Shown here: positions 1 through 64,000 of the stretch, piece by piece | Numbering within the stretch: position 1 is the stretch's first letter | Layout: every line of letters begins with the position of its first letter | Origin: Terriglobia bacterium | Lineage (GTDB): Bacteria; Acidobacteriota; Terriglobia; Acidiferrales; UBA7541 | Length of the DNA: 64,000 nt | Direction: 5' to 3' | Assembly: GCA_023512135.1 (NCBI GenBank) | Contig: JAIMAG010000001.1 | Coordinates: 248,001-312,000 of the forward strand | Translations under genes and position numbers: made by a program | Notes under the pieces: model-generated | Told to the model about the DNA's origin: nothing | Databases searched by the model: none | What the model saw: the letters and a program-made list of their open reading frames with translations, nothing else

Positions 1-89
1 GCCACTTGAAAAATAAAGAGGGCGTCTTCTAACCCGGCTGAAGAATGTTGGAGGGAGTAAAACTTCACGAACAAAGGGGGAAGTTACCT

Positions 90-1760
90 ATGAAATTCTG
101 TGCAAGATTGCTGACGGGTTTCGCCATTGTGTTGCTCTGCTCGTTCATGTTGAGTCCGCACTCGGCGGTCCAAGGGCAGAGCCTTTCGGCCAAAGGGGCA
201 GAAACCAGCCTGAAGCAGTCGTCTGAGCCCACCAGAGACCTGAAGGTAGTCACGGCTTACACGCAGGGGGCACAAGTGTTTCAAAACACCACTTACATCA
301 AAGGAGCACGCCAGCGTGTAGAGTTTCCGGGCATGGTCTCACTGGTTCAGTGCGATTTGCACCGTACGGTGATCCTCAACCCCGCTGCCAAGCGATACAT
401 GATCCAAGCGCATGCTGCGAATCCACAGGCTTCCCCGGGTCAAGCGGCCCAGGCGGCTCCGCAAAGCTCTTTAGAAAGTTCTCTAGCCGGCGGCCAGGCA
501 CCCCGCGGCGGTGTGGTCACATGGCTCACCACGTTCACCGACACGAGGGAACGACAGCAGATGTTCGGGCTGGAGGCGCGTCGAATCCGGGCCGTGACCA
601 TCAAGCAAGTCGACGCCAACGCCTGCGACAAAACGCCCATACGCATCGAAACCGATGGGTGGTACGTGGATCTGCCGCAAAGCGCCTTCGCCTGCAAGAA
701 ACCAGACGCACTGCCGGAGCAGACCGAGCCCTCGGGCAAGGAATGTCACGACCGTGTGGAGATGCGCGTCGAGGGACAAGCAGTCCTAGGCTTTCCGGTG
801 AAGACGGTGACCACAACAGTCATCGGAGAAGGCGATAAGCAAGAGACATTCACAAGCACGGCCGAAGTCACCTTCCTGGAAGTTACCACACTCGATGCAT
901 CGCTTTTTGAGATCCCGTCCGACTATGCTGCGGCATCAGGCGCTACCGAACTGATTCCGGCGATGGCTCAGGGCGCTAGCTTGGAGGACGCGCTCTTCGG
1001 CTCCACTGCCGACGGCAAGGCCATGGCGGCACCGAAAAAGCCGGGCGTCATCCGGATCGGTGTGCTTGAGCCTATCAACCGTTCCACGCGCACGGTGAAC
1101 ACACGGATGCTGTGGCTGGACCTGGTGGGCAAATTCTCGAAGGCACCCTACGAGGCGCTGCGGCTGTCGGGAACCTCGGCCGCAGACATCGAGGCGGAAG
1201 CGAATCGTTTGGGGTGCGACTACATCCTGCTCGCCGAGATCACCGAGGTCAAGACCTCGAAGGGCGGTGGGTTCGGCGGCTTCCTCAAGGCAGCCAGCGG
1301 TGGCGGGCCACCCAAGGATGTACACGAGGTCAAGGCTGGCTACCGGCTGTTCGCTACGGGTGCCACCTCAGCGCCGCGCCTGACCGGGGAAGTGAAAGCC
1401 TCGAGCGGCGGTAAATTCGGGTTCGACTCGGCGCTGCAGATGGCTTCTTTCGGGATGCAAATGTACTCCAGCTTCAGCATGATGCGGGCGATGAAAGGAT
1501 TCGGGGGGATGGGCTTGTTTCCGGGAATGAACCTCCTGGGTGGTTTCGGCTCCTTCGGTGGGGTCGGCGGTATCGGCCAAAGCTACTTCGATCCAAGCTC
1601 GATGGCCATGAACTCGATCATGGGCTTGGCTGCCGGTGGAGGACTCGGCGGAGCGCCCGTCGAACCCTCGCAGGCGGAGGTGCATCAAACGGTGTCTTCT
1701 GCGTTTGACAGCCTTGCCAAGGCCGTCACTGCGAAGCTCGGGCCCGCGAAACCCAAATAG
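90..1760 (+). CDS. secreted protein of unknown function, Gly/Met-rich C-terminus
   Basis: The ATG at 90 follows a purine-rich ribosome site (AAAGGGGGAAG, about 7 bases upstream) and begins a clear signal peptide (residues 1-30, cleavage near VQG-QS); an upstream in-frame ATG at 45 would bury it. The mature N-terminal half (about 45-290) has the look of DUF4412-type periplasmic proteins: a KGARQRVEFPG segment, a QCD motif, a 'LNP..KRY' strand and several cysteines. A second domain (about 295-410) starts with VIRIGVLEP and ends in a strand reading YILLAEITEV, as in CsgG/curli-type secretion lipoproteins. The last 130 residues are rich in Gly, Met and Phe. The next gene is on the same strand 148 bases downstream. 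The domain matches are from memory of family style; the function is unknown. Confidence 0.7.
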   Translation: MKFCARLLTGFAIVLLCSFMLSPHSAVQGQSLSAKGAETSLKQSSEPTRDLKVVTAYTQGAQVFQNTTYIKGARQRVEFPGMVSLVQCDLHRTVILNPAAKRYMIQAHAANPQASPGQAAQAAPQSSLESSLAGGQAPRGGVVTWLTTFTDTRERQQMFGLEARRIRAVTIKQVDANACDKTPIRIETDGWYVDLPQSAFACKKPDALPEQTEPSGKECHDRVEMRVEGQAVLGFPVKTVTTTVIGEGDKQETFTSTAEVTFLEVTTLDASLFEIPSDYAAASGATELIPAMAQGASLEDALFGSTADGKAMAAPKKPGVIRIGVLEPINRSTRTVNTRMLWLDLVGKFSKAPYEALRLSGTSAADIEAEANRLGCDYILLAEITEVKTSKGGGFGGFLKAASGGGPPKDVHEVKAGYRLFATGATSAPRLTGEVKASSGGKFGFDSALQMASFGMQMYSSFSMMRAMKGFGGMGLFPGMNLLGGFGSFGGVGGIGQSYFDPSSMAMNSIMGLAAGGGLGGAPVEPSQAEVHQTVSSAFDSLAKAVTAKLGPAKPK

Positions 1761-1908
1761 CAGGGGGAAGAAAAAGGACAACGGATGCGGCGTGCGGGGG
1801 AAACTCGTGGCGTGCTTCAGCTGACCCCCGAAGCCGCTTGGCTTGAAAACCGCAGCTCTTCGCCTCGGGTCGGACGGTCCAGAGGCACGCAAGGAGTAAG
1901 GAGTCAGG

Positions 1909-3588
1909 ATGGGAAGGAAGAGAATCGCACTGAGAGGCATTGCAGTTGCCGCCCTGGCGTTGGTGGTGGTTACGCTCCTGCTCGCCTTGAGGGATGAACC
2001 TGGGTCCCTCAGCTTGGGCCCCTACGATGAGTCCCTGGTGCAAAAACTGGTGAGCGAGGAGGGGCTGACCCCCACGGGAGCCATTTTTCTGGCCCTGACA
2101 AAGTTTGAAGTGCAAGCTCTGGCTAAGAACGAATACCGGATCCGTGCTAGCTTTCCCACAAAGAATACAGCCGACTTTACCATCACCTTGCTGGCAGACC
2201 AGAAGCAAAGAAAAATTCCCGTTGCTCCCGCAAGCGGCGGCAACTCCTTGCCCATCTACCTTGCAGCGTCCGATTTCGACGAGCAAGCTGGAGGATTGCA
2301 GTTCAGGCTCGAATTCCTCATTGCCGCGGATGCCTTTCCGGAAGGGAGCCTCGACAGTTTCCGTTCTTCGACAGGTTCATCAAAAATAGAGAGCTTCCTC
2401 GACTCCGTTTTCCCCCGGGCTTATGCCGCTGCGGCTCGGGCGCCCGATGACGTGGATTCTGATCCTGTTGTACGGACTATCGTCAAGGGGTTTGTAACGA
2501 GGTTTCGAAACGAGCTACTGAAGGCATTCGAGCAGGCTGCCGCGAAGGACGTGCCATTGCCGAAAAGTGGGGTTGTGAAACCTCTGACAACCGTGGAAAG
2601 CTCCACTAAAAGCGTCATCAGCTCCTGGGACGCACGCGAGGAGCATTTGAGTTGGATGGAGCAGCTTGAGCGGGCCCAACGTTGCGCAGAGAACCCTACC
2701 AATCCCCTTACCAAGAAGATGTATCAGGAAGTTGCGGGGAGCAAGGAGAAGACCCTCCAGCTCATTCAGGAGGCCAGGCTGGAGGTGCAAATGAACACGG
2801 CCGTCAGGTTCCTCGGCATAATGAACAAGCTGGCTTTGCGACTCGTGAGCCCACACCCGATCATCGGTATCGTTGCGGACGCTATGGTGGCCTGGTCCGA
2901 CGGTACCTTGAAAGGGGTGAATAGCGAACGCGTTCTGGCTATACAAAGGATGGTGACGGAATGCAAGGAGGAAGAGGAGAAAGAGCCACAGGAATCAAAA
3001 CAATTACCTGAACCCCAAGTGGAGCCGCGTGTTGGTGAGGAAGACTGGCTGCCACTCCCTAAAGTGCCTGGCTGGCATGGCACCGTGACCTATAATTTCC
3101 GGATGGATGGTCCCAGACACTTTCATGAAACGCAGCTCGACATTAACCTGTCGGGGAACGGCGGCAACTGGTCGGGGCGGGTTCAAGGCAAATCGTGGAA
3201 TGAATGCATAGTTACCCTAGCGCACGGAACCGAAAGCGGCCGCGTAGTGCTGGACAAATCTCTCCCGGGCCCAGGCGAACTTTCTTGGTCAATAGACTTC
3301 TTGGACTCCCAAGGAAGCTACACCTTCGGCGGGGTGACTGGTCCCTTTATTGTCAGGACGTGGCGCGAGTGGGCTCCATCGAGGGACCCTGATTGTAAGG
3401 GCACGTTGCCGCCGCCTGAGGAGACTTCCTTGCCCTTTGCTGTCGTCAGCCCCGCTGAGGGTGAGCCGCTGGGCAGGATAGACCCCGCAAACTCCAACGT
3501 CCTTTCCGGGTCCAAGACCTGGCGGTACGAATCGTCGTCCGGACGGGCTACGTTCACTCTGAAATGGCACCTGACCCGGCAGGAATAG
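1909..3588 (+). CDS. membrane-anchored protein of unknown function
   Basis: The start is the ATG at 1909, preceded by AAGGAGTAAGGAGTCAGG (Shine-Dalgarno at about 1890). Residues 8-27 form one hydrophobic segment with a short basic head, so the rest (about 530 residues) is probably periplasmic on an uncleaved anchor. Three blocks can be told apart: a beta-rich N-terminal part (about 30-150) ending in a YAAAARAPDDVD linker, an alpha-helical middle (about 170-350) with many Lys/Glu, then an acidic Pro/Glu linker and a beta-rich C-terminal block (about 390-555) rich in Trp and Gly. I recognise no enzyme motif. Base composition looks clearly less GC-rich than the genes after 5.8 kb, which fits an accessory region. 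It could be a host-surface or element cargo protein. Confidence 0.65.
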   Translation: MGRKRIALRGIAVAALALVVVTLLLALRDEPGSLSLGPYDESLVQKLVSEEGLTPTGAIFLALTKFEVQALAKNEYRIRASFPTKNTADFTITLLADQKQRKIPVAPASGGNSLPIYLAASDFDEQAGGLQFRLEFLIAADAFPEGSLDSFRSSTGSSKIESFLDSVFPRAYAAAARAPDDVDSDPVVRTIVKGFVTRFRNELLKAFEQAAAKDVPLPKSGVVKPLTTVESSTKSVISSWDAREEHLSWMEQLERAQRCAENPTNPLTKKMYQEVAGSKEKTLQLIQEARLEVQMNTAVRFLGIMNKLALRLVSPHPIIGIVADAMVAWSDGTLKGVNSERVLAIQRMVTECKEEEEKEPQESKQLPEPQVEPRVGEEDWLPLPKVPGWHGTVTYNFRMDGPRHFHETQLDINLSGNGGNWSGRVQGKSWNECIVTLAHGTESGRVVLDKSLPGPGELSWSIDFLDSQGSYTFGGVTGPFIVRTWREWAPSRDPDCKGTLPPPEETSLPFAVVSPAEGEPLGRIDPANSNVLSGSKTWRYESSSGRATFTLKWHLTRQE

Positions 3589-3670
3589 GGATAACTGCGG
3601 AAGTCAGCAGCCTTTCCTGAGCACGGGGGCATGCCGCCCGAACCAAAGCTGCCGGAATCCCCCTGCCGCT

Positions 3671-4085
3671 TCAGGCGCGGGGGTGGGTTTTGTCGTAGAC
3701 CTCGATGAGCTGGCGGATGGAGGCGTGCGTGTAACGCTGCGTGGCGGAGGATCGTCTTTTCCTTTACAATCTTGGCGTGGTATTCAACGTCCAGCCTGTG
3801 AGGGACGCCATCGCCGATGCTCGCCAGGTAGTCTGCACCGCCGATGGTTTGGATTCCACCGTCGCGCTGCGCGGCGTCGTACAAGGTGCTCGGCGTTATT
3901 GGCGCACCTGAGTGGGCGAGGTTCAACATATGGCGGTAAATCCGCGAATTGCGATAGTCGAAAAAGTCGTCGGGCGTGAGGATCCTCGCCGCCTGCTCCA
4001 GAGCTGCGCCTTCGGTAACGATCACCGCGCCTAGGACTGCATGCTCGGCTATCAGATTCCGGTGTGGCGGGTGATCAATTCGCAT
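3671..4085 (-). pseudogene. DnaB-like N-terminal domain gene, frameshifted and truncated
   Basis: Reading from the ATG at 4085 (site GGAAGGAG about 9 bases upstream), the product matches the N-terminal domain of replicative helicase DnaB closely in pattern: 'AEHAVLGAVI', 'ILTPDDFFDYRNSRIYRHM', 'IGGADYLASI', 'VEYHAKIVKEKTILR'. Around 3741-3750 the sensible reading changes frame: the original frame turns into Arg/Pro-rich nonsense, while the shifted frame continues as YTHASIRQLIEVYDKTHPRA and stops at 3671. The DnaB RecA-type ATPase domain is absent. So this is either a small phage/element protein built only of the DnaB-N fold that has taken a frameshift, or a decayed helicase. It overlaps the preceding HTH gene by 11 bases (4075-4085), which suggests they were once co-expressed. 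Confidence 0.65.
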
Positions 4086-4293
4086 TCGTGATGCTCCTTC
4101 CCTTTGCATTTGCTTTTGTCGGATGATCTCGTCGAGCGAACGCCTGCAGCGAACGGTATTCGAGCAAAACGCGTCTTCCGATGCGCCTGGGCTTCAATTC
4201 GTCGCTCGAGATGAGGTAGTCAAGCGTGCGGAGACTGAGGCCCAAGATGCGGGCAGCAGTCCGCCGGTCAACCAGCAACGGAGCATGCTCCAT
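4075..4293 (-). CDS. small helix-turn-helix (excisionase/AlpA-like) protein
   Basis: The 72-residue protein from the ATG at 4293 has a good ribosome site (AAGGAG, 8 bases upstream). Residues 8-55 carry the winged-helix pattern of MerR/AlpA/excisionase-type DNA-binding domains: 'VDRRTAARILGLSLRTLDYLI' then 'LKPRRIGRRVLLEYRSLQAFA', where the second half is the wing that reads 'IGRRVLL' in this family. Such proteins in mobile elements act as excision directionality factors or as regulators of the neighbouring integrase or replication genes. Its stop overlaps the start of the DnaB-N-like gene. No integrase is visible nearby, so the partner may lie left of the window or be lost. The tail (about 55-72) is basic and low-complexity. 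Confidence 0.7.
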   Translation of the reverse strand: MEHAPLLVDRRTAARILGLSLRTLDYLISSDELKPRRIGRRVLLEYRSLQAFARRDHPTKANAKGRSITNAN

Positions 4294-4311
4294 GTCTGTT
4301 CTCCTTGTCAC

Positions 4312-4754
4312 TCCTTGCCCGCTTTTGCAAGCGGGTGCACGCTTGGTTTATCATTGAATAAATGCGACAGGAGCCCCTAAGTGACGAACAGGACGTGAGT
4401 TGTCTGCATGGTCGCCTCCAGGAGTGGAGCAAAAATCTCGTATCGGGAGCTAAGCCTTCGCTGTCCCCCGTGGAAGTGCTAACCGGAAAGTACTTCTGTG
4501 CGGAACTGTGCCCCATGCTGGATTACGAGAAACCCACACGCGCCCTTTGCCTACAGGTTGGCTTGAGGAAAAGAGGTCCCGGCAGACACCGGGACCGGTA
4601 CATTTATCTGAGAATTGGGCTGGCGCACAGGCGGCTCAGTCAGCCCCGGGCCTGGCATAGAGCACTGGGCGGACTCTTGCCGACGAGTCAAGCAAGGCGC
4701 CACCGTCGGCTCAGTTTTGCCAGGCTATCCCGCAACATTTACTGGACTCCTCTC
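4312..4754 (+). other. stretch without a convincing gene
   Basis: A reading frame stays open across this stretch (from the ATG at 4362) and runs into the decayed gene that follows, but its translation (many Arg, Cys, Trp, no recognisable motif) does not look like a protein under selection. Sequence just upstream of 4362 (TTGGTTTATCATTGAATAAATGC) is AT-richer and could carry a promoter, but I see no good -35/-10 pair. The only clear structure is the perfect inverted repeat at 4575-4596. Confidence 0.4.
4575..4596. repeat. perfect 8-bp inverted repeat
   Basis: The arms GGTCCCGG (4575-4582) and CCGGGACC (4589-4596) are exact reverse complements separated by six bases. There is no T-run on either side, so it is a poor intrinsic terminator. 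It could be an operator or a recombination-related structure in the accessory region. Confidence 0.5.
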
Positions 4755-5474
4755 ATGCCTCCGGACGATTTGAAAGCGCAATTGATCATCGCTTTGGTTC
4801 AGCTCCGCGTCTTGCCTCTAAACTGTAAAGCCAGCTCATGGCTAGAAATCTACCTGAAGCGCTTTCGCATAGGTTCGCGATGGGGCCACAAGCCCAGCCC
4901 CAGTGAACTTAAAACGATTCGACAATCGGTAGTGAGGCACTTGCTCTGTCACTTTTCCAGATCCAGAGGATTTTCGCAGCTTTCGGCGGTACGTTCGCAG
5001 GATAATCGACATCGAAACGCGCCGAGAGCTAACCCATTTTGATCCCATTCCGACCGGCAAGGATTTTCAGGAGAGCGAAGGGGCCTATACAGAAGAGTCT
5101 CAGCCACAAGACACTTACGGCGCGCTTTATCATGGCGAGTTGCAGGAGTCTCGGAAGAGGCAAAGAACCGTAAGCGGCCATAGTGAACACAGTTCTATGC
5201 AAGATTTGAGCATTTTGGACGTCGCACGCCTTCTCAGGTGCAGTCAAGGGTACTTGTACCGCCTCATTCACAGCGGTGCCTTACAAGCTATCAGGGATAT
5301 GGGAAGACCCGTATCTCGGTGAGCGAGCTTCAGCGCCTCCAGCAAGTATTCGATGCCCGTCGAAAGCTGCGAGCCGAGAAACTCGAACTGATCAAGAAAG
5401 GGATGACCTACGACGCCGCAAGACAGGCAGTCTACCGCATGCACGGAGCCGCGCCGAGCATTACTCGGAGATAA
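4755..5474 (+). pseudogene. decayed gene ending in a helix-turn-helix domain (two frame changes)
   Basis: Three successive segments read like protein but lie in different frames. From the ATG at 4755: MPPDDLKAQLIIALVQLRVL and onward to about 4945. Then, in the next frame, 'FPDPEDFRSFRRYVRRIIDIE' and on to 'TRRELTHFDPIPTGKDF', reaching an excisionase-like HTH 'LSILDVARLLRCSQGYLYRLI' and stopping at 5322. Then, back in the first frame from about 5300, 'RISVSELQRLQQVFDARRKLR', which is the missing wing and C-terminal helix of the same HTH fold (as in AlpA/Xis 'R..RIP.SEL..'). The middle segment has no ATG/GTG/TTG of its own before 5140. The simplest reading is one gene of about 240 codons with one shift near 4940-4955 and a compensating one near 5300. 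Sequencing error is possible but two events make decay more likely. Confidence 0.5.
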
Positions 5475-5815
5475 CGACGTTCTTCCTTGGTGTCAGTTGT
5501 AGTGTCAGTTGATTTTTCAGTATGATGCTCGACGGTGCGCGATGTTGCATGAAAGGTCTTGCGATCGAACCCTTTCAGATTCAATGAGAAAGATGTACGA
5601 TGTAGCAAGGCAATGCTCGGACGCGCACAGCGCAGAAGAGGCGGAAAACAGACTTAAAATCCTCTGGGGATTTTACCCCGTGTGGGTTCAACTCCCACCC
5701 CGGGCACCACTCGCGGACAGGACACATGCGGCTTCTGGACAAGAGGGGGCGTGCATGGGCAGTGAGATTGCTGCGCGATGACGACGCGTCGGTTCGCGGG
5801 ATGAGGTGGGTTGCC
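5475..5815 (+). other. intergenic stretch holding the tRNA-Leu scar
   Basis: Apart from the tRNA-Leu(UAA) fragment at 5651-5709 I see no gene. Short frames here are translations of the tRNA piece. The stretch after 5710 is the leader of the TPR gene that starts at 5816. Confidence 0.5.
5651..5709 (+). other. 3' portion of tRNA-Leu(UAA), probable attachment-site (att) scar
   Basis: From the anticodon loop (CTTAAAA, 5653-5659; anticodon TAA 5655-5657) to the CCA (5707-5709) the sequence is a textbook class II tRNA-Leu 3' half: a long variable arm with a GGGG/CCCC stem, a perfect T-arm (GTGGG-TTCAACT-CCCAC, 5682-5698) and acceptor strand CCCGGGC (5699-5705). The matching 5' half is missing: there is no GCCCGGG acceptor strand, no D-arm, and the base-paired partner of the 3' anticodon stem does not fit. 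Integrases commonly recombine in the anticodon-to-3'-end part of tRNA genes, leaving such a duplicate at one border. The fragment sits exactly between the odd, decayed region and ordinary chromosomal genes. The intact tRNA copy is expected left of the window. Confidence 0.7.
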
Positions 5816-6850
5816 ATGCGTCGAGCAGCCTTCTGGTTCTGGTTTGTGTGGGTCTTGTGTGGCCCGGTCGGAGTGGAACCCGCGGCGGCTCAGGTAGCCA
5901 TCCAGTCGCCAGTCGGTGGTGTGATCATCCGCGGGCAGGTCTATGGTCCGGACGGGTTGCCGTTTCGGAAGCAGATACGTCTGGAGGTTCGTGAGCAGAG
6001 CCCGCGCAGCCGGCCGGAGTACATCTACACCGACACGCTCGGGCGGTTCGAGTTTCAAGGGCGCACCCAGGTCATCCAGATCATCCGCGTGGAATCCGAC
6101 GGCGAAAGCTATGCGGAGACGGTGGTGGATTTTATTCCTTCGGGCATCAGTCCTTTTGTGCACGTCTACCTGCGCCGGCTGGAGAAGCCCGTTGCGCCCA
6201 AACCGGAAGAGTCCATCACGAGTGCTGCGGCGCTGACGCCGGTGCCGCGGGGTGCGCGGCGAGAGTTTGAGCGCGGCGTGGAGCTGATGCAGAAGAACCG
6301 GCCGGCCGAGGCGCGAGCGCGGTTCGAAGCGGCAATCCAACTGTTTCCAGACTATGTAGAGGCGTACAACGAGCTGGCGGTGCTCCTGCTCCGGGAGGGC
6401 CAACTGGAAGCCGCGGAAGTGCACCTGCGCCGGGCGCTGGAGATCGATCCGGCAGCAGCCAACGTGCTGCTGAACCTGGGTCTGTGTCTGGTGCGCAGGG
6501 GCCGGCCGAGCGAAGCAGTCCGGTTTCTCGACCGAGCTGTGCAACTGCAGCCGAGGAACGCGCCGGCGCAACTTCTCTACGGCGTGGCCCTGTTCCTGGA
6601 GGGTCGGGAAGATCTGGCGGAGCCGGTGTTGCTGCGTGCCTATGAGCTGGGTGGAAAACAGGTCTCGGAAGCGCAGTATCACCTCGCACGCATCTACCTG
6701 AAGCGCAACGACGCGGCCCGCGCCGCACGGGCGCTGGAAACCTATCTGCAGGATACCCCCAACGCCCCGAACGCAGCGCAACTGCAGGAAACGTTGCGAC
6801 AGCTCCAGCAGACCGCGAAGAAACCGCAGACCGAAGCGCCACAATTTTGA
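5816..6850 (+). CDS. secreted TPR protein with N-terminal carboxypeptidase-regulatory-like domain
   Basis: The ATG at 5816 is chosen over 5726 and 5801 because GAGGTGGG lies just upstream and it opens directly on a signal peptide (residues 1-26, cleaved near AAAQ). Residues 40-115 form a beta-sandwich of the carboxypeptidase regulatory-like type ('IRGQVYGPDGLPFRKQIRLEV', 'TLGRFEFQG'). Residues 140-330 hold about five tetratricopeptide repeats ('AIQLFPDYVEAYNELAVLLL', 'ALEIDPAAANVLLNLGLCLV'). Such proteins are protein-binding scaffolds in the periplasm or on the outer surface. A second gene of the same architecture lies at 57358-58347. It is the first normal-looking gene to the right of the tRNA-Leu scar. 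The partner protein is unknown. Confidence 0.85.
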   Translation: MRRAAFWFWFVWVLCGPVGVEPAAAQVAIQSPVGGVIIRGQVYGPDGLPFRKQIRLEVREQSPRSRPEYIYTDTLGRFEFQGRTQVIQIIRVESDGESYAETVVDFIPSGISPFVHVYLRRLEKPVAPKPEESITSAAALTPVPRGARREFERGVELMQKNRPAEARARFEAAIQLFPDYVEAYNELAVLLLREGQLEAAEVHLRRALEIDPAAANVLLNLGLCLVRRGRPSEAVRFLDRAVQLQPRNAPAQLLYGVALFLEGREDLAEPVLLRAYELGGKQVSEAQYHLARIYLKRNDAARAARALETYLQDTPNAPNAAQLQETLRQLQQTAKKPQTEAPQF

Positions 6851-7017
6851 CCCCGGCGAGCCAGGACATCCGCGCCACGTGAGATTCGCTGGTGGGTCTT
6901 TCTGCTGCCTGAAGGGAAACCGCAGAGCGGTCGGCCCTCTATCCTCCGAGCGGGTCGCGTAGAATGGTGTGCTGTGCGGAGCGCAATGCCTTCCGCAGCA
7001 GTGCCGGGGAGCCTGAT

Positions 7018-7866
7018 ATGAGTCCACAAGAAAAGCGGCAGCCACTGCTCGCCTATCACAATTACGAATTCATGGAGAGCTGGCCGGCTCGACCGCTGCG
7101 CATTCTGGCCGAGTATCTGGACCCGCTGGAGCGGTTGAAGGCCGAGCGAGTCGGCGACACGATCGTCATGTTCGGCTCCGCGCGGGTGCTTCCGCGCGAG
7201 CGGGCCGAAGCCAACCTGACCCGGCTGAGGAAATCCTTCCGCGGAAAGCTCACGCCGGAGCAGCAGCGCAAGCTGCGGGCCGCGCGGCGCGCGCTGGAGA
7301 TGTCCCAGTACTACGAAGACGCACGCGCGCTGGCACGGCGGATTACGGAGTGGGCACGGACCCTGGGAGACCATCCACGCCGATTTGTGATCTGCTCGGG
7401 GGGCGGCCCCGGAATCATGGAGGCCGCCAACCGCGGCGCCCGCGAGGCGGGCGGGAAGTCGATCGGGCTGAGCATTGAAATTCCGCGCGAACAGCGTGCC
7501 AACCGCTTCATCAGTCCGGAGTTGAATTTCCAGTTCCATTATTTTTTCATGCGCAAGTTGTGGTTCGCGCAGCTGGCCAAAGCGCTGATTGTCTTTCCGG
7601 GCGGCTTCGGCACGATGGATGAGCTGTGGGAGATGTTGACGCTCTCCCAGACTGGCAAGATCGAGCGGCGGCATCTGATCCTCATTTACGGCCGGAAGTG
7701 GTGGCAGCGCGTGATCAATTTCCGCGCGATGGTTGCGGCCGGAACCATCAGCGAGCGCGATTACGCGCTGCTGGAATTTGCCGACACGGTCGAGGAGGCG
7801 TTTGTGCGCGTCCGCCGTCACATGGAGAAGTACCATCCCCGTCCGGACCCGCCGTGGTGGGAGTAG
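7018..7866 (+). CDS. LOG-family protein (lysine-decarboxylase-like / cytokinin riboside-phosphate phosphoribohydrolase family)
   Basis: The ATG at 7018 has GGGGAG seven bases upstream; the longer frame from 6964 adds an unlikely leader. The core has the family signatures: 'GGGPGIMEAANRGAREAGG' (about residues 125-145), 'MRKLWFAQLAKALIVFPGGFG' and the PGGFGTMDE catalytic/nucleotide motif (about 200-215). Enzymes with this motif hydrolyse nucleoside 5'-monophosphates to base and ribose 5-phosphate, and some have been mis-annotated as lysine decarboxylases. At 282 residues it is longer than the typical 180-200-residue LOG proteins: there is a helical N-terminal extension of about 100 residues, as in the larger TIGR00730-type members. 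It probably stands alone, with no purine-salvage neighbours. Confidence 0.85.
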   Translation: MSPQEKRQPLLAYHNYEFMESWPARPLRILAEYLDPLERLKAERVGDTIVMFGSARVLPRERAEANLTRLRKSFRGKLTPEQQRKLRAARRALEMSQYYEDARALARRITEWARTLGDHPRRFVICSGGGPGIMEAANRGAREAGGKSIGLSIEIPREQRANRFISPELNFQFHYFFMRKLWFAQLAKALIVFPGGFGTMDELWEMLTLSQTGKIERRHLILIYGRKWWQRVINFRAMVAAGTISERDYALLEFADTVEEAFVRVRRHMEKYHPRPDPPWWE

Positions 7867-7998
7867 GACCACCACTCCGGCACACAGCCTCCGGCCGGGA
7901 CAACCCGCACCAGTCCACCGTCATCCATTTCTGGGAGCGACGATACAGGTCGGCGCCACCGCATTCAACGCGGGCGTTCTCGTCCTCGGGAGGGGCAG

Positions 7999-8430
7999 AT
8001 GCATTCCAAGGCAGGCTGGCTAGGCGCTTTTGTTGGCACTGCGCTCGGCATGCTGCTGATGGGCGGAGCCGCGCAGGCCGACCCCTGGGAACACCGCAAC
8101 TGCCGTGCGCGCATCGAGCGAGAGGAAGCCAAACTGCTGCGCGACATTCGCCGGCACGGTTTCAGCAGCCGGCAGGCCGAGCAACGTCGTTGGAAGCTGG
8201 CGCGGCTGCATCGGGAATGTGGCTTCTGGTCGAGCCGGGGTGGGCGCGGGATTGGCGTTGTGATTGACCACCAGGCAGGGCGTCGCGGCCGACTGCACCG
8301 CGGTGCCGTGCGCACCGGTGGGGTGATCCTGCTGCCGAATGGTGGATTCGTGGTGCTGCCGCGGGCGGCTCACGGACGCGGTCGGCACATCCATGGCCAC
8401 GGCTGCGGCCATCCGCGGAGCCGCTGGTAG
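7999..8430 (+). CDS. small secreted protein with His/Gly-rich tail
   Basis: The ATG at 7999 follows GGGAGGGG. Residues 1-27 are a signal peptide ending MGGAAQA-DP. The mature part is Arg-rich with an amphipathic helix ('RARIEREEAKLLRDIRRHG'), two early cysteines, and a C-terminal segment reading GRGRHIHGHGCGHP that could bind a transition metal. I do not recognise a family. A strong intrinsic terminator follows 25 bases after the stop, so it ends its own transcription unit. A metal-binding role is inference from composition only. Confidence 0.65.
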   Translation: MHSKAGWLGAFVGTALGMLLMGGAAQADPWEHRNCRARIEREEAKLLRDIRRHGFSSRQAEQRRWKLARLHRECGFWSSRGGRGIGVVIDHQAGRRGRLHRGAVRTGGVILLPNGGFVVLPRAAHGRGRHIHGHGCGHPRSRW

Positions 8431-8454
8431 TTCAGCCAAAAGAAAACTTGCCGG

Positions 8455-8484
8455 AAGCGCCCACTGCGGTGGGCGCTTTTTTTT
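8455..8484 (+). terminator. intrinsic terminator
   Basis: A 9-bp GC-rich stem (8456-8464 with 8469-8477, loop TGCG) is followed by eight consecutive Ts. It sits between the stop at 8430 and the convergent gene ending at 8519. The run of A before the stem also gives it some bidirectional character. Confidence 0.9.
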
Positions 8485-8518
8485 GAGTACAGCCGGGCCC
8501 ACCAGCGCAGACAGGAAG

Positions 8519-9331
8519 CTACTTCGGTCGAATCCGCAGCCGGCGAATCGTGCGGGCAGCGACCCGCCCGTTGGCCAGCCGGCGATCTGCGTCGGTTTCG
8601 ATCAGCACAGCGTTCATCTGCACATCGCCGGTCGCGACTTCAAAGCGGCGCGGCAGCCCGTCGAGGAATCTGCCCAGGATGGCCGATTTTTCCATGCCAA
8701 TGATGCCGTCGTGTGGTCCGGTCATGCCCACGTCGGTAATGTAAGCGGTGCCGCCCGGCAGAATCTGCTCGTCGGCGGTGGGAACGTGGGTGTGCGTGCC
8801 CACCACCGCGGTCACCCGGCCGTCCAGGTACCAGCCCATGGCCTGTTTTTCGCTGGTGGCTTCAGCGTGCATGTCGACGATGACGATGCGGACGTCTGCG
8901 GGGATGCGCGCCAGCTCGCTCTCCGCGGTCCGGAAGGGACAGTCGATCGGTGACATGAAGGTGCGTCCTTGCAGGTTCAGCAGTGCGAATCCCTCGCCGT
9001 TTCGGGCGGTGCCCACGAACAGTCCGCTGCCCGGCGAACCTGGCGGGAAATTTGCCGGACGGAGCAGCCGGGGCTGGTGCGGAATGTAGTCGAGGATTTC
9101 CCTGCGGTCATAGATGTGGTTGCCGCCAGAGAGCGCCGCGATGCCACAGTCGAGCAGCTCCTCGACCAGCTTGGGAGTGATGCCGAAACCCGAGGCGGCG
9201 TTTTCACAGTTGGCGAGCACCAGGTCGATGTCGTGCTGCGCCACCAGTTCGGCCAGCCGCTCGCGCAGAATCTGCCGGCCCGGAGAACCGACGATGTCAC
9301 CGATGAACAGGATGCGCATGGAGTCCGTCAT
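8519..9331 (-). CDS. ymdB: YmdB-family metallophosphoesterase (cyclic-nucleotide phosphodiesterase-like)
   Basis: The protein opens with the metal-binding block 'ILFIGDIVGSPGR' (D and the GD pair), then 'LANCENAASGFGI' (N-E pair), 'SGGNHIYD' (GNH), 'DMHAEATSEKQAMGWYLDGRV' and 'VVGTHTHVPTADE' (GTHTH). All the residues expected for the di-metal centre of the TIGR00282/YmdB family are present. Family members hydrolyse 2',3'-cyclic or 3',5'-cyclic nucleotides; in Bacillus the protein affects biofilm and sporulation decisions. The length (about 270 residues) is normal. The start may be the ATG at 9331 or the one at 9319; neither has a strong ribosome site. It converges on the gene at 7999. Confidence 0.88.
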   Translation of the reverse strand: MTDSMRILFIGDIVGSPGRQILRERLAELVAQHDIDLVLANCENAASGFGITPKLVEELLDCGIAALSGGNHIYDRREILDYIPHQPRLLRPANFPPGSPGSGLFVGTARNGEGFALLNLQGRTFMSPIDCPFRTAESELARIPADVRIVIVDMHAEATSEKQAMGWYLDGRVTAVVGTHTHVPTADEQILPGGTAYITDVGMTGPHDGIIGMEKSAILGRFLDGLPRRFEVATGDVQMNAVLIETDADRRLANGRVAARTIRRLRIRPK

Positions 9332-9744
9332 TTCAGAATGAAATTGGTTTTCGATCCGTTCGCTGCGGCCCGACAAGTGCCCACCCGGATCCGCTCCCGG
9401 CCCTTTCCCGCACCGGCGCGTGCGGCGGGCGCAGAAAAAAAGAAAACAGGAGCGATCCGCTTCGCCGTGTGGTGCTCGATTCTGAACCCCGCTACCAGGT
9501 GGGTGCCCTGCGCCTGCCTTCAGGCTTTCCTCGAACCGTGTTCTGCCGGAGCAGCCACGCTGTCGGGGACGTGCTCAACAGCAGGACGACGGGGGCTCCC
9601 GGAGGTCCAGTGTTGGTTCAACAAATCGTTACAGCCATCACGCACGTCGCAGACCAGCTCCCCTGCTATTCTCGCCCCGACCCTGCAGCGGGTCAACCGA
9701 GGTATTCCCACAGAAAACCGGCTCTGGGCACCGGCCCGGTCCGG
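9332..9744. other. intergenic stretch, nothing firm
   Basis: This lies between the ymdB start and the TonB-receptor stop, both on the minus strand. It should hold the ymdB promoter. An A-rich run at 9435-9446 (T-rich on the minus strand) follows only a 4-bp stem, so I do not call it a terminator. Open frames here are shadows. Confidence 0.4.
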
Positions 9745-12063
9745 CTAAAAGAAGCGCACCGTGTAGCTGAAACGAACGCCCCGACCCATTTCCGGCGCCA
9801 GGTCTTTGATGAACGACAGGTGATTGCGATAGAGCCTGTCGTTCAGGTTAAACGCCGTCAGCGAGAACACGTGCAGCAGATGGGGCTGGGCGATGGTGTA
9901 GCTGGCTTCCAGATTGACGACGGTGTAGCCCGGGGTGCGGGTTTCGGTGACGAAGAGGTTGTCCTGCGCGGCGGCCAGGACCACTTCCGGGCGCAGGCTG
10001 AAGCCGCGATAGCGAGCCTCGACGCCCAGCCGGCCCCGCAGCGGCGGGATACGCGGCAGGGGTGTGTTCGCCGGAGTGACCGCGCCGGTGGTGCGCGAAG
10101 TGACCGCGCGGGTCAATTTGGCGTCGACAACATCCATGCCGCCCAGAAACCAGACATCCCGGAACAGTTCGACATCGAGCTGGACTTCGCCACCCAGAAA
10201 GCGCGACCGCGATTGCAGAAACTCCGCTTCGATCAACCCGTCTTCGATGTTGCCGGTCGGGGCGAGGAAAATGAAGTTGCGGATTCCGTAGAAGAAAAAG
10301 TTGGCCTCGGCACGGACGCGTCCGTTGCGATGGCGCAGGGAGAGGTCCACGCCGTCGGCCTTTTCACTTTCCAGGTCGGGATTGCCGATTTCGAACGTGA
10401 GTGAGCCGATGTGCGGGCCGAAGTTGTAGAGTTCTTCGAGGGCGGGCGCGCGGAACGAATGCGTGTAGTTGGCCACGAGTGCCCCGCCCGGCCACAGTCC
10501 CAGATGGACGCCCGCGGCACCGGAAAAGCCATTGAAGCTGCGCTCCGGCCCAGCGCCTTCCGGCGAGTAGCGGTTGTGCTCGAAGCGCCCGCCGAGCTGC
10601 AGGCGAAGACGGTCGCTCAGCGTCACTTCCTCCAGCAGGAAGACGGCGAAAGCGGTCTGGTCCACCGGCGGCGCCAGGGCTTCCGCACCGGTGGTGCGGT
10701 AATCCCGTACCAGACCCCAGAGGCCGAACTGACCGGAGAATCTGCCGGACTGGCGCTGGTCGAACGCCACACGGTAGATGATCTGTTCATTGTCGAACGT
10801 GGTGCCGATCGATTCGATGCCGTCCGCCGTCTCAATTTCCAGGTGACGGTAGTCCACGTAGTCCAGGACCACGCGGATGGCTTCGATCGGACGGTCGGGC
10901 AAGCGGTAGCCGGTGCTGAAGCGCGTGTTGTAGCGGCGGGCTTTGACGTCCACCAGTTCATCGGGCACGCCGCCGATAAAACCGCTTTCCGATGCGACGA
11001 GCGGTCCGCCTGCGACGGGCGCGGCTGCTTCTTCCTCTTCGCCTTCGAATTCTGCGGCGAACGGGACTCCGTAGCGGGCGTCTTCGATGGACTGGCTCGC
11101 GGCGAAGTAGCCGCGATCGCCATAGTAGCCAGCCCCGAAGGTGCCGTTAGCGGTGCGGATTTTGGAGTTGGGAACTTTGCCGATGGGTGTGTTGTAGTCT
11201 CCGTGGTACTGGCCGCTCGAGCTGCCCCAGAACATCCAGTTGTGGTATCCGTATTCGAAGCTGAGTCCACCACCGTAGTTGTTGTTCGATCCGCCCAGTC
11301 CCGTGAGCGAGCCCGTCATTCCCGGGTGCGGGTGGGTGTGGATTTCGTGATGGCGGGAGATGGCGTTGACCACGCCGCCGATGGCATTCGAGCCGTAGAG
11401 CAGTGTGGCCGGGCCTTTCACCACCTCAATGCGTTCCAGATTCAGCAAGTCGAACGATTCGCCGTGGTCAGCGGACTGGGAACTGAGCGAACCGGTGCGG
11501 ATGCCGTCTTTCAGCACCAGAACGCGGTCGCCGTCGAAGCCACGCACGACCGGGCGGGAAGAACCCGGCCCGAAGCTGCGCTGGGCCACTCCAGGCAGGC
11601 CGTCGAGCATCTGGCCGAGGGAAGGCTGGGCGCGGGACGTCAGTTCGATGGTGTCCAGCGTGCTGACGGCCTGGAAGGTTTCAAAGCCGGTTTGCTCGCG
11701 CCCGCTGGCCGTGACGACCACCTGCTCCCGCACAGGCGACAGGCGCAGAGAAAAATCAGCCGTCGTGGTGCCGCCCGCCGTGATGGTGACTGTTTTGCGC
11801 GCGTCGGTGAGTGCGGCCATGTGCACGCTGACCTCGTAGGTGCCCGGAGGCAAACCGGTGAAGACGTACTCGCCAGCCTCGTTGGTCTCTGTGGTCAGTC
11901 CGAGCTGGACGATGCGCACCGTGGCGTGGTGCAACGGGTCGCCGGTGGCTTCCAGAGTCACCGTGCCGCGCAGGGTGCCCGTCTGCGCTGCGGCTGCGGG
12001 AGCCCAGGTACCCAGCAGAACTGCCAGGAGCAGAATCGACAAGAATGAATGCGTGCTCCGCAT
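9745..12063 (-). CDS. TonB-dependent outer-membrane receptor, ZnuD-like (probable metal uptake)
   Basis: The ATG at 12063 has AAGGAGGAT just upstream and begins a signal peptide (1-26); the frame stays open for 124 more codons upstream but overlaps a separate small gene. The order is: regulatory-like beta domain (27-105, 'GTLRGTVTLEATGDPLHHATV'), plug (about 110-225) with 'FGPGSSRPVVRGFDGDRVLVL' and 'ERIEVVKGPATLLYGSNAIGG', then a 22-strand-type barrel ending in Phe. The plug signature and the 'SADHGESFD' stretch resemble the zinc receptor ZnuD. A His cluster (HHEIHTHPHPG) directly after the plug and an acidic EGEEEE loop in the barrel support metal binding. It depends on a TonB-ExbBD complex such as that at 44-46.5 kb. 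The substrate (Zn, Cu or other) is inference. Confidence 0.85.
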   Translation of the reverse strand: MRSTHSFLSILLLAVLLGTWAPAAAAQTGTLRGTVTLEATGDPLHHATVRIVQLGLTTETNEAGEYVFTGLPPGTYEVSVHMAALTDARKTVTITAGGTTTADFSLRLSPVREQVVVTASGREQTGFETFQAVSTLDTIELTSRAQPSLGQMLDGLPGVAQRSFGPGSSRPVVRGFDGDRVLVLKDGIRTGSLSSQSADHGESFDLLNLERIEVVKGPATLLYGSNAIGGVVNAISRHHEIHTHPHPGMTGSLTGLGGSNNNYGGGLSFEYGYHNWMFWGSSSGQYHGDYNTPIGKVPNSKIRTANGTFGAGYYGDRGYFAASQSIEDARYGVPFAAEFEGEEEEAAAPVAGGPLVASESGFIGGVPDELVDVKARRYNTRFSTGYRLPDRPIEAIRVVLDYVDYRHLEIETADGIESIGTTFDNEQIIYRVAFDQRQSGRFSGQFGLWGLVRDYRTTGAEALAPPVDQTAFAVFLLEEVTLSDRLRLQLGGRFEHNRYSPEGAGPERSFNGFSGAAGVHLGLWPGGALVANYTHSFRAPALEELYNFGPHIGSLTFEIGNPDLESEKADGVDLSLRHRNGRVRAEANFFFYGIRNFIFLAPTGNIEDGLIEAEFLQSRSRFLGGEVQLDVELFRDVWFLGGMDVVDAKLTRAVTSRTTGAVTPANTPLPRIPPLRGRLGVEARYRGFSLRPEVVLAAAQDNLFVTETRTPGYTVVNLEASYTIAQPHLLHVFSLTAFNLNDRLYRNHLSFIKDLAPEMGRGVRFSYTVRFF

Positions 12064-12131
12064 CGAAATCCTCCTTCCGTATTCGCGAAGAATGAATGAC
12101 GAACAAAATGGAACGGCCTCCGGGCTACCAC

Positions 12132-12425
12132 TCAGGCAGCACGGAGAAAAGACGAATCGGAGGAGAACCCCGGGGGTGCGCGGGAGCAATGAGAGAGGAA
12201 GACCGTCTCTGCCGGAACGTTTGCCTCGGCTGCGGGTGAGTACCAGCAGAGGAAATCCGGCAGAATCAGTCCATCCGCCGGCACGGAAGCAGGCCCAAAC
12301 AGATGCGCGATGTGGCACAGCAGGCAGAAGTCGGAAACGGAATCGTGGCCATGAACACGGCTGGCCACCACGACCAGCAGCATGAGCGCAACGAGCAGCC
12401 ATCCCAAAGCGCGGCGCCGGTTCAT
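12132..12425 (-). CDS. small Cys/His membrane or exported protein (DUF2946-like)
   Basis: The 97-residue protein has a hydrophobic N-terminal segment (about 7-23) followed by a short cysteine/histidine-rich block 'VHGHDSVSDFCLLCHIAHLF' and ends in a Ser/Arg/Pro tail 'SRAPPGF'. This layout (one membrane segment, C-x-x-C-H, '..RAPP' near the end) is that of the DUF2946 proteins often found next to TonB-dependent metal receptors. It ends 68 bases before the ZnuD-like receptor on the same strand, so the two are probably one operon driven by the promoter at 12453-12483. A role in sensing or handling the receptor's metal is inference. Confidence 0.65.
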   Translation of the reverse strand: MNRRRALGWLLVALMLLVVVASRVHGHDSVSDFCLLCHIAHLFGPASVPADGLILPDFLCWYSPAAEANVPAETVFLSHCSRAPPGFSSDSSFLRAA

Positions 12426-12452
12426 CTGTCTGCACCTGTACGTCGAGGGCTG

Positions 12453-12483
12453 ATTATACCGTTCCTCACTGCCGAAGTGTAAA
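12453..12483 (-). promoter_or_regulatory. sigma70-type promoter for the Cys/His protein and TonB receptor
   Basis: On the minus strand a perfect -10 (TATAAT, 12458-12453) is preceded by TTTACA (12483-12478) with a 19-base spacer, longer than ideal. Transcription would begin about 20 bases before the ATG at 12425. I could not recognise a Zur or Fur box with confidence. Confidence 0.5.
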
Positions 12484-12530
12484 GACGAGTCGAGACGACC
12501 TGTGGTTGCGTGTTCCTACCTCCGGGTTGG

Positions 12531-12574
12531 ACAAAACACAAACGGGGTCGCCACTTTTCTCCGTGGCGACCCCG
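12531..12574 (-). terminator. intrinsic terminator
   Basis: A 12-bp perfect stem (12543-12554 with 12563-12574, loop of eight) is followed on the minus strand by GTTTGTGTTTTG. It lies 25 bases after the stop of the beta-barrel gene at 12600 and insulates it from the receptor operon. Confidence 0.8.
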
Positions 12575-12599
12575 GAGACGAGCTGCTGAATCCCCGAAA

Positions 12600-13181
12600 T
12601 CAGTCGCGGCTGCCCAGCCGGAAGACCACCCCGAACGACAGTCGGGCGTTGTGCTGGTTTTCCGTCTGGCCGCTGAACCCCTCGAAACGGCTCAGCACGT
12701 AGTCGGCCTGGATCAGCCGGATGGCCACGCGGTCGTGGACATTCACGTCCACTCCGCCGCCCAGCGCCATGCCGAAGGCGGTCTGGCTTTCGGCCGTGCC
12801 AAACGCCTCCGCGTTGGCCCGAATGGCCCCGAACAAAGCGCGCACGAACGGCGTGACCCGCTCATGGCCGCGATAGCTGATCTGGGGGCCGAACAGGAAG
12901 GAATGGAAGTTGGTATCCACTTCAGCGGAGCCGACACCCGGGATGCTGATCGTGGGTGATCCGTAGACACCGCTGAAGTCGGCAACGATACCGAACCAGT
13001 TGTTCGCGTTCACCTGCAAGGCGGCGTTCCAGCCGTTCTGATTGAACCCGTCGACTCCCTCACCGGGGTTGATCCGGGCGTACTGGTAGCCGCCGAAGAT
13101 TTCGACGGCAGGTGTGGTCTGAGCGGCCGCAGGCAGGGAAATCAGCAGCAGAGCAGTGCACAGGTAGAGTCGCGTGCGCAT
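12600..13181 (-). CDS. outer-membrane beta-barrel protein (paralogue 1 of 3)
   Basis: The signal peptide (1-20, LPAAAQ) is followed by alternating amphipathic beta strands and Gly turns: 'VEIFGGYQYARINPGEG', 'NNWFGIVADFSGVYGSP', 'FLFGPQISYRGHERVTPFVRA', 'FGMALGGGVDVNVHDRVAIRL', 'ARLSFGVVFRLG'. That is the pattern of 8-strand OmpA/OmpX-like barrels ('outer membrane beta-barrel' domain, about 170 mature residues). The function of this family is generally structural or adhesive and is not known here. It is the first of three tandem genes that share the 'GGxxYxRxxPGEG / NNW / FGP / GVAVGGGxDVxVxDxxAIR' skeleton. It ends at a strong terminator. Confidence 0.85.
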   Translation of the reverse strand: MRTRLYLCTALLLISLPAAAQTTPAVEIFGGYQYARINPGEGVDGFNQNGWNAALQVNANNWFGIVADFSGVYGSPTISIPGVGSAEVDTNFHSFLFGPQISYRGHERVTPFVRALFGAIRANAEAFGTAESQTAFGMALGGGVDVNVHDRVAIRLIQADYVLSRFEGFSGQTENQHNARLSFGVVFRLGSRD

Positions 13182-13347
13182 CAGAGTTCCACCTCGTTCA
13201 GGAATAAAGATCGGCTCGTCTCAGATTCGGGATAACTCTCCCGAGAGAAGAGAGGGCACCATTGCCCTTTCTCGGGCTGGATTCATACAGAGTAGATGCG
13301 TCAAATTCATTGCGAGTTGCTTTCTTGGGGTCGCTTAGGAACAGTTC

Positions 13348-13382
13348 GCGCCGCTCACCTGCTGGTGACAGATGAGCGGCGC
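13348..13382 (-). terminator. hairpin between beta-barrel genes (possible terminator)
   Basis: A perfect 10-bp stem (13348-13357 with 13373-13382) lies 28 bases after the stop of the second barrel gene. The loop can itself pair (TCACC/GGTGA). There is no T-run, so termination strength is uncertain. Confidence 0.45.
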
Positions 13383-13410
13383 ACGTGGGGAAAACGGAAC
13401 GGACGGACAG

Positions 13411-14025
13411 TTATTCGCGGGTGCCGAAGCGGAAAACAACACCCGCCGAGATGCGGGCGTTGTGCTGATTGGTGGCGGAACCGTCCGCAGCGCTGAAGCG
13501 GGTGAGCAGGTACTCCGCTTGCACGAAGCGGATCGCGATGTAGTCGCGAACCTTTACATCCAGTCCCCCGCCGACGGCAACGCCAAGCGCCGTTTCGCTG
13601 CCACCGGTAACGAAGACGGGTTGTCCCCCGGCTACGGCCCCGAGCAGGGGCACCCCGCTGCCGCGCACGGCTCCGATCAGGGTGTGCACGAAAGGAATGA
13701 TGCGTTCGTTCTGACGCGCCGTCAGACGTGGGCCGAACAGGAAGTAGTGGACGTCGCTTTCCACGTCTGTCGCCGGTGAGCCCGGGACGCGCACCCGGGG
13801 AGTGCCGTACGCACCGCCGAAGTCCGCGACGAAACTGAGCCAGTTGTTGGCGTTCACCTGAAACGCCGCCGCCCAGCCGATCAGGTTGCCGCCGTCGGCC
13901 CCTTCGCCCGGGTTGATTCGGGAATAGTGGAAGCCTCCGTATACCTCGAAGGCGGGCGTAGTTTGCGCCGCCATGGGCAGTGTGGCAAGCAGCAGGAACC
14001 CGCAAAGAGATAGAAGCACACGCAT
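13411..14025 (-). CDS. outer-membrane beta-barrel protein (paralogue 2 of 3)
   Basis: The ATG at 14025 is preceded by AGGGGGTCG and starts a signal peptide (1-20, LPMAAQ); the longer frame to 14277 is not needed. The 204-residue product aligns by eye along its whole length with its neighbour at 12600-13181: 'FEVYGGFHYSRINPGEGADGG', 'NNWLSFVADFGGAYGTP', 'YFLFGPRLTARQNERIIPFVH', 'ALGVAVGGGLDVKVRDYIAIR', 'RISAGVVFRFG'. It has an extra insertion in the middle strand pair ('SGVPLLGAVAGGQPVFVTGG') which would be an enlarged loop. Terminal Phe/Arg pattern and strand count suggest the same 8-strand barrel. Confidence 0.85.
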   Translation of the reverse strand: MRVLLSLCGFLLLATLPMAAQTTPAFEVYGGFHYSRINPGEGADGGNLIGWAAAFQVNANNWLSFVADFGGAYGTPRVRVPGSPATDVESDVHYFLFGPRLTARQNERIIPFVHTLIGAVRGSGVPLLGAVAGGQPVFVTGGSETALGVAVGGGLDVKVRDYIAIRFVQAEYLLTRFSAADGSATNQHNARISAGVVFRFGTRE

Positions 14026-14292
14026 ACGAGTCGACCCCCTGTTGTGATCAGTTGTTCTTTCCACGGGACCCCGTATTCCGCTGAACGCGAAAGGCAAACA
14101 AACCAGCGCCTTTCCGGCCCAATCCAGCTTGCCGGCGAGGGCAATGCTAGCACAGGGATGAAGATTTTCCCAGTGCAGGCCGGGGAGCTGTGTGCCGCAT
14201 GTGAAGCGGGCTGCTCTGGGGGTGGGAGCAGGACGCCCGGGGTGGCAGAACCGGTGGCCACCCCGGCTGCCCTGCAAGGTACCGGCTGCAGG

Positions 14293-14796
14293 CTAGAAGC
14301 GCAGCACGACGCCGGTGGCGACGCGGGTGTTGTTTTGTGTGGCGCCAAACAACTCCGTGCGCAGGTAGTCGACCTGCACGGCGCGCCAGGCCACCGGCCC
14401 GACGCCAATGTCCAGGCCGCCGCCAACGGCGACACCGAGGGCAACGTCAGAACTGGTAGAACCGAACACGCCAGCGCTGCCCCGGGCCGCGCCAAACAGA
14501 ACGTGCACGAACGGCTCGAACAGTCCCGTATCCACTTTCAGCCGCGGGCCGAACAGCGCCTGCAGGGTGTTCACGCTCACGCCGCCGGGCGAGCCGTAGT
14601 GTCCGCTGATGTCGGCGACGATACCAAACCAGCCGACCAGTTCCCGTTCGACAGCCGCGTTCCATCCGTTCAGGTTGACGTCGGTTCCGTTGCTCAATCG
14701 CAGGTAGGAATAGCCTGCGAACAGCTCTGTTTGCTGAGCTGCCGCCGGCAAGGCCGTTACGGCACACAGTCCGAGCAGAAGCACCAGTCTTCGCAT
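14293..14796 (-). CDS. outer-membrane beta-barrel protein (paralogue 3 of 3)
   Basis: The ATG at 14796 lies six bases after GAGGTG and starts MRRLVLLLGLCAV, a signal peptide cleaved near LPAAAQ. The 167-residue product is the shortest of the three: 'ELFAGYSYLRLSNGTD', 'VGWFGIVADISGHYGSP', 'LFGPRLKVDTGLFEPFVHVLF', 'ALGVAVGGGLDIGVGPVAWRA', 'TRVATGVVLRF' with a C-terminal Phe, the usual assembly signal for the Bam machinery. The tandem arrangement implies local duplication; divergence between copies is large, so the duplication is old. Confidence 0.85.
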   Translation of the reverse strand: MRRLVLLLGLCAVTALPAAAQQTELFAGYSYLRLSNGTDVNLNGWNAAVERELVGWFGIVADISGHYGSPGGVSVNTLQALFGPRLKVDTGLFEPFVHVLFGAARGSAGVFGSTSSDVALGVAVGGGLDIGVGPVAWRAVQVDYLRTELFGATQNNTRVATGVVLRF

Positions 14797-14945
14797 ACAG
14801 CACCTCATGGTTGTGGAAATATGCGGGCGGCAGCAAGGCGCGGCCCGCGAGCCGGGCTTCTATTGTGATGGCAAATGGGCGCGGGGCGTTGGTGAGCGGG
14901 TTGTCCGGGATGCGAAAGATGTAACAGAGCCCCGGGCGCGGCACC

Positions 14946-17888
14946 TCAAAGCAGGGGTTCGCCGGTGTGGGGGGCCAGGGAGGTGCGCGTCTGGTCGCGC
15001 AGGCGGATGATTTCGCGCCAGTGTTCGCGCGGGTCGGCGCTCGGTTCCGGAAAAATCGGCGGCAGGATGGTTATGGTAACGGCTCCGGGCCGGGGAAGGA
15101 TCGTCTCGTCGCGAAGGATTGCGCGCACGCCGCGCAGCGCCACGGGGAGGACAGGCCTTCCGGTAGCCACCGCGGCTTTGAACGCACCCAGTTGAAACGG
15201 TCGTACACCGTCGTGCGGCGTGAAGGTCCCTTCGGGAAAGACCAGCACGGAGTCACCTGCGCGCAGAGAGCGTTCGACTTCTTCTGCTTGGCGCAGACGC
15301 TGCTGACGGTCGCTGCGGTCGAACGCAAAATCGCCCCGGCGACGCAGGAAGTCGCCGATCAGCGGCATCGAAGCTACCTCGATTTTCGAGACAAAGCGGA
15401 ATTCCACGGGCAGGGCGGCCATCAAGACCAAAACATCGAAGTAGCTGGTGTGATTGGCCACCAGCACCGAATTCGGATGTCGCTGCAGGTGTTCGAACCC
15501 ATGCAGGCGGATGGGAATCCCGACCAGCCGAAAATACAGGCGGGAGAGGCGCGAAGTGAACAGCACCACGGCGCGGCGCGTCGGCAGCAGTCGCATGACC
15601 GCCCAGGTGGGCAGCAGCCAGAGGACGAACATCAGCAGGGCATAGATGCCGTAGAGGCGCACGAGCGCCTGCCGGGCAGCGCGCAGGAATGCGCGCGCGG
15701 CGCCGCTCAGCGTCAGCCGGGCCACCTGCCACCAGACCGGCGGGCGGGCGGCCTCCAGCCGGCCGCTCAGGTAGAGCTGCTTGGTTTCGCTGCGACGGAG
15801 TTTCCCGCTGGAGGTTTTGGGAATGGTCTGCGGCGGCAACAACTCGATATGGTCCGGCGGCAGGCCAAGGGCTTCGGCAACGCGATGGCTGATGCGGGCG
15901 GCCAGTTGCGCACGCTGGTGCAGGTATTCCGGGCGAACCTCGGCGGCGATGACCAACCGCTCGGTGCCCGAGCGTTCGTCCGGGATGCCGAAGGCGACGA
16001 CACAGCCCGGACGCACGCCGGCCACTTCGCCGACCAGTTCCTCGATTTCCTGCGGCGTGATGTTTCGTCCGGCCTTGATGATCACGTCTTTGGCGCGGCC
16101 GGTGATGAAAATTTCGTCGCCGACGCGGTAGGCGCGGTCGCCCGAATCCAGCCAGCCGTCTTCCCGGACCATTTCCAGCGTGGCCGAGAGGTTGCGGAAA
16201 TATCCCTGGGTGGCCGAGGGTCCGCGGAACCAGAGCCGCCCTTCGATTCGCTCCGGGAGCTCCTGGCCGCGGTCATCCACGATGCGGACTTCGTGCCGCG
16301 GAATCGGGCGGCCGCAACTGACTAGGGTCAGCACGCGGGCGGTGCTGGACGGAGCAGCGGGAACGGCGCGGCCGGTGCGCTGGAACGTCTCGCGCTCGAT
16401 GTGGTCCAGCACCGGCGGGCGCCCCAGCGGGGGAATGGTGACCGCGAGCGTCGCTTCGGCCAGGCCGTAGACCGGCAGATGCATCTCGTGTCGCCAGCCG
16501 TAGGGAGCGAAACGCTCGGTGAAGCGTTGCAGGGTTCCCGGATGAACAGGTTCGGCACCGTTCAGTGCCGCGCGCACGTGGCGGAGATCGAGCCCGGCCA
16601 GTTCGCGCTCGTCCAGCTTGCGCGCGCAGAGCTCGAAGGCGAAGTTCGGCGCCGCGGTCAATGTGCCGCGGTGATGGTGCAGTGCCCACAGCCAGCGTGC
16701 AGGTCGGGTCAGGAAAGCCAGCGGCGACATCACCACCGTGGGAATGCCGGCATAGAGCGGGAGCAGCCAGGTGCCGATCAGCCCCATGTCGTGGTAGAGC
16801 GGCAACCAACTGACGCCGACATCGTCGGGTTGGAGCCCTACCGCTTCGCAGATGGCGCGGATGTTCGCCAGCAGATTGGCATGGGTGAGCATGACTCCTT
16901 TGGGATGGCCGGTCGAACCCGAGGTGTATTGCAGGAACGCCAGGTCTTCCCCGCGCACCGCGCGCACCGGTGCGACTGCGGTGGCGTCTGCCGTTTGAGC
17001 GGTGAGCTGGTTTGCGGTGAGCACCGCTTCGAGCGAGGGCACGTGCGGTTTCAGCAGGTGAGCCAGGCGGGCGGCACGGGCAAAGGTGATGAGCCAGCGA
17101 ACTTCGGCGTTCCGCAGGATGGCCGCCTGCCGCGCGGCGTATTCCTCGATGCGGTCGGCGCGGAAAGGAGGATAGATGGGCACCGGAATGCCGCCCGCCA
17201 GCATCACGCCCAGGAAGCAGAAGAAAAAGTCGGCGCTGGTGGGCAGCATGAGCGCCACGCGGTCCGCTGCCCGCAACCGGCGCTGCTGCAAGGACAGGGC
17301 AACGGCAGCAGCCCGCGCGAGCAATTCGCCATTCGAAATTACGCGCGCGGCATGGCTGGAGGCCTCCGGCCCGCCCTCTTCATACAGGTAAAGGTGCGGT
17401 GCCGCAGCGGTGGCGGGCTGTGTGCCCCGGTGCCAGAGCACTTCGAGCAGGGTTTCCGCCTGCTCAGGGGGACGAAGCGTGCGAATGCCGCGTGCGGGGA
17501 GCACTGGCCAGGGTAGCGCACGGGCCGGCGGAGCCAGCTCCGCAGCGGCTTCTGTGCCGGCCTGCTCCGCTGCAGTTTCCGCCGCTTCGGTACGCCCATT
17601 CACCTGCGCCAGCACCGTGGCGACAATGTCCCCGACCGTCTCTGCCTCCGCCAAGGTGCGTTCCGGCAGCTGCGTCTGGAAGGCCTGGCCAAGTCGAAGC
17701 AGGAGCTCGACGCGCTCCAGGCTGCCCAGCCCGAGGTCGCGTTCCAGATGCAGTTCGGCGACGGGCGTACCCGGCTGCGCCAGCGTTTCCGCGGTCGGGC
17801 TGCCCAGCTCTTCCAGCAGCGCGCGCAGCGTGGCACGAACCTCGGCCTCGACGGCACCGGGCTCGAACCGGATTGCAGGAGTCGCCAC
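14946..17888 (-). CDS. fusion: acyl carrier domain + fatty-acyl-AMP ligase + PlsC-type acyltransferase
   Basis: I place the start at the GTG at 17888, nine bases after AAAGGGAGG; the open frame upstream to 18083 has no ribosome site. Three domains follow: a phosphopantetheine carrier (about 1-85, attachment Ser56 in LGLGSLERVELL); an adenylating ligase (about 130-700) with the P-loop 'YTSGSTGHPKGVMLTH', the 'VSWLPLYHDMGLIG' block typical of fatty-acyl-AMP ligases, 'GRAKDVIIKAGRNI' and the catalytic Lys in KTSSGKLRR; then a membrane segment and a glycerolipid acyltransferase with NHTSYFD (HX4D) and FPEGTF (about 820-940). The protein could activate a free fatty acid, load it on its own carrier and pass it to a lysophospholipid: a rearranged analogue of Aas. 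That chain of events is inference; the domains are clear. Confidence 0.88.
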   Translation of the reverse strand: MATPAIRFEPGAVEAEVRATLRALLEELGSPTAETLAQPGTPVAELHLERDLGLGSLERVELLLRLGQAFQTQLPERTLAEAETVGDIVATVLAQVNGRTEAAETAAEQAGTEAAAELAPPARALPWPVLPARGIRTLRPPEQAETLLEVLWHRGTQPATAAAPHLYLYEEGGPEASSHAARVISNGELLARAAAVALSLQQRRLRAADRVALMLPTSADFFFCFLGVMLAGGIPVPIYPPFRADRIEEYAARQAAILRNAEVRWLITFARAARLAHLLKPHVPSLEAVLTANQLTAQTADATAVAPVRAVRGEDLAFLQYTSGSTGHPKGVMLTHANLLANIRAICEAVGLQPDDVGVSWLPLYHDMGLIGTWLLPLYAGIPTVVMSPLAFLTRPARWLWALHHHRGTLTAAPNFAFELCARKLDERELAGLDLRHVRAALNGAEPVHPGTLQRFTERFAPYGWRHEMHLPVYGLAEATLAVTIPPLGRPPVLDHIERETFQRTGRAVPAAPSSTARVLTLVSCGRPIPRHEVRIVDDRGQELPERIEGRLWFRGPSATQGYFRNLSATLEMVREDGWLDSGDRAYRVGDEIFITGRAKDVIIKAGRNITPQEIEELVGEVAGVRPGCVVAFGIPDERSGTERLVIAAEVRPEYLHQRAQLAARISHRVAEALGLPPDHIELLPPQTIPKTSSGKLRRSETKQLYLSGRLEAARPPVWWQVARLTLSGAARAFLRAARQALVRLYGIYALLMFVLWLLPTWAVMRLLPTRRAVVLFTSRLSRLYFRLVGIPIRLHGFEHLQRHPNSVLVANHTSYFDVLVLMAALPVEFRFVSKIEVASMPLIGDFLRRRGDFAFDRSDRQQRLRQAEEVERSLRAGDSVLVFPEGTFTPHDGVRPFQLGAFKAAVATGRPVLPVALRGVRAILRDETILPRPGAVTITILPPIFPEPSADPREHWREIIRLRDQTRTSLAPHTGEPLL

Positions 17889-18130
17889 CGCCCGTCCTCC
17901 CTTTGAGCGAATCGGCCGCGTGAGGGCGCTGCCTGGGTCTTCGAAAGGCTCGTGCGTGTCGTTCCGGACAAATCTCCGTTGCCCGGGTCGGTAGAAGCGT
18001 ACCATGGCCGAAAAAGTCGGAAAAGGAAAACCGGACCGGCGAACGGGCTGATGCCGGTGCTGCCCGGTGGCGGCTTGCGGCAATCCTGTTATAGTGTCCG
18101 CGGCACCGGTATCACCGCACAGAGCGAACG

Positions 18131-20755
18131 ATGACCGACGAAAAAGCCAAGCGGCTGTTCCTGATCGACGCGATGGGCTACATCTTTCGCGCCTATCACG
18201 CTCCCATGGAGCGGTTGCGCAGCCCCTCGGGGATGCCCACCAAGGTGCCCTACGTGTTCGCGAACATGCTGCGCCGGCTGTTGCGCGAGCAGGCTCCGGA
18301 CTACATCGGTGTGGTGATGGACGTTGCAGCCCCGACCTTCCGGGACCAGCTCTACGAGGCTTACAAGGCCCAGCGGCCGGAGATGCCCGAGGACCTGGCG
18401 CAGCAACTGCCGTATGTGCGGCGTTTGTGCGAAGCGATGCGGCTCCCGATTCTGGAGTACGCCGGCTACGAGGCTGACGACGTCATCGGTACCCTCGCGC
18501 GGCAAGCGGCTCAGCAGGGACTGGAAGTGGTCATCGTCACCAGCGACAAGGATATGCTGCAACTGGTGCGCTCCGGTACGGCCAGCGGTGCGGGTGCGGT
18601 GCGCGTGCTGATCCCGACAAAAAACGACCTGCTCGTGGATGAGCGGAAGGTGGAGGAGTTGCTGGGTGTCCCGCCGGAGAAAGTCGCCGACGTGATGGCG
18701 CTGATGGGCGATGCGATCGACAACATCCCCGGGGCGAAGGGCATTGGCGAAAAGGGTGCGCGGGAACTGATCCGCCGCTTCGGGTCCGCCGAAGCCGCCC
18801 TGGAACATGCTGCGGAAGTCGAAAACAGGCGGTATCGCCAGGCGCTGGAGAACAGTCGGGAAGCGGTGCTGTTGTCGAAGCGGCTGGCGCAGATTGCCAC
18901 CGACATCCCGGTGCCACTGGAGCTCGAGAAGCTGCGCCGGCAGCCGCCCGACCTGGAAGCGTTGCGTGCGCTCTATGCGGAGCTCGGGTTTGCGTCGCTG
19001 CTGCGCGAGCTGGTGGCTCCTGCTGCGTCGAACGTCCAGGAGAGTCAATACCGGCAAATCCGTTCGGCCGCTGAGCTGGAGGCGTGCCTGAGCGCGATTC
19101 CGCCGGGACAGGAAGCGGCGCTCTGGCTCGCGCTCGACCTGCGCGAAGGAGAAGAGGGTGGGTTTGGCAGCCGTTTGGCTGCCGTGGAAATTGCCGTCGA
19201 GCCCGGGCGCGTGTGCACAGCCTGGCTGGACGAGCAGAGCGCCCTGCGCGATGCGTTGCGGCCGTGGCTGAACGATGCTGCCCGTCCGAAGGTGGTCCAC
19301 GACCCGAAACTGGCGGAGCTGCTGCTGGGGCCGGTCGAGGGCATCCGGCACGCCACGATGCTCTACTCCTACCTGCTCCGGCCGACCACGGCCCAGCACG
19401 GCCTGAGCGATGTGGTCCTGCGGCAGTTCAACACGGCTCTGAGCGGTGCGCCCGGCGAACATGCGGACTATCTGTTGCGGCTGGCCCCGCTGTTGCGCGC
19501 CGAAGTCGAAGCCCGCGGGCTGCTGGCCGTCTACGAGAAAATTGATCTGCCGCTGGCGCCGGTGCTCGCCCGCATGGAGCGTGCCGGTGTGCGCGTCGAT
19601 CCGGAGGCGCTCGGCCAGCTCGCTGTGCGCATGGAAGAAGAGCTGGTGCGGCTGGAGCGAAAGGTCTTCGAGCTCGCCGGACAGGAATTCAACATCAATT
19701 CGCCGCAGCAGCTGGCGGAAATCCTCTACGACAAGCTGAACCTGCCCGTACCGCGCCGCACGCGTACCCGCGGTCGCTCCACCGCCGCCGATGTGCTCGA
19801 AGAGCTGGCCGCGAAGCATCCGCTGCCGCGCGCCGTTCTGGAATACCGGGAAGTAGCGAAGCTGAAGTCCACCTATGTGGACGCACTGCCGCGGCTGATC
19901 CATCCGGAAACCGGCCGGCTGCACACACGGTTTTCCCAGACGGGCACCGCCACGGGCCGGCTCAGTTCGTCCAACCCCAACCTGCAGAACATTCCGGTGC
20001 GCACTGAACTGGGACGCGAGATCCGCGCCGCGTTCGCTGCCGAGCCGGGCTGGTTGCTGCTTTCGGCGGATTATTCGCAGATCGAGCTGCGGTTGCTGGC
20101 GCACTTCTCGCAGGATCCCGTGCTGCTGGAAGCCTTCCGGAAAGGCGAGGACATCCACGCGCGCACGGCGGCCGAGGTGTTCGGCGTGCCCCCGGCCCTG
20201 CAGACCCCCGAGCATCGGCGCATCGCCAAGGTCATCAACTTCGGCATCCTCTACGGCGTCTCGGCCTTCGGCCTGGCCCAGCAACTGGGCATTGAACCCG
20301 GCGAGGCCCGGCAGTTTATCGCTGCATATTTCGAGCGCTACCCGGGCGTGAAGCGCTGGCTGGATGCCCAGCTGGACGAGGTGCGCCGCACGCAGCAGAC
20401 CCGCACTCTGTTCGGACGCATCCGGCCGATTCCGGAAATCCTGGCCCAGCAGAATGCGCTGCGCGGCTTTGCCGAGCGCACGGCGCTGAACACGCCGCTG
20501 CAGGGTACCGCTGCCGACCTCATCAAACTGGCCATGATCGACATTGACCGCCGGCTGCAACAGGAGCGTTTCCGCGCGCGCATGATTCTGCAGGTGCACG
20601 ACGAGCTGTTGTTCGAAGTGCCCGAAACGGAGCTGGACCGGCTCCGGGCCATGGTGCGTCCTGCCATGGAGAACGTGGAAACGTTTGCCGGGCCGCTGAC
20701 CGTACCTCTGGTGGTGGACCTGAAGGCCGGACGGAACTGGCGCGACCTAGAATGA
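18131..20755 (+). CDS. polA: DNA polymerase I
   Basis: Domains in order: 5'-nuclease (about 1-300; 'YEADDVIGTLA', 'SDKDMLQLV', 'GDAIDNIPGAKGIGEKGA'), a 3'-5' exonuclease-like fold (310-490) and the polymerase (500-874) with motif A 'SADYSQIELRLLAHF' (about 643-657), the O-helix 'RRIAKVINFGILYG' (about 696-709) and motif C 'QVHDELLFEV' (about 819-828). It fills gaps and removes primers in repair and replication. Length is normal. The exonuclease domain has lost key metal ligands: motif I reads LDLREG instead of D-x-E, and the Asp of motif II is Ala (HATML where FDTML is usual), so proofreading is probably absent, as in several other bacterial Pol I enzymes. It is divergent from the fusion gene upstream (start to start about 240 bases). 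Confidence 0.95.
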   Translation: MTDEKAKRLFLIDAMGYIFRAYHAPMERLRSPSGMPTKVPYVFANMLRRLLREQAPDYIGVVMDVAAPTFRDQLYEAYKAQRPEMPEDLAQQLPYVRRLCEAMRLPILEYAGYEADDVIGTLARQAAQQGLEVVIVTSDKDMLQLVRSGTASGAGAVRVLIPTKNDLLVDERKVEELLGVPPEKVADVMALMGDAIDNIPGAKGIGEKGARELIRRFGSAEAALEHAAEVENRRYRQALENSREAVLLSKRLAQIATDIPVPLELEKLRRQPPDLEALRALYAELGFASLLRELVAPAASNVQESQYRQIRSAAELEACLSAIPPGQEAALWLALDLREGEEGGFGSRLAAVEIAVEPGRVCTAWLDEQSALRDALRPWLNDAARPKVVHDPKLAELLLGPVEGIRHATMLYSYLLRPTTAQHGLSDVVLRQFNTALSGAPGEHADYLLRLAPLLRAEVEARGLLAVYEKIDLPLAPVLARMERAGVRVDPEALGQLAVRMEEELVRLERKVFELAGQEFNINSPQQLAEILYDKLNLPVPRRTRTRGRSTAADVLEELAAKHPLPRAVLEYREVAKLKSTYVDALPRLIHPETGRLHTRFSQTGTATGRLSSSNPNLQNIPVRTELGREIRAAFAAEPGWLLLSADYSQIELRLLAHFSQDPVLLEAFRKGEDIHARTAAEVFGVPPALQTPEHRRIAKVINFGILYGVSAFGLAQQLGIEPGEARQFIAAYFERYPGVKRWLDAQLDEVRRTQQTRTLFGRIRPIPEILAQQNALRGFAERTALNTPLQGTAADLIKLAMIDIDRRLQQERFRARMILQVHDELLFEVPETELDRLRAMVRPAMENVETFAGPLTVPLVVDLKAGRNWRDLE

Positions 20756-20854
20756 ATCAGAACGGGGACACCGGCGGCCGGAAGGAGTACAATCGCAGCG
20801 CACGCCCGCCCACGTTCATGGATTCAGGAGCACTCAGGCGGCAAGGAGGCAACC

Positions 20855-21313
20855 ATGAGAAACCCTTCGGGGATGCCCCTGATCGCGTTGGTCTTGCTTG
20901 CGGGGATGGCCATGGCACAGGAACCGAAGCCGCAATCCCAGCAGCCTGCTCCGGAACAGCCCCCGCCCGAGCCGGCCTTCGTCATTCCGCCCGAAGAAGC
21001 CAAACGCGAAAACCCGGTGAAGCCCGACGAAGTCTCCCTGGCGCAGGGCAGGCGCCTCTATGAAACGCAGTGCGCGCTCTGCCACGGAGTCGACGGCAGC
21101 GGGAAAACCGAGCTGGCCACCACCATGCAACTTACCCTGCGCGATTACAGCGACCCCAAGGCCCTGAAAGATTTCACCGACGGGGAACTGTTCTACATTT
21201 TGCGGAAAGGCAAAGGGAAAATGCCGGGACAGGAAGGCCGGATGCGCGACCGGCAGATGTGGCACCTGATCAATTACATCCGTTCGCTGGCCAAGAAGAC
21301 AGACAACAACTGA
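20855..21313 (+). CDS. c-type cytochrome (periplasmic or anchored, monohaem)
   Basis: The ATG at 20855 follows a perfect AAGGAGG. A signal peptide or anchor (about 1-22, AMAQ) leads into a Pro/Glu-rich linker ('PQSQQPAPEQPPPEP') and a class I cytochrome c domain (about 65-148): haem attachment CALCH after 'GRRLYETQ', and the distal Met ligand in GKGKMPGQEG, then the closing helix 'MWHLINYIRSLAKK'. It shuttles electrons in the periplasm; the redox partner cannot be told, since no oxidase genes are adjacent. The same-strand rhodanese gene begins 113 bases later. Confidence 0.9.
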   Translation: MRNPSGMPLIALVLLAGMAMAQEPKPQSQQPAPEQPPPEPAFVIPPEEAKRENPVKPDEVSLAQGRRLYETQCALCHGVDGSGKTELATTMQLTLRDYSDPKALKDFTDGELFYILRKGKGKMPGQEGRMRDRQMWHLINYIRSLAKKTDNN

Positions 21314-21426
21314 TTCCTTCGGCAAAGCCCGGCGAGCGCCGCGATCGCCCGCAGCCGCACATTTGCCTGTCCAGGAACCCTGTGGTAGGCTTGCGCGCGG
21401 TGGACTCCGAAACAGGAGAGTGAGCT

Positions 21427-21801
21427 ATGCAGCATGCGCCCGGCTTTTTGAAACTGGTGCAGGAAGCCAAGCAACGCATCAAGGAAACCACGGTGGACGA
21501 GGTGAAGCGCCGGCTCGACAACGGCCACTCGTTCTACCTGGTGGATACGCGCGAAGAAAGCGAGTGGAGGCAGGGACATCTGCCGGGCGCCATCCACCTG
21601 TGCAAGGGCATCATCGAGCGCGACATCGAAAAAACCATCCCGGACAAGAACGCGGAAATCGTCCTCTACTGTGGCGGCGGGTTCCGTTCCGCGCTGGCCG
21701 CCGAGAATCTGCAACGCATGGGCTACACGAACGTCGTGTCCATGGACGGTGGCTGGCGCGAGTGGACGGCCAAGAACTATCCTGTCGAATCCTCGCGCTA
21801 G
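21427..21801 (+). CDS. single-domain rhodanese-like sulfurtransferase
   Basis: The 124-residue protein begins at an ATG with GGAGAGTGAGCT upstream. It has one rhodanese domain: 'VDTREESEWRQGHLPGAIHLC' (about 38-58), the active-site loop with catalytic cysteine LYCGGGFRSA (about 79-88), and 'LQRMGYTNVVSMDGGWREW' (about 95-113). Such enzymes move sulfane sulfur from thiosulfate or persulfides to acceptors. No signal peptide is present, so it is cytoplasmic. The preceding 30 residues form an extra amphipathic helix ('FLKLVQEAKQRIKETTVDEV') common in this subfamily. It may share a transcript with the cytochrome gene. Confidence 0.9.
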   Translation: MQHAPGFLKLVQEAKQRIKETTVDEVKRRLDNGHSFYLVDTREESEWRQGHLPGAIHLCKGIIERDIEKTIPDKNAEIVLYCGGGFRSALAAENLQRMGYTNVVSMDGGWREWTAKNYPVESSR

Positions 21802-21904
21802 CCGCGGAGCGATTTTCAGAACTCTGACTGCGTCTTCCCTCGCCCATCGCAATTCTTACTCCCTGCCAGCGTGCTTGTTGCCGTGCAAGACTGCGCACAC
21901 AGGC

Positions 21905-22225
21905 ATGACTGTGTGCCTGCGTGTGTATCCGGCTCGGGCCAGCGCACCGGCCGGCTATGAACTTGTCGCCCTGGTGGAAACCACTCCGGCCCTGGGCCGG
22001 AAAGCAAAGATCAAAGAAATGGAAGTGGTCACGAAGGACGGCACATGCAAACTGGACAACAAGGAAGATATGGAAATCGAACCCGGAGAAACGGTGGGCA
22101 CTGTCTTTCTGAGCCGCAGCACCCACCGCCTGCTCGGAGAGATTCAGCAGATTCGCTTGCCGCTGAACAACGTGGCTCGCTGGGTGCGCGTGCCGGCTGG
22201 CCAAGCGCCGGACGTCGCGCAGTGA
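21905..22225 (+). CDS. hypothetical protein of about 106 residues
   Basis: The translation from the ATG at 21905 reads like a folded beta-rich domain: 'YELVALVETTPALGRKAKIKE', 'MEVVTKDGTCKLDNKEDMEIE', 'GETVGTVFLSRSTHRLLGEIQ'. I do not recognise a family. The ribosome site is weak, and the frame is open further upstream, so the true start is uncertain. It ends 28 bases before the convergent release-factor-like gene. A real gene is more likely than not because the opposite frames are broken and the composition is normal. Confidence 0.45.
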   Translation: MTVCLRVYPARASAPAGYELVALVETTPALGRKAKIKEMEVVTKDGTCKLDNKEDMEIEPGETVGTVFLSRSTHRLLGEIQQIRLPLNNVARWVRVPAGQAPDVAQ

Positions 22226-22252
22226 GCCGGACGAAGGCCGAGGCGGGAACGG

Positions 22253-23395
22253 CTAGCGGAGCCACGCGGCTAATCCGCCGAACTCGCGCAACTTTCTGGC
22301 CGCCTCGCCGGCGATGACTTCTACGTGCACATTGTAGCGGCGCGCCAGTTCCGGCAGTACAGCCCGCAGCGGCACCAGCCGGCGTTCGCCGCCACAGGCA
22401 GGGCAGATGCGATCGGCGGAACGGTCTACCCAGAGGCAGTTCTGGCACTGACGGAGTCGCCCGCCGAGTCCGCGCACCACCACCAGCTCGCGTGCCATAC
22501 CTTCCTGGATGCGGCGGAGGGTTTCGTCGGGGCCGACGACGGCGCGGGTCCCGTTGGGATTGGCGAGCAGCCGTTCCACCATCTGCTGCTCGCGATCCCG
22601 CTTCCAGGCCTTGATTTCCTGTTCCAGGCGCACGGCCAGGTCCGCCGGGGCGAGGTGAGACAGGTCAGCCCGAATCAGCAGGCAGCGCTCCTGAAAATTT
22701 CCGGGCAGTTCGTTCCAGACGGAGTCCACCGCGCCCTGCGGGCCGGCCACGACCACCGGGATCAGTTTTTCTTCGTTGGCCCACTGCTGGATCCGGTTGG
22801 CCGTTTCCTTGTAGAACTTTTCCAGCTGCGCTTCCACACGCTGCTCGAAGACGTCTCGCTGGGAGCCGCGCGTCTTCTGCACTCCGGGATGCGCGGGTGG
22901 GACCAGATATTTCTTCCGCCATTCGGCGAGGTCGAGCTGGAAGCGGAGTTTTTCCTGCTCTTCGGCGAAGCCCATCCAGAATTTGTAGAAGCGCGCTCCG
23001 CTGCGGTCCACCAGCGCCGCGCCGCACGGCTGGTGCTCATCGAGCAGCCAGAGCAGTTGGGTGAACGACGGCCGTCCCCAATGCAGCTCGTCCTCGACGT
23101 CGACCTGCAGAGGAATCACCTGCCAGGTCTCCGGTCCGGCAAAGACGACCAAGCCGCGCTCCCGCGGAGGCTGATTGCGCAGCAGCTCTTCGACACGACG
23201 CACCTGTTCCTGAAAGAGTTTTTGTTCGGCTTTGGGGATGCGACTGCGCAGCACCCGGGCACGCGATTTCAGCCAGATCAGCGCACCGGGCGGGTGTCCC
23301 TGATTCCGCGGGTTGGCCGGATTGGTATCCAGATACGCGGTCAGGATCGGCTGGGGCAACTGCGGAAGAGAATGAAGGAGTCTGGCATCGAGCAT
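22253..23395 (-). CDS. bacterial eRF1-like (baeRF / Vms1-like) protein
   Basis: The ATG at 23395 has GAGGAGAG upstream. The 380-residue protein has the overall layout of the bacterial archaeo-eukaryotic release factor family: an N-terminal domain ('AYLDTNPANPRN'), a central Rossmann-like eRF1 domain 2 with 'GAALVDRSGARFYKFWMG', 'IQQWANEEKLIPVVVAGPQGA' and 'LIRADLSHLAPADLAV', and an L7Ae-like C-terminal domain with a zinc ribbon formed by C-x2-C ... C-x2-C (CQNCLWVDRSADRICPACGG, about 316-335). Relatives such as Vms1/ANKZF1 cleave peptidyl-tRNA on stalled ribosomes. A catalytic residue equivalent to the Vms1 Gln or eRF1 GGQ cannot be assigned by eye. It is next to mtnA on the same strand, with no obvious link. 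Confidence 0.65.
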   Translation of the reverse strand: MLDARLLHSLPQLPQPILTAYLDTNPANPRNQGHPPGALIWLKSRARVLRSRIPKAEQKLFQEQVRRVEELLRNQPPRERGLVVFAGPETWQVIPLQVDVEDELHWGRPSFTQLLWLLDEHQPCGAALVDRSGARFYKFWMGFAEEQEKLRFQLDLAEWRKKYLVPPAHPGVQKTRGSQRDVFEQRVEAQLEKFYKETANRIQQWANEEKLIPVVVAGPQGAVDSVWNELPGNFQERCLLIRADLSHLAPADLAVRLEQEIKAWKRDREQQMVERLLANPNGTRAVVGPDETLRRIQEGMARELVVVRGLGGRLRQCQNCLWVDRSADRICPACGGERRLVPLRAVLPELARRYNVHVEVIAGEAARKLREFGGLAAWLR

Positions 23396-23545
23396 GGAAT
23401 CTCTCCTCGAACATCCGGTCAGTGATGCAAGAAACTGCTGGTTTTTCTCTCGTGCTGCATGTTCGCGCCAGAGACCGGAATGATCGTCTGCGGTTCCGGT
23501 GGCGCGTTTGCGGCGGAGGCGTTCTCCCGGTTTGAAGTCAGCGTT

Positions 23546-24646
23546 TTATTCTACCGCTCTTGCCGGCGGCGTGCACGCCGATCCGGGAGAGACCGACGAT
23601 GCTTCCGCGGCCAGCCTGCGCAGAGATTCTTCATAGGGTGGGCGTGCGATGCCCCGTTCGGTCACAATCGCGGTGATCAGGCGCGCCGGAGTGACGTCGA
23701 ACGCCGGATTGGCCACCGGCACATCGGGAGCGATGCGCACGCCGGCCAGATGGGTTACCTCTTCGGGCCGGCGCTGTTCGATCGGGATGTGGTCCCCGGA
23801 GGGGATCGTCAGGTCGAGCGTGGACAACGGAGCGGCGACATAGAACGGCACGCCATGTTCGTGCGCGAGCACGGCCATCTGGTAGGTGCCGATTTTGTTC
23901 GCGGTGTCGCCATTGGCCGCCACGCGGTCGGCACCCGTCACAATGGCGCACACCTGAGCGGACCGCAGCATGTGTCCGACCATGTTGTCAGTGATCAGGG
24001 TCAGCGGGATGCCGTCCTGCTGCAGCTCCCAGGCCGTCAGGCGAGCACCCTGCAGGTAGGGACGCGTCTCCGGCACGAGCACGTGCAGTCGCCGACCTTC
24101 GGCGACCGCCATGCGGATGATGCCCAGCGCCGTGCCGATGCCGCCGGTGGCCAGCGCACCGGCATTGCACTGGGTCATGACCTTGCCTTCGTGCGGCAGC
24201 AACTGAGCGCCGAAGCGTCCGATGGCTTCATCGATGGCCCGTTTTTCGGCGTGAATCTGCTGCGCCTCGCGGATCAACTCTTGCCGGATGCGCTCGAGCG
24301 GCGCAGATTCGGCCAGCAGCGCTTCGAAGCGTTGTTTCATGCGGTCCAGCGCCCAGAACAGGTCTACCGCTGTGGGTCGCGTAGCAGCCAGCGTGCGATG
24401 GATGATTTCGTATTCCGCACGGAGCTCTTCCGGCGTCTGCGCCCGCGAATGGAGCACGCCGAGCGCAACGCCCATCGCTGCGGCTACGCCGATGGCCGGA
24501 GCGCCGCGAATCACCATGTCCGCAATCGCGCGCGCGACGTCGCGATAGTCGGTGTACGTGTAGCGGACAACTTCGGTGGGCAGGCGACGCTGATCCAGCA
24601 TCACTACCCCGGCATCCGTCCACTCGATGGGCTGCACAACGCGCAC
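23546..24646 (-). CDS. mtnA: S-methyl-5-thioribose-1-phosphate isomerase
   Basis: The GTG at 24646 (GAAGG eight bases upstream) begins 'VVQPIEW'. Family signatures are complete: '[20 protein letters not shown]' (about 44-63), '[21 protein letters not shown]' with the catalytic Cys (about 158-178), '[20 protein letters not shown]' with the catalytic Asp (about 240-259), and '[13 protein letters not shown]'. It converts methylthioribose 1-phosphate to methylthioribulose 1-phosphate in the methionine salvage pathway, working on the methylthioadenosine left from polyamine or other SAM-dependent synthesis. No other mtn genes are adjacent. Length (about 366) is normal. Confidence 0.95.
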
Positions 24647-24749
24647 GGGTCACGCCTTCACTCGCCCTGCATTCTACCGCAATCCATTCGGCCCGCGCCG
24701 TCGCGCCACCGGCCGGCGCTGCACGCGGCGTTCCCGCCAGAGAACGAAG

Positions 24750-25619
24750 CTACAGCGGAGCCGGGAGGTTGCGGAAGCCGTCCGTGGCGGCATAGAAATG
24801 CACAAACAGCGCGCTGTTGTATCCCAGATGGGCAAAATACGCCGGCGTCACACTGCCGGCAACAGCGCGGAGCGTGGTGAACGCAATGCCCACCAGCATC
24901 AGCAGGAGAATCTGCCACCACGCCCCCCACAGTTGCGCCGCATGAGTCAGCCCGAACAGCGTGCCGGTGAGCAGCACGCCCGCGCGGATGCCGAGCCCTC
25001 GGGCCAGCACGGGGTAGAGAAAACCGCGGAAAATGGTTTCTTCGACCAGCGGGGCGAGCCCGATGGCGAGGCCCATGGTGAGGAAAATGCTTTCGCGGGT
25101 GCGAAAGAACTGTTCGATGGGCGGCGGGGTCTCCGGCCGGTACAGCAGCGAGGCAAACTGGACCAGCGTCGCCAGCACAGCGCCCCCGAACAGGCTGAGC
25201 AAGTAAATGGCGGGCCGGGAGCCCTCGCCGAGCGCAACGCCTCGCCATCCGAGCGTGCGCCAGAACGAATTCGCACCGGCAGCCCGGACGCGGACGAACA
25301 GATACGCAAACAACAGCGCAAAAGTCATGGTTTGCTGCAGCGCCAGCACCAGTGTCCGCACGTTCGGCTGGCTGAAGAGCTGTTGCGGGTCGATGTTCCG
25401 CGCGTGGGCCACCAGTGCCAGTCCCGCGCCCACCGCCAGACTGCTGACCAGGATGGCCACGACGAAGATGGCCAGCAAGCCCAGCAAATCCACCCAGCCC
25501 CAGGGCACCCGGAGATCCTCGGGCAGATGGGCGTAGGGGTCCGGTGGCGGCACGCGCAGCCCGGGGGCTTCTCCCTCCGCCGACTGCGGATTTCCTGAGA
25601 TGTGTTCGGGTTCCGGCAT
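24750..25619 (-). CDS. CPBP-family intramembrane glutamic/metallo-protease
   Basis: There are about seven hydrophobic segments between residues 40 and 280 after a Pro-rich soluble N-terminus. The CPBP (CAAX-protease and bacteriocin-processing) motifs are present: 'LVEETIFRGFLYPVL' (motif 1, EExxxR) and 'GTLFGLTHAAQLWGAW' (motif 2, FxxxH), with the third conserved region 'LMLVGIAFTTLRAVAGSV' before the last helices. These enzymes cleave within or next to the membrane, for example prenylated C-termini or bacteriocin leaders. The natural substrate is unknown. It is on the same strand as, and 17 bases from, the deoxyhypusine-synthase-like gene, so they may be co-transcribed. Confidence 0.88.
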   Translation of the reverse strand: MPEPEHISGNPQSAEGEAPGLRVPPPDPYAHLPEDLRVPWGWVDLLGLLAIFVVAILVSSLAVGAGLALVAHARNIDPQQLFSQPNVRTLVLALQQTMTFALLFAYLFVRVRAAGANSFWRTLGWRGVALGEGSRPAIYLLSLFGGAVLATLVQFASLLYRPETPPPIEQFFRTRESIFLTMGLAIGLAPLVEETIFRGFLYPVLARGLGIRAGVLLTGTLFGLTHAAQLWGAWWQILLLMLVGIAFTTLRAVAGSVTPAYFAHLGYNSALFVHFYAATDGFRNLPAPL

Positions 25620-25636
25620 AGGTCTGGCTCGGGCAG

Positions 25637-26623
25637 TTACGGTTTCATCTCCAGCAGGGCCGCGGCGAACAGCGGAAACAGAATTTCATGATGTCCGGTC
25701 AGCGCGTATCCGCAGGAGCCCCGGCCCGTCGTTGGGCGGCGAACAACATTGGTCAACGGTCGATAGTGCTGGATGAAATCGAAATTTGCCGTGGTGATCG
25801 GTTCCAGTCGGGTGCCCAGGTTGCGGACAACCGAGACCGCTTTGAGGAACACTTCCGGCAGCAGGACCGCCGAGCCCCAGTTCAGGTAGACCCCGCCGGG
25901 ATGCATCCGCTGAACCAGCGCACAGAACAGACGGAAGTCGTAGTGGCTGGCTGCGCCCAACGCGGCGCCGTCGGCGGCGCGGTGCATGTGCGGGATGTCG
26001 GTGCCGATGGCCAGATGCACGGTGACCGGAATTCGCGCACGATAGGCAGCGATCAGCACACTTCTGTCCGCATACCGGGCACCCAGCCGCGCATGGGACA
26101 GCAATCGCCCCGCCGCCTCGCCCAGGCCGATGCCGCTGCGCGCAGCGCCCACCGCCATTTCGTTCAGCCATAAGCCGGTTTCTTCCGCCATGCCGAACTG
26201 GCCGCGGCCGAGCACGGCGTCTACGTCTTCGCTCGTGTTGCCGACCAGGGCGATTTCGAAGTCATGGATCAGGGCGGCTCCGGTCATCGCGATGCCGGAG
26301 ACGAAGCCGCGATGCAGCAGGTCGATCAGCAGCGGGGCCAGACCGACTTTGATGACGTGCCCGCCGATGCCCCACAGGATGGTCCGGCGTCTTGCGCGCG
26401 CCAGTTGCACCGCAGCCACAAGGGCCCGGAACTCCCGGGCCGCCAGAATGTGCGGCCACGTGTCGAAGAAGTCGCGGAGGGTGGTGCGGCGTCGGGTGCG
26501 CGGCGTGGTCGAACTCAGCGGCCGGGCGAAGTCGCGCACGCTGACTTTGCTCTTGCGCCGGGCCAGCGGGTAGGTGCGCACCGGGCCGAAGTCCAGCGGG
26601 CGGATCCGGTAGATGCTGCTCAT
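25637..26623 (-). CDS. deoxyhypusine-synthase-like NAD-binding protein (family uncertain)
   Basis: The core reads like the DHS superfamily: 'GHVIKVGLAPLLIDLLHRG', 'GIAMTGAALIHDFEIALVGNT-SEDV', 'FGMAEETGLWLNE', 'IPVTVHLAIGTDIPHMH', 'GSAVLLPEVFLKAVSVVRNLG'. These correspond to the Rossmann-type subunit that binds NAD in deoxyhypusine/homospermidine synthases. The bacterium has no eIF5A, so a polyamine (spermidine to homospermidine) or other NAD-dependent reaction is more likely than hypusine formation. The active-site lysine of DHS is not visible in a canonical context, so it may be a distinct subfamily. It starts at 26623 with no strong ribosome site. Recognition is by pattern, not alignment. 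Confidence 0.5.
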   Translation of the reverse strand: MSSIYRIRPLDFGPVRTYPLARRKSKVSVRDFARPLSSTTPRTRRRTTLRDFFDTWPHILAAREFRALVAAVQLARARRRTILWGIGGHVIKVGLAPLLIDLLHRGFVSGIAMTGAALIHDFEIALVGNTSEDVDAVLGRGQFGMAEETGLWLNEMAVGAARSGIGLGEAAGRLLSHARLGARYADRSVLIAAYRARIPVTVHLAIGTDIPHMHRAADGAALGAASHYDFRLFCALVQRMHPGGVYLNWGSAVLLPEVFLKAVSVVRNLGTRLEPITTANFDFIQHYRPLTNVVRRPTTGRGSCGYALTGHHEILFPLFAAALLEMKP

Positions 26624-26682
26624 CGAAATTCAGCACTTTACCCGAAGGCACTCGCAACGGGCAAGCTACAGCGCCGGGCTCG

Positions 26683-26727
26683 AAAAACAACGAGCCCGCC
26701 CCGTCGGCGGAACCGACGGGACGGGCT
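26683..26727 (-). terminator. intrinsic terminator of the Hsp20 gene
   Basis: A 15-bp stem with one mismatch (26693-26707 with 26713-26727, loop of five) is followed on the minus strand by CGTTGTTTTT. It begins 26 bases after the Hsp20 stop. Confidence 0.85.
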
Positions 26728-26753
26728 GAGGTGTGTCCGCGGCGCGTGAAGGC

Positions 26754-27257
26754 TTAGGCGGCAATCTCTTTCACTTTTGCAGCGCCCTTGATTTCAATTC
26801 GCCGCGGCAGAGCCGCCGAGCTGACCGGTGCCGAAATCTCCAGCACGCCGTTGCGGTACTCGGCGGTCAGCTTGTCGGCTTCGACACCCTCCGGCAGCGT
26901 CAGCGTCCGGGTGAAGCTGCCGTAGACGGTCTCCCGGTGCAGGTAATCCACATCCTTCTCTTCACGATGCAGCTTCCGCTCACCGGAAATGGTCAGCGTG
27001 TTGCCCTGCACCTGAATGTTCACATCGTTCGGATCCACGCCCGGCAGCATCACACGGCAGATGAACCGCCGTGCTTCACGATCCACATAGGACTCGATCG
27101 CCGGCGAGAAGGCGAAGGTCCCAGCGGTCAGCGCCGGACGCTCGCTCGTCCACGGCCAGTTCAGGGTGCCGAAAATCCGATTGAAGAATTCATCGAAATC
27201 CCGACGGAAGTCGAACAGATCGCTGAAGAAGGGATCACGCAACATCAAGCTGGTCAT
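26754..27257 (-). CDS. small heat-shock protein, Hsp20/alpha-crystallin family
   Basis: The ATG at 27257 lies seven bases after AAGGAGG; an in-frame GTG at 27263 is too close to it. Residues 1-50 are the variable N-terminal arm ('MLRDPFFSDLFDFRRDFDEFF'). Residues 55-150 form the alpha-crystallin beta-sandwich: 'ESYVDREARRFICRVMLPGVD', 'VNIQVQGNTLTISGERKL', 'YGSFTRTLTLPEGVEADKLTA' and the diagnostic 'YRNGVLEISAP' (A-x-x-x-n-G-v-L box). The C-terminal tail has an I-x-I-type motif (RRIEIKG). It is an ATP-independent holdase that binds unfolding proteins. It is a single gene between a near-consensus promoter and a strong terminator. Confidence 0.95.
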   Translation of the reverse strand: MTSLMLRDPFFSDLFDFRRDFDEFFNRIFGTLNWPWTSERPALTAGTFAFSPAIESYVDREARRFICRVMLPGVDPNDVNIQVQGNTLTISGERKLHREEKDVDYLHRETVYGSFTRTLTLPEGVEADKLTAEYRNGVLEISAPVSSAALPRRIEIKGAAKVKEIAA

Positions 27258-27347
27258 AGACACACCTCCTTTTCCGTAAGCGTTTTACTGCCCACAGAGA
27301 AGGGGCATGCTCGGCAGGGCGCCTATGGCTGACTCCCTGCCGATCGC
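27258..27347 (-). promoter_or_regulatory. structured 5' leader of the Hsp20 mRNA (possible thermosensor)
   Basis: The predicted leader is about 90 nt. It contains a perfect 9-bp stem (27311-27319 with 27335-27343) and a smaller GCCC/GGGC stem (27290-27293 with 27303-27306) just upstream of the ribosome site. Many sHsp leaders fold into RNA thermometers, but here I see no clear anti-Shine-Dalgarno strand, so this is only a candidate. Confidence 0.3.
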
Positions 27348-27353
27348 AGCTTT

Positions 27354-27382
27354 CTTATACAAAATTTGTTGGTGTTTGTCAA
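27354..27382 (-). promoter_or_regulatory. near-consensus sigma70 promoter for the Hsp20 gene
   Basis: On the minus strand TTGACA (27382-27377), a spacer of exactly 17 bases, and TATAAG (27359-27354). The DNA upstream of the -35 is very AT-rich, like an UP element. I see no CIRCE repeat and no typical sigma32 sequence. Start of transcription would be near 27347. Confidence 0.8.
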
Positions 27383-27480
27383 GTCTATAAAAGTAAAAAA
27401 TACTCATAAATCATTCTTTTTAAAAGACTTATTAAAATTTAAAAATTTAGTTTGTCATACTAAGATAATTTTCGTCATAT
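27361..27480. other. AT-rich island between hsp20 and uvrA
   Basis: By hand count only about 23 of these 120 bases are G or C, against well over 60 percent in the flanking genes. It contains the -35 region of the Hsp20 promoter at its left edge and no reading frame. It probably acts as an UP element or binding site for a nucleoid protein; a weak AT-rich uvrA terminator region could also contribute. Confidence 0.6.
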
Positions 27481-27552
27481 AAGCTATATCTTTTTCCTTG
27501 AATCGAAGATTTCGGCTTCGCCAATCGGCTCGAAGTCGAAAGCAGATTGGTA

Positions 27553-30366
<2,814 letters not shown>

Positions 30367-30589
30367 AGGCGGTTCTGAATTCAGCGATCCTCGGTGGCAG
30401 AGCCGGGCAACTCGCCATCGGCTGCGAGCGGCGGCCCCACGGCGGCAGCGCCTACAGCCGGGCACACTGCGCCCAGCCTAATCCCCCAACATAGCAAGCC
30501 GCGGAGACGGAATCAATGGGCCTTGAGCGCCCCCGGTCGGCGAGCCGTTCCTTGCATGCGCCGGCGGGCTCGGGGATAATCCAGCCACG

Positions 30590-31393
30590 ATGCGCGAGTT
30601 CCGTGGTCAGTCGCTGAGCTGGCAGTTAACCGACGGCGTCTGCGAGCTGGCGCTGCATCGCGAGCCGGCGAATGAAATCGGCACGGCCTTGCTGGCCGAG
30701 CTGGAACAGTTTGTCGCTGCCCTGGATGCGCTGCAGAACGATGTGCGCGCGGTGATTCTCTACAGCCGGCTCCGCAGCGGCTTCAGCGCCGGCGCGGACC
30801 TGCGCGAGCTCTATCGGCGCATGCGGGGATTGACGGCTGAACAGCGGGTTGCCGGCGTGCGCCAGTTTCTCGAGCGCATCCACGCCGTGCTGAACCGCCT
30901 GGATGCCGCGCCGGCGACCACGATTGCGGCTGTGCACGGGGTCTGCTTCGGCGGCGGTCTGGAGCTGGCGCTGGCCTGCGATGTGATGGTGGCCGACAAG
31001 ATGGCACGCTTCTGTTTCCCGGAGCTGCGTCTGGGCATCCTTCCCGGTTTCGGGGGCATCCCGCGGCTGAAGCGGGACGTCGGCAATGCTGTGGTGCGCG
31101 ACCTGCTGCTCACCGGACGCAGCATCAACGCACAGCGTGCGCACGCCGTGGGGCTGGTTGCGCAACTGGCTGCCGAAGGCCAGGCGCTCGCGGTGGCGCG
31201 CGCCACCGCGCAGCAGGCCGCGAAATTTGATTCCGCCGCGCGGAGCAGGGCCAAACAGTTCAGCAAGCCGATTCCCTACGAAGAGCTGCAGCGCGAAATC
31301 GCGATTTTCTGCGAGCTGTTCGCCCGGCCCGCTGTCGAGGAAGGCCTCCGCAAGTTCGTGGAATCTTCTGCCCCGCTGCCCTATCTGCCGTGA
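30590..31393 (+). CDS. enoyl-CoA hydratase/isomerase family protein
   Basis: The 267-residue crotonase-fold protein has the oxyanion-hole segments 'GFSAGADLRELY' (about 64-75) and 'VHGVCFGGGLELALACDVMVA' (about 114-134), with Glu at the first catalytic position, and 'FPELRLGILPGFGGIPRLKRD' (about 142-162) carrying the second Glu. It should bind an acyl-CoA and catalyse hydration or isomerisation. A hydrophobic C-terminal helix closes the fold. It precedes an acyl carrier protein, ligase, lipid kinase and acyltransferase on the same strand, but 242 bases separate it from the next gene, so co-transcription is only possible. The exact acyl substrate cannot be told. Confidence 0.88.
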   Translation: MREFRGQSLSWQLTDGVCELALHREPANEIGTALLAELEQFVAALDALQNDVRAVILYSRLRSGFSAGADLRELYRRMRGLTAEQRVAGVRQFLERIHAVLNRLDAAPATTIAAVHGVCFGGGLELALACDVMVADKMARFCFPELRLGILPGFGGIPRLKRDVGNAVVRDLLLTGRSINAQRAHAVGLVAQLAAEGQALAVARATAQQAAKFDSAARSRAKQFSKPIPYEELQREIAIFCELFARPAVEEGLRKFVESSAPLPYLP

Positions 31394-31635
31394 GCCGCGA
31401 ATGCAACCAGGCGCAGCGTTGCCAGCAGGAACGGATGAAGGGCGCGGTGCAAGTTCGTTTTCGCTGCCGGAAGAGAAAGCTGCGGGGTACCGCGCTACCT
31501 GTCGTTGTGCCGATTCCGCCGGTTCGATTCTCCCCGGCGGGGTTGCCAGGGCAGCATGAGGTCGTGTATGAACAGAGGGAACGTTCCGAGAGGCAACCCC
31601 CCGAGGCGGTGCCGGAGGGTGCCTGCAACTGAGCG

Positions 31636-31878
31636 ATGCGCACTGTCGAACAAACCCTGGAAGAGATCCTGAACTTGGCGGCAGAACATTTTCGCGTGCC
31701 GCGCGGGCAGCTTTCTCCCGACGACGACTTTTTCAAAGCGCTCCGCCTGGACAGCCTGCAGGCGCTCGAGTTGCTCACCCGCCTGGAGCAGCACTTCGGC
31801 GTGGAGTTGCCCGACTACGAATTCCAGGGCGTGACCGATTTTCGCACTCTGGCTGACCGCATCCAGGCCCGACTGTAG
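31636..31878 (+). CDS. acyl carrier protein
   Basis: The 80-residue four-helix carrier has the phosphopantetheine site DSL at residues 39-41 ('LRLDSLQALELLTRLEQHFGV'). The acidic stretch 'SPDDDFF' before the helix and the 'FRTLADRIQARL' end are typical. Because the carrier lies directly before an AMP-dependent ligase, and is distant from any fatty-acid-synthase genes, it probably serves that ligase rather than FabA-I synthesis. It has a weak upstream ribosome site (AACTGAGCG). Promoter position is unclear. Confidence 0.92.
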   Translation: MRTVEQTLEEILNLAAEHFRVPRGQLSPDDDFFKALRLDSLQALELLTRLEQHFGVELPDYEFQGVTDFRTLADRIQARL

Positions 31879-31983
31879 CCGTTTCGCCCCCTGAGGTTTC
31901 TGCCGGCGCGCAACCTTTGTATACTTTCTGCGTTTGTGTCATTCGCGGGCAGGTGTTCAGTTCCGCCCAGCGCGGTTGTGCGC

Positions 31984-33729
31984 ATGCTGGATTTGAGGCA
32001 ATACCAGTCGCTGCAGGAAGCGCTGCGGGATGCGCTGGAAACGTTCCGCAACCACGTCTGCCTGATTGAATCCGACCGGGGCCGTGAACGGCACCGGCTC
32101 ACCTACGGGCAGTTTCGGGAACAGGCACAGCCGCTGGCGCGGGCGTTGCAAGATGCCGGCTTGGGCGCCGAGCCCGATCCGACCGCTCCGGCGAACCGCG
32201 CTGCGATTCTCATGACGAACCAGTCGCGGTGGTTGCTGGCGGCCTATGCGATTCATTCCTCGGGCGGCGTGCTGGTGCCGCTCGACTACAAGCTGACCGG
32301 ACGCGAGCAGCTCGCGCTGCTGGCGCACAGCCAGGCCCGCTATCTGATCACCGAATGGTTCCTCTGGCAGCAGATCACCCGAAGCGAAGGGTTTGCTGAT
32401 TTCCGTCCACGGTGCGTGGTGGTGACCGATGCGCCGGCCGACGCGGAGCTGTGCGGCGCAGTGCGCTGGGAAGAGTTCGTGGCACGGGGCGCCGGCCGGG
32501 AGCCGGTGTTCCGGCCGCGTCGGCGGTCAGACTGGGCCTGCATTGTGTATTCCTCCGGAACCGGTGGCCGGCCCAAAGGCTGCGTGCTCACCCACGACAA
32601 CTACCTGGAACAGTGCTGGTCGCTGACGCGCTGGTACCCGTTCTGGCCCGGTGTGCGCTACCTTTCGATTCTGCCGACCAACCATGCCATTGACTTCATG
32701 GTCGGATATATCGGTCCGTTTGTCTGCGGCGCGGCGGTGGTGCATCTGCGCACGCTGCGGCCGGAGTTTGTCCGCGAAGCGTTCGTGACCTACCGAATCA
32801 CCTACGTCAGTTTGGTGCCGATGGTGCTGAAAAATCTGGAGCGAGGACTCCGCCAGCGGCTGCAGGAGCTGTCGCCGCTGCAGCGACGGCTGTTTGCAGG
32901 ACTGGTCGGTTTGAACCGTGCGCTGACGCGCGACCGCCCGCGGCCGTGGCTCAGCCGGCGACTGCTTCCCTCTATCCATCGCGCTTTCGGCGGCGAGCTG
33001 CGGGCCATCATCGTGGGAGGCGCGTTCAGCGATCCGCAGACGCTGCAGTTTTTCTACGACCTGGGCATCCCGGTGGCCAATGGCTACGGTCTGACCGAAG
33101 CCTGCACGGCGGTGACTGTGAACAATCTAAAGCCCTTCCGGGCCGATACGGTGGGGCAGCCGCTGCCCGGCGTCGAGGTGCGCATTGTCGATCCCGATGC
33201 CGACGGCATCGGCGAAGTGGCGGTGCGCGGACGGAATGTGATGTCGCATTACCTGAATGACCCGGAGCTCACCGCGGAAACCATCCGCGACGGCTGGCTC
33301 TACACCGGCGATCTGGGGCGGCTGGACCCGGATGGCCATCTGCGGCTGTTCGGGCGCAAGAAAAACATGATCGTCACTGCCGGCGGGAAAAACATCTACC
33401 CCGAGGATGTAGAAGCGTTTTTCGAGGGGTTGCCTGTGAAAGAGTTCTGCATCTTTGCCGCAAACTACATCTGGCCGGCGCGCACGCTGGGGGACGAACA
33501 GCTCGTGCTCGTGGTGCGGCCGGAGCCGGAGCCAGAGCAAACCGGCCGCGAAGCGCTGCACCGCGAGCTGGCGGCGCGCAACCGCCGCCTGCTGGATTAC
33601 AAACGCGTTCACGGCTACCTGGTCTGGACGCATGATTTCCCGCGCACGGTTTCGATGAAAATCAAACGCGACGTCCTGGCCGCGGAAATTCGTGCGGCCG
33701 TGGAGCGTTCCGCCGTGGTGCCGTTATGA
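31984..33729 (+). CDS. AMP-dependent acyl-CoA/acyl-ACP synthetase (long-chain ligase type)
   Basis: I use the ATG at 31984, though a GTG at 31936 is possible; neither has a clear ribosome site, and TATACT at 31920-31925 could be a -10. Signatures: P-loop '[18 protein letters not shown]' (about 190-207), '[18 protein letters not shown]' (about 362-379), '[21 protein letters not shown]' and '[21 protein letters not shown]', and the catalytic lysine in VSMKIKRD near the C-terminus. An extra insertion '[18 protein letters not shown]' is present, as in long-chain ligases. It activates a carboxylic acid to the acyl-AMP and passes it to CoA or to the acyl carrier encoded just upstream. The stop overlaps the lipid kinase start by four bases (ATGA). 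Confidence 0.9.
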
Positions 33730-34685
33730 ACGCAGCAGCCGTGGGGCCCGCGGCCGGGCCGGTTTTCCCGGGTGCGCGCAGCGAGCGCCTGCTGGCGATT
33801 GTCAATCCCGCTGCGGGCGGTGGACGGTGCGGCCGGCAGGCGGCGCGAGCGATAGAGCAACTGCTGGCTGCCGGCGTGCCGCTCGACGTCGCCTATACCA
33901 CGGCGCCCGGCCATGCCTCGCAGCTCGCGCGCGAAGAATTCGCGCAGGGGCGGCGACGCTTCCTGGCCGTGGGTGGCGACGGCACCGCGTTTGAAATCCT
34001 GAACGGCGTGTTTCCGGAGGCCTGTTCCAGCCGGGTCACACTCGGGCTGCTCCCGCTGGGCACCGGCAACTCGTTCCTGCGCGATTTCCTGCCGGAACGC
34101 GCGGATGCCACCCGGCACGTGCTGGCCGCGATTGCTTCCGGGCGAACCCGTCCGTGCGATGTCATCCGTGCGGTGTATGCTTCCGGCGTGCTTTACTACA
34201 TCAATGTGCTGAGCCTGGGATTCGCAGCCGACGTCGCCGCACTGGTCAATCGCCGCTTCAAGTCCTTCGGGCGCCCCGGCTATCTGCTGGGAGTTCTGGT
34301 GGGTCTGCTGAGGCTGCGGCGGCGCGCGTTTCCGGTGCGCAGGGAGGGCGAAACAGAATTTGACCGGCGGCGTTGCCTGTTCCTAGCGTTCAGCAACAGC
34401 CGGTTCACCGGCGGGAACATGCTGATGGCCCCGCTGGCCGATGCGGCCGATGGAAAGCTGGAGTACGTCCGCTGGGGGCCCATCGGGCGGCTCCGGCTGC
34501 TGTGGAACTTGCCGCGGCTGTTCACCGGGACGCACATCTATCACCCGCAGGCAGAACGGAGCGAGACCCGGCAGGTCGAATTTCGTCTGGATGGGCCGGT
34601 GGACGTGACGGTGGACGGAGAATCGCTGCGATTGCAACTGGAGCGCCTGGAGGTCCTCCCCCGCGCGCTGGACGTGCTGGTCTGA
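33726..34685 (+). CDS. diacylglycerol/sphingosine-kinase-like lipid kinase
   Basis: The protein has the DAGK catalytic-domain marks: '[19 protein letters not shown]' (about 21-39), '[18 protein letters not shown]' with the GGDGT nucleotide site (about 79-96), and '[15 protein letters not shown]' (about 106-120). The C-terminal half is the beta-rich domain with '[21 protein letters not shown]'. Such enzymes (DgkB, YegS) phosphorylate a membrane diacylglycerol or related lipid on the cytosolic face. The ATG overlaps the stop of the AMP ligase, so they are translationally coupled. It is followed, 28 bases later, by a PlsC-type acyltransferase, which fits use of the phosphorylated lipid for glycerolipid assembly. 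Confidence 0.9.
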
Positions 34686-34713
34686 TGGAGAGGCCGGAGG
34701 AGGCAGCCTGACG

Positions 34714-35565
34714 ATGACCACGCCCGCCGCAGTGCGAACCCGAGCCGTGCCGCGAACCGACATTCGCGGCTGGAAGAAGGTGTGGTACGCCGCGCGGGCG
34801 CTGGTGCTGTGGACTGTGAGCATCCTCCATTTCGGCGTGCTGGCTTCGGTGCTGGTGCTGCTGGCGATCTTCGTCGATCCGCGGAAGAACGATCGTCCGC
34901 AGCGGTGGCTGTTTCGCAATGTCCTGCGGCTGGCGGGGGTGCGGTTCGAGGTGCGTCGCGCCCCCGGCTTCGATCCGCAACGCACCAGCCTGTTCGTGTG
35001 CAACCACGTGAATCTGTTCGACGCCTTTGTGGTGTATTCGGCGATTCCGCAGTTTGTGCGCGGGCTGGAGCTGGAGTCTCATTTCAAGATTCCGGCCTAC
35101 GGGTGGATGATGAAGCGATTCGGCAATATTCCGGTGCCGAAGCAGCCGACCGCCGCGGATCTGAAGCGGATGTATCAGCGCGTGCGGCGCGCGCTGGACG
35201 ACGGGATCAGCATCATTGTTTTCCCCGAAGGCGGGCGCACGCTGGACGGCCGCGTGGGGCCGTTTCGCGAAGGGGCGTTTCGCATGGCCCAGCAGTTCGG
35301 CTACCCGCTGGTGCCGATGAGCATCGTCGGTTCGTTTGAGTTCAACCGCAAGGGCGACTGGATTCTGTATCCTTCGAAAATCACGGTCTATTTGCACGAC
35401 ACGATCGAAACGCGGGGTCTGCGGAAGGAAGAGATTCCGGCGCTTGTCGAGCGCGTCCATGGGATCATCTCCGCGCCCGTCGAGGCCCATATGGGGCTGC
35501 GCCGGCAGCCAGCCCGACAGCGTTTCTGGTGGGAGCAGCCCGCAACGGCCCAGCCACAGGATTGA
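34714..35565 (+). CDS. 1-acylglycerol-3-phosphate O-acyltransferase family protein
   Basis: The start ATG is 11 bases after AGGAGG. A membrane segment (about 28-50, 'LVLWTVSILHFGVLASVLVLL') precedes the PlsC domain: 'FVCNHVNLFDAFVVYSAIPQF' with HX4D (about 90-110), 'RMMYQRV'-type helix, 'GISIIVFPEGGRTLDGRVGPF' with FPEG (about 166-186), and 'YPLVPMSIVGSFEF'. It transfers an acyl group from acyl-ACP or acyl-CoA to the sn-2 position of a lysophosphatidic acid-like acceptor. The upstream lipid kinase and ACP/ligase make one coherent unit. A second PlsC domain is fused to another ligase at 14946. Confidence 0.9.
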   Translation: MTTPAAVRTRAVPRTDIRGWKKVWYAARALVLWTVSILHFGVLASVLVLLAIFVDPRKNDRPQRWLFRNVLRLAGVRFEVRRAPGFDPQRTSLFVCNHVNLFDAFVVYSAIPQFVRGLELESHFKIPAYGWMMKRFGNIPVPKQPTAADLKRMYQRVRRALDDGISIIVFPEGGRTLDGRVGPFREGAFRMAQQFGYPLVPMSIVGSFEFNRKGDWILYPSKITVYLHDTIETRGLRKEEIPALVERVHGIISAPVEAHMGLRRQPARQRFWWEQPATAQPQD

Positions 35566-35690
35566 ATGCCTTCCAGTTCCGTCTGACGCAATCTGTCCAT
35601 CGAGCTGCGGCGCACGGTACCTTCCCTGGAGCGCGCCGACCGGCGGAGCCGGTTTTGCGGATTCCAGAGAGTCTGCGGCAGCCGTGGGCC

Positions 35691-35966
35691 TCAGAGCCCC
35701 AGGGCCTCGCGGATTTCTCGTTCGTATTCGGGGAAGTAGCGGGCGATGACCCTGAGGTCGAATGTGCCGAGGATTTGCTCTTTCGGCTCGCGGGCCAACA
35801 GGAATTCGAAGGAACGCCGCACCAGCTCTTCTTCGGAGACGCGGCCGGCGGTGAGTTTGTGGGCGTAGTCGGGTGCGACGCGCACGCGGTGCGTGGTGCG
35901 ACTGCCCGCCTCTTCGACCGTAACGAGGTACTCTCCGGGTGATTTCCTCTGAATGGCAATTTTCAT
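35691..35966 (-). CDS. small conserved-looking hypothetical protein
   Basis: The 91-residue product from the ATG at 35966 begins MKIAIQRKSPGEYLVTVEE and continues as a short beta-sheet followed by two helices ('KLTAGRVSEEELVRRSFEFLL', 'TFDLRVIARYFPEYEREIREA'). It has no signal peptide, no cysteines and a charged, well-behaved composition, so it is a genuine small cytosolic protein. I do not recognise a named family. It lies between the convergent PlsC gene and the CDP-alcohol phosphatidyltransferase, which begins upstream on the same strand. Confidence 0.7.
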   Translation of the reverse strand: MKIAIQRKSPGEYLVTVEEAGSRTTHRVRVAPDYAHKLTAGRVSEEELVRRSFEFLLAREPKEQILGTFDLRVIARYFPEYEREIREALGL

Positions 35967-36021
35967 AGCCGCACGTCCCGACTCAGCGAGCTGCACAGAA
36001 ATTCAGAGTTCGTTCTCGAAG

Positions 36022-36633
36022 CTACACAGAGGGTCGCGCAGTAGGCAGAACGCGTCCTGCCTTGGTTTCGCGCCAGGTGTAGTAGATGCGGTGGATGACC
36101 GTCAAGGTGGAAAGCACTGCAATCACCCACAGCACCGGCGCCATACGATCGAAGAGTCCGCCGAGAATCAGCAACACGAGCCGTTCGGGACGTTCCATGA
36201 AGCCGACCTTGCACGAGGGAATCAGCGACTCGGCGCGCGCGCGAGTGTAGCTGACCATCACGGAACCGGCCATGGCCACCGCGGCCAGAATCACGTAGAA
36301 GCCGCGGCCGATCCGCGTGTAGTGCACAACGAGACCGATGTACAGCGCCATGTCCGAGTAGCGGTCGAAGACGGAGTCGTAGAAGGCGCCGAAAGCCGTC
36401 ACGCGGCCCATGCGCCGGGCCACCTGCCCGTCGGCCATATCCAGAAAGCCGGCGAGGAAGATGAACAGGGCGGCCAGTTGGAATTCGCTGCTGGCGAAGA
36501 AGACCGCGGCGACGATGTTGCCCACCAGGCCGAGAAAGGTGAGCACATTCGGGTTGATACCGGTGGCACCGATGGCGTCCACAATTTTGTTCAGCAGCCA
36601 TCGGCCGCCCTGGCCAATTTTCTGTGTCAGCAT
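36022..36633 (-). CDS. CDP-alcohol phosphatidyltransferase
   Basis: About five to six membrane segments are visible. The family signature DG-x2-AR-x8-G-x3-D-x3-D is complete: 'DMADGQVARRMGRVTAFGAFY' followed by DSVFDRYSD (about 66-94). The enzyme joins a CDP-diacylglycerol to an alcohol (inositol phosphate, glycerol phosphate or similar) with release of CMP. The alcohol cannot be told from sequence; relatives with 'NPNVLTFLG' and the 'TGINPN' start resemble inositol-phosphate or archaetidyl-type members. It adds a head group to lipids made by the neighbouring kinase/acyltransferase cluster, though it is on the opposite strand. Residues 140-155 ('KVGFMERPERLVLLILGG') complete the conserved C-terminal half. 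Confidence 0.9.
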   Translation of the reverse strand: MLTQKIGQGGRWLLNKIVDAIGATGINPNVLTFLGLVGNIVAAVFFASSEFQLAALFIFLAGFLDMADGQVARRMGRVTAFGAFYDSVFDRYSDMALYIGLVVHYTRIGRGFYVILAAVAMAGSVMVSYTRARAESLIPSCKVGFMERPERLVLLILGGLFDRMAPVLWVIAVLSTLTVIHRIYYTWRETKAGRVLPTARPSV

Positions 36634-36712
36634 CGACGCGGGAGACTCCCGGGCTCCAACCGTCGTGCAGAGGTCGAGGGAATGATAAGCGAGAGCGAGC
36701 GACGGCTCAAGT

Positions 36713-36747
36713 ATCGGGTGGCCGGGAACCTCTCCCGGCCACCCGAT
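36713..36747. terminator. long perfect hairpin after the metalloprotease gene
   Basis: A 15-bp perfect inverted repeat (36713-36727 with 36733-36747, loop of five) lies 33 bases after the metalloprotease stop. No T-run follows on either strand, so it is either a T-less terminator or an mRNA-stabilising structure. Confidence 0.6.
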
Positions 36748-36779
36748 GCAGGTCTGGCGTCATGAAGGCTCCAGTTGCC

Positions 36780-39389
36780 TCACCGATTCGTTTCATCCCG
36801 CACGATCGGGATGGAGTAGTCCGGCCAGCAGCCGAGCGGTTCCGGGTCGGTTTCGAAGCCGTCGCCGAAGCTGCTGCGCTGCGGTTGTTGCGGCTGCTGC
36901 GCAGCGAACTTCGGATCCAGGATGCGAGCGATCTGGTCGCGGGCATCCTGCAGGTGCAGCCGGGTGCTTCGGTCGCTGGTCTTGGGAATCGCTGCGGCCA
37001 GGGCTCGATCGAGCGCGCGCAGCTCGCCGCGGTAGAGCGCGCGGGCATCGTCGTTGACCGGTTGCCGCCCGTTCAGTTTTTCGTTGACCAGGTCGAGATA
37101 AGCCCGCTGCAGATTCCGGCGATAGGCGTCGATCTGCGGAGCCGGGGTATCCAGCTCGCTCCAGATGCCGCGGCGGACATCGGCCAGGAAGTCCACGGGG
37201 CGATAGGCGGTCGGCCCATCCACCGCTTCCTGCTCGACCAGGCGTTGCAGCCGTGCATCGGCGAGCAACGAAGTGAGTACCCGCACCTGCGCGCGACCGA
37301 TGCTCTCCAGCGCACCGGTCGGCGCGATGCGGCGCAGAATTTCCGGACGAATCAGGAACCGGGGAGTGGCAAAGGCAGCTTCGTTCAGGTAGCGCACGGC
37401 GGCCAGCTGTCGTTCGCGGGGCACCGGCGTGAAGCGGATGCCATCGCCCTGGCCGGCATGCTTTTGCTGCGAGTAGAAGCCGCCGACCAGCGCGGTGACG
37501 TGATTCAGCTCGAGCGCCCACTGCCCCAGCAGGCGTCCGTAGAGGATTTCCAGTTCGTCGTAGGGCTCGCCCGGCTCGGTTGTCGCCGACAGCAGCATGT
37601 CTGCCACGCGCTGCAGGTTGGCCAGGCCCAGGCGGGTGGCGGCGATGGCGTCGGCGTCCCCGACCGCTTCGGTCAGCTCGCCCGGATCCGAGCCGGCCGA
37701 GCCGGCCGTCGAGAAGCGCAGCCAGGGTTTTTCATCTTGCTGCCGCGCCCAGGCGTCCAGGGTTTTCTTTTCGTCGTCCGGGGTGGCGGCTTCGGGGATG
37801 GGTTTGTAGCCCCACATTACGGCGAAGATGTCGTAGGGGCCGATTTCCGGCACCAGCAGCGCCGGGTCGATGCCATCTTCGGGCTGGACCAGGTAGTTGA
37901 ACCGCGAGTAGTCCATCAGCGTGGGGGTATGGCCCATCGTGCGCAGCCATTCCCGGTCGCGCAGCTTTTCGAACGGGTAGGTGGAGCTGGCCTTCATATT
38001 GTGCGGGAACCCGAGCGTGTGGCCCACCTCGTGCGCGGTGACGTATTCGAGCAGCACGCCAATCAGTTCGTCCGGCATGGGAAGTTTTTGTGCGCGCTTG
38101 TCATTCGGGCCCGCCTGCACGAAGTACCAGTCGCGGACTAGCTTCTGCACGTTGTGATAGAACTGGATGTCCGCCTCGAGGATTTCCCCGGTGCGGGGGT
38201 CGTGGATGTGCGGCCCGGAGGCGTTTTCGATCGTAGAGGGCAGCCAGCGAATCACCGAGTAGCGGGCGTCTTCGGGACTCCAGTCCGGGTCTTCCTGCGG
38301 CGAAGGTGGATCTTTGGCCAGGATGGCATTCTTGAATCCCGCAGCTTCAAATGCTTTCTGCCATTTTTCGACGCCCCGCTTCAGATAGGGACGCCATTTC
38401 GGCGGTGTGGCCGGGTCTATGTAGAAGACAATCGGTTTGACAGGCTCGGAGAGTTCCGCGTTGGGATCTTTTTTCTCCAGGCGCCAGCGGGTGATGTACC
38501 GCCGCTCGACCACACGGTGGCGGTCTTCACGGCTGTAGTCGAGCTGACGCACGGAAAAGAAACCCACGCGCGGGTCGTAGAGCCGCGGCTTCATGGGCAC
38601 CTGCGGCAGTTTCACCATGGAGTAATGCATCAGCACGGTGGCGCTGCCCGGACGCATGCCCTGTCCCCCGAACGGAGAAGGGGGCTGCGGCGGCTGCGGC
38701 CCGGCGGGCTGGTCGATCGGCGAGGTGTAGGTGTGGGTGGCTTCCACGTTGATGTTTTCCGGGAAGCTGACCGCACGTTCGATGAAGGAACGGCTGCGGT
38801 CGAACCCCCGCGCGCGGAGGCGGGCGCGCGCGCTGAGCTCAGCCACTTCGGTGGTGAACAGCGGGGTGACGTCGATCACCATCGAGCCGTTCGGGCCGAA
38901 GGCTTCGATGTCGAACGCCATGATGATCGTTTCGTTCTGCGCTGCCTCCACGGCTTGGCGGACGGGATGATTCGGGTCGGCCACACTCTCGTAGACCACG
39001 CTGCGCAGCAGGATGCGGTTGCCGTTTTTCGTCCAGCGCACGATGCGGTTGCCGAGCGCCTGGCCCCCGTAACCCACCCCCGGAGTGGTTCGCTTGATCT
39101 GGTTCACCCAGAGAAATTCCTGTCCCAGCTCGGCGGGCGGGATTTCGAAGTAGAGCTTGTCTTTGATGCGGTGAACGGTGAAGACACCCGGGTCAGAAAC
39201 CGCATCTTTCGTGATGACCTGGTCGTAGGGTTTCGGCTCCTGGGAAGCCTCACGCGCACCGGGGCGCTGCAGCGGCCGGGTCGGCGTTTCTCCCTGCGGC
39301 GGCTCCTGCGCCGTGGCTGTGGCTGGGACTCCCAGCAGTGCCGCTCCCAACAACGAAACGAGCAGCCAGTTGGTCAGCCAGCTTTTCAT
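36780..39389 (-). CDS. secreted zinc-dependent metalloprotease (DUF4953/5117/5118 type)
   Basis: The ATG at 39389 has AAGGAGAGTTGCG upstream; residues 1-28 are a signal peptide (TATAQ). The N-terminal half follows the DUF5118-DUF5117 layout ('DPGVFTVHRIKDKLYFEIPPA', 'EFLWVNQI', 'YGGQALGNRIVRW', 'SFPENINVEATHTY'). The catalytic site is near residue 450: 'VTAHEVGHTLGFPHNMKASST', i.e. HExxHxxGxxH with three zinc-binding His and the general-base Glu, plus the Met-turn-like 'LMDYSRFNYLVQPEDG'. The last 300 residues are helical. It should degrade proteins in the periplasm or outside the cell. Length (869) is normal for the family. Confidence 0.9.
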   Translation of the reverse strand: MKSWLTNWLLVSLLGAALLGVPATATAQEPPQGETPTRPLQRPGAREASQEPKPYDQVITKDAVSDPGVFTVHRIKDKLYFEIPPAELGQEFLWVNQIKRTTPGVGYGGQALGNRIVRWTKNGNRILLRSVVYESVADPNHPVRQAVEAAQNETIIMAFDIEAFGPNGSMVIDVTPLFTTEVAELSARARLRARGFDRSRSFIERAVSFPENINVEATHTYTSPIDQPAGPQPPQPPSPFGGQGMRPGSATVLMHYSMVKLPQVPMKPRLYDPRVGFFSVRQLDYSREDRHRVVERRYITRWRLEKKDPNAELSEPVKPIVFYIDPATPPKWRPYLKRGVEKWQKAFEAAGFKNAILAKDPPSPQEDPDWSPEDARYSVIRWLPSTIENASGPHIHDPRTGEILEADIQFYHNVQKLVRDWYFVQAGPNDKRAQKLPMPDELIGVLLEYVTAHEVGHTLGFPHNMKASSTYPFEKLRDREWLRTMGHTPTLMDYSRFNYLVQPEDGIDPALLVPEIGPYDIFAVMWGYKPIPEAATPDDEKKTLDAWARQQDEKPWLRFSTAGSAGSDPGELTEAVGDADAIAATRLGLANLQRVADMLLSATTEPGEPYDELEILYGRLLGQWALELNHVTALVGGFYSQQKHAGQGDGIRFTPVPRERQLAAVRYLNEAAFATPRFLIRPEILRRIAPTGALESIGRAQVRVLTSLLADARLQRLVEQEAVDGPTAYRPVDFLADVRRGIWSELDTPAPQIDAYRRNLQRAYLDLVNEKLNGRQPVNDDARALYRGELRALDRALAAAIPKTSDRSTRLHLQDARDQIARILDPKFAAQQPQQPQRSSFGDGFETDPEPLGCWPDYSIPIVRDETNR

Positions 39390-39637
39390 CGCAACTCTCC
39401 TTCTTTAAACATGAGGATGTTTCAGTGCCGGGGTCGCGGGGCACCGCACGAGGCGTGCGGCGCCGAACTTCACTGCGAAAAACGGATGCATGCACCCCCG
39501 TTCGCCTAGCTAGACGTGGGCCGGATGGTTGTGGTTACCGGGGACTGTGGATTGCAGCAGTGGATGCGACAGTGCTCTCTGGCACGCAGAAGACCCTCTT
39601 CCGTCGCGCTGCCATCCGCGAGGCGAGCTCGCCGCGA

Positions 39638-39982
39638 CTACACTTTTGGAACGCTGCTCAGCTCGGCCAGCCAGCGCTCCAGACGGGCGTGCTGCTCGGG
39701 ATGGATCTGCTCGAAATGCACTCCCATCCCCATGTTGAGCTGTGCGTAGGCCACCACACCCGTGGTTTCGAAGGTCTCTCCGTTGTGCCGGATGGAGACC
39801 TGCACACGCGTGCCGCCGGGGAAGGGGTTCATCGTGTCCAGATAACAGCCCGATGCGCTGATGTCGTAGGTGCGGCAGTAGAGCTGCGTGCCCGAAGCAA
39901 GGTCCACCACACTGGCCTCCGCAATCAGCGAATACCGGGGAGCTCGCTGGACAGGACCGGACTGGTTGGCGAGTTCCGGCAT
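39638..39982 (-). CDS. PilZ-domain protein (probable cyclic-di-GMP receptor)
   Basis: The ATG at 39982 follows TTGGAG by six bases. The 114-residue protein is a lone PilZ domain: the c-di-GMP-binding RxxxR in 'QRAPRYSLIA' (near residue 15; R-A-P-R, one residue short of the usual spacing), then 'TYDISASGCYLDTMNPFPGGT' with D-x-S-x-x-G (about 40-60), and the strand 'TTGVVAYAQLNMGMGVHF'. Single-domain PilZ proteins relay c-di-GMP levels to motility, exopolysaccharide or secretion machines. The RxxxR spacing should be checked, since reading 'RAPR-Y' gives RxxR; binding may be weak. The partner is unknown. Confidence 0.85.
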   Translation of the reverse strand: MPELANQSGPVQRAPRYSLIAEASVVDLASGTQLYCRTYDISASGCYLDTMNPFPGGTRVQVSIRHNGETFETTGVVAYAQLNMGMGVHFEQIHPEQHARLERWLAELSSVPKV

Positions 39983-40221
39983 AGAGTACTCCAAGGCTTC
40001 TTACCGGTAGCCTAGAGCGAGCAACGGTGCAGTGCAAGGCTCCGTCCTCGCAGGCGTTCCCAGTGCATCAACCAGCCGCCTGGGCCTGCGTCAGATCGAA
40101 AACGCAAGTTTTCTGCTCATGCAGAGCGCCTGGAGCGATTTTTAGACTGTGCGACGACGATGCAGGCGGGTACACTGTGCCTCCGCCATCACGGCGGAGC
40201 TGTATCATTCCGGGAGGGTTC

Positions 40222-40599
40222 ATGAAGCAGATCATCACGACCGACCGCGGGCCGCGAGCGATCGGCCCCTATGCGCAAGCCGTTCGTGCAAACGGGTTGC
40301 TGTTCGTTTCCGGACAGATTCCGCTCGATCCGGCTACCGGGCAGATGATCGAAGGCGACATTGCGCAGCAAACAACGCGAGTGCTCGAAAACCTGAAAGG
40401 CATCGTGGAAGCCAGCGGCAGCTCGCTCGAGCGCGTGGTGAAGACGACCGTGTATCTGGCGGACATCGCCGATTTCGCAGCGATGAACGAAGTTTATGCT
40501 CGCTACTTTTCCGAAAATCCGCCGGCACGCGCCACCGTGGCGGTGAAAGAGCTCCCCCGAGGGGCACGCGTAGAAATCGAACTGGTCGCCCTGGCCTGA
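40222..40599 (+). CDS. ridA: RidA-family reactive-intermediate deaminase
   Basis: The ATG at 40222 has GGGAGGG just upstream; the frame is open further but begins with unlikely sequence. The 125-residue product shows 'AIGPYAQAVRANGLLFVSGQI' (about 13-33), 'QQTTRVLENLKGIVEASGSSL', 'VVKTTVYLADIADFAAMNEVY', the catalytic Arg in NPPARATVAVKELPRGARVEI (Arg about 102) and the closing 'ALA'. RidA hydrolyses 2-aminoacrylate-type enamines made by PLP enzymes, preventing their damage to other enzymes. It works as a trimer in the cytosol. It appears to be a single gene, convergent with the M1-like gene. Confidence 0.95.
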   Translation: MKQIITTDRGPRAIGPYAQAVRANGLLFVSGQIPLDPATGQMIEGDIAQQTTRVLENLKGIVEASGSSLERVVKTTVYLADIADFAAMNEVYARYFSENPPARATVAVKELPRGARVEIELVALA

Positions 40600-40679
40600 G
40601 ACCGCGCCGCCTCTTCTGCCGCGTAGCCACACCGGGGCCCGATGTTTCGGGAAACTTCAGCGGCCTCGGCCACTGCAGG

Positions 40680-42092
40680 TCATGGACCCGGAACGGCTGA
40701 GGGGTTTCCCTGCACTGCGGGTTGGCGAAGCGTTTCCGGGAGGCCGTGCTGGCCGAGCCAGGTGCGGAAAAATTCGCCCAGGTCCTGACGAGCTTCGGCC
40801 TCGAGCGCGGCGCGCAGGTCGTTCGCATTCCATGTCTGTCCGCGGCGCGCCTGCAGCATTTGCCGCAGCGCCGCCAGCACCGCGGGGCGGCCCAGGCGCT
40901 CTTCGAGAGCTCGAGCGAGCAGGTGGGCTTTGATGGTCGCAGCCTCCCGTGTGGCCCCGGCAGCAGTCTGCGTCTGGTGCGCGCGCAGCAGGGCTTCGGG
41001 CGAGCAGTCCGGCACGGCAGACTGCCTGTGCTCGCGAACCAGGCACGAAAGATAAGCCGCCCAGCCATCGCCCAGCTCGTTTGTCGGCGTAGCGAGCCAG
41101 TGCAGCCACAGCGTGGCCAGCGTGTGTGCGATGGCTCCGCCGTGCTTCTCTGCGGCCACCGCAGACCCCTCCCGAGCCGGCACAAGCAATATTCCCCGGG
41201 CAAAAGAATCAGGACGCGGCATTGCCCTGCGAGGCGGAACAGGCGTGCCGGGCAGCTCAGCCACCCAGACCGGTGCAGCTCGCTTCTCGCGTGGGCCCAG
41301 AGCCTGCTCGAGATATTCCAGAATCCCGGCCACCTCTTCGGCTGACGTCGCAAGTTCTGCCGCTTCCCGCCGGCTCAGGGTCCAGAAAACGATCCGCTGC
41401 CCGTGGATGCGGAAGCGCTGCTCGTGGTAGCTGCCGATGAGCACGAACGGGTCAAAATCGTCGAGGGTCAGCTCGTAGCGGTGCTCGATCGCCTCGCCGT
41501 GCGACCGGCTACCTTTCGGCTTCCCCGAGCTGAGTGCGCGCCATCCCGTCGGAACCCGGATGCGCAGGTGCACTGTTTCACCGCGTTCGGTGCCCCGGGC
41601 GAACACGCGATCGGGCGGAATCAGCTCTGCAAACCAGTCTGCGAATTCCAGCAAGAAGGCTCGTGGCGTCTCTGCAGGGAAGGCCTCGGCTGGAAGCGGC
41701 AGGTCGTAGTCCAGGCGGAGGCGGATTCTTTCCCGCTGCGGCCATGGTGGAGAAAATGCGATGGCCAGCGCGGTGCGATAGCCTGGCTCGGCTGACAGAA
41801 GAGCTTCGGGCTGCGGGCGGGCAACGCGTTCCTCGACTGCAACCACCAGGTGGCCGGCCGGAGCCGCTGCCGCGGCAGGCAAGGAGAACGCCAGCGTGGC
41901 CAGCGGTGCATTGCCGGTGTTTTCCAGTTCGTACTGCGCCTGCACATGCACTGAACTGGGACGTGCCGGGGCATAGTGCAGCGTAACTTCCTGGCGGCGA
42001 ATCTGATAGCCGGGTCCGAGCGGCACCGCACAGCTCATCTGCCAGAGCAACACCGCACTGAGCGGAAACAGCCGCACCGATACGGACAGCAT
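40680..42092 (-). CDS. M1-aminopeptidase-like protein lacking the catalytic residues
   Basis: The N-terminus (1-20) is a signal-like segment ending in a Cys (MSC), a possible but non-canonical lipobox. Residues 25-270 look like the M1 N-terminal beta-domain. At about 320-346 the peptidase core aligns with HELAHQW...LNEGFASY of M1 enzymes but reads IAHTLATLWLHWLATPTNEL then GDGWAAY: the Glu and second His of HExxH and the downstream Glu are all replaced. The C-terminal 100 residues are helical with 'LAALRQMLQARRGQTWNANDL' and 'FFRTWLGQHGLPET', as in M1 proteins. It is probably a scaffold or binding protein rather than a peptidase. The alignment is by eye. Confidence 0.6.
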   Translation of the reverse strand: MLSVSVRLFPLSAVLLWQMSCAVPLGPGYQIRRQEVTLHYAPARPSSVHVQAQYELENTGNAPLATLAFSLPAAAAAPAGHLVVAVEERVARPQPEALLSAEPGYRTALAIAFSPPWPQRERIRLRLDYDLPLPAEAFPAETPRAFLLEFADWFAELIPPDRVFARGTERGETVHLRIRVPTGWRALSSGKPKGSRSHGEAIEHRYELTLDDFDPFVLIGSYHEQRFRIHGQRIVFWTLSRREAAELATSAEEVAGILEYLEQALGPREKRAAPVWVAELPGTPVPPRRAMPRPDSFARGILLVPAREGSAVAAEKHGGAIAHTLATLWLHWLATPTNELGDGWAAYLSCLVREHRQSAVPDCSPEALLRAHQTQTAAGATREAATIKAHLLARALEERLGRPAVLAALRQMLQARRGQTWNANDLRAALEAEARQDLGEFFRTWLGQHGLPETLRQPAVQGNPSAVPGP

Positions 42093-42256
42093 GCCGCGAT
42101 TCTACCGAAAAGCCTGTTGGGAAGGGACAGTCAAAATCTTTTGCGTTGCCGGGCGGCACGGGAACGCGAAACGCAGCGAGAATCGGAAAGTGGGTTTCGG
42201 CGGCGTGTGCTGCCGGGTCGGTGGAATAACTCTGCGTTGCCCTTTTCGATATTCCG

Positions 42257-42862
42257 CTAGAACCGGCGCAGAATTTCCACTTCGCGGACGCCGCGACGCC
42301 GCAGCCGGAGAATTTCTTCCGCGGCAGAATCCGGTACGCCGCGTTCGACCAGCGCGAGCAGGGCTGAGTCCGAGATGCCCGCATTGCGCATCGCCGCCAG
42401 TGCAGGCCCGGAGAGCACCGGAGCACCCTGTGCGCGGCGCCGCGCCTGTGCTACGATTACGGCGTCCGGGATACCCGCCAGCCGCATCGCCTGCATTTCG
42501 CCTATCTCCAGCCCCAGTCGGTCCAGTCGGGCCAGCTCCAGCACGGCCTCTTCGCCCATACCGGCGCGAATCAGCGCGGCCACAGCATCGCCGCTGGCAA
42601 ATTCCTGCTGACGGTTCCGTGCGATGCGCACCAGTTCGATGGCGGTGGTATCCGAGACACCGGCACGGCGCAGCTTGACCAGCTCGGCCACTTCCGCATT
42701 GCTCACATTGAGCTCGCGCAGCGTCTGCAGGCTGCTGAAGGCCATGCCAGTTTCGTCCAGCGGGCGCAGATCGGTGCGTTCACCGCGGCTGCAGCCGGCC
42801 AGCAGGGCCAGCGTCAGAGCCAACGCCACTGCACGACGCGCGCTTTGCCCGGAGAACCCCAT
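42257..42862 (-). CDS. lipoprotein with repeated helical motifs
   Basis: The lipobox LLAGC (Cys24) follows a hydrophobic signal. The rest contains four or five related 25-30-residue units with the phrase 'aGvsD...alelv.l...G': 'KLRRAGVSDTTAIELVRIARN', 'ALIRAGMGEEAVLELARLDRL', 'AMRLAGIPDAVIVAQARRRAQ', 'AMRNAGISDSALLALVERGVP'. This resembles helical repeat proteins of the DUF-type found in Acidobacteria, but I cannot name the family. It is probably an outer-membrane or inner-membrane-anchored periplasmic adaptor. It stands upstream of the M1-like gene on the same strand, with a 164-base gap. Confidence 0.75.
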   Translation of the reverse strand: MGFSGQSARRAVALALTLALLAGCSRGERTDLRPLDETGMAFSSLQTLRELNVSNAEVAELVKLRRAGVSDTTAIELVRIARNRQQEFASGDAVAALIRAGMGEEAVLELARLDRLGLEIGEMQAMRLAGIPDAVIVAQARRRAQGAPVLSGPALAAMRNAGISDSALLALVERGVPDSAAEEILRLRRRGVREVEILRRF

Positions 42863-42953
42863 GCGCTTCCATTCTAGGCGGCCTCACGGCCCCGCAAAAC
42901 GGGTTGTGGCCAGAAAATTAATTAGCAGGGGAGGGCGGAGTGTTCACGGGTCG

Positions 42954-42983
42954 AAAAAACGAAGAGCGAGCCGGTTGGCTCGC
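42954..42983 (-). terminator. intrinsic terminator closing the tgt-to-TPR gene run
   Basis: A 7-bp GC-rich stem (42966-42972 with 42977-42983, loop GGTT) is followed on the minus strand by TCTTCGTTTTTT. It starts 29 bases after the stop of the TPR lipoprotein gene. Confidence 0.85.
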
Positions 42984-43011
42984 CCGCCGTCGCTTGGAAC
43001 AAGACGCCGGC

Positions 43012-43836
43012 TCAGGACGTCGGTGCCGCAGCTTCTTTCATCTGGCGGACTTCTTTCACTTTGTCCACCAGGGCTTCGGCCTTGGCGATGTACTGTTCGC
43101 GTTCCTGTTCCGAGGTGACCTGGTCGGCCTTCTGGCGGTAAAGCAGGTTCAGGTACGCCATCGCCTCGTCGTACTGCGGATTCAGCTCGATCGCCTTTTC
43201 CAGATGCCGGATACCTTCGTCGACCATCGCGCCGTGTGAACGGGCAAACTGCTCCCGGAGGCTGACGGGCAGCGGATCGACGTCTTTTACCTGCCGATTG
43301 GGATTGCGCCGGTTGTACTCGGCGCGCAGCTCTTTGTTCTGGCGGTAAGCCAGCGTCCAGTTGATTACGCCGACCCAGTAGTACGGCTCCGGATCATCCG
43401 GTTTGATCTGGATATGTTTCATATGGAACTGTTTGGAACGCTCCATCAACTCGGGCTTGAAGGGATTGCCGCCCATGTTGAACAGAATGGAGCCGATTCC
43501 GTCCAGTGCGCTCAGGTTGTTCGGATCCACTTCGAGCACTTTTTCGAACTCCCGGACGGCCTGCTCGCCCATGCGGATGTTTTCTTCCGAGGGGGCGCCG
43601 GGGATGTACTGGCTGGCGTACGCGGTAGCCAGATAGAGGCGTGCGTTCAGCAGCTCGGGGTCCAGTTCGATGGCGCGCTGGAAGTGCTCGATCGCTCGAT
43701 CGAATTTGGCGCTTTTGTACTGCGCCACACCCTTGTTCAGCTCGTCGCGTGCTTTCAGCTTGTTGCAGCCGGTGGCGACCAGCGCCAGCAGCGCGACGAA
43801 AATCAACAGTCCGCGAGGGGAAGGTTTGCGTTGCAT
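43012..43836 (-). CDS. TPR lipoprotein
   Basis: The ATG at 43836 follows AAGGAGAGCAGG. Residues 1-23 are a lipoprotein signal ending in VATGC (Cys at 24). Tetratricopeptide-type helices follow: 'LNKGVAQYKSAKFDRAIEHFQ', 'LLNARLYLATAYASQYIP', 'EFEKVLEVDPNNLSALDGIGS', 'EGIRHLEKAIELNPQYDEAMA', ending in a Lys/Glu-rich helix. It is anchored to a membrane and probably acts as a periplasmic scaffold. It is the last gene of the same-strand run that contains TonB, ExbB and two ExbD, so an accessory role in TonB-dependent transport is reasonable but inferred. Confidence 0.88.
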   Translation of the reverse strand: MQRKPSPRGLLIFVALLALVATGCNKLKARDELNKGVAQYKSAKFDRAIEHFQRAIELDPELLNARLYLATAYASQYIPGAPSEENIRMGEQAVREFEKVLEVDPNNLSALDGIGSILFNMGGNPFKPELMERSKQFHMKHIQIKPDDPEPYYWVGVINWTLAYRQNKELRAEYNRRNPNRQVKDVDPLPVSLREQFARSHGAMVDEGIRHLEKAIELNPQYDEAMAYLNLLYRQKADQVTSEQEREQYIAKAEALVDKVKEVRQMKEAAAPTS

Positions 43837-44009
43837 TCCTGCTCTCCTTGACCTGGCACCCGTCCGGGGTGCGCTCTGGTGGGCTCGGTGGTATCGGCGT
43901 TCTGGGCGCCTACCCGGGCCGGACCCCGGCAACCCACCTCCGCATGCGGGCGGCGAGATTCTACCGCCGGGTGCCGTGTTTGCCAAAGTGAATCCGTGTG
44001 TGCTCGAAG

Positions 44010-44441
44010 CTATTGTCCGGCTTCGACCTTGGCTGTGATGAGGCCGACCTTCTCGATGCCGGAGCTCCGCATGATGTCGATGGCGCGGGCCACTTCGGCG
44101 AAGATGACGTTTTCATCGCCCTTGACGAAGGCCACGCGCTCGGCGCGCTGAGCGAAAATCTGCTCCAGTCGCGGGCCGAGGTTTTCCCAGCTCGACGGCT
44201 CTTCGTTGATTTTCACCGAGCCATCCGCGCCAATCTGCACGACGATGGTCTTGGCCAGCAGCTCTTCACTGGCCTGCGCGCCCGGCGGACTGGGTTGCGG
44301 CACCAGTGCCTCCAGTCCCTTCGGGGTCAGCGGCGTGATGACCATGAAGATGATCAGCAGCACCAGCAGCACATCGATCAGGGGCACGACGTTCATGTCC
44401 ACCATCACGCCGCCCTTGCTTTCGCCAACTTGAATCCCCAT
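44010..44441 (-). CDS. exbD: ExbD/TolR-family biopolymer transport protein (second copy)
   Basis: The 143-residue protein has one membrane helix (about 15-38) with the conserved start 'VDMNVVPLIDVLLVLLIIFMV' whose membrane Asp (in LIDV) is the proton-path residue, and a periplasmic domain ending 'VARAIDIMRSSGIEKVGLIT', typical of ExbD/TolR. It works with ExbB and TonB to couple the proton gradient to outer-membrane transport. It follows another ExbD gene by 18 bases and is 173 bases before the TPR gene. A start GTG or ATG before the shown M is possible. Confidence 0.93.
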   Translation of the reverse strand: MGIQVGESKGGVMVDMNVVPLIDVLLVLLIIFMVITPLTPKGLEALVPQPSPPGAQASEELLAKTIVVQIGADGSVKINEEPSSWENLGPRLEQIFAQRAERVAFVKGDENVIFAEVARAIDIMRSSGIEKVGLITAKVEAGQ

Positions 44442-44459
44442 GATTCGCCTCCCTGGCTG

Positions 44460-44915
44460 TTAATCCCCGCCGGGGGTGGTTTCGGTCCGTTCCCGTCGCC
44501 CCTTGGGGACTTCTTCGGTGAGCAGACCGAGCTGGTCGACGCCAGCAGCGCGCACTTCATCGACCACGCGAACCACTTCCCCGTATTTGGCCCGGGCGTC
44601 GCTGCGGATGTAGACGACTTTGTTCAGTTTGTTGGCCATCAGGTCGCTGACCCGCGCGGTGATCTGATCCACCGGGAGAGGGTCGGTGCCTAGGTAGATG
44701 CGGTGATCGCGGGTGATGGCGATGACCACGGCATCTTCGCGGTCGGCTTCTTGCATTTCTCGCGGATTGCGCACCTGCGCCATATCCACCGAGATGCCTT
44801 TCTGCAACATCGGCGTGACCACCATGAAGATGATCAGCAGCACGAGCATGATGTCGGCCATGGGAATCACGTTCGGCTGCGACATCACGCCCGGGGCTCG
44901 TGGTTTATAGGCCAT
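44460..44915 (-). CDS. exbD: ExbD/TolR-family biopolymer transport protein (first copy)
   Basis: The 151-residue protein has 'PNVIPMADIMLVLLIIFMVVT' as its single membrane helix (about 14-36), with the conserved Asp in MADI, then a periplasmic domain with 'ITRDHRIYLGTDPLPVDQITA' and 'EVVRVVDEVRAAGVDQLGLLT'. It lies 21 bases after exbB and 18 before the second exbD, as an operon. Two ExbD paralogues next to one ExbB is a common arrangement in this kind of bacterium and may form hetero-oligomers. It converts proton flow through ExbB into TonB movement. Confidence 0.93.
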   Translation of the reverse strand: MAYKPRAPGVMSQPNVIPMADIMLVLLIIFMVVTPMLQKGISVDMAQVRNPREMQEADREDAVVIAITRDHRIYLGTDPLPVDQITARVSDLMANKLNKVVYIRSDARAKYGEVVRVVDEVRAAGVDQLGLLTEEVPKGRRERTETTPGGD

Positions 44916-44936
44916 GGCTGACGTTCCTCCGCTGGC

Positions 44937-45662
44937 TTACTTGCGACCCGCGCGCCGGGTGATGAAGTAGTTGATCAGCTCCATCGAGCTGTTGTCCATC
45001 TCCACGTCGAAGGCCTCCACCTTGTTCGTGAAGTAGTTGTAGGCCCACACGGCAGGGATGGCGACCAGCAGCCCGAGCGCGGTGGCCACCAGGGCTTCTG
45101 CGATACCACCGGCAACCGCGGAAAGACCGGCAGCCTTCTGCTCACTGATGCCCTTGAAGGCGTTGATGATCCCGACCACGGTGCCGAACAAACCCACGAA
45201 TGGAGCGGTCGAGCCGATCGTGGCCAGCCCGGACAGTCCCCGCTTCATGTCTGCATGCACGATGGCCACGGAACGTTCCAGGCCGCGGCGGGCCGCTTCG
45301 ATGACCTCTTCTTCAGGCACCTGCTGCGAAGCTGCCTGAAACTCGGTCAGCCCGGTGGCCACCACCTTGGCGATGTGGGACTTTTTGTTCCGCTCGGCGA
45401 TGGAGATGGCTTCGTCGAGCCGGCCTTCCTGCAGCGCCCCCTTCACCTGATGGATGAAGATGCGCGACTGTTTGCGTGCGGCGCTGTACAGCAGCGCGCG
45501 TTCAATCATGATGGCCACCGACCACGCGGACAGCAAAAACAGGATCACTACCACGATCTTCGCGATCAGGCCCATCGAACCCCACATCTGACGTAAGTCC
45601 CAACCGACGTACTGGCCCTCCTGCAGGATCCAGAACGCCAACAGCGAAAGATTCGCAAGCAT
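44937..45662 (-). CDS. exbB: MotA/TolQ/ExbB proton-channel family protein
   Basis: Three membrane helices are visible: about 28-48 ('LIAKIVVVILFLLSAWSVAIM'), about 155-175 ('LATIGSTAPFVGLFGTVVGII') and about 193-215 ('AVAGGIAEALVATALGLLVAI'). The second and third are the canonical TolQ/ExbB helices with the conserved Thr/Ser/Ala-Gly faces. The cytosolic loop and the 'AARRGLERSVAIVHADMKRGL' helix match the family. It forms the pentameric channel that powers TonB (or TolA). It is flanked by TonB and ExbD genes, so the TonB system is more likely than Tol-Pal. Confidence 0.93.
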   Translation of the reverse strand: MLANLSLLAFWILQEGQYVGWDLRQMWGSMGLIAKIVVVILFLLSAWSVAIMIERALLYSAARKQSRIFIHQVKGALQEGRLDEAISIAERNKKSHIAKVVATGLTEFQAASQQVPEEEVIEAARRGLERSVAIVHADMKRGLSGLATIGSTAPFVGLFGTVVGIINAFKGISEQKAAGLSAVAGGIAEALVATALGLLVAIPAVWAYNYFTNKVEAFDVEMDNSSMELINYFITRRAGRK

Positions 45663-45719
45663 GTTTTTCGTTCCTCCTCGACTTCGATCGTTTCAACCGT
45701 TCGGACCACGCCGCGCAGC

Positions 45720-46475
45720 CTACCCGCCCAGGGTAAAGACCACGTCGATCGTGGTGATGACTTCCACCGGTTCGCCGTTCAGCAGCGTGGGTTGGTAACG
45801 CCACTGCCGGACGGCGTCCAGTGCGGCCGGCACCAACAGCTGCGGGCCGGAGATCACCTGCAACTCCTGAATCGTGCCGTCTTTGGCGATGATGGCCTGC
45901 AGGCGAACCACACCCTGCACCCGCGCCGACTTGGCCAGTGCCGGATAAACCGGTTTCGGCTGGTAGATGGCTTTGGCTTGCTGCACCTGGCCACCCACCC
46001 GGATCCGCTGCGGCGTTTCCTTCGGCGGTGGCGGTGGCGGCAGGTTCGAGCCGACCACACCCCCGATGATCCCGCCGAGCACGCCGCCGGCTTGTCCGCC
46101 GGGCACACCGCCGGGCACACCCCCCGCCACGCCCACCACGCCCACATCCGGTGGCAGGGCTTCTTCCTTGATGATTTTCACTTCCTTGGGAATCGCCGTC
46201 GGCGCCATCATCTTCCCTGCCTGGATGATGCGCGCCGTGGGCCGGACGCGCTGCACCTGCGGCTGAGCTGCCGGCGGCGGAGGGGGCGGCGGTGGAGGCG
46301 GCGGAGCCACCAGGAAGGTGGTCAGCATCGTCTTCGGCAGCGCCTCGGTGTAGATCAGCGGAACGAGAATCAGAATCCCGACAAAGAGGCTCTGCAAGGT
46401 GAAGGAGAGCAGGAACGCCCAGCCGGTCTTCCTCTTCTTCTTGACCGGAGTGGACTCGACCATTTCATCGAACAT
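45720..46475 (-). CDS. tonB: TonB-family energy transducer with Pro- and Gly-rich linkers
   Basis: A basic head ('TPVKKKRKTG') precedes the single membrane anchor (about 17-42). Then comes a run of 11 consecutive Pro after APP (about 58-70), a Gly/Val-rich linker of about 40 residues (GGVPGGVPGGQAGGVLGG), another poly-Pro segment, and the C-terminal TonB domain 'KPVYPALAKSARVQGVVRLQA' with 'IIAKDGTIQELQVISGP' and 'LDAVRQWRYQPTLLNGEPVEV' (about 170-250). The domain spans the periplasm to contact TonB boxes of receptors such as the one at 9745. It lies only four bases after secF and 57 before exbB. A Gly-rich linker is unusual for well-studied TonB but seen in acidobacterial-type proteins. Confidence 0.92.
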   Translation of the reverse strand: MFDEMVESTPVKKKRKTGWAFLLSFTLQSLFVGILILVPLIYTEALPKTMLTTFLVAPPPPPPPPPPPAAQPQVQRVRPTARIIQAGKMMAPTAIPKEVKIIKEEALPPDVGVVGVAGGVPGGVPGGQAGGVLGGIIGGVVGSNLPPPPPPKETPQRIRVGGQVQQAKAIYQPKPVYPALAKSARVQGVVRLQAIIAKDGTIQELQVISGPQLLVPAALDAVRQWRYQPTLLNGEPVEVITTIDVVFTLGG

Positions 46476-46479
46476 GTTA

Positions 46480-47724
46480 TTACCTCCTCCCGGCCGTTGC
46501 CAGGCGCCGGTCGGTGATTTCCGTTTTGCGGGGTCCGCCAGCCGCGGAGCCGGTCAGGGCGCCGCGGCCCCGCCAATTCGCCCAGCCGACCACCATCGCT
46601 GCTGCGATGCCCACGCTGGAATAGGTGCCCACCAGAATGCCCACGACCAGAACGAACGAGAACCCGCGCAACACCTCGCCCCCGAACAAGAACAGTATGA
46701 GCACAACCAGAAACGTCAGACCGCTGGTCAGCACGGTGCGCGACAACGTCTGATTGATCGAACGATTCGCAATTTCGGCCAGCGGCTCGCGCCGCATCAG
46801 GCGCAGATTTTCGCGCATGCGGTCGAAAATCACGATGGTGTCGTTCATCGAATACCCGACCAGCGTCAACAGAGCCGCAATGACCGTCAGCGAGAGCTCG
46901 TAGTTGAACAGGGTGAAAAACCCGAGCGTGATCAGCACGTCATGGACGACCGCTGCGACTGCCGCTGCACCGTATACCCACTCGAAGCGAAAGGCAATAT
47001 ACACCAGCATGCCGGCCAATGCATAGAGGGTGGCCAGCACCGCCTGCTGGCGCAACTGCTGGCCCACCCGGGGGCCGACAATTTCCGCGCTGCGCACGGC
47101 GAAGCGTCCCAGGTAGAACTGCTCGCGCAGGGCCGCCAGTGCGGCATCGTTGATGCCCTCGACCTGGCGCAGTTCTTCGAAGGCGGTCAGCAGGCCGCTG
47201 CGCTCGCGGTCGCGGAAGGTCAGCACGGCTTCGGCCAGTTCGTTGTAGCGCTCGCCAGCCGCTGGTCCCAGCCCGAGGGGGTCGCGGCGAGCCAGCGCCG
47301 CCGCCACGGCATCAGGAGTCGCCGCATTGAAATCCTGCTTGTTGGGCTCCGGTCGGTCGAAGGCCCCGCGCAAGGCCGCCAGGATAGCCTCTTTTCCAGC
47401 TTCCAGCGCTTCTACCTCGTCTTCGGCCTGCAGCTCGAGCTGGATGACCACCTCGTTGGTGCTGGCGCCGGTCAAATCCCAGCTCTGCTGGATGATGCTG
47501 TTGCCCAAGCCGCGTTGCGCCAGGGCGGCGCGGATCTGATCCACGCCGGGCATTTCTGCAAAGCGAACATAAACTACCGTGCCGCCCCGAAAATCAATTC
47601 CGTAGCGCAGCCCACCCTGGCTGTACCAGGCCCAGCCGCTGACCAACAACAGCAGCGCTGAGATGGCGAGGAAGTACTTCGTCTTCCCCAGCCAATCAAT
47701 ATTGACGTTGTGCAGGATCTGCAT
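46480..47724 (-). CDS. secF: protein-export membrane protein SecF
   Basis: Six membrane helices with the SecF signature: 'GIDFRGGTVVYVRF' after helix 1 (about 38-51), and the C-terminal block 'AVVHDVLITLGFFTLFNYELS', 'ALLTLVGYSMNDTIVIFDRMR', 'RTVLTSGLTFLVVLILFLFGG'. SecD and SecF pull on substrates emerging from SecYEG using the proton or sodium gradient. The periplasmic loop is somewhat enlarged (about 150 residues with extra helices). secD ends 131 bases upstream. The stop is four bases before the tonB start, an unusual neighbour for secF. Confidence 0.95.
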   Translation of the reverse strand: MQILHNVNIDWLGKTKYFLAISALLLLVSGWAWYSQGGLRYGIDFRGGTVVYVRFAEMPGVDQIRAALAQRGLGNSIIQQSWDLTGASTNEVVIQLELQAEDEVEALEAGKEAILAALRGAFDRPEPNKQDFNAATPDAVAAALARRDPLGLGPAAGERYNELAEAVLTFRDRERSGLLTAFEELRQVEGINDAALAALREQFYLGRFAVRSAEIVGPRVGQQLRQQAVLATLYALAGMLVYIAFRFEWVYGAAAVAAVVHDVLITLGFFTLFNYELSLTVIAALLTLVGYSMNDTIVIFDRMRENLRLMRREPLAEIANRSINQTLSRTVLTSGLTFLVVLILFLFGGEVLRGFSFVLVVGILVGTYSSVGIAAAMVVGWANWRGRGALTGSAAGGPRKTEITDRRLATAGRR

Positions 47725-47855
47725 GACGCCCTTTTGTCTGTTGATTAGACACCGTAGCGTGTGGCTCGGTTCCCGGCCGTTTGTCGCCTATCCGAGCTCC
47801 GTCCACCCAGAAACCACAGATTCAGAACCACTTGTCTACCTACCCCTTTCACTTT

Positions 47856-49487
47856 TTAAATGCTCAAAGCTGCCTGTCGGCCAGCGCGCTCGAGCTGCCA
47901 GAGGAAAATTGTGCGCGAAACGTAGATCGCCGTGACCAGGTTGGTCAGCAAGCCAATTGTCAAGGTGATGGCAAAGCCGCGGATCGGTCCCGTGCCGAAC
48001 AAAAACAGGAACAAGCAAGAAACAATGGTTGTAACGTGCGTGTCGATGATGGTCAGAAAGGCGCGGCTGAAGCCGGTGTCTACGGCCGAAGCGGGTGCCT
48101 TGCCCAGCCGCAGCTCTTCGCGGATGCGCTCGAACACCAGCACGTTCGAGTCCACGGCCATACCAATGGTCAGAATCACTCCGGCGATGCCCGGCAGCGT
48201 GAGCACGGCACCAAAGTAGGCCAGCGCGGCCAGCAGCAACACCAGGTTCAGCAGCAGGCCCACCGAAGCGTTGATGCCGGCCTTCTTGTAGTAGAGCAGC
48301 ATCAGGATCATGACCAGAATCAGGCTGAGCACCGAAGCAATGAAGCCCTGGCGGATGGAGTCGGCCCCGAGCGAGGGGCCCACCACACGTTCTTCCAGAT
48401 AGCGGATCGAGGCAGGCAGTGCACCCGCGCGGAGTACCAGAGCGAGGTCCTGTGCTTCCTGCTGGCTAAATTCTTCGATCACTCCCTGGTCGTCGATGCG
48501 GCTGTTGATGACCGGGGCATTGTAGGTGCGACCCTCGAGCACGACGGCGAGCCGCTGGCCGACATTGGCTTCCGTAAACGGACCGAAGCGTGCCGCGCCG
48601 TCGCGCGACAGCGTGAAATGGACTGCGTAGCGTCCCGGGCTGCGCGTCGAAGGGCCGACGGTGGCGGTGCGCAGGTCGCGCCCGGTGACGACCGGCGTGC
48701 GGTCGAGCAACCACCAAACTTCCGACAACTGCGGTTCGCCCGGGTTGGCGCGTTCAGCGCGACCGCGCACCAATTCCGTGCCCACCGGCAACACGCCACC
48801 CATCTGCGCCAGCGCCTCGGCCTGTGTGCGGTACGGCCCGCCGCGCACCAGCCGCAGCTCCAGCTGGCCGCCGGCCTGAATCACCGCCTTGGCGCGCGCC
48901 GGGTCGCCCTCGCCGGGAAGCTGGACCAGGATTTCGTTTTCGCCGCGACCGTGTTCGGCGATGGTAGGCTCGGTCAGGCCGAGCGCATCGATGCGCCGGC
49001 GAATCGTTTCGATGGACTGCCGCATGGTGTCGCGGCGAATTTGTGCCGCGACAGTGGCACGCATCGTGAGCGTGTAGCTGTTGGCTTCGCCGGGCGCCGG
49101 GCCAAGATCCCAGCCGGGGAAATTGTCGCTCACCAAGCTGCGAAGCGTTCCGGCCTGGTCGGCGGGCACGTTGCGAATCAGGATGTGAGTGCTGTCGAGC
49201 TTGCGCACTTCTTCGAAGGGAATATTGTGTGCCGGGTCGCGGAGCAGGTCGGTGAGCCGATCCACGGTGCGGTCGCACTCCAGATGGACCGCCTCTTCGA
49301 CCTGAACCTGCAGAACCATGTGGGTGCCGCCGCGCAGATCCAGTCCTAGCTTGATGCGGTTTTCGAAATTTTCCCGGAGATCTTGCCAGGAGGTGGGCGG
49401 GAACTTCGGCAGTCCAAACAGGCCGAACAGCGAGAGCAGGGTCAGGGCCAGAATCAGGAACACTCGGGTTTTGACGGTGGTGCTCAT
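47856..49487 (-). CDS. secD: protein-export membrane protein SecD
   Basis: The 543-residue protein has an N-terminal helix, then 'KLGLDLRGGTHMVLQVQVEEA' (P1 head, about 48-68), a large periplasmic domain with 'ILVQLPGEGDPARAKAVIQAG', and six-helix C-terminal SecDF block with 'VLTIGMAVDSNVLVFERIREE' and 'GFSRAFLTIIDTHVTTIVSCL'. It partners SecF and YajC in the Sec accessory complex that pulls exported proteins across the membrane and keeps up the gradient-driven final step. It is in the classical order tgt-yajC-secD-secF. Confidence 0.96.
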   Translation of the reverse strand: MSTTVKTRVFLILALTLLSLFGLFGLPKFPPTSWQDLRENFENRIKLGLDLRGGTHMVLQVQVEEAVHLECDRTVDRLTDLLRDPAHNIPFEEVRKLDSTHILIRNVPADQAGTLRSLVSDNFPGWDLGPAPGEANSYTLTMRATVAAQIRRDTMRQSIETIRRRIDALGLTEPTIAEHGRGENEILVQLPGEGDPARAKAVIQAGGQLELRLVRGGPYRTQAEALAQMGGVLPVGTELVRGRAERANPGEPQLSEVWWLLDRTPVVTGRDLRTATVGPSTRSPGRYAVHFTLSRDGAARFGPFTEANVGQRLAVVLEGRTYNAPVINSRIDDQGVIEEFSQQEAQDLALVLRAGALPASIRYLEERVVGPSLGADSIRQGFIASVLSLILVMILMLLYYKKAGINASVGLLLNLVLLLAALAYFGAVLTLPGIAGVILTIGMAVDSNVLVFERIREELRLGKAPASAVDTGFSRAFLTIIDTHVTTIVSCLFLFLFGTGPIRGFAITLTIGLLTNLVTAIYVSRTIFLWQLERAGRQAALSI

Positions 49488-49553
49488 GGTCGCACGGCGA
49501 GATTTGAACCGCCCGGGGGAAGATTGCAGTGCAGGACGGGCATCGGCAGCAGC

Positions 49554-49889
49554 TCAGCTCTCCTTCGAGGGCGGGGGTTGCAGGGCGGCGATGGCGGAAC
49601 GGGCCACGCGCACCCGCACCTGGTCTGCGATGCGGAGCTGCACCGATTGCTCGTCGAGCCCGACGATGGTGCCATACAGACCGCCACTGGTGATGACCTG
49701 ATCGCCCGCTTTGAGCGAGGCCAGCATCTGCTGATGCCGTTTTTGCCGCCGCTGCGCCGGCAGGATCAGCAGGAAGTAGAACACCACCATGATCAGCAGG
49801 ATCGGGAACAGCGCAGCCAGCGCACTGCCGCCCTCGGCCTGTGCAAGCAGCTCAGGAGCGGGAATCGTCATCCTCGTGCCAGCAGCCAT
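49554..49889 (-). CDS. yajC: preprotein translocase subunit YajC
   Basis: The small protein (about 111 residues from the ATG at 49889; 105 from the ATG at 49871) has one membrane helix ('LFPILLIMVVFYFLLILPAQR') followed by 'RQKRHQQMLASLKAGDQVITSGGLYGTIV', the YajC core with the 'PQRKR'-like polar end of the helix. The longer frame upstream is Cys/Arg-rich and not part of the gene. YajC sits with SecDF at the translocon. It lies between tgt and secD in the usual order. The gap to tgt (277 bases) contains no other gene. Confidence 0.93.
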   Translation of the reverse strand: MAAGTRMTIPAPELLAQAEGGSALAALFPILLIMVVFYFLLILPAQRRQKRHQQMLASLKAGDQVITSGGLYGTIVGLDEQSVQLRIADQVRVRVARSAIAALQPPPSKES

Positions 49890-50166
49890 GATGTGACCGT
49901 ATCGTGCTCGAGCGCGTCGGGCAAGCGGCCCCCGGCGCCCCGTCGCTGCACGTCTTGCGCCTTCGGCGACCCTGCCGGCACCCCCCTCGGGCACTCCGGA
50001 GGGCGACACCTCGCCACACCTACATCGTTTCGAACGGGTCTGTACGCAGCGAACCGGGGAGAACCCGCGGCAAAGTCCCGACGCCTCTCCAAACCCGATA
50101 GGGTTGCGAATTTTACCAGAACTGTCAAGGCAAAACTGTCGAAGGGCTGCAGTCGCGCCGGCGCAG

Positions 50167-51297
50167 TTAGCTGGCCACGCCGGCCATGCGCTGGAACTCG
50201 CCGGCCAGATGCGCCACCGTGCCTTCGGCAATCGCCTGGCGGATCCGGCGCATTGTCTCCAGGTAGAAATAAAGGTTGTGATACGTGTTCAGGGTGGCGG
50301 CGAGGATTTCGCCGGAGACGAACAGGTGCCGGAGATAGGCGCGGGTGTAGCGGCGGCAGACCATGCAGGCACAGGTTTCGTCGGGCGGGCGCTGGTCAGC
50401 GGCGAATTCGGCGTTTTTGATTTGCAGCCGCCCCTGGCGGGTGAACAGTTGTCCGTTGCGGGCGTTGCGGGAAGGCAACACACAGTCCATCAGGTCTACC
50501 CCGCGGGTCACGTAGTCGAGCAGGTCTTCGGGCTTGCCGACCCCCATCAGATAGCGAGGCCGGTCGGCCGGCAACTGTTCGGTGACGACGCCGGTCATCG
50601 CGCAGGTCAGCTCGTGCGGTTCGCCGACGGCCAGCCCGCCGATCGCGTAGCCGGGAAAATCCATTTCGACCAGGGCAGCCGCGTTTTCGCGGCGCAGGGC
50701 GGCGTCGGTTCCACCCTGCACGATGGCGAACAGCGCCTGCTGTTCGGGGTCGGCGAGGCGCGCGAAATGCTGCTGCGCGCGTCGCGCCCAGGCCAGTGTG
50801 CGCCGCGCTGCTTCGGCCACGCGGACGTGGTCGGCCGGCAGCGCCACGCACTCGTCGAGCACCATGGCGATGTCGGAGCCGAGCGCAACCTGAATCTCCA
50901 CGGCCAGCTCCGGCGTCAGGAAATGTTCGCGACCGTCCAGGTGCGAACGGAAGCGCACGCCTTCGTCGTGGACGGCGCGGAGGTCGGCTAGGCTGAAGAC
51001 CTGATAGCCGCCCGAATCGGTCAGAATTGCGCGCGACCAGCCCATGAAGCGGTGCAGTCCGCCCATCTGGCGAATCAACGCATGGCCGGGGCGGAGGAAC
51101 AAATGGTAGGTGTTGGCGAGCAGGATTTCTGCGCCCAGCTCCTCGAGCATCTGCTGCGTCAACCCTTTGACCGTGCCGGCTGTGCCCACGGGCATGAACG
51201 CAGGCGTTTCGACGGTGCCGTGCGCGGTGTGCAGCCGGCCCAGGCGCGCGCCGCTCGGGTCGGTTTTCAGCAGTTCGAACCGAATCGCCACGGGCAA
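50167..51297 (-). CDS. tgt: tRNA-guanine transglycosylase
   Basis: Strong signatures: 'TPAFMPVGTAGTVKGLTQQML' (about 31-51), 'GAEILLANTYHLFLRPGHALI', the catalytic Asp in 'AILTDSGGYQVFSLA' (about 90-104), 'FAIVQGGTDAALRRENAAALV', 'GYAIGGLAVGEP' (about 210-221), 'DLMDCVLPSRNARNG' and the zinc site C-x-C-x2-C ... H in 'CACMVCRRYTRAYLRHLF' (about 305-322). The enzyme swaps guanine 34 of GUN tRNAs for preQ1 on the way to queuosine. It leads the sec-accessory run. Length (376) is normal. Confidence 0.97.
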   Translation of the reverse strand: MPVAIRFELLKTDPSGARLGRLHTAHGTVETPAFMPVGTAGTVKGLTQQMLEELGAEILLANTYHLFLRPGHALIRQMGGLHRFMGWSRAILTDSGGYQVFSLADLRAVHDEGVRFRSHLDGREHFLTPELAVEIQVALGSDIAMVLDECVALPADHVRVAEAARRTLAWARRAQQHFARLADPEQQALFAIVQGGTDAALRRENAAALVEMDFPGYAIGGLAVGEPHELTCAMTGVVTEQLPADRPRYLMGVGKPEDLLDYVTRGVDLMDCVLPSRNARNGQLFTRQGRLQIKNAEFAADQRPPDETCACMVCRRYTRAYLRHLFVSGEILAATLNTYHNLYFYLETMRRIRQAIAEGTVAHLAGEFQRMAGVAS

Positions 51298-51332
51298 GAG
51301 TGTAGCAGGACTGCCGCGGCTGTGGGACGGAC

Positions 51333-52103
51333 TCAGCCGAAGACAGCCGCCAGACCCACCTTGCCCAGCACGTACACTCCCCAGGGCACCAGAGCAATGC
51401 CGAAGGCCTTGCCCGTCGTCAACTTCTTGGGCGCAGCGGCGGCGAAACCTACGGCCAGCAGAAACAGGGTCCAGAACGTGAAGAGGTCCAGCTCGCCGGC
51501 CAGCGCGCGCAGTGCAGGCGAGGTCTCCTCGGACAAGAACGCGCCCGCATGCGAAGCCAGCAGGTCCTGGATATCCACATCAGAGGGATCTTTCAGGTAA
51601 ATCACCGCCAATCCGCCCAGCCCGGACAACGCCCAGGGCATGTAGGCATGCGCGGTGATGGCCAGCGCAGTTTTGTAGCGCAGTGCGGCGCTGCCGAGCA
51701 CGTTCATCGCCAGCAGCATGACGCCTGCAACGACCGCGATGATCACAGCATAGGAAAGCGTGCCGATTCCGTAGCCGACCCGTTTGCTGATGTCGGCCCG
51801 GCGTTGCAACACGGCACTGCGCTGCTCGGCAGGCACCTGTTCGAGCTGTTGCGCAAATCGCGGGTTCCGCTCCATCTGCCGCTGCAGATATCGCTCCCAG
51901 CCCACCCGTTCGGTGAAGCTATAGGTGATGGCCAGCGAGAGCGCCGTGTAGAGGAGAACCGGAGCAATCCAGGCAGGATGCCGTGCCAGCTCAGCAAAGG
52001 TTTCCGCGGGACTAAAAAGAACACCCAGCATCCGCGCCAGCGCCCCGCGGCGAGGGCGCTCCGCCGGAGCGGGAGTGGCAGGGACCGTCGCGTGGTGGGA
52101 CAC
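51333..52103 (-). CDS. Yip1-family multi-pass membrane protein
   Basis: The GTG at 52103 is preferred because AAAGGAGG lies five bases upstream; the frame continues to 52157 without a site. After a Pro-rich soluble head (about 1-25) there are five hydrophobic stretches: 'AWIAPVLLYTALSLAITYSF' (about 45-65), 'AVIIAVVAGVMLLAMNVLG', 'HAYMPWALSGLGGLAVIYLKD', 'FTFWTLFLLAVGFAAAAP', 'FGIALVPWGVYVLGKVGLAAV'. This is the Yip1-domain layout ('LGVLFSPAETFAELARHPAW' is the characteristic first motif). Function in bacteria is unknown. It is convergent in orientation with no co-transcribed neighbour. Confidence 0.8.
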   Translation of the reverse strand: MSHHATVPATPAPAERPRRGALARMLGVLFSPAETFAELARHPAWIAPVLLYTALSLAITYSFTERVGWERYLQRQMERNPRFAQQLEQVPAEQRSAVLQRRADISKRVGYGIGTLSYAVIIAVVAGVMLLAMNVLGSAALRYKTALAITAHAYMPWALSGLGGLAVIYLKDPSDVDIQDLLASHAGAFLSEETSPALRALAGELDLFTFWTLFLLAVGFAAAAPKKLTTGKAFGIALVPWGVYVLGKVGLAAVFG

Positions 52104-52239
52104 AGACCCTCCTTTGCTCCCTTTGCGTGCTGCTGTAGAAACATACGCTGCGGCCACAAGAAAGTTTCACCGTGGCCGGCCCTTCCTGCAGATTCCAGGT
52201 GCGCGGTGGCTGCGGCTGAAGCATAATCATGGCGGCCGC

Positions 52240-52536
52240 ATGGCGGCTTCGGCTATGCAGATCGGACGCGTGGTTGGCGACGTGGTGGCCACGCAGAAAT
52301 CGCCCTCCCACCACGGCCGCAAAATTTTGCTCGTGCAACTGCTCAACCTGGACGGCAGCCCGCGGGGCGAGCCGATACTGGCCCTGGACGCTGTGGACGC
52401 CGGAGTGGGTGACAGGGTCCTGGTTGTCCTGGAAGGGTTTTCAGCCATGACGGCGGTGGGCCGCCCCGACTCTCCCATCGATATGGCCGTGGTCGGCGTG
52501 ATCGACGAGCTGCACGTGACCGACGACGTCACCTGA
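52240..52536 (+). CDS. EutN/CcmL-family microcompartment vertex protein (orphan)
   Basis: The 98-residue protein (MAASAM... from 52240; MQIGRV from 52255 also possible) matches the EutN/CcmL pentamer family throughout: 'MQIGRVVGDVVATQKSPSHHG', 'KILLVQLLNLDGSPRGEPILA', 'LDAVDAGVGDRVLVVLEGFSA', 'PIDMAVVGVIDELHV'. Such pentamers cap the vertices of bacterial microcompartments. No BMC-H or BMC-T shell gene and no encapsulated enzyme is in the window, so the partner genes lie elsewhere or the protein works outside a compartment. The neighbours are a Yip1 protein and a PEBP protein, and neither is a compartment gene. Confidence 0.85.
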   Translation: MAASAMQIGRVVGDVVATQKSPSHHGRKILLVQLLNLDGSPRGEPILALDAVDAGVGDRVLVVLEGFSAMTAVGRPDSPIDMAVVGVIDELHVTDDVT

Positions 52537-52592
52537 ACGTTCCAGCTCGCGCGGCACCGCCGCTGCCAAAGAGGCTGCTTGCGGAATCGGGG

Positions 52593-53129
52593 ATGCTGCT
52601 TCGCGCAGGCGCTGCGGTCGCAGTAGCTTTCGTGCTGTTTGCAGGCAGCGGGAAAGGAGACCGGAGCATGGCGCTGCACCTGACCAGCACCGCATTCGAG
52701 CCGAACGGCACCATCCCGAAAAAGTACACTTGCGACGGGCCGGACGTTTCGCCTCCGCTCGCCTGGAACGACCCGCCGGCTGGCACACAGAGCTTTGCCC
52801 TCATCATGGACGATCCCGATGCACCGGCCGGCACCTGGGTGCACTGGGTGCTGTTCAACCTGCCGGCTTCGGCGCGAGCTCTGCCGGAAAATGTTCCCAA
52901 AGTCGAGCAGCTCGCGGACGGCGCCCTGCAGGGTCGCAACGATTTCCGCCGCATCGGTTACGGCGGGCCGTGTCCGCCCAGGGGGCCGGCGCACCGGTAC
53001 TTCTTCAAGCTCTACGCGCTCGATACGCGCCTGGGGCTGCGCGCCGGTGCGAGCAAAGCGGACGTGGAACGGGCCATGGCGGGCCACATCCTGGCGCAGG
53101 GAGAACTGGTCGGCCGCTATGGCCGCTGA
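52593..53129 (+). CDS. PEBP/YbhB-type Raf-kinase-inhibitor-like protein, exported
   Basis: The N-terminal 22 residues (MLLRAGAAVAVAFVLFAGSG) form a signal segment. The rest is the PEBP fold: 'LTSTAFEPNGTIPKKYTCDGP', 'VSPPLAWNDPPAGTQSFALIM', the ligand-binding loop 'DDPDAPAGTWVHWVLFNLPA' (about 73-92) and 'GRNDFRRIGYGGPCPPRGPAH' (about 117-137), ending 'DVERAMAGHILAQGELVGRYG'. Bacterial members bind small anionic ligands; function is unknown. A later ATG at 52668 would give the bare fold without export. It lies two genes upstream of ruvAB on the same strand. Confidence 0.88.
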   Translation: MLLRAGAAVAVAFVLFAGSGKGDRSMALHLTSTAFEPNGTIPKKYTCDGPDVSPPLAWNDPPAGTQSFALIMDDPDAPAGTWVHWVLFNLPASARALPENVPKVEQLADGALQGRNDFRRIGYGGPCPPRGPAHRYFFKLYALDTRLGLRAGASKADVERAMAGHILAQGELVGRYGR

Positions 53130-53190
53130 GCGAACACGCCGGCCCGCGGCGGCTTGCTTCCGGAGCAGCGCTGGGAAATAATCGGCGGCG

Positions 53191-53817
53191 ATGATCGGGC
53201 AGTTGCGCGGCCGCCTGGTGGCGAAGCAACCGAATCAGGTGGTGGTGGATGTTGGCGGTGTGGGTTACCTGGTGCAGATTCCGCTTTCCACTTTCACCGG
53301 ACTCGGCGAGGTGAACAGCGAAACCACGCTGCTCATCCATACCCATGTGCGCGAAGACCAGATCGCGCTCTACGGCTTCCTGACCACGCGGGAAAAGCAA
53401 TTGTTCCGGCTGCTGCTGGAAGCTTCCGGGGTGGGTCCGGCGCTCGCCGTGAAACTGCTGTCCGGGATGCCGCTCGACGAGCTGGTGCCGGCCATCCGTC
53501 GCGGCGACGTGGCCCGGCTGGTGCAAATCCCGGGCGTGGGCAGGAAAACCGCCGAGCGCATCGTGGTTGAGCTGCGGGACCGGCTGGCCACCGTGGAAAC
53601 GGCCGCAGAAGAAAAACCGGCGGCACGCACACCGCTCGAGGCCGACGTGCTCAGCGCGCTGCTCAATCTGGGCTACGACCGCCGCGCCGCCGAACGCGCC
53701 ACCGCCGAAGCCGCACGCAACGGCGCCAGCCGCGACTTCGAACAATGGCTGCGCGCGGCGCTGCAGCACCTGAGCCGTTCCGGAAAAGCGGCGGCGGACG
53801 CGCGGGGTGGCGGATAA
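53191..53817 (+). CDS. ruvA: Holliday junction DNA helicase subunit RuvA
   Basis: The 208-residue protein starts '[21 protein letters not shown]'; '[13 protein letters not shown]' and the helix-hairpin-helix pairs '[19 protein letters not shown]' and '[21 protein letters not shown]' (about 74-130) make the junction-binding fold. The C-terminal domain ('[21 protein letters not shown]') contacts RuvB. RuvA tetramers hold the four-way junction open. The stop overlaps the possible GTG start of ruvB. ruvC is not adjacent, unlike the common ruvCAB order. Residues 198-208 are Ala/Gly-rich. Confidence 0.95.
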
Positions 53818-53842
53818 GCCAGCCGCAACGGAAGGTTCTGCA

Positions 53843-54877
53843 ATGGCGCGTAAGCCGGTGCAGCGAATTCTTTCCGGGCAACCCATCGATCCCGCCGAGC
53901 GGGATGCCGAGGCCAGTGTTCGCCCGCGGCGCCTGGCCGATTTCGTCGGGCAGGTGCGGGTCAAGGAGAACCTGGCGATCGCCATTGAAGCGGCGCGCAG
54001 CCGGGGCGAAGCACTCGACCACGTGCTCCTGTTCGGCCCGCCCGGGCTGGGCAAAACCACGCTGGCCACCATCCTGGCCAACGAACTCGGTGTGGCCATC
54101 AAAACTTCTTCCGGCCCGCTGCTGGAGCGCAAGGGCGACCTGACCGCGCTGCTCACCGCGCTCGAGCCGCGCGAAGTTTTCTTCCTGGACGAAATCCACC
54201 GCCTGCTGCCCTCGATCGAGGAAATTCTGTATCCGGCCATGGAGGATTTTCGCATTGACCTGGTGATCGGGCAGGGGCCGGGCGCACGCATCCATCCCTA
54301 CCGGCTGAACCGGTTCACCCTGGTGGGAGCCACGACGCGGGCGGGGCTGATTGCGGCACCGCTGCGCTCGCGTTTCGGCATCGTGCACCGGCTCGACTTC
54401 TACACTCCCGAAGACCTGCAGCAGATCATCGAGCGCTCGGCGGCCATCCTGGGGATCGAGATGGACGACGAGGGTGCGGCGGAGATTGCGCGGCGCAGCC
54501 GGGGCACGCCGCGGGTCGCCAACCGGTTGCTCCGCCGCGTGCGGGACTACGCGGAGGTTCGTCGCGATGGCCGCATCACGCGCCAGGTCGCGCGCGAAGC
54601 GCTCGAAAAGCTCGGCGTGGACGAGCACGGACTGGACGAGATGGACCGCAGCCTGCTGCTGACCATCATCCAGAAATACAACGGCGGGCCGGTCGGACTG
54701 AACACGCTGGCTGCCGCGCTGAGCGAAGAAGAAGACGCCATCGAAGAAATCTACGAGCCCTACCTGATGCAGCTCGGCCTGATCGACCGCACGCAGCGAG
54801 GCCGGATGGCCACAGCGCTGGCCTACAACTACTTCGGACTGCAGGCGCCGCGCAGCGCGCAGTCCGGCCTGTTCTAG
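53843..54877 (+). CDS. ruvB: Holliday junction DNA helicase subunit RuvB
   Basis: I choose the ATG at 53843 (GGAAGG upstream); a GTG at 53807 overlapping ruvA would add 12 residues. The AAA+ core has Walker A '[21 protein letters not shown]', Walker B '[12 protein letters not shown]', sensor '[21 protein letters not shown]' with the arginine finger, and the winged-helix C-terminus '[21 protein letters not shown]'. Hexamers of RuvB pump DNA through RuvA-bound junctions in recombinational repair. Length (344) is normal. It is followed by folK with a 25-base gap. Confidence 0.96.
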
Positions 54878-54902
54878 CCGCACCGCGCGGAGTGCACCGT
54901 CC

Positions 54903-55397
54903 ATGGGCCTGCGAAAAACGGTCTATCTCTCGCTGGGTTCCAATCTGGGGGACCGCCGCGCGCATCTGGCCCGTGCGCAGCAGGCGCTGGAAGCGGCCGG
55001 CATCCGAATTCTGCGACAGGCATCGCTCTACGCGACCGAGCCGGTGGGACGGGCGGCGCAACACTGGTTCCTGAATACGGTCGTAGAAGCGGAAACGGAG
55101 CTGATGCCGCGGCAACTGCTCCGCGCGGTTCAGGACGTCGAGCGGCGTCTGGGCCGCCGGCGCCTGGTGCGCAACGGACCGCGCGTGGTGGATATCGACA
55201 TTCTGTTCTACGGCAACAGCGTCGTGCGTGCTGCAGAGCTGCAAATTCCTCATCCCCGGCTGGCCGAGCGACGGTTTGTGCTGGCGCCGCTGCGCGAACT
55301 GGCCCCCACGCTGCGGCACCCGATCCTGGGCCGCACCATTGCCGAACTGCTCGCCACAGCGCCGGATTACGCCCAGGTGCGCCGGTGGCGGGGCTGA
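54903..55397 (+). CDS. folK: 2-amino-4-hydroxy-6-hydroxymethyldihydropteridine pyrophosphokinase
   Basis: The 164-residue product has the HPPK pattern: 'TVYLSLGSNLGDRRAHLARAQ' (about 6-26), 'LYATEPVGRAAQHWFLNTVVE', 'GRRRLVRNGPRVVDIDILFYG' with the D-x-D metal pair (about 89-109), and 'IPHPRLAERRFVLAPLRELAP'. It transfers pyrophosphate from ATP to the pterin in folate synthesis. There is no other fol gene in the window. The start ATG has no strong ribosome site. It may ride on the ruvAB transcript. Confidence 0.95.
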   Translation: MGLRKTVYLSLGSNLGDRRAHLARAQQALEAAGIRILRQASLYATEPVGRAAQHWFLNTVVEAETELMPRQLLRAVQDVERRLGRRRLVRNGPRVVDIDILFYGNSVVRAAELQIPHPRLAERRFVLAPLRELAPTLRHPILGRTIAELLATAPDYAQVRRWRG

Positions 55398-55499
55398 CCG
55401 TGGCGAGAAAAGCAGTGCAAGTGTCCTTCCCAGAACACCTCGTAGAAACGAGCTGATGGATGGTGCCTTTCCCGGTGGGCGGAGTTGTTTCGCCCGCGA

Positions 55500-56009
55500 T
55501 CAGAACGGCTGCTCATCAGCCGAAGGACCGTAGATGGCGGGCACCGGCACGTCGTTCAGCCGGAGATAGACACCGAGCTGGGCTCGATGGTGAATCAGGT
55601 GATTCAGCACGAAGCTGCGCAGCACTGAGACGCGCGGCAGGGTCATCAGCTCCTGACCGCCTTTCAGCAGGGTCCAGTTCTGTCGTAGATGCTCATCGCT
55701 GGCACCGGCGATGGCCGCGCGCGCGGCGGCTACGTTTTTGTCGAACGCTTCCAGCAGTTGCTGACGCGTACCGGGCTCGGGTTCGCGATAGGGCGGGGCA
55801 CCCGGCGGAGACAGGTCGAGGCGGTCCTGCTGAATGGTGATGACCGCCCAGGACGGCAGATTGGCCAGATGCCCGGCCAGCCAGCCCATCGTGGGAGATT
55901 TCGGGTGGGGTCGCCAATCGAACCGATTCTCAGGAACGCGCTCGAGCGTTTTGCGCGCCTTTTCCATCTCGTAGTCGAACTCGGGCAGAAGCGCATCACG
56001 AATCGGCAT
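55500..56009 (-). CDS. DinB-like four-helix-bundle protein
   Basis: The ATG at 56009 follows AGGGGGTACTTC. The 169-residue protein is a DinB/YfiT-type bundle: 'LLPEFDYEMEKARKTLERVPE', the first metal His in 'GWLAGHLANLPSWA' (about 42-55), and the closing pair in 'RSFVLNHLIHHRAQLGVYLRL' (about 130-150). The His triad (GH..., NHLIHH) suggests a bound metal. Members include thiol transferases (BSH, mycothiol) and proteins of unknown role. No partner is evident. It is convergent with folK. Confidence 0.88.
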   Translation of the reverse strand: MPIRDALLPEFDYEMEKARKTLERVPENRFDWRPHPKSPTMGWLAGHLANLPSWAVITIQQDRLDLSPPGAPPYREPEPGTRQQLLEAFDKNVAAARAAIAGASDEHLRQNWTLLKGGQELMTLPRVSVLRSFVLNHLIHHRAQLGVYLRLNDVPVPAIYGPSADEQPF

Positions 56010-56078
56010 CGAAGTACCCCCTGAACTTCGGCTATTGTACACGAACTTCCACGAAATAGGCCTGCCCGTTTGCTTTCG

Positions 56079-57221
56079 TTATTCCGTGGTGCGAGCAATT
56101 TTCATCCAGTGCAGAAGCACTTCGGCCGGCGCCAGGGCCTCCAGCGCAATTTCCACGTGCCGGCCCTCGCGCACCTGTCGCCAGCGATAGACACCGGGCT
56201 CGACTTCCGTGCTCACCGTACCCCGCAGTGGCCTGAGAAACTGCTGGGCGTCTTCGACGGCAACCGGCTCGCGTGTCCGGGGCCGCGCCAGGGCTTCGAC
56301 TGCATAGCTCCGCACCAGCTTCGACCAGTAACGCTGGAAAAGCTCCGCGGAAGCAAACACGTCGGCCCAGGCCAGCTCGCCGCCGTAGGCCACCACGACG
56401 CCGGCGATGCGGTCTTTCCCCAGCCGTTCGGCGGCACGAGCGAAACGGCGCTCGACCTCGGCCGCAAACGTTTCCACGGACCGCCCAATGCGCGAGCCTT
56501 TGTAGATGTGCGCGTAGGATTCGGTGCGGGCCTCGCGGCCGATGACGGCATCCATGGTTTCGGCGGTGATGTGGCGCGGGGTCTCCGGACTGGATGGACT
56601 CGCGGCTGCCTGCGCCGTGGTTCCGCTGCGCACCGCCGACCAGACGCGCTGCTGGTCCTGGGCGACGGCAGCCTGCTCGCGCACACTGGGATGCGCGATC
56701 AGGCCGGCACCGACAAAGGTCTCGCCGGACGACCAGCGGCCGCGTTCCACACAGAAGACATCGAGGGGCAACGGCTCGGCGCCGGGTGGCACGATGCGGT
56801 CTTTGGCCACTACGCGGTCCTGCTTGCCGCCGCTGACGATTTCGCCCGCCAGCAGCAGCAGGGGTCTGGTGCCGCGATTCACCAGCACCAGACGGTTCAC
56901 GTCCGGGCTGGATTGTGCCGGCCTCTCCGGCTGGAACATACGCTCGGCATGCGGTTCCCGGCCGTCGCGAGAACGCCGCAGGATCGCGCCGCCGAGCTCG
57001 GTCACTACGACCTCGCCAGAAGTCAGCGCCTCGTCCAGCGTGACGAACTCTGCGGTCGTCGCTGAGCGGTCGACCAGCACTGGAAATACGCTCAGATTTT
57101 CATATCGCACCGGCTCGGCCACACGCCAGCCGGACGCCGACGTCGATGGCAGTGCGCCTCCGTGGGAAACAACCAGCACGAAGCCCAGCGCGACGAGGGT
57201 GGTCCAACTCTGTGATTTCAT
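56079..57221 (-). CDS. exported ARPP-1 (DUF6569)-type protein
   Basis: The ATG at 57221 follows GAGGAGG by eight bases and begins a signal peptide (1-25). The mature protein has the ARPP-1 core: 'YENLSVFPVLVDR', 'FVTLDEALTSGEVVVTELGGA', 'VNRLVLVNRGTRPLLLLAGEI' and 'GGKQDRVVAKDRIVPPGAEPL', then 'DVFCVERGRW' and 'GREARTESYAHIYKGSRIGRS'. The second half is a beta/alpha domain with 'AGVVVAYGGELAWADVFASAE'. The family is known only as a domain associated with rhodanese/phosphatase-type genes. Function is unknown; the N-terminal domain is recalled from family text, not searched. It is divergent from the TPR gene at 57358. Confidence 0.7.
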   Translation of the reverse strand: MKSQSWTTLVALGFVLVVSHGGALPSTSASGWRVAEPVRYENLSVFPVLVDRSATTAEFVTLDEALTSGEVVVTELGGAILRRSRDGREPHAERMFQPERPAQSSPDVNRLVLVNRGTRPLLLLAGEIVSGGKQDRVVAKDRIVPPGAEPLPLDVFCVERGRWSSGETFVGAGLIAHPSVREQAAVAQDQQRVWSAVRSGTTAQAAASPSSPETPRHITAETMDAVIGREARTESYAHIYKGSRIGRSVETFAAEVERRFARAAERLGKDRIAGVVVAYGGELAWADVFASAELFQRYWSKLVRSYAVEALARPRTREPVAVEDAQQFLRPLRGTVSTEVEPGVYRWRQVREGRHVEIALEALAPAEVLLHWMKIARTTE

Positions 57222-57357
57222 GGCAGCCCTCCTCAGCCTTAGAACGGAGAGAGTGTGATTTCTTGCAATTTTAGCAGCGGCTGCACGCGGGCCTGCTGCC
57301 GGTTGATTCCCGCCACCGGCTTGCGTATGCTTGCCTATATCCCTGCGAGGAAAGCAC

Positions 57358-58347
57358 GTGAAGCCCTTCCGAAGACTCCTCCGCGGCCTTTGTTGGGCAG
57401 GACTGCTCACCATCCTGCTGACCCCGCACCTGTGTGCTCAGGATAGTGGCGTCATCGAAGGTTTTATCCGCGGGCCAGATGCCAAACCACTGCCACACGT
57501 CGTCGTGGTGCTCAAAAACGCGGGCGGTGTGCAGGTGGACCGCACGCTCACCAATATGGAAGGGCACTATCTGTTTTTCTTGGTGCCGCCCGGGCAATAC
57601 GTAGTGAGCGTCGAACCGAAGTCTCCGTATGTGGGGGATTCCCGATACGTAGAAATCATAACCGGTGAGCGAGACGCGCACCGCCGGGTGGATTTTCAGC
57701 TCGACCGGCTGGGCAGTCCGCAGCCGACCACGCCGCCCGAGCCGGTGTTCGTTCAGCGCGTGCCGGCGGAGGCCGAGCAGGCTTACGAATTGGCACTCGA
57801 ACTTTTCAAGCAGGGCCGAGTCGGGCAGGCGCGAGCGCAACTCGAGCATGCCATTCAACTCTTCCCTGAATATTTTCTGGCGTTGAACCGGCTCGGGCTG
57901 GAGGCCTTGCGGGCCGGAGAGGTCGCTGCCAGCGAGCAGTGGTTCAGCCGGGCATTGCGCGCAAATCCGAATTCGGCCAGTGCACGCTTCGGCATGGGCT
58001 GGGTGCACTATCAGAAAGGAGAGTGGCAAGCGGCAGCCGAACAGTTGCGCCGTTCTGCCGAACTGAATCCTGCCGTTCCGGAAACTCACTGGTATCTGGG
58101 ATTGACTGCCCTGGAACTCGCCTTGTGGAAGGAATCCGAAGCCGCCTTTCGCCGTTTTCTCGCCCTGCGACCGGCCGAACAGCATCCCATCGTTTACCTG
58201 TACCTGGCCTCCGCACTCGACCAGCAAAAGCGGCATTCGGAAGCGGCCCGTGCGCTGCGTACGTACCTCAGTCTGGTTCCGCCAGAACAACGGACCGAAA
58301 AGCTGAAACAACTGCTCGCCCGCATGGAAGCGAAAGGACGACCGTAA
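57358..58347 (+). CDS. secreted TPR protein with N-terminal carboxypeptidase-regulatory-like domain (second copy)
   Basis: I use the GTG at 57358, seven bases after GAGGAAA, which starts a signal peptide (LRGLCWAGLLTILLTPHLCAQ); a TTG at 57331 is a poorer choice. The beta domain ('GVIEGFIRGPDAKPLPHVVVV', 'TNMEGHYLFFLVPPGQYVVSV') is followed by about five TPR units ('AYELALELFKQGRVGQARAQL', 'YFLALNRLGLEALRAGEVAAS'). The architecture and order equal those of the protein at 5816-6850, a distant paralogue. These are envelope proteins with unknown partners. It precedes, with a 62-base gap, an M20-type amidase. Confidence 0.85.
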   Translation: MKPFRRLLRGLCWAGLLTILLTPHLCAQDSGVIEGFIRGPDAKPLPHVVVVLKNAGGVQVDRTLTNMEGHYLFFLVPPGQYVVSVEPKSPYVGDSRYVEIITGERDAHRRVDFQLDRLGSPQPTTPPEPVFVQRVPAEAEQAYELALELFKQGRVGQARAQLEHAIQLFPEYFLALNRLGLEALRAGEVAASEQWFSRALRANPNSASARFGMGWVHYQKGEWQAAAEQLRRSAELNPAVPETHWYLGLTALELALWKESEAAFRRFLALRPAEQHPIVYLYLASALDQQKRHSEAARALRTYLSLVPPEQRTEKLKQLLARMEAKGRP

Positions 58348-58409
58348 GCAACGCAGGTGCCTTGCTGGGCGTGCGCGGCATGTGGCAGACTGCCTCGGCG
58401 GAGGTCGCC

Positions 58410-59783
58410 ATGCGTGCCAGCCAACGGCTTGGGATTTGTGGACTCTGCCTGTTCCTGTTGGCCATCCCGGATCGGGGATCACCCGATCTGGAAAGCACCG
58501 CCCGCGCGGCTGAGCAGGCCGGGCCATCGCTGCACGTAAACGGTGCGCGGCTGCGGCAGACCCTAGAAAAACTTTCTGAGTTCGGCCGGCCCGCCGGCGC
58601 CACCTTCGCCGACGGAGTCACCCGGCTCGGCTTCAGCGAAGAAGACCTGGCCGCGCGGGAGTATGTGATGGGCCTGATGCGCGCGGCCGGACTGGACGTG
58701 CGTGTCGACCCGGCCGGGAACATCTTCGGCCGGCGCGCCGGAACCGAAGACCTGCCGGTACTTCTGTTCGGCTCGCACATCGATTCGGTGCCCAACGGCG
58801 GTAACTTCGATGGCGACGTGGGCAGCCTGGGAGCGATCGAAGTCATCCGCGCCATGAATGAGCACGGCGTGCGCACGCGTCATCCGCTCGAGGTCGTCAT
58901 CTGGACCAACGAAGAAGGGCACCACTTCGGCAAAGGCCTGTTCGGGTCCAGCGCCGCAGCTGGCCTGCTCTCGCCGGACGTCCTCGAGCGGCGCGATGAG
59001 CAGGGGCTGAGCATTGCCGACTGGCTCCACCGATACGGACAGGACCCGGCCCGCTTCCTCGAAGCCAGGCTGCCCCCGAACTACTTCGTCGCTTATCTGG
59101 AGCTGCACATCGAGCAGGGCGGCATCCTCGACCGCGAAAAGATCCCCATCGGTGTGGTCGAAGGCATCGTGGGCATCCACTGGTATACCTGCCAGGCGCA
59201 CGGCTTCGCCAATCACGCCGGTACCACGCCGATGGACCAGCGGCGCGACGCTCTGGCCGCCGCGGCCAAGGCTGTGCTCGCCGTACGCGAAGAGGTCCGC
59301 CGCGAGCCCGGCCGGCAGGTGGGCACGGTCGGCTACATGAAGGTCGAACCTGGCGCGCGCAATATCATTCCGGCCCGGGTCGAGTTTCCGGTCGAGCTGC
59401 GCGACCTGGACGCTGCAAAAATCGAGCGCATCTGGGAACGCATCCAGCAACGCTTCCAGCAGATCGAACGAGAGGAAAGCGTCCGGATTTCGTGCACGCT
59501 CCTCAGCAGCGACCGGCCCGCACTCACCGATCCGGCCATCCGCCAGGCGATTCGCCAAGCCGCCGATTCGGCTGGCCTGAGGTTCCTCGACCTGCCCAGC
59601 GGGGCCGGCCACGATGCGCAACAGATGGCGCGGCTTGGCCCGGTCGGCATGATTTTCATCCCCAGCCGCGGTGGCATCAGCCATTCCCCGCAGGAATTCA
59701 GCGACTGGGAAGACATTGCCCGCGGCGCCGAAGTTCTCTACCGCACCATCCTGCTGCTCGACCGAAACCCGCCCCCGCGCTGA
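58410..59783 (+). CDS. M20-family hydantoinase/carbamoylase-type amidase
   Basis: The ATG at 58410 has GGAGG upstream; a signal-like hydrophobic stretch (about 1-22) suggests export or a membrane stub. Metal ligands of the zinc amidohydrolase core: 'LFGSHIDSVPNGGNFDGDVG' (His and Asp, about 108-127), 'WTNEEGHHFGKGLFGSSAA' (Glu pair, about 150-168), 'YLELHIEQGGILDREKIPIGV' (about 227-247), and 'HAGTTPMDQRRDAL' plus the distal 'LPSGAGHDAQQMARLGPVGMI' (about 390-410). This pattern is the N-carbamoyl-L-amino-acid hydrolase/allantoate amidohydrolase subfamily. The natural substrate is unknown. It cleaves an amide or ureido bond. Confidence 0.88.
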   Translation: MRASQRLGICGLCLFLLAIPDRGSPDLESTARAAEQAGPSLHVNGARLRQTLEKLSEFGRPAGATFADGVTRLGFSEEDLAAREYVMGLMRAAGLDVRVDPAGNIFGRRAGTEDLPVLLFGSHIDSVPNGGNFDGDVGSLGAIEVIRAMNEHGVRTRHPLEVVIWTNEEGHHFGKGLFGSSAAAGLLSPDVLERRDEQGLSIADWLHRYGQDPARFLEARLPPNYFVAYLELHIEQGGILDREKIPIGVVEGIVGIHWYTCQAHGFANHAGTTPMDQRRDALAAAAKAVLAVREEVRREPGRQVGTVGYMKVEPGARNIIPARVEFPVELRDLDAAKIERIWERIQQRFQQIEREESVRISCTLLSSDRPALTDPAIRQAIRQAADSAGLRFLDLPSGAGHDAQQMARLGPVGMIFIPSRGGISHSPQEFSDWEDIARGAEVLYRTILLLDRNPPPR

Positions 59784-60135
59784 AAACATCGCCCGCAACC
59801 AGGTTTTACTTCGAGCGGTAATCCGCATGCACGGCAGATGTACCTGCAAGCCGTACCTTTTTGGGCTTCTGGCAGGGGCAGTTTTGGGCAACCCCGCCCT
59901 AGGTAGAGCTATCCCGGACTGTGAAAAAATTTCCTGCCCCCGCTGACTCCACAAAACGGATATTTCCCCCACCCTGATTCCAATCAATTGCAAAATAAGA
60001 ACTTATTTTTTAGGTGCAGTGCTGGCCTACTGGCACCCAAATTGTGGGTCAGGCTAGGAGGAAGACGCGCGAAGCCCGGGTGCTTCCGGCGCTCTTGCAA
60101 GCGCGCAGAAGCAGGAGTCAGAAACAGGAGGAACC
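59784..60135 (+). other. intergenic stretch, upstream region of the glycine-zipper lipoprotein
   Basis: No gene fits here. The region is AT-richer than its surroundings after about 59940. It contains the 18-bp palindrome at 59992-60009 and a possible small hairpin near 60011-60060. I see no convincing -35/-10 pair. Confidence 0.45.
59992..60009. promoter_or_regulatory. 18-bp AT-rich palindrome (possible operator)
   Basis: AAAATAAG and CTTATTTT are exact reverse complements separated by AA. It lies about 127 bases before the lipoprotein start. A dimeric regulator could bind it; this is unproven. Confidence 0.3.
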
Positions 60136-60750
60136 ATGAGGCACATTCGACGGATTCTACCCGCGGTGCTGACGGCAGCAGCGCTGGTGCTGGCGGGCTG
60201 TTCGCTGAGCGCGGTGGAAACGGTCACCGTACCGCAGGGCACCACGCTGGAGGTGCGGTTGGTCAACCGGCTCAGTTCCGACGGCAACCGCGCTGGCGAT
60301 ACGTTCCTGGCCACCGTGGAGCGGCCCGTGGTGGTCAACGGCAAGGTTGTGATTCCGGCTGGCGCCGAGGTCACGGGAAGGGTGACGCGCGCGGTGGAGT
60401 CCGGCAAGCTGAAGCAGCGGGCCGAGCTGTGGGTCACGCTCGAGCAGGTGGAGCTACGCGGCAAAACGTACGCCATCCGAACTTCGACAACCGGACACAA
60501 AGAGGGCAGTAAAGCCAAGCGCGACATTCTGTTCATCGGCGGCGGGGCGGGTGCCGGAGCCGCCATCGGCGGAGCCGCCGGCGGAGGCAGCGGAGCGCTG
60601 ATCGGCGCAGCCATCGGCGCCGGTGCCGGCACGGTCGGCGCGATGATGACCGGTGAACGCGACATCGTCTTCCCGCCGGAAACCCTGCTCCGGTTCCGTC
60701 TGCAGGAAGCTGTCCCGCTGCCTGTGGCAGACGAGGCCAAAAAGCGCTAG
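60136..60750 (+). CDS. lipoprotein with glycine-zipper segment
   Basis: The ATG at 60136 follows AGGAGGAACC. The lipobox LVLAGC (Cys22) follows a hydrophobic signal. The mid part (about 30-125) is beta-rich: 'PQGTTLEVRLVNRLSSDGNRA', 'GKVVIPAGAEVTGRVTRAVES'. Then comes a long Gly/Ala-only stretch with repeated GxxxG (about 131-180, 'GAGAGAAIGGAAGGGSGALIG') which is the glycine-zipper type of membrane-inserting helix pair, and a short beta end. Such proteins are outer-membrane or cell-envelope lipoproteins; no enzyme motif is seen. It ends at a strong terminator. Confidence 0.82.
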   Translation: MRHIRRILPAVLTAAALVLAGCSLSAVETVTVPQGTTLEVRLVNRLSSDGNRAGDTFLATVERPVVVNGKVVIPAGAEVTGRVTRAVESGKLKQRAELWVTLEQVELRGKTYAIRTSTTGHKEGSKAKRDILFIGGGAGAGAAIGGAAGGGSGALIGAAIGAGAGTVGAMMTGERDIVFPPETLLRFRLQEAVPLPVADEAKKR

Positions 60751-60776
60751 TTCGCTGCGTGGACCGTCCGGAAAAC

Positions 60777-60815
60777 GGCCGCCCGGGTCGGCGCATCGGG
60801 CGGCCCTGTCTTTTT
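60777..60815 (+). terminator. intrinsic terminator
   Basis: A perfect 9-bp GC stem (60777-60785 with 60797-60805, loop of eleven) is followed by CTGTCTTTTT. It begins 26 bases after the stop of the glycine-zipper lipoprotein gene. Confidence 0.85.
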
Positions 60816-60838
60816 GCGCGTACAGGCCGCGCAGGGCA

Positions 60839-61462
60839 TCACGATGCGCCGAACTGGCTGCCCGGCTCGGGCTTGCGCCGCTTCTTTTTGCGCGCTTCGA
60901 TTTCCTGTTCTTGGCGCTCCCATTCGGCGATTTCTTCTTCGGTCATATAGTAGTCTTCGCGGGAAGCAAACATGCGGCCGGCTCCGACCGTTCGGGGTGC
61001 AAGTTTTCGCGGAGCCTGCTCGGACGGGCGGCGAAACTCGTGGCGGATGGGCTGCGCCAGCACACCGGCTTCGAGCAACAGGTCACTGACGCGTTCCAGG
61101 AAATCGTGCAGGTGGATGGGTTTGAGAACAAAAGGCAAGCCCATCCGCTCGAGAGCGGGTTGCGCAGTCGGGGCGGCTCCTTCCGGCACGAGAAACAACG
61201 TCCGTACCCGGCGCGCCGCCGCGGGTGCCGGCGCTTCGGTCAGTTCACGCAGAATCTGAAAGACCGGCCCGTCCAGACCCGTCAGCACCACGTTGGCCAC
61301 GACAAGCGACCAGTTGGCAGCCGCCAGCAACTGCAACGCCTGGCGCGCCTCGGTGACCACTTCCACACGCCAGCCTTCAGCAGAGAGCACATGCGCCAGC
61401 GCGGCGCGCGTGCCGGGGTCGTCGTCGAGAATCAGGATGCCCGCAACCAGCTCGTCTGCCAT
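60839..61462 (-). CDS. response-regulator-like receiver protein without the phospho-acceptor Asp
   Basis: From the ATG at 61462 the N-terminal 125 residues are a CheY-like receiver: 'GILILDDDPGTRAALAHVLSA' with the acidic Mg pocket (Asp13-15), the conserved Lys in 'FVLKPIHLHDFLERV' (about 105). But the acceptor position, expected as D in 'V-D-x-x-x-P-G-x-D-G', reads 'VVANVVLTGLDG', with Asn57. So normal Asp phosphorylation is unlikely. The remainder is a basic helical tail with 'YMTEEEIAEWERQEQEIEA' and Lys/Arg repeats; there is no DNA-binding domain. It may act as a phosphorylation-independent adaptor. It converges on the lipoprotein gene. Confidence 0.8.
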   Translation of the reverse strand: MADELVAGILILDDDPGTRAALAHVLSAEGWRVEVVTEARQALQLLAAANWSLVVANVVLTGLDGPVFQILRELTEAPAPAAARRVRTLFLVPEGAAPTAQPALERMGLPFVLKPIHLHDFLERVSDLLLEAGVLAQPIRHEFRRPSEQAPRKLAPRTVGAGRMFASREDYYMTEEEIAEWERQEQEIEARKKKRRKPEPGSQFGAS

Positions 61463-61632
61463 CGCCACGCCTGTCGCGCAGGCAACGCCAGCATAGCAGA
61501 AGCACCTGCACACAGCCGCCCCGGGCTGTCGGGCTGTTTCCTGCACGACATCCCATCCGGACAGGCCACGAAAAAAACTTGACAGGGCGAAGAAAAAGCG
61601 AATATACTCCCGCTACCCGCGGGAGGCGGGCC

Positions 61633-62838
61633 ATGCCCAACATCCCTGCACGCGTCGCTGTTGCTCACCGTTCGCCCACGATACGTCCGAAGTCGGTGCG
61701 CCACGCGAAGCTGCTGCCTTCCTTATTTCCTTCCCCGGCCACACCCGAGCACCCACCTCGGGACACTGACACCTGTGGCGCTCCGCTGCCTCCGGAGCGC
61801 CAGAAACTTGTGGGCCTGGCCCGCCTGGCCGCTTCCGCTCCCAAAGTGGAGGAAAGACGGGGCACGGAATATTTTCTTTTGCCGGTGCGCTCGGTCTTGA
61901 ATGTGTGCCGCTCCGAGCGGGTGCCGTTTGCCTGGACGGTGAACCCGTACCGGGGGTGCGAGTTCGGCTGCCGGTACTGCTACGCACGCTACACGCACGA
62001 ATACCTGGAACTGCCCCCGGAAGCGTTTGAGCGGCAGATTTTCGTCAAGCAGAACGCCGGCGAGCGCTTTGCGGCGGACCTGGCAAGGCAACTCGCCGTG
62101 CGCACGCCGCAGGGCGTGGTCGAGCACATCGCCATTGGCGCCGCGACTGATCCCTATCAGCCGGCCGAACGCCGTTTTGGCAACACGCGCGCAATCCTGG
62201 AGCAGATTGCCGCCCGCCCCGGCCTGAGTGTTTCCGTGACCACGAAATCGGATCAGATCGTGCGCGACCTCGACGTGCTGCAGCGGATCGCGACGCATTC
62301 GTTGCTGACGATCAACGTCAGCGTGACCACCCTGCGGCCGCGCCTGGCGCGGTGGCTCGAGCCGCGTGCGCCCCGGCCGGACCTGCGTCTGGCGGCGGTG
62401 CGGCGGCTGCGGGAAGCCGGCCTCGCGGTCGGCGTGTTTGCCATGCCGGTGCTGCCCGGGTTGACCGATCGCGCGGAAGATCTGGATGCACTGGCCCGCG
62501 CCGCCCGGGAGGCAGATGCCTGCTGGTTCTGCGGACAGGTTCTGTTTCTGATGCCGGCCTCGCGGAAAGTGTTCTTGCCGTTTCTGGAAGCAAAATTCCC
62601 GCGGCTCGCGCGCAGCTACCGGCGATGGTACAGCCGCAACGGCTACGCACCAGAACAGTACCGCGAGCAGATCGCGCGGCGTTTCGCCGAGCTCCGCGCC
62701 AAATACGGTCTCGCCGCCCGTCCGCAACCGGTGCGTCCTGATTGTACAAAGGTGTGTTGGGGAACGACGCATCCGCAGGCAGACCAGCTGGAACTGCTTC
62801 CCGACAGAAATGAATTCACCCGTGCTTGTCTTGCGTAG
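61633..62838 (+). CDS. radical SAM protein (Rv2578c / SplB-like family)
   Basis: The ATG at 61633 follows GGGAGG. The radical SAM cluster motif CxxxCxxC is in 'NPYRGCEFGCRYCYARYTHEY' (about 110-130). Further blocks are 'EHIAIGAATDPYQPAERRFGN' (about 165-185), 'SVSVTTKSDQIVRDLDVLQRI', 'VTTLRPRLARWLEPRAPRPDL' and 'FAMPVLPGLTDRAEDLDALAR', then 'RRWYSRNGYAPEQYREQIARR'. The Cys near the end (CTKVCWG) may bind a second centre. These proteins are related to the DNA repair enzyme spore photoproduct lyase but lack proven function. The N-terminal 75 residues are Pro-rich and disordered. It is a single gene. Confidence 0.9.
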   Translation: MPNIPARVAVAHRSPTIRPKSVRHAKLLPSLFPSPATPEHPPRDTDTCGAPLPPERQKLVGLARLAASAPKVEERRGTEYFLLPVRSVLNVCRSERVPFAWTVNPYRGCEFGCRYCYARYTHEYLELPPEAFERQIFVKQNAGERFAADLARQLAVRTPQGVVEHIAIGAATDPYQPAERRFGNTRAILEQIAARPGLSVSVTTKSDQIVRDLDVLQRIATHSLLTINVSVTTLRPRLARWLEPRAPRPDLRLAAVRRLREAGLAVGVFAMPVLPGLTDRAEDLDALARAAREADACWFCGQVLFLMPASRKVFLPFLEAKFPRLARSYRRWYSRNGYAPEQYREQIARRFAELRAKYGLAARPQPVRPDCTKVCWGTTHPQADQLELLPDRNEFTRACLA

Positions 62839-63083
62839 GTCTGCAGAATATGTCCAGGTTGCCCGGCCATCTGCCTTTTCCTCGTAAAGCGATTGAGCGG
62901 GCATTCGGGCGCCGGGAAAGTCACAACGCCCAACCAGCAAAAAAAGGCAGCCGGCAGAAATCGCCTGCGGCGGCGCGAGGCCCGCAAAGGTGAGGGTCGG
63001 GCTGACCCAGTCCCTACATTTGTCCTTGCAGCGCTTGGGCACGAATCGGGCATGCTACACTAGGCTCTGATGTTTCCCTCGCC

Positions 63084-63159
63084 GGGCCCGTAGCTCAGCG
63101 GTCAGAGCAGCGGACTCATAATCCGTTGGTCCCTGGTTCGAATCCAGGCGGGCCCACCA
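63084..63159 (+). tRNA. tRNA-Met (CAT anticodon)
   Basis: The full cloverleaf folds: acceptor GGGCCCG (63084-63090) with CGGGCCC, D-arm GCTC...GAGC, anticodon arm GCGGA-CTCATAA-TCCGT, short variable loop, T-arm CCTGG-TTCGAAT-CCAGG, and the encoded CCA (63157-63159). The anticodon is CAT. Acceptor G1-C72 pairing and a normal D-loop mark it as an elongator-type Met tRNA; the same anticodon is also used by the tRNA-Ile that is modified to lysidine, so that identity is not excluded. A TACACT at 63056-63061 may be the -10. Confidence 0.95.
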
Positions 63160-63325
63160 GCGTCTTCCGACAGCTGCTCCACCTCCCCCGCTGACCCTGT
63201 GCGGGGTAAACCTGCTGGCAACGCAGCAGGAAGAACAGAGAGCCGATTTTTCGTGCCAGATGGAGCCGAGCTTCTGCAGTGCTGGCACGGTGTGCGTTCG
63301 ACTCGTTTTGCCCGTACGGTTTGGA

Positions 63326-64000
63326 TCAGGCGTGACTTGACTCGGCGTGGCAGAGAGACCGGTACAGCTCGGCAACCGCACGAGCCGTGCTTTCGGCCGA
63401 GAAGCGTTCGTGCACTCGTGCGAGGGCAGCGGCACGCAGCCGTTCGCAGAGCTCGGGATCACGCAACACCAGCAAGCATCTGGCCGCCAGCTCGTCGGGC
63501 TGCTGGGTCGGCACCCAGAGCCCGCTGACCCCGTCCTCGACCACTTCGGCCATGCCCCCCACCGGGCGCACGACCACCGGCACACCGAGCGCCATCGCTT
63601 CGAGCAGCACCATCGGCAGACCTTCGTGATCCGAACAGAGAACGAACACGTCCAGGGCGCGGAGCACGTCGTAGATATCGGCGCGATGGCCGGTGAACAC
63701 CACATGTTCACTCAGTCCCAGTCGATGGGCCTGCTGGCGAAGCGGGCGCGCCTGGCTGCCTTCGCCAGCGATGAGGAAGCGGATGCCGGGGTCCTGCGCA
63801 ATCATCCTCCGCGCAGCTTCCAGGAACACGTCCAGTCGCTTGACCGGCTCCAGCCGGCCGGCGGTTCCCACTACGCGGCAATCGGCCGGCAATCCAAGCC
63901 GCTGCCGGGCCTGCTGCGGGGTCAGTGTCGAGCACACCCGTGCGGCATCGATGCCGTTCCGAATCACCACCACGCGCTCGTCGCCGAATCGGCGGGCGAG
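63326..64000 (-). CDS. glycosyltransferase, GT4 type (N-terminal part beyond the window)
   Basis: The frame continues past the right edge, so only the C-terminal nucleotide-sugar-binding domain is seen. It reads 'RNGIDAARV', 'VVGTAGRLEPVKRLDVFLEAA', 'FLIAGEGSQARPLRQQAHRLG', 'VVFTGHRADIYDVLRALDVFV', and the catalytic EX7E in 'SDHEGLPMVLLEAMALGVPVV' with 'VRPVGGMAEVVEDGVSGLWVP'. This is the GT-B fold of family 4, which uses a nucleotide sugar to build cell-surface polysaccharide or glycolipid. The acceptor is unknown. Upstream codons read ARRFGDERVVVIRNG, so translation is open to 64000. Confidence 0.92.
   Translation of the reverse strand, partial: LARRFGDERVVVIRNGIDAARVCSTLTPQQARQRLGLPADCRVVGTAGRLEPVKRLDVFLEAARRMIAQDPGIRFLIAGEGSQARPLRQQAHRLGLSEHVVFTGHRADIYDVLRALDVFVLCSDHEGLPMVLLEAMALGVPVVVRPVGGMAEVVEDGVSGLWVPTQQPDELAARCLLVLRDPELCERLRAAALARVHERFSAESTARAVAELYRSLCHAESSHA

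Follow-up and report, generated by a model that had tools for sequence, protein, structure and literature searches.

The 59-bp piece of tRNA-Leu(UAA) found in this Terriglobia bacterium is, with a probability of roughly 95%, the attR of a decayed 32.3-kb integrative element (C44:221446-253709) that entered the tRNA-Leu(UAA) gene via a tyrosine integrase. This reading is based on an identical direct repeat, an intact tRNA, an empty site, a broken integrase, motifs at both ends, and an Hma cargo accompanied by excisionase-like and DnaB-like remnants. The model draws on draft genomes (51 contigs for our own, 90% completeness for the relative) and on one same-genus genome, and what it says about binding and excision is read from sequence. 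The result is one clean scar: of the related genomes, one carries the insert and one lacks it, both ends are placed to the base, the integrase is in decay and the defence cargo is still open. The island itself is ordinary and of a known kind; the interest rests on the use of both tRNA polarities by the clade to which its integrase belongs.

The tRNA-Leu fragment and its intact partner

The window, which is the whole stretch of 64,000 nucleotides analysed here, lies at C44:248001-312000 in a draft genome of 2.83 Mb and 51 contigs. Two features define the boundary.

Window 5651..5709 (C44:253651-253709), + strand: displaced 3' part of tRNA-Leu(UAA), 59 bp from the anticodon stem to CCA; putative attR core repeat, from the 100% direct repeat and the empty site in G001
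Window 5710..6850, + strand: resumption of the chromosome, with intergenic CTCGCGGACAG... and a TPR gene (5726-6850); directly 3' of the intact tRNA-Leu in G001

When the genome was searched with the fragment, 59/59 bases were matched in the same direction at C44:221387-221445 (E 1.9e-24), which is far beyond chance. This copy falls within an intact tRNA-Leu(UAA), located by ARAGORN at C44:221358-221445, of which it makes up the 3' part, and the gap between the two repeat copies, with the intact tRNA on the left, is 32,264 bp. The fragment begins at nt 30 of the tRNA, in the anticodon stem, and ends at CCA. No tRNA was reported at window 5651-5709 by ARAGORN or Rfam, and the lack of an ARAGORN call there indicates that only the portion from nt 30 to CCA is present. 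A sequence-only reading had described a 3' fragment of tRNA-Leu(UAA) with its 5' half missing, marking the edge of an integrative element, and had proposed a search for an intact plus-orientation tRNA-Leu(UAA), an identical direct repeat of 40-60 bp and an integrase on the left, and for a related genome without the insert. The description of the fragment was confirmed to the base, and the repeat, the intact tRNA, the integrase and the empty site were all found. Three things went beyond that reading: a tandem motif resembling arm sites at each end, the Hma locus carried as cargo, and the preference of most relatives of the integrase for the 5' half of the tRNA.

The sub-sites of tRNA genes were reportedly defined in Williams 2002. 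In the present element the crossover would most likely have taken place in the anticodon loop, at about window 5653-5659. We propose that the element carried its own tRNA 3' half and that the original 3' half was moved 32 kb downstream. Since the element would have supplied its own 3' half, the tRNA at attL would be whole and its native promoter kept. The arrangement is like that of the islands collected in Islander: one end has an intact tRNA, the other a 3' fragment that has been displaced but keeps its direction, and a tyrosine integrase lies inside beside the intact tRNA. The site is centred on the anticodon, which is the case for 2083/3919 of the Islander islands (PMC4383910). It is unlike them in that the integrase is broken.

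A same-genus genome with the site empty

The comparison was made with one same-genus genome, G001, a draft that is 90% complete. In G001, tRNA-Leu(UAA) (C144:21300-21387) is directly followed by CTCGCGGACAGAACACAT and a TPR gene, while in the window the fragment is directly followed by CTCGCGGACAGGACACAT and a TPR gene whose protein is 84% identical to that of G001. By BLAST, G001:C144:21261-21387 matches the left tRNA and 21329-25195 matches the window starting at the fragment, and no sequence separates the two. The DNA on the right of the fragment is thus collinear with G001 at 84% identity, while the 32 kb on the left are missing from it, which bears out the proposal that accessory DNA lies to the left and normal chromosome to the right. 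Since the tRNA gene and the right flank are joined in G001 with nothing between them, the 32,264 bp between the repeats most probably represent an insertion into the tRNA gene, an exact loss in G001 being less likely.

The fragment could in principle have arisen by partial duplication of the tRNA through replication slippage or transposition, rather than by site-specific integration. Partial tRNA copies without integrases do occur, and the remnant of a Mutator-type transposase lies inside the island. However, the repeat stops within the anticodon stem, the ends carry an integrase gene as well as matching arm-type motifs, and the flanks in G001 are joined exactly at the tRNA. We therefore consider such an origin extremely improbable, the empty site and the integrase together ruling it out.

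Two further observations were made on the flanking chromosome. A 12.5-kb stretch to the left of the intact tRNA-Leu (G000:C44:208773-221319; L067, L003) is also absent from G001 and has no bounding tRNA repeat; it encodes the end of an outer-membrane receptor-like barrel, an alanine racemase-like protein, a beta-lactamase-like protein and an amidohydrolase. To the right of the fragment, a 6S RNA was found at window 9450-9658 on the minus strand (Rfam RF00013, 73 bits).

The integrase and candidate arm-type sites

The integrase gene lies directly inside the left end on the minus strand, with 15 bp separating its stop from the intact tRNA-Leu. It is a single frame of 361 codons in which two TAG and two TAA codons occur as stops, and when these are read as X the product matches Pfam Phage_integrase at E 1.8e-22. 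The best homologues, 50-52% identical, are free of stops and likewise adjoin tRNAs. The four in-frame stops, together with the truncated DnaB-like gene described below, suggest that the element is now fixed and no longer mobile. It is very unlikely that the element still moves, either because the integrase works despite its stops through recoding or because another integrase, encoded on C39 of the same genome, acts in trans. The frame is otherwise preserved across its 361 codons, and C39 does hold a stop-free relative (49% identity) with an arm motif that differs by one mismatch; that integrase, however, is sited at another tRNA (Leu-UAG, 5' half). Recoding was set aside, given that stops of both kinds (TAG and TAA) are present and that the nearest relatives lack them.

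A tandem repeat lies at the right end.

Window 5490..5511 (C44:253490-253511), + strand: tandem GTGTCAGTTG-TA-GTGTCAGTTG (22 bp), candidate arm-type sites

The motif, written GTGTCAGTTG-TR-GTGTCAGTTG to cover both ends, has a partner in the same direction at C44:221506-221527, over the 3' end of the integrase gene, and the two differ by one base. When up to two mismatches were allowed, the tandem motif had five matches in the 2.8-Mb genome, all at the ends of three such elements, while the reversed-pattern control had none. By analogy with lambda-type integrases, we regard these tandem 10-bp repeats as candidate arm-type sites, and the integrase would then bridge the core and arm sites lying 110-160 bp to either side.

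The agreement between the motifs also bears on whether two or more elements accreted at the tRNA-Leu, the fragment being derived from an older or outer one whose integrase is lost or is represented by a second, truncated integrase inside the island (C44:245322-245765). This second integrase and the host-like genes in the island are consistent with accretion, as is the tandem remnant at the far end of the C39 element. On the other hand, the whole genome contains one extra copy of the tRNA-Leu 3' half only, and motifs at 221506 and 253490 that match but for one base are expected of a single pair. Accretion therefore seems unlikely, although clearly less so than continued mobility, and a single element with one pair of ends is preferred.

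Cargo of the island

The part of the island that falls within the window encodes the following.

Window 45..1760, + strand: DUF4412 protein of 571 aa, island cargo (Pfam DUF4412 E 4.8e-5)
Window 1909..3588, + strand: 559-aa protein, island cargo (no Pfam or PHROG match)
Window 3318..4109, - strand: truncated DnaB-like gene, N-terminal domain without the helicase domain (Pfam DnaB N-terminal domain E 5.2e-23, residues 17-117)
Window 4075..4311, - strand: HTH_17 protein, excisionase-like (Pfam HTH_17 E 3.8e-7, above the cut-off; PHROG excisionase/regulator E 5.4e-5)
Window 4362..5042, + strand: ORF of 226 aa (no Pfam or PHROG match)
Window 5140..5322, + strand: short HTH_17 protein, excisionase/AlpA-like (Pfam HTH_17 E 8.4e-6, just under the cut-off; PHROG excisionase E 2.9e-4)

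The excisionase-like HTH proteins and the DnaB-N-like gene that had been read from the letters in this left part are both upheld by these domain matches. The protein at 5140..5322 may be the remnant of a recombination directionality factor. Of a phage-satellite module with replication and packaging genes beside the integrase, the window would hold remnants at most, namely the DnaB N-domain and HTH_17 genes.

Further to the left, C44:234010-245264 encodes an SNF2 helicase with NOV_C, two small proteins, a DUF1156 methyltransferase, a HEPN (RiboL-PSP) protein and a DUF499 ATPase, and PADLOC recognised HmaA (E 1.3e-170), HmaB (7e-124) and HmaC (8.5e-97) in this one locus. Hma has been named as a candidate defence system (PMC8565338), and such loci have been regrouped as BREX-related systems centred on DUF499, in which HEPN RNases are frequent (PMC12839542). 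As in Hma and the Type-1 systems of this group, the SNF2 helicase, DUF1156 methyltransferase and DUF499 ATPase of the island are in one operon with a HEPN RNase alongside. The island locus differs in that HEPN is a separate gene, the helicase has a C-terminal NOV_C domain, and proteins of 247 and 197 aa are encoded between helicase and methyltransferase. This full, intact-looking HmaA-HmaB-HmaC locus is probably an anti-phage system. The 247- and 197-aa proteins, which lie between HmaA and HmaB (L004 3315-4645; C44:237315-238645) and are without a Pfam or PADLOC match, are possibly accessory parts of this Hma variant.

The remaining cargo comprises a CsgG-like protein, a Big_2 protein, a truncated Mutator transposase and a Trans_reg_C/TPR regulator. 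Among the larger ORFs scanned there was no relaxase, type IV coupling protein or secretion gene, as an integrating conjugative element would have. Since the second truncated integrase and host-like genes lie inside it, the island is a mosaic, and the 32 kb need not all have entered together.

Small relatives sharing the integrase type

Four small relatives of 4.4-6.5 kb (L108, L110, L113 and L115) carry the same type of integrase together with a CHC2 zinc finger of DnaG type, a DUF3631 protein or an AAA_25 ATPase, and one of them also encodes a terminase small subunit (Terminase_2). We take this gene set to recall phage satellites of the PICI/P4 kind, and it is possible that the four are such satellites. 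They differ from that kind in that no helper phage or capsid-remodelling gene was identified for them, and the island of the window differs in having no terminase. Among the papers searched, none joined Acidobacteria, satellites, integrase and terminase small subunit.

Relatives of the integrase and the polarity of tRNA use

Among 299 genomes of the window's class, 53 had a match to the integrase at E 1e-40 or better. In a phylum-wide sample the strong relatives were confined to this class, and a wider contig search with the integrase as query yielded a single weak relative (30%), in a Deltaproteobacteria MAG. A complete tRNA lies within 300 bp of the integrase stop in 29/51 loci, usually at 1-70 bp, and at one more locus there is a tRNA 5' half cut by the contig end. 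The targets are tRNAs for Leu (four anticodons), Lys, Arg, Asn, Met, Sec and Ser. At 22 of these 30 loci it is the 5' end of the tRNA that the integrase faces, and at the other 8 the 3' end. Since Islander lists 5' fragments for 159/3919 islands vs 3760 (PMC4383910), the difference between 22/30 and 159/3919 has a p of about 1e-24 when loci are treated as independent, which they are not fully. Most relatives of the window's integrase are thus unlike most Islander islands in taking the 5' half.

The half that is duplicated was established for elements whose far ends could be checked, and was the 5' half in nine and the 3' half in three; no far-end repeat was seen for L084, L085, L086, L087, L088, L090, L091, L092, L095, L096, L101 and L135, their contigs being too short or their elements running past the stretch analysed. 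The 5' half is repeated in the 5'-facing L078, L079, L080, L083, L094, L100 and L128 and in the C39 element of our own genome, where the repeats extend from tRNA nt 1, or a few bases before it, to about the anticodon loop and are mostly 40-47 bp long and 98-100% identical; it is also repeated in an element on C13. The 3' half, 59-62 bp, is repeated in the 3'-facing L076, the window's element and L098, and in L098 the integrase adjoins the 3' part of a tRNA-Leu, for which ARAGORN gives no complete tRNA. The C39 element (G000:C39:1409-21500; L105 1409-2615, L106 1190-1500) has an intact integrase, 49% identical to that of the window's element, at a tRNA-Leu(UAG) whose 5' half is duplicated. Its repeat is longer, at 192 columns, and includes the integrase 3' end, and the presence of this 3' end in the far copy suggests an earlier tandem insertion. 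The third element in this genome (C13:13239-16929, within G000:C13:13239-16960; L156 / L154) is 3.7 kb long. Its repeat, 68 bp, covers the 5' half of an intact tRNA-Sec, and the element contains the C-terminus of an integrase and one clear arm motif.

When the 5'/3' label is placed on a tree of 37 integrases, five changes are required (4-5 in bootstrap trees), of which well supported branches force two. The polarity has therefore switched more than once, the number of switches being uncertain. In the eight elements checked, the tandem motif over the 3' end of the integrase gene has a second copy 105-151 bp inside the far core repeat, running the same way. The motif varies in sequence from element to element, and the copies at the two ends of any one element agree. 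Identity between motifs was 0.97 within elements vs 0.79 between elements, a result equalled in 3/20,000 permutations, the outermost base of a few entries having been set by hand. Protein coding would not explain this end-to-end match, since the far-end motif is presumed to lie outside genes.

Taken together, it is reasonably probable that the integrases form a clade, within one bacterial class, that has fixed tandem arm sites in its own 3' end and uses either tRNA polarity at the anticodon loop, mostly taking the 5' half and bringing a new promoter, with several switches of polarity. Since its members use opposite tRNA halves with the same kind of arm sites, the clade offers a natural experiment on the recognition of tRNA genes by tyrosine integrases. 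If the clade does behave in this way, target choice would rest on the symmetry of the anticodon stem-loop, and such islands would be undercounted by standard searches, which look for 3' fragments. The pTN3-like archaeal integrases also use the tRNA 5' half, with the tRNA expressed from the integrase side, an arrangement seldom seen in bacteria (PMC8371274). The 5'-half relatives found here resemble them in this respect, but pTN3-like integrases are an archaeal family and the window's own element takes the 3' half. A clade using both polarities with constant arm sites may be new, and polarity switching may have been described earlier.

The promoter was considered at the 5'-facing loci. In the 19-base stretch that stops 3 bp short of the tRNA, the best hexamer averages 4.48/6 matches to TATAAT, compared with 2.79 at random positions in integrase genes (maximum of 300 draws, 3.19), a control of G+C-rich coding sequence, so that composition may explain part of the excess. 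In the C13 element the -10 region is itself inside the repeat. Since the repeat begins at or just before tRNA nt 1, the promoter would arrive with the element, and the 5' elements thus appear to supply the promoter of the tRNA. This suggests that essential tRNAs of these bacteria are often under a promoter supplied by a mobile element.

What the first reader, a model, noticed from the sequence alone, without database searches (positions are those of the whole stretch)
30590..36633. Compact glycerolipid cluster with its own carrier, ligase, kinase, acyltransferase and head-group transferase
ACP, AMP ligase, lipid kinase (ATGA overlap) and PlsC follow each other, preceded by a crotonase and faced by a CDP-alcohol transferase. 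It could make or remodel an unusual membrane lipid, with the separate fusion protein at 14946 as a second route.
Basis: partly seen in the sequence, partly recalled or inferred. Interest (0 to 1): 0.55.

Follow-up and report, generated by a model that had tools for sequence, protein, structure and literature searches.

The report
Detached half of acidobacterial lipid operon
These five genes are one half of a conserved but apparently undescribed gene set of soil Acidobacteria that probably helps build unusual, possibly ether-linked, membrane lipids; the neighbouring head-group enzyme is ordinary housekeeping.

Summary
The cluster is real. Crotonase, ACP, AMP ligase, DAGK-type lipid kinase and PlsC (30590-35565 +) lie in the stated order; ligase and kinase share ATGA; a CDP-alcohol transferase converges. 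In relatives these genes are the 3' half of one operon: HAD-fused fatty acyl reductase, thioester reductase, GT-B/pyruvyl-transferase-like protein, second AMP ligase, then crotonase, ACP, ligase, kinase (PlsC only in some lineages). 46 of 52 testable named loci have the complete eight-gene run. In the window's genome the operon is split: the other half lies about 140 kb away. The halves nevertheless co-occur exactly: the same 9 of 297 genomes sampled across Acidobacteriota. The CDP-alcohol transferase is not specific (55 of 61 genomes), nor is the 14946 fusion (found in 13 genomes without the operon). Best reading: an unfused analogue of the elb ether-lipid operon, with the same kinds of parts as four-domain ElbD in separate genes. 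A tetraether-synthase-like radical SAM gene lies near it in 6 of 80 named loci. Against strict membership: ElbD fusion absent, LarA-like gene absent, HAD nucleophile lost, and the ligase is not the closest ElbD relative in the genome. Product untested.

The parts
30590..31393 (+). crotonase-family enoyl hydratase, both catalytic Glu positions kept
   Evidence: Pfam ECH_1 1.4e-43; GGG[FL]ELAL in 26 of 27 and FPELRLG in 27 of 27 orthologues (meaning of these Glu positions recalled)
31636..31878 (+). stand-alone acyl carrier protein
   Evidence: Pfam PP-binding 1.1e-14; DSLQ site in the window copy; next to the ligase in 26 of 26 relatives' loci
31936..33729 (+). AMP-forming acyl ligase (LIG); likely start 31984
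   Evidence: Pfam AMP-binding 2.4e-65; P-loop YSSGTGG[RQ]PK and KIKR each in 25 of 27; orthologues 60% identical or more in 34 of 60 relatives
33726..34685 (+). DAGK/YegS-type lipid kinase (DGK), ATGA overlap with ligase
   Evidence: Pfam DAGK_cat 2e-24 and YegS_C 2.7e-23; GGDGT in 23 of 27
34714..35565 (+). PlsC-type acyltransferase
   Evidence: Pfam Acyltransferase 9.8e-21; HX4D in 25 of 25; not detected after the kinase in many Terriglobales loci
35691..35996 (-). small ORF, no family; probably not part of the unit
   Evidence: no Pfam or NCBIfam match; no match in 26 relatives' loci
36022..36633 (-). CDP-alcohol phosphotransferase, phosphatidylinositol-phosphate-synthase-like; housekeeping neighbour
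   Evidence: Pfam 9.7e-19; NF040950 167.5 bits against cut-off 180; present in 55 of 61 genomes
14946..18083 (-). separate ACP-FAAL-PlsC fusion (FUS); not tied to the operon
   Evidence: Pfam and NCBIfam; 39 of 61 genomes (own included) have a long match, 13 of them without the operon

Best explanation
The window holds module 2 (enoyl hydratase, ACP, acyl ligase, lipid kinase, PlsC) of a two-module acidobacterial lipid operon; module 1 (degenerate HAD fused to an alcohol-forming fatty acyl reductase, a thioester reductase, a GT-B-fold PS_pyruv_trans-like protein, a second acyl ligase) lies elsewhere in this genome. SHOWN: the modules form one operon in most relatives and practically always occur together. 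INFERRED: the ligases charge the ACP with fatty acid; the two reductases bring the acyl thioester to aldehyde or alcohol level; the GT-B protein or a reductase helps join the chain to a glycerol backbone by an ether bond; the kinase phosphorylates the resulting alkyl(acyl)glycerol so that, with PlsC, it enters the CDP-diacylglycerol pathway. It would thus be an unfused functional analogue of the elb (ElbD) ether-lipid operon, probably supplying ether-linked and perhaps membrane-spanning lipids in Acidobacteriota that lack ElbD. The ether-forming step itself is a guess.
For: Operon: 46 of 52 named loci with enough sequence have all eight genes in order and strand (of the other six, two lack only the thioester-reductase hit, one contig ends, two have module 2 inverted nearby, one has no module 2 within 10 kb). 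Co-occurrence: the same 9 of 297 phylum-wide genomes, five families, none discordant; of 61 genomes 35 have both, 2 only module 1 (G041, a 59% complete MAG, and G001, 90% complete, whose contig ends), 0 only module 2. Unlinked in G000, on different contigs in G190 and G120, still together. elb analogy: FAR, ACS, ACP and PlsC are the parts of ElbD; acidobacterial ElbD-type proteins of 1433-1475 aa have FAR-ACS-ACP-PlsC and usually lie beside a HAD gene; ElbD is needed for alkyl ether lipid in Myxococcus (PMC9131029, passages read). Other clusters in the phylum combine HAD, FAR, SDR and kinase. A Tes-like radical SAM gene (PDB 7tol E 3.8e-62) lies 0.3-6.6 kb upstream in 6 of 80 named loci, about 0.3 expected.
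Against: No ElbD fusion and no LarA-like gene in the core. HAD motif I is WR[VA]EGS in 79 of 80 (one masked), so the nucleophile is lost, while elb-type HADs keep FYDL[DE]GT. In the window's genome a 941-aa ACS-ACP-PlsC fusion elsewhere is closer to the ElbD ligase domain (median 303 bits) than this ligase (227 bits), and the ligase tree does not join LIG with ElbD (long branches). The FAR tree (quick method) gives sister clades, not nesting. The thioester reductase is not an ElbE-type epimerase. The enoyl hydratase has no clear role. The Tes-like gene is nearly phylum-wide (74 of 80 chosen genomes), so co-occurrence with it says nothing. I found no lipid data for carriers; the named loci are nearly all from MAGs.
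Confidence: 0.5

Rival explanations
1. Same operon, but the product is not an ether glycerolipid: fatty alcohol or aldehyde is made and attached elsewhere (wax-like ester, alkyl glycolipid, or a pyruvylated or glycosylated lipid through the GT-B protein).
For: FAR plus thioester reductase plus GT-B-fold transferase (best PDB matches are UDP-GlcNAc 2-epimerases and O-GlcNAc transferases, query TM-score 0.36-0.52) fit this equally well; an enoyl hydratase has no place in a simple ether scheme.
Against: The lipid kinase, and PlsC in some lineages, point to a glycerophospholipid; WS/DGAT was not found in 61 genomes (but its control was silent, so inconclusive).
Confidence: 0.3
2. Ordinary salvage or remodelling: ligase and ACP recycle fatty acids, kinase and PlsC return diacylglycerol and lysolipid to the phospholipid pool.
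For: The five window genes alone would suffice for this.
Against: Strict co-occurrence with a fatty acyl reductase module and patchy occurrence (9 of 297) do not fit general salvage.
Confidence: 0.12
3. Sphingolipid-type cluster as in Caulobacter (ACP, acyl-ACP synthetase, ceramide kinase; recalled, not tested here).
For: ACP, ligase and DAGK-like kinase also occur in that cluster (recalled).
Against: No aminotransferase-type (serine palmitoyltransferase) protein among the eight core genes by Pfam.
Confidence: 0.03

Closest known systems
elb operon / ElbD of Myxococcus xanthus (review PMC9131029, passages read) and its acidobacterial form
   Same: Fatty acyl reductase with Sterile C-terminus, acyl-AMP ligase, ACP, PlsC and a HAD domain in one gene set; FAR domains about 33% identical to acidobacterial ElbD-type proteins.
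   Different: Parts on separate proteins; HAD fused to FAR and degenerate; no LarA-like gene; extra thioester reductase, PS_pyruv_trans-like protein, second ligase, crotonase and lipid kinase; ligase not the closest ElbD relative in the genome.
HAD-LarA-FAR-SDR-kinase clusters of other Acidobacteriota (G040, G153, G189, G245)
   Same: HAD, FAR, SDR and DAGK-type kinase together; one (G153) has the Tes-like gene next to it.
   Different: Separate HAD with intact motif I, LarA homologue (NF052592 814 bits against cut-off 740 for the G040 one), no ACP/ligase pair recognised in the cluster.
Carboxylic acid reductase (A-PCP-R)
   Same: The second ligase and the thioester reductase match its A and R parts in NCBIfam.
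   Different: Domains on separate proteins; all matches far below the curated cut-off.
Tetraether synthase Tes and bacterial homologues (PMC8941075, passages read)
   Same: Tes-like gene near the operon in some loci.
   Different: Not part of the operon in most loci, unlinked in the window's genome (G000:C11), and below the NCBIfam cut-off (322 against 450).

Membership tests
elb (ElbD) ether-lipid operon | One protein with FAR, ACS, ACP and AGPAT domains | tested here: not met
   The four parts are on separate proteins; true ElbD-type proteins exist in other Acidobacteriota
elb (ElbD) ether-lipid operon | HAD-family protein (ElbB) | tested here: inconclusive
   HAD domain present but fused and without nucleophile: WR[VA]EGS in 79 of 80
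elb (ElbD) ether-lipid operon | NAD-epimerase-type SDR (ElbE) | tested here: inconclusive
   An SDR is present but is of thioester-reductase type, TIGR01746 153.8 bits against cut-off 213.35, unlike the Epimerase-type SDR of elb-like loci
elb (ElbD) ether-lipid operon | LarA-like gene between HAD and ElbD (seen in the acidobacterial elb-like loci; identity with Myxococcus ElbC not checked) | tested here: not met
   Absent from the eight-gene core
elb (ElbD) ether-lipid operon | Required for alkyl ether lipids | not testable with these tools
   Needs lipid analysis
Phosphatidylinositol-phosphate synthase (36022-36633) | CDP-alcohol phosphotransferase signature (recalled pattern) | tested here: met
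   D..DG..AR.{8}G.{3}D.{3}D in 20 of 20 orthologues
Phosphatidylinositol-phosphate synthase (36022-36633) | NCBIfam equivalog cut-off | tested here: not met
   NF040950 167.5 against 180; NF045883 123.7 against 170
Sphingolipid biosynthesis cluster | Serine palmitoyltransferase gene (recalled) | tested here: not met
   No such Pfam match among the core genes; rest of the genome not searched
Ger/PlsA reductive ether route | DUF2229 domain protein in the genome (domain make-up recalled) | tested here: not met
   None in G000; 27 of 61 genomes have one, 17 of the 35 operon carriers

The most novel reading that the evidence does not exclude
The two modules are a third, independent enzymatic route to ether-linked glycerolipids in Bacteria, beside ElbD and Ger/PlsA, in which stand-alone ligases, an ACP, two reductases and a GT-B-fold protein make the ether bond on an unphosphorylated glycerolipid that the kinase then returns to the phospholipid pool; with the Tes-like enzyme it would be the missing ether half of brGDGT synthesis in uncultured soil Acidobacteriota.
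Probability: 0.22. Interest if true: 0.85.

Novelty: new variant of a known kind. Interest (0 to 1): 0.58.

Why it matters
How and by whom branched tetraether and other ether lipids are made in soils is an open problem for paleoclimate proxies; a 2025 paper (PMC11868695, passages read) says that only some subdivision 4 Acidobacteria hold the elb genes or agps homologues and that the pathway in the phylum is unclear. A conserved, strictly co-occurring gene set in Terriglobia and other acidobacterial classes gives named genes that can be deleted or expressed to test this. It also shows that the lipid cluster seen in the window is only half of the system.

Tried and rejected
Sphingolipid reading: dropped, no SPT-like gene in the core. 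CDP-alcohol transferase as dedicated head-group enzyme: rejected. Fusion at 14946 as the pathway's second route: not supported. Inositol-phosphate synthase as a link: found in 56 of 61 genomes, so uninformative. LIG as direct orthologue of the ElbD ligase domain: not supported; two non-ligase rows (L216_par3970, L218_par3330) were wrongly left in that tree and lie on length-10 branches, so only its broad groups were used. B12/radical SAM gene after module 1 in G000: no relative at 35% identity or more in the 80 named loci, so not part. Myxococcus ElbD itself could not be fetched; acidobacterial ElbD-type proteins served instead. Tes co-occurrence: uninformative. Wax-ester synthase search: silent control. 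The FAR tree is the quick version; the careful one was not finished. The gene caller used in scripts is home-made; starts in loci are approximate, it gave no usable genes for L204 and L210, and several motif tallies have misses from truncated models or strict patterns. The lists of ligase, HAD-FAR, DUF2229 and fusion carriers compared were copied by hand.

Papers: PMC9131029, PMC9426513, PMC10087280, PMC11868695, PMC13274423 and PMC8941075 were read as passages found by term only; Lorenzen 2014, Sinninghe Damste 2018 and Sahonero-Canavesi 2022 were not seen except as cited there. That the operon is not in print rests on paper searches, which cover only openly licensed papers.

Full report
OBSERVATION. 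The ligase start is probably 31984, by comparison with orthologues that begin MLDL. Crotonase, ACP, ligase and kinase keep order and strand in 26 of 26 relatives' loci, and PlsC in 25 of 26. Those 26 loci are part of the 34 relatives whose ligase is 60% identical or more; the others were not fetched. Outside flanks (UvrA, Hsp20, metalloprotease, RidA) are not conserved (0 of 26; PilZ 1 of 26), so the borders of the unit are clear.

THE MISSING HALF. Directly upstream of the crotonase, relatives carry four more co-oriented genes: a protein of about 770 aa with a HAD domain, NAD_binding_4 and Sterile domains (HAD-FAR); a stand-alone NAD_binding_4 protein of thioester-reductase type; a PS_pyruv_trans-like protein; and a second AMP ligase. 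By gene calls they are present in 24, 24, 26 and 25 of the 26 loci; some absences are ends of the fetched stretch. In the window's genome the same four genes lie from G000:C44:133987 to about 140700, on the same contig, about 140 kb from the window cluster. The one same-genus genome has flanking genes of the same sizes and strands upstream of its HAD-FAR gene, and its contig ends soon after, so the split is unlikely to be an assembly error of this genome alone.

GENERALITY. A scan of named genomes with the HAD-FAR alignment gave 355 relatives, of which the best 80 were kept; by their record titles 79 are acidobacterial and one is 'Bacterium HR10'. Of these 80 loci, 52 have at least 8.5 kb after HAD-FAR, and 46 of the 52 have the complete same-strand run of eight genes. 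PlsC and the CDP-alcohol transferase follow only in part of them. In many Terriglobales loci other ORFs follow the kinase; in the one checked (L090) these are an unknown protein, a VKOR protein and an esterase. PlsC is therefore a lineage-level member, not core.

CO-OCCURRENCE. In 297 genomes drawn from the phylum the window ligase (E up to 1e-120) is found in 9, and HAD-FAR in the same 9, from five families; if independent, the chance of identical sets is 2.3e-17, ignoring shared descent. In the 61 genomes of the relatives search (own included) 35 have both, 2 only HAD-FAR, none only the ligase. In three of the nine the halves are not adjacent (G000, G190, G120). In L118 and L145 module 2 is inverted near module 1, and in L120 the ACP-ligase-kinase part lies upstream of HAD-FAR on the other strand. 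The modules thus travel separately but are kept together, which argues for one pathway more strongly than synteny alone.

WHAT IS NOT PART OF IT. The CDP-alcohol transferase occurs in 55 of 61 genomes, 44 of 45 good-quality ones, and inositol-1-phosphate synthase in 56 of 61: a general phosphatidylinositol-phosphate-type head-group route. The 14946 fusion has a long match in 39 of 61 genomes, 13 of them without the operon, and 9 carriers lack it. The genome has two more ACS-ACP-PlsC fusions.

ACTIVE SITES. Ligase P-loop and terminal KIKR (25 of 27 each), kinase GGDGT (23 of 27), PlsC HX4D (25 of 25), crotonase Glu motifs (26 and 27 of 27), reductase YxxxK (24 of 24 in the thioester reductase, 14 of 24 HAD-FAR models, several of which are truncated) look intact. 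The HAD part of HAD-FAR does not: motif I is WR[VA]EGS in 79 of 80 named proteins, one masked, against FYDLDGT in separate HADs of most other FAR clusters and FYDLEGT beside ElbD-type proteins. It is probably a non-catalytic domain. The PS_pyruv_trans-like protein is predicted with confidence (pLDDT 88.2); the best PDB matches are GT-B-type proteins, UDP-GlcNAc 2-epimerases and O-GlcNAc transferases, with query TM-scores of 0.36-0.52, so the fold is GT-B-like but the function is open.

RELATION TO KNOWN ETHER-LIPID GENES. [quoted passage not shown] ElbD is needed for the alkyl ether lipid, but the ether-forming chemistry is unknown. In the phylum sample a FAR search found 24 genomes: seven with HAD-FAR, 14 with the FAR in one long open frame of about 1450-1525 aa, three with separate FARs; no genome had two kinds at that cut-off. 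Of nine fetched neighbourhoods of the long ones, seven gave a called protein of 1433-1475 aa (L204 and L210 gave no usable gene calls); the two scanned by Pfam are FAR-ACS-ACP-PlsC. In six of those seven the locus has HAD, LarA-like and SDR genes, or some of them; in L208 none was found. HAD-FAR, separate FAR and the main ElbD-FAR group form three sister clades, with the L208 ElbD-FAR outside them on a long branch (quick tree). So the window-type operon uses the same kinds of parts but is neither an elb operon by definition nor derived from it in a way the data show. The thioester reductase is not an ElbE-type SDR, and the ligase is further from the ElbD ligase domain than another protein of the same genome.

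LINK TO MEMBRANE-SPANNING LIPIDS. In six of 80 named loci a radical SAM gene lies 0.3 to 6.6 kb upstream of HAD-FAR, where about 0.3 would be expected; the six are probably related by descent, so they are not six independent events. Its best solved relative is the archaeal tetraether synthase (7tol, E 3.8e-62); its NCBIfam match is Tes at 322 bits, under the cut-off of 450. It also lies near HAD-FAR in G058 (L047) and G190, and beside a HAD-LarA-FAR-SDR-kinase cluster in G153. The same gene is in 74 of 80 chosen genomes, including ones without the operon, and is on another contig in the window's genome, so only its position is informative. Bacterial Tes homologues have been proposed, not proven, to make brGDGTs (PMC8941075 passages).

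MECHANISM. Shown: one conserved two-module gene set. Inferred from families: ligases load the ACP; reductases bring the acyl group to aldehyde or alcohol level; the kinase phosphorylates a glycerolipid; PlsC acylates where present. Guessed: that the chain ends in an ether bond, and that the GT-B protein or a reductase makes it. The enoyl hydratase has no clear role in this scheme. The kinase suggests that the decisive step happens on an unphosphorylated glycerolipid. No DUF2229-type (Ger/PlsA-like) protein was found in the window's genome.

VERDICT. The cluster is real and strongly conserved, but it is half of a larger system; the head-group enzyme and the fusion protein should be taken out of the story. 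The ether-lipid reading has about even odds; a different fatty-alcohol-based lipid is the main rival.

Noticed in passing
G000:C11:31904-33835 and 73 of the other 79 genomes: A Tes-like radical SAM protein is nearly phylum-wide in the Acidobacteriota genomes tested, including ones without the operon.
   Followed up: partly
L205:7199-15297, L209:5164-13361, L215:102-9545: ElbD-type proteins of other Acidobacteriota sit with HAD, an SDR and a LarA-like (nickel-pincer racemase/isomerase family) gene.
   Followed up: partly
L157:6802-17009, L158:7601-15237: A third cluster form: FAR, ACP-FAAL-PlsC fusion related to the window's 14946 gene, PlsY, HAD and LarA-like, followed in L157 by an SDR and a DAGK-type kinase.
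   Followed up: partly
window 18089-20599 (-) and 18131-20755 (+): Two long overlapping ORFs on opposite strands; the minus-strand one has no Pfam match and the plus-strand one was not scanned; which is real was not settled.
   Followed up: no
L155:12907-14502 (+): In the window's genome a B12/radical SAM-type protein follows the detached first half of the operon; it has no relative in the 80 named operon loci.
   Followed up: partly
window 22253-23395 (-): A baeRF family 10 (archaeo-eukaryotic release-factor-like) protein.
   Followed up: no
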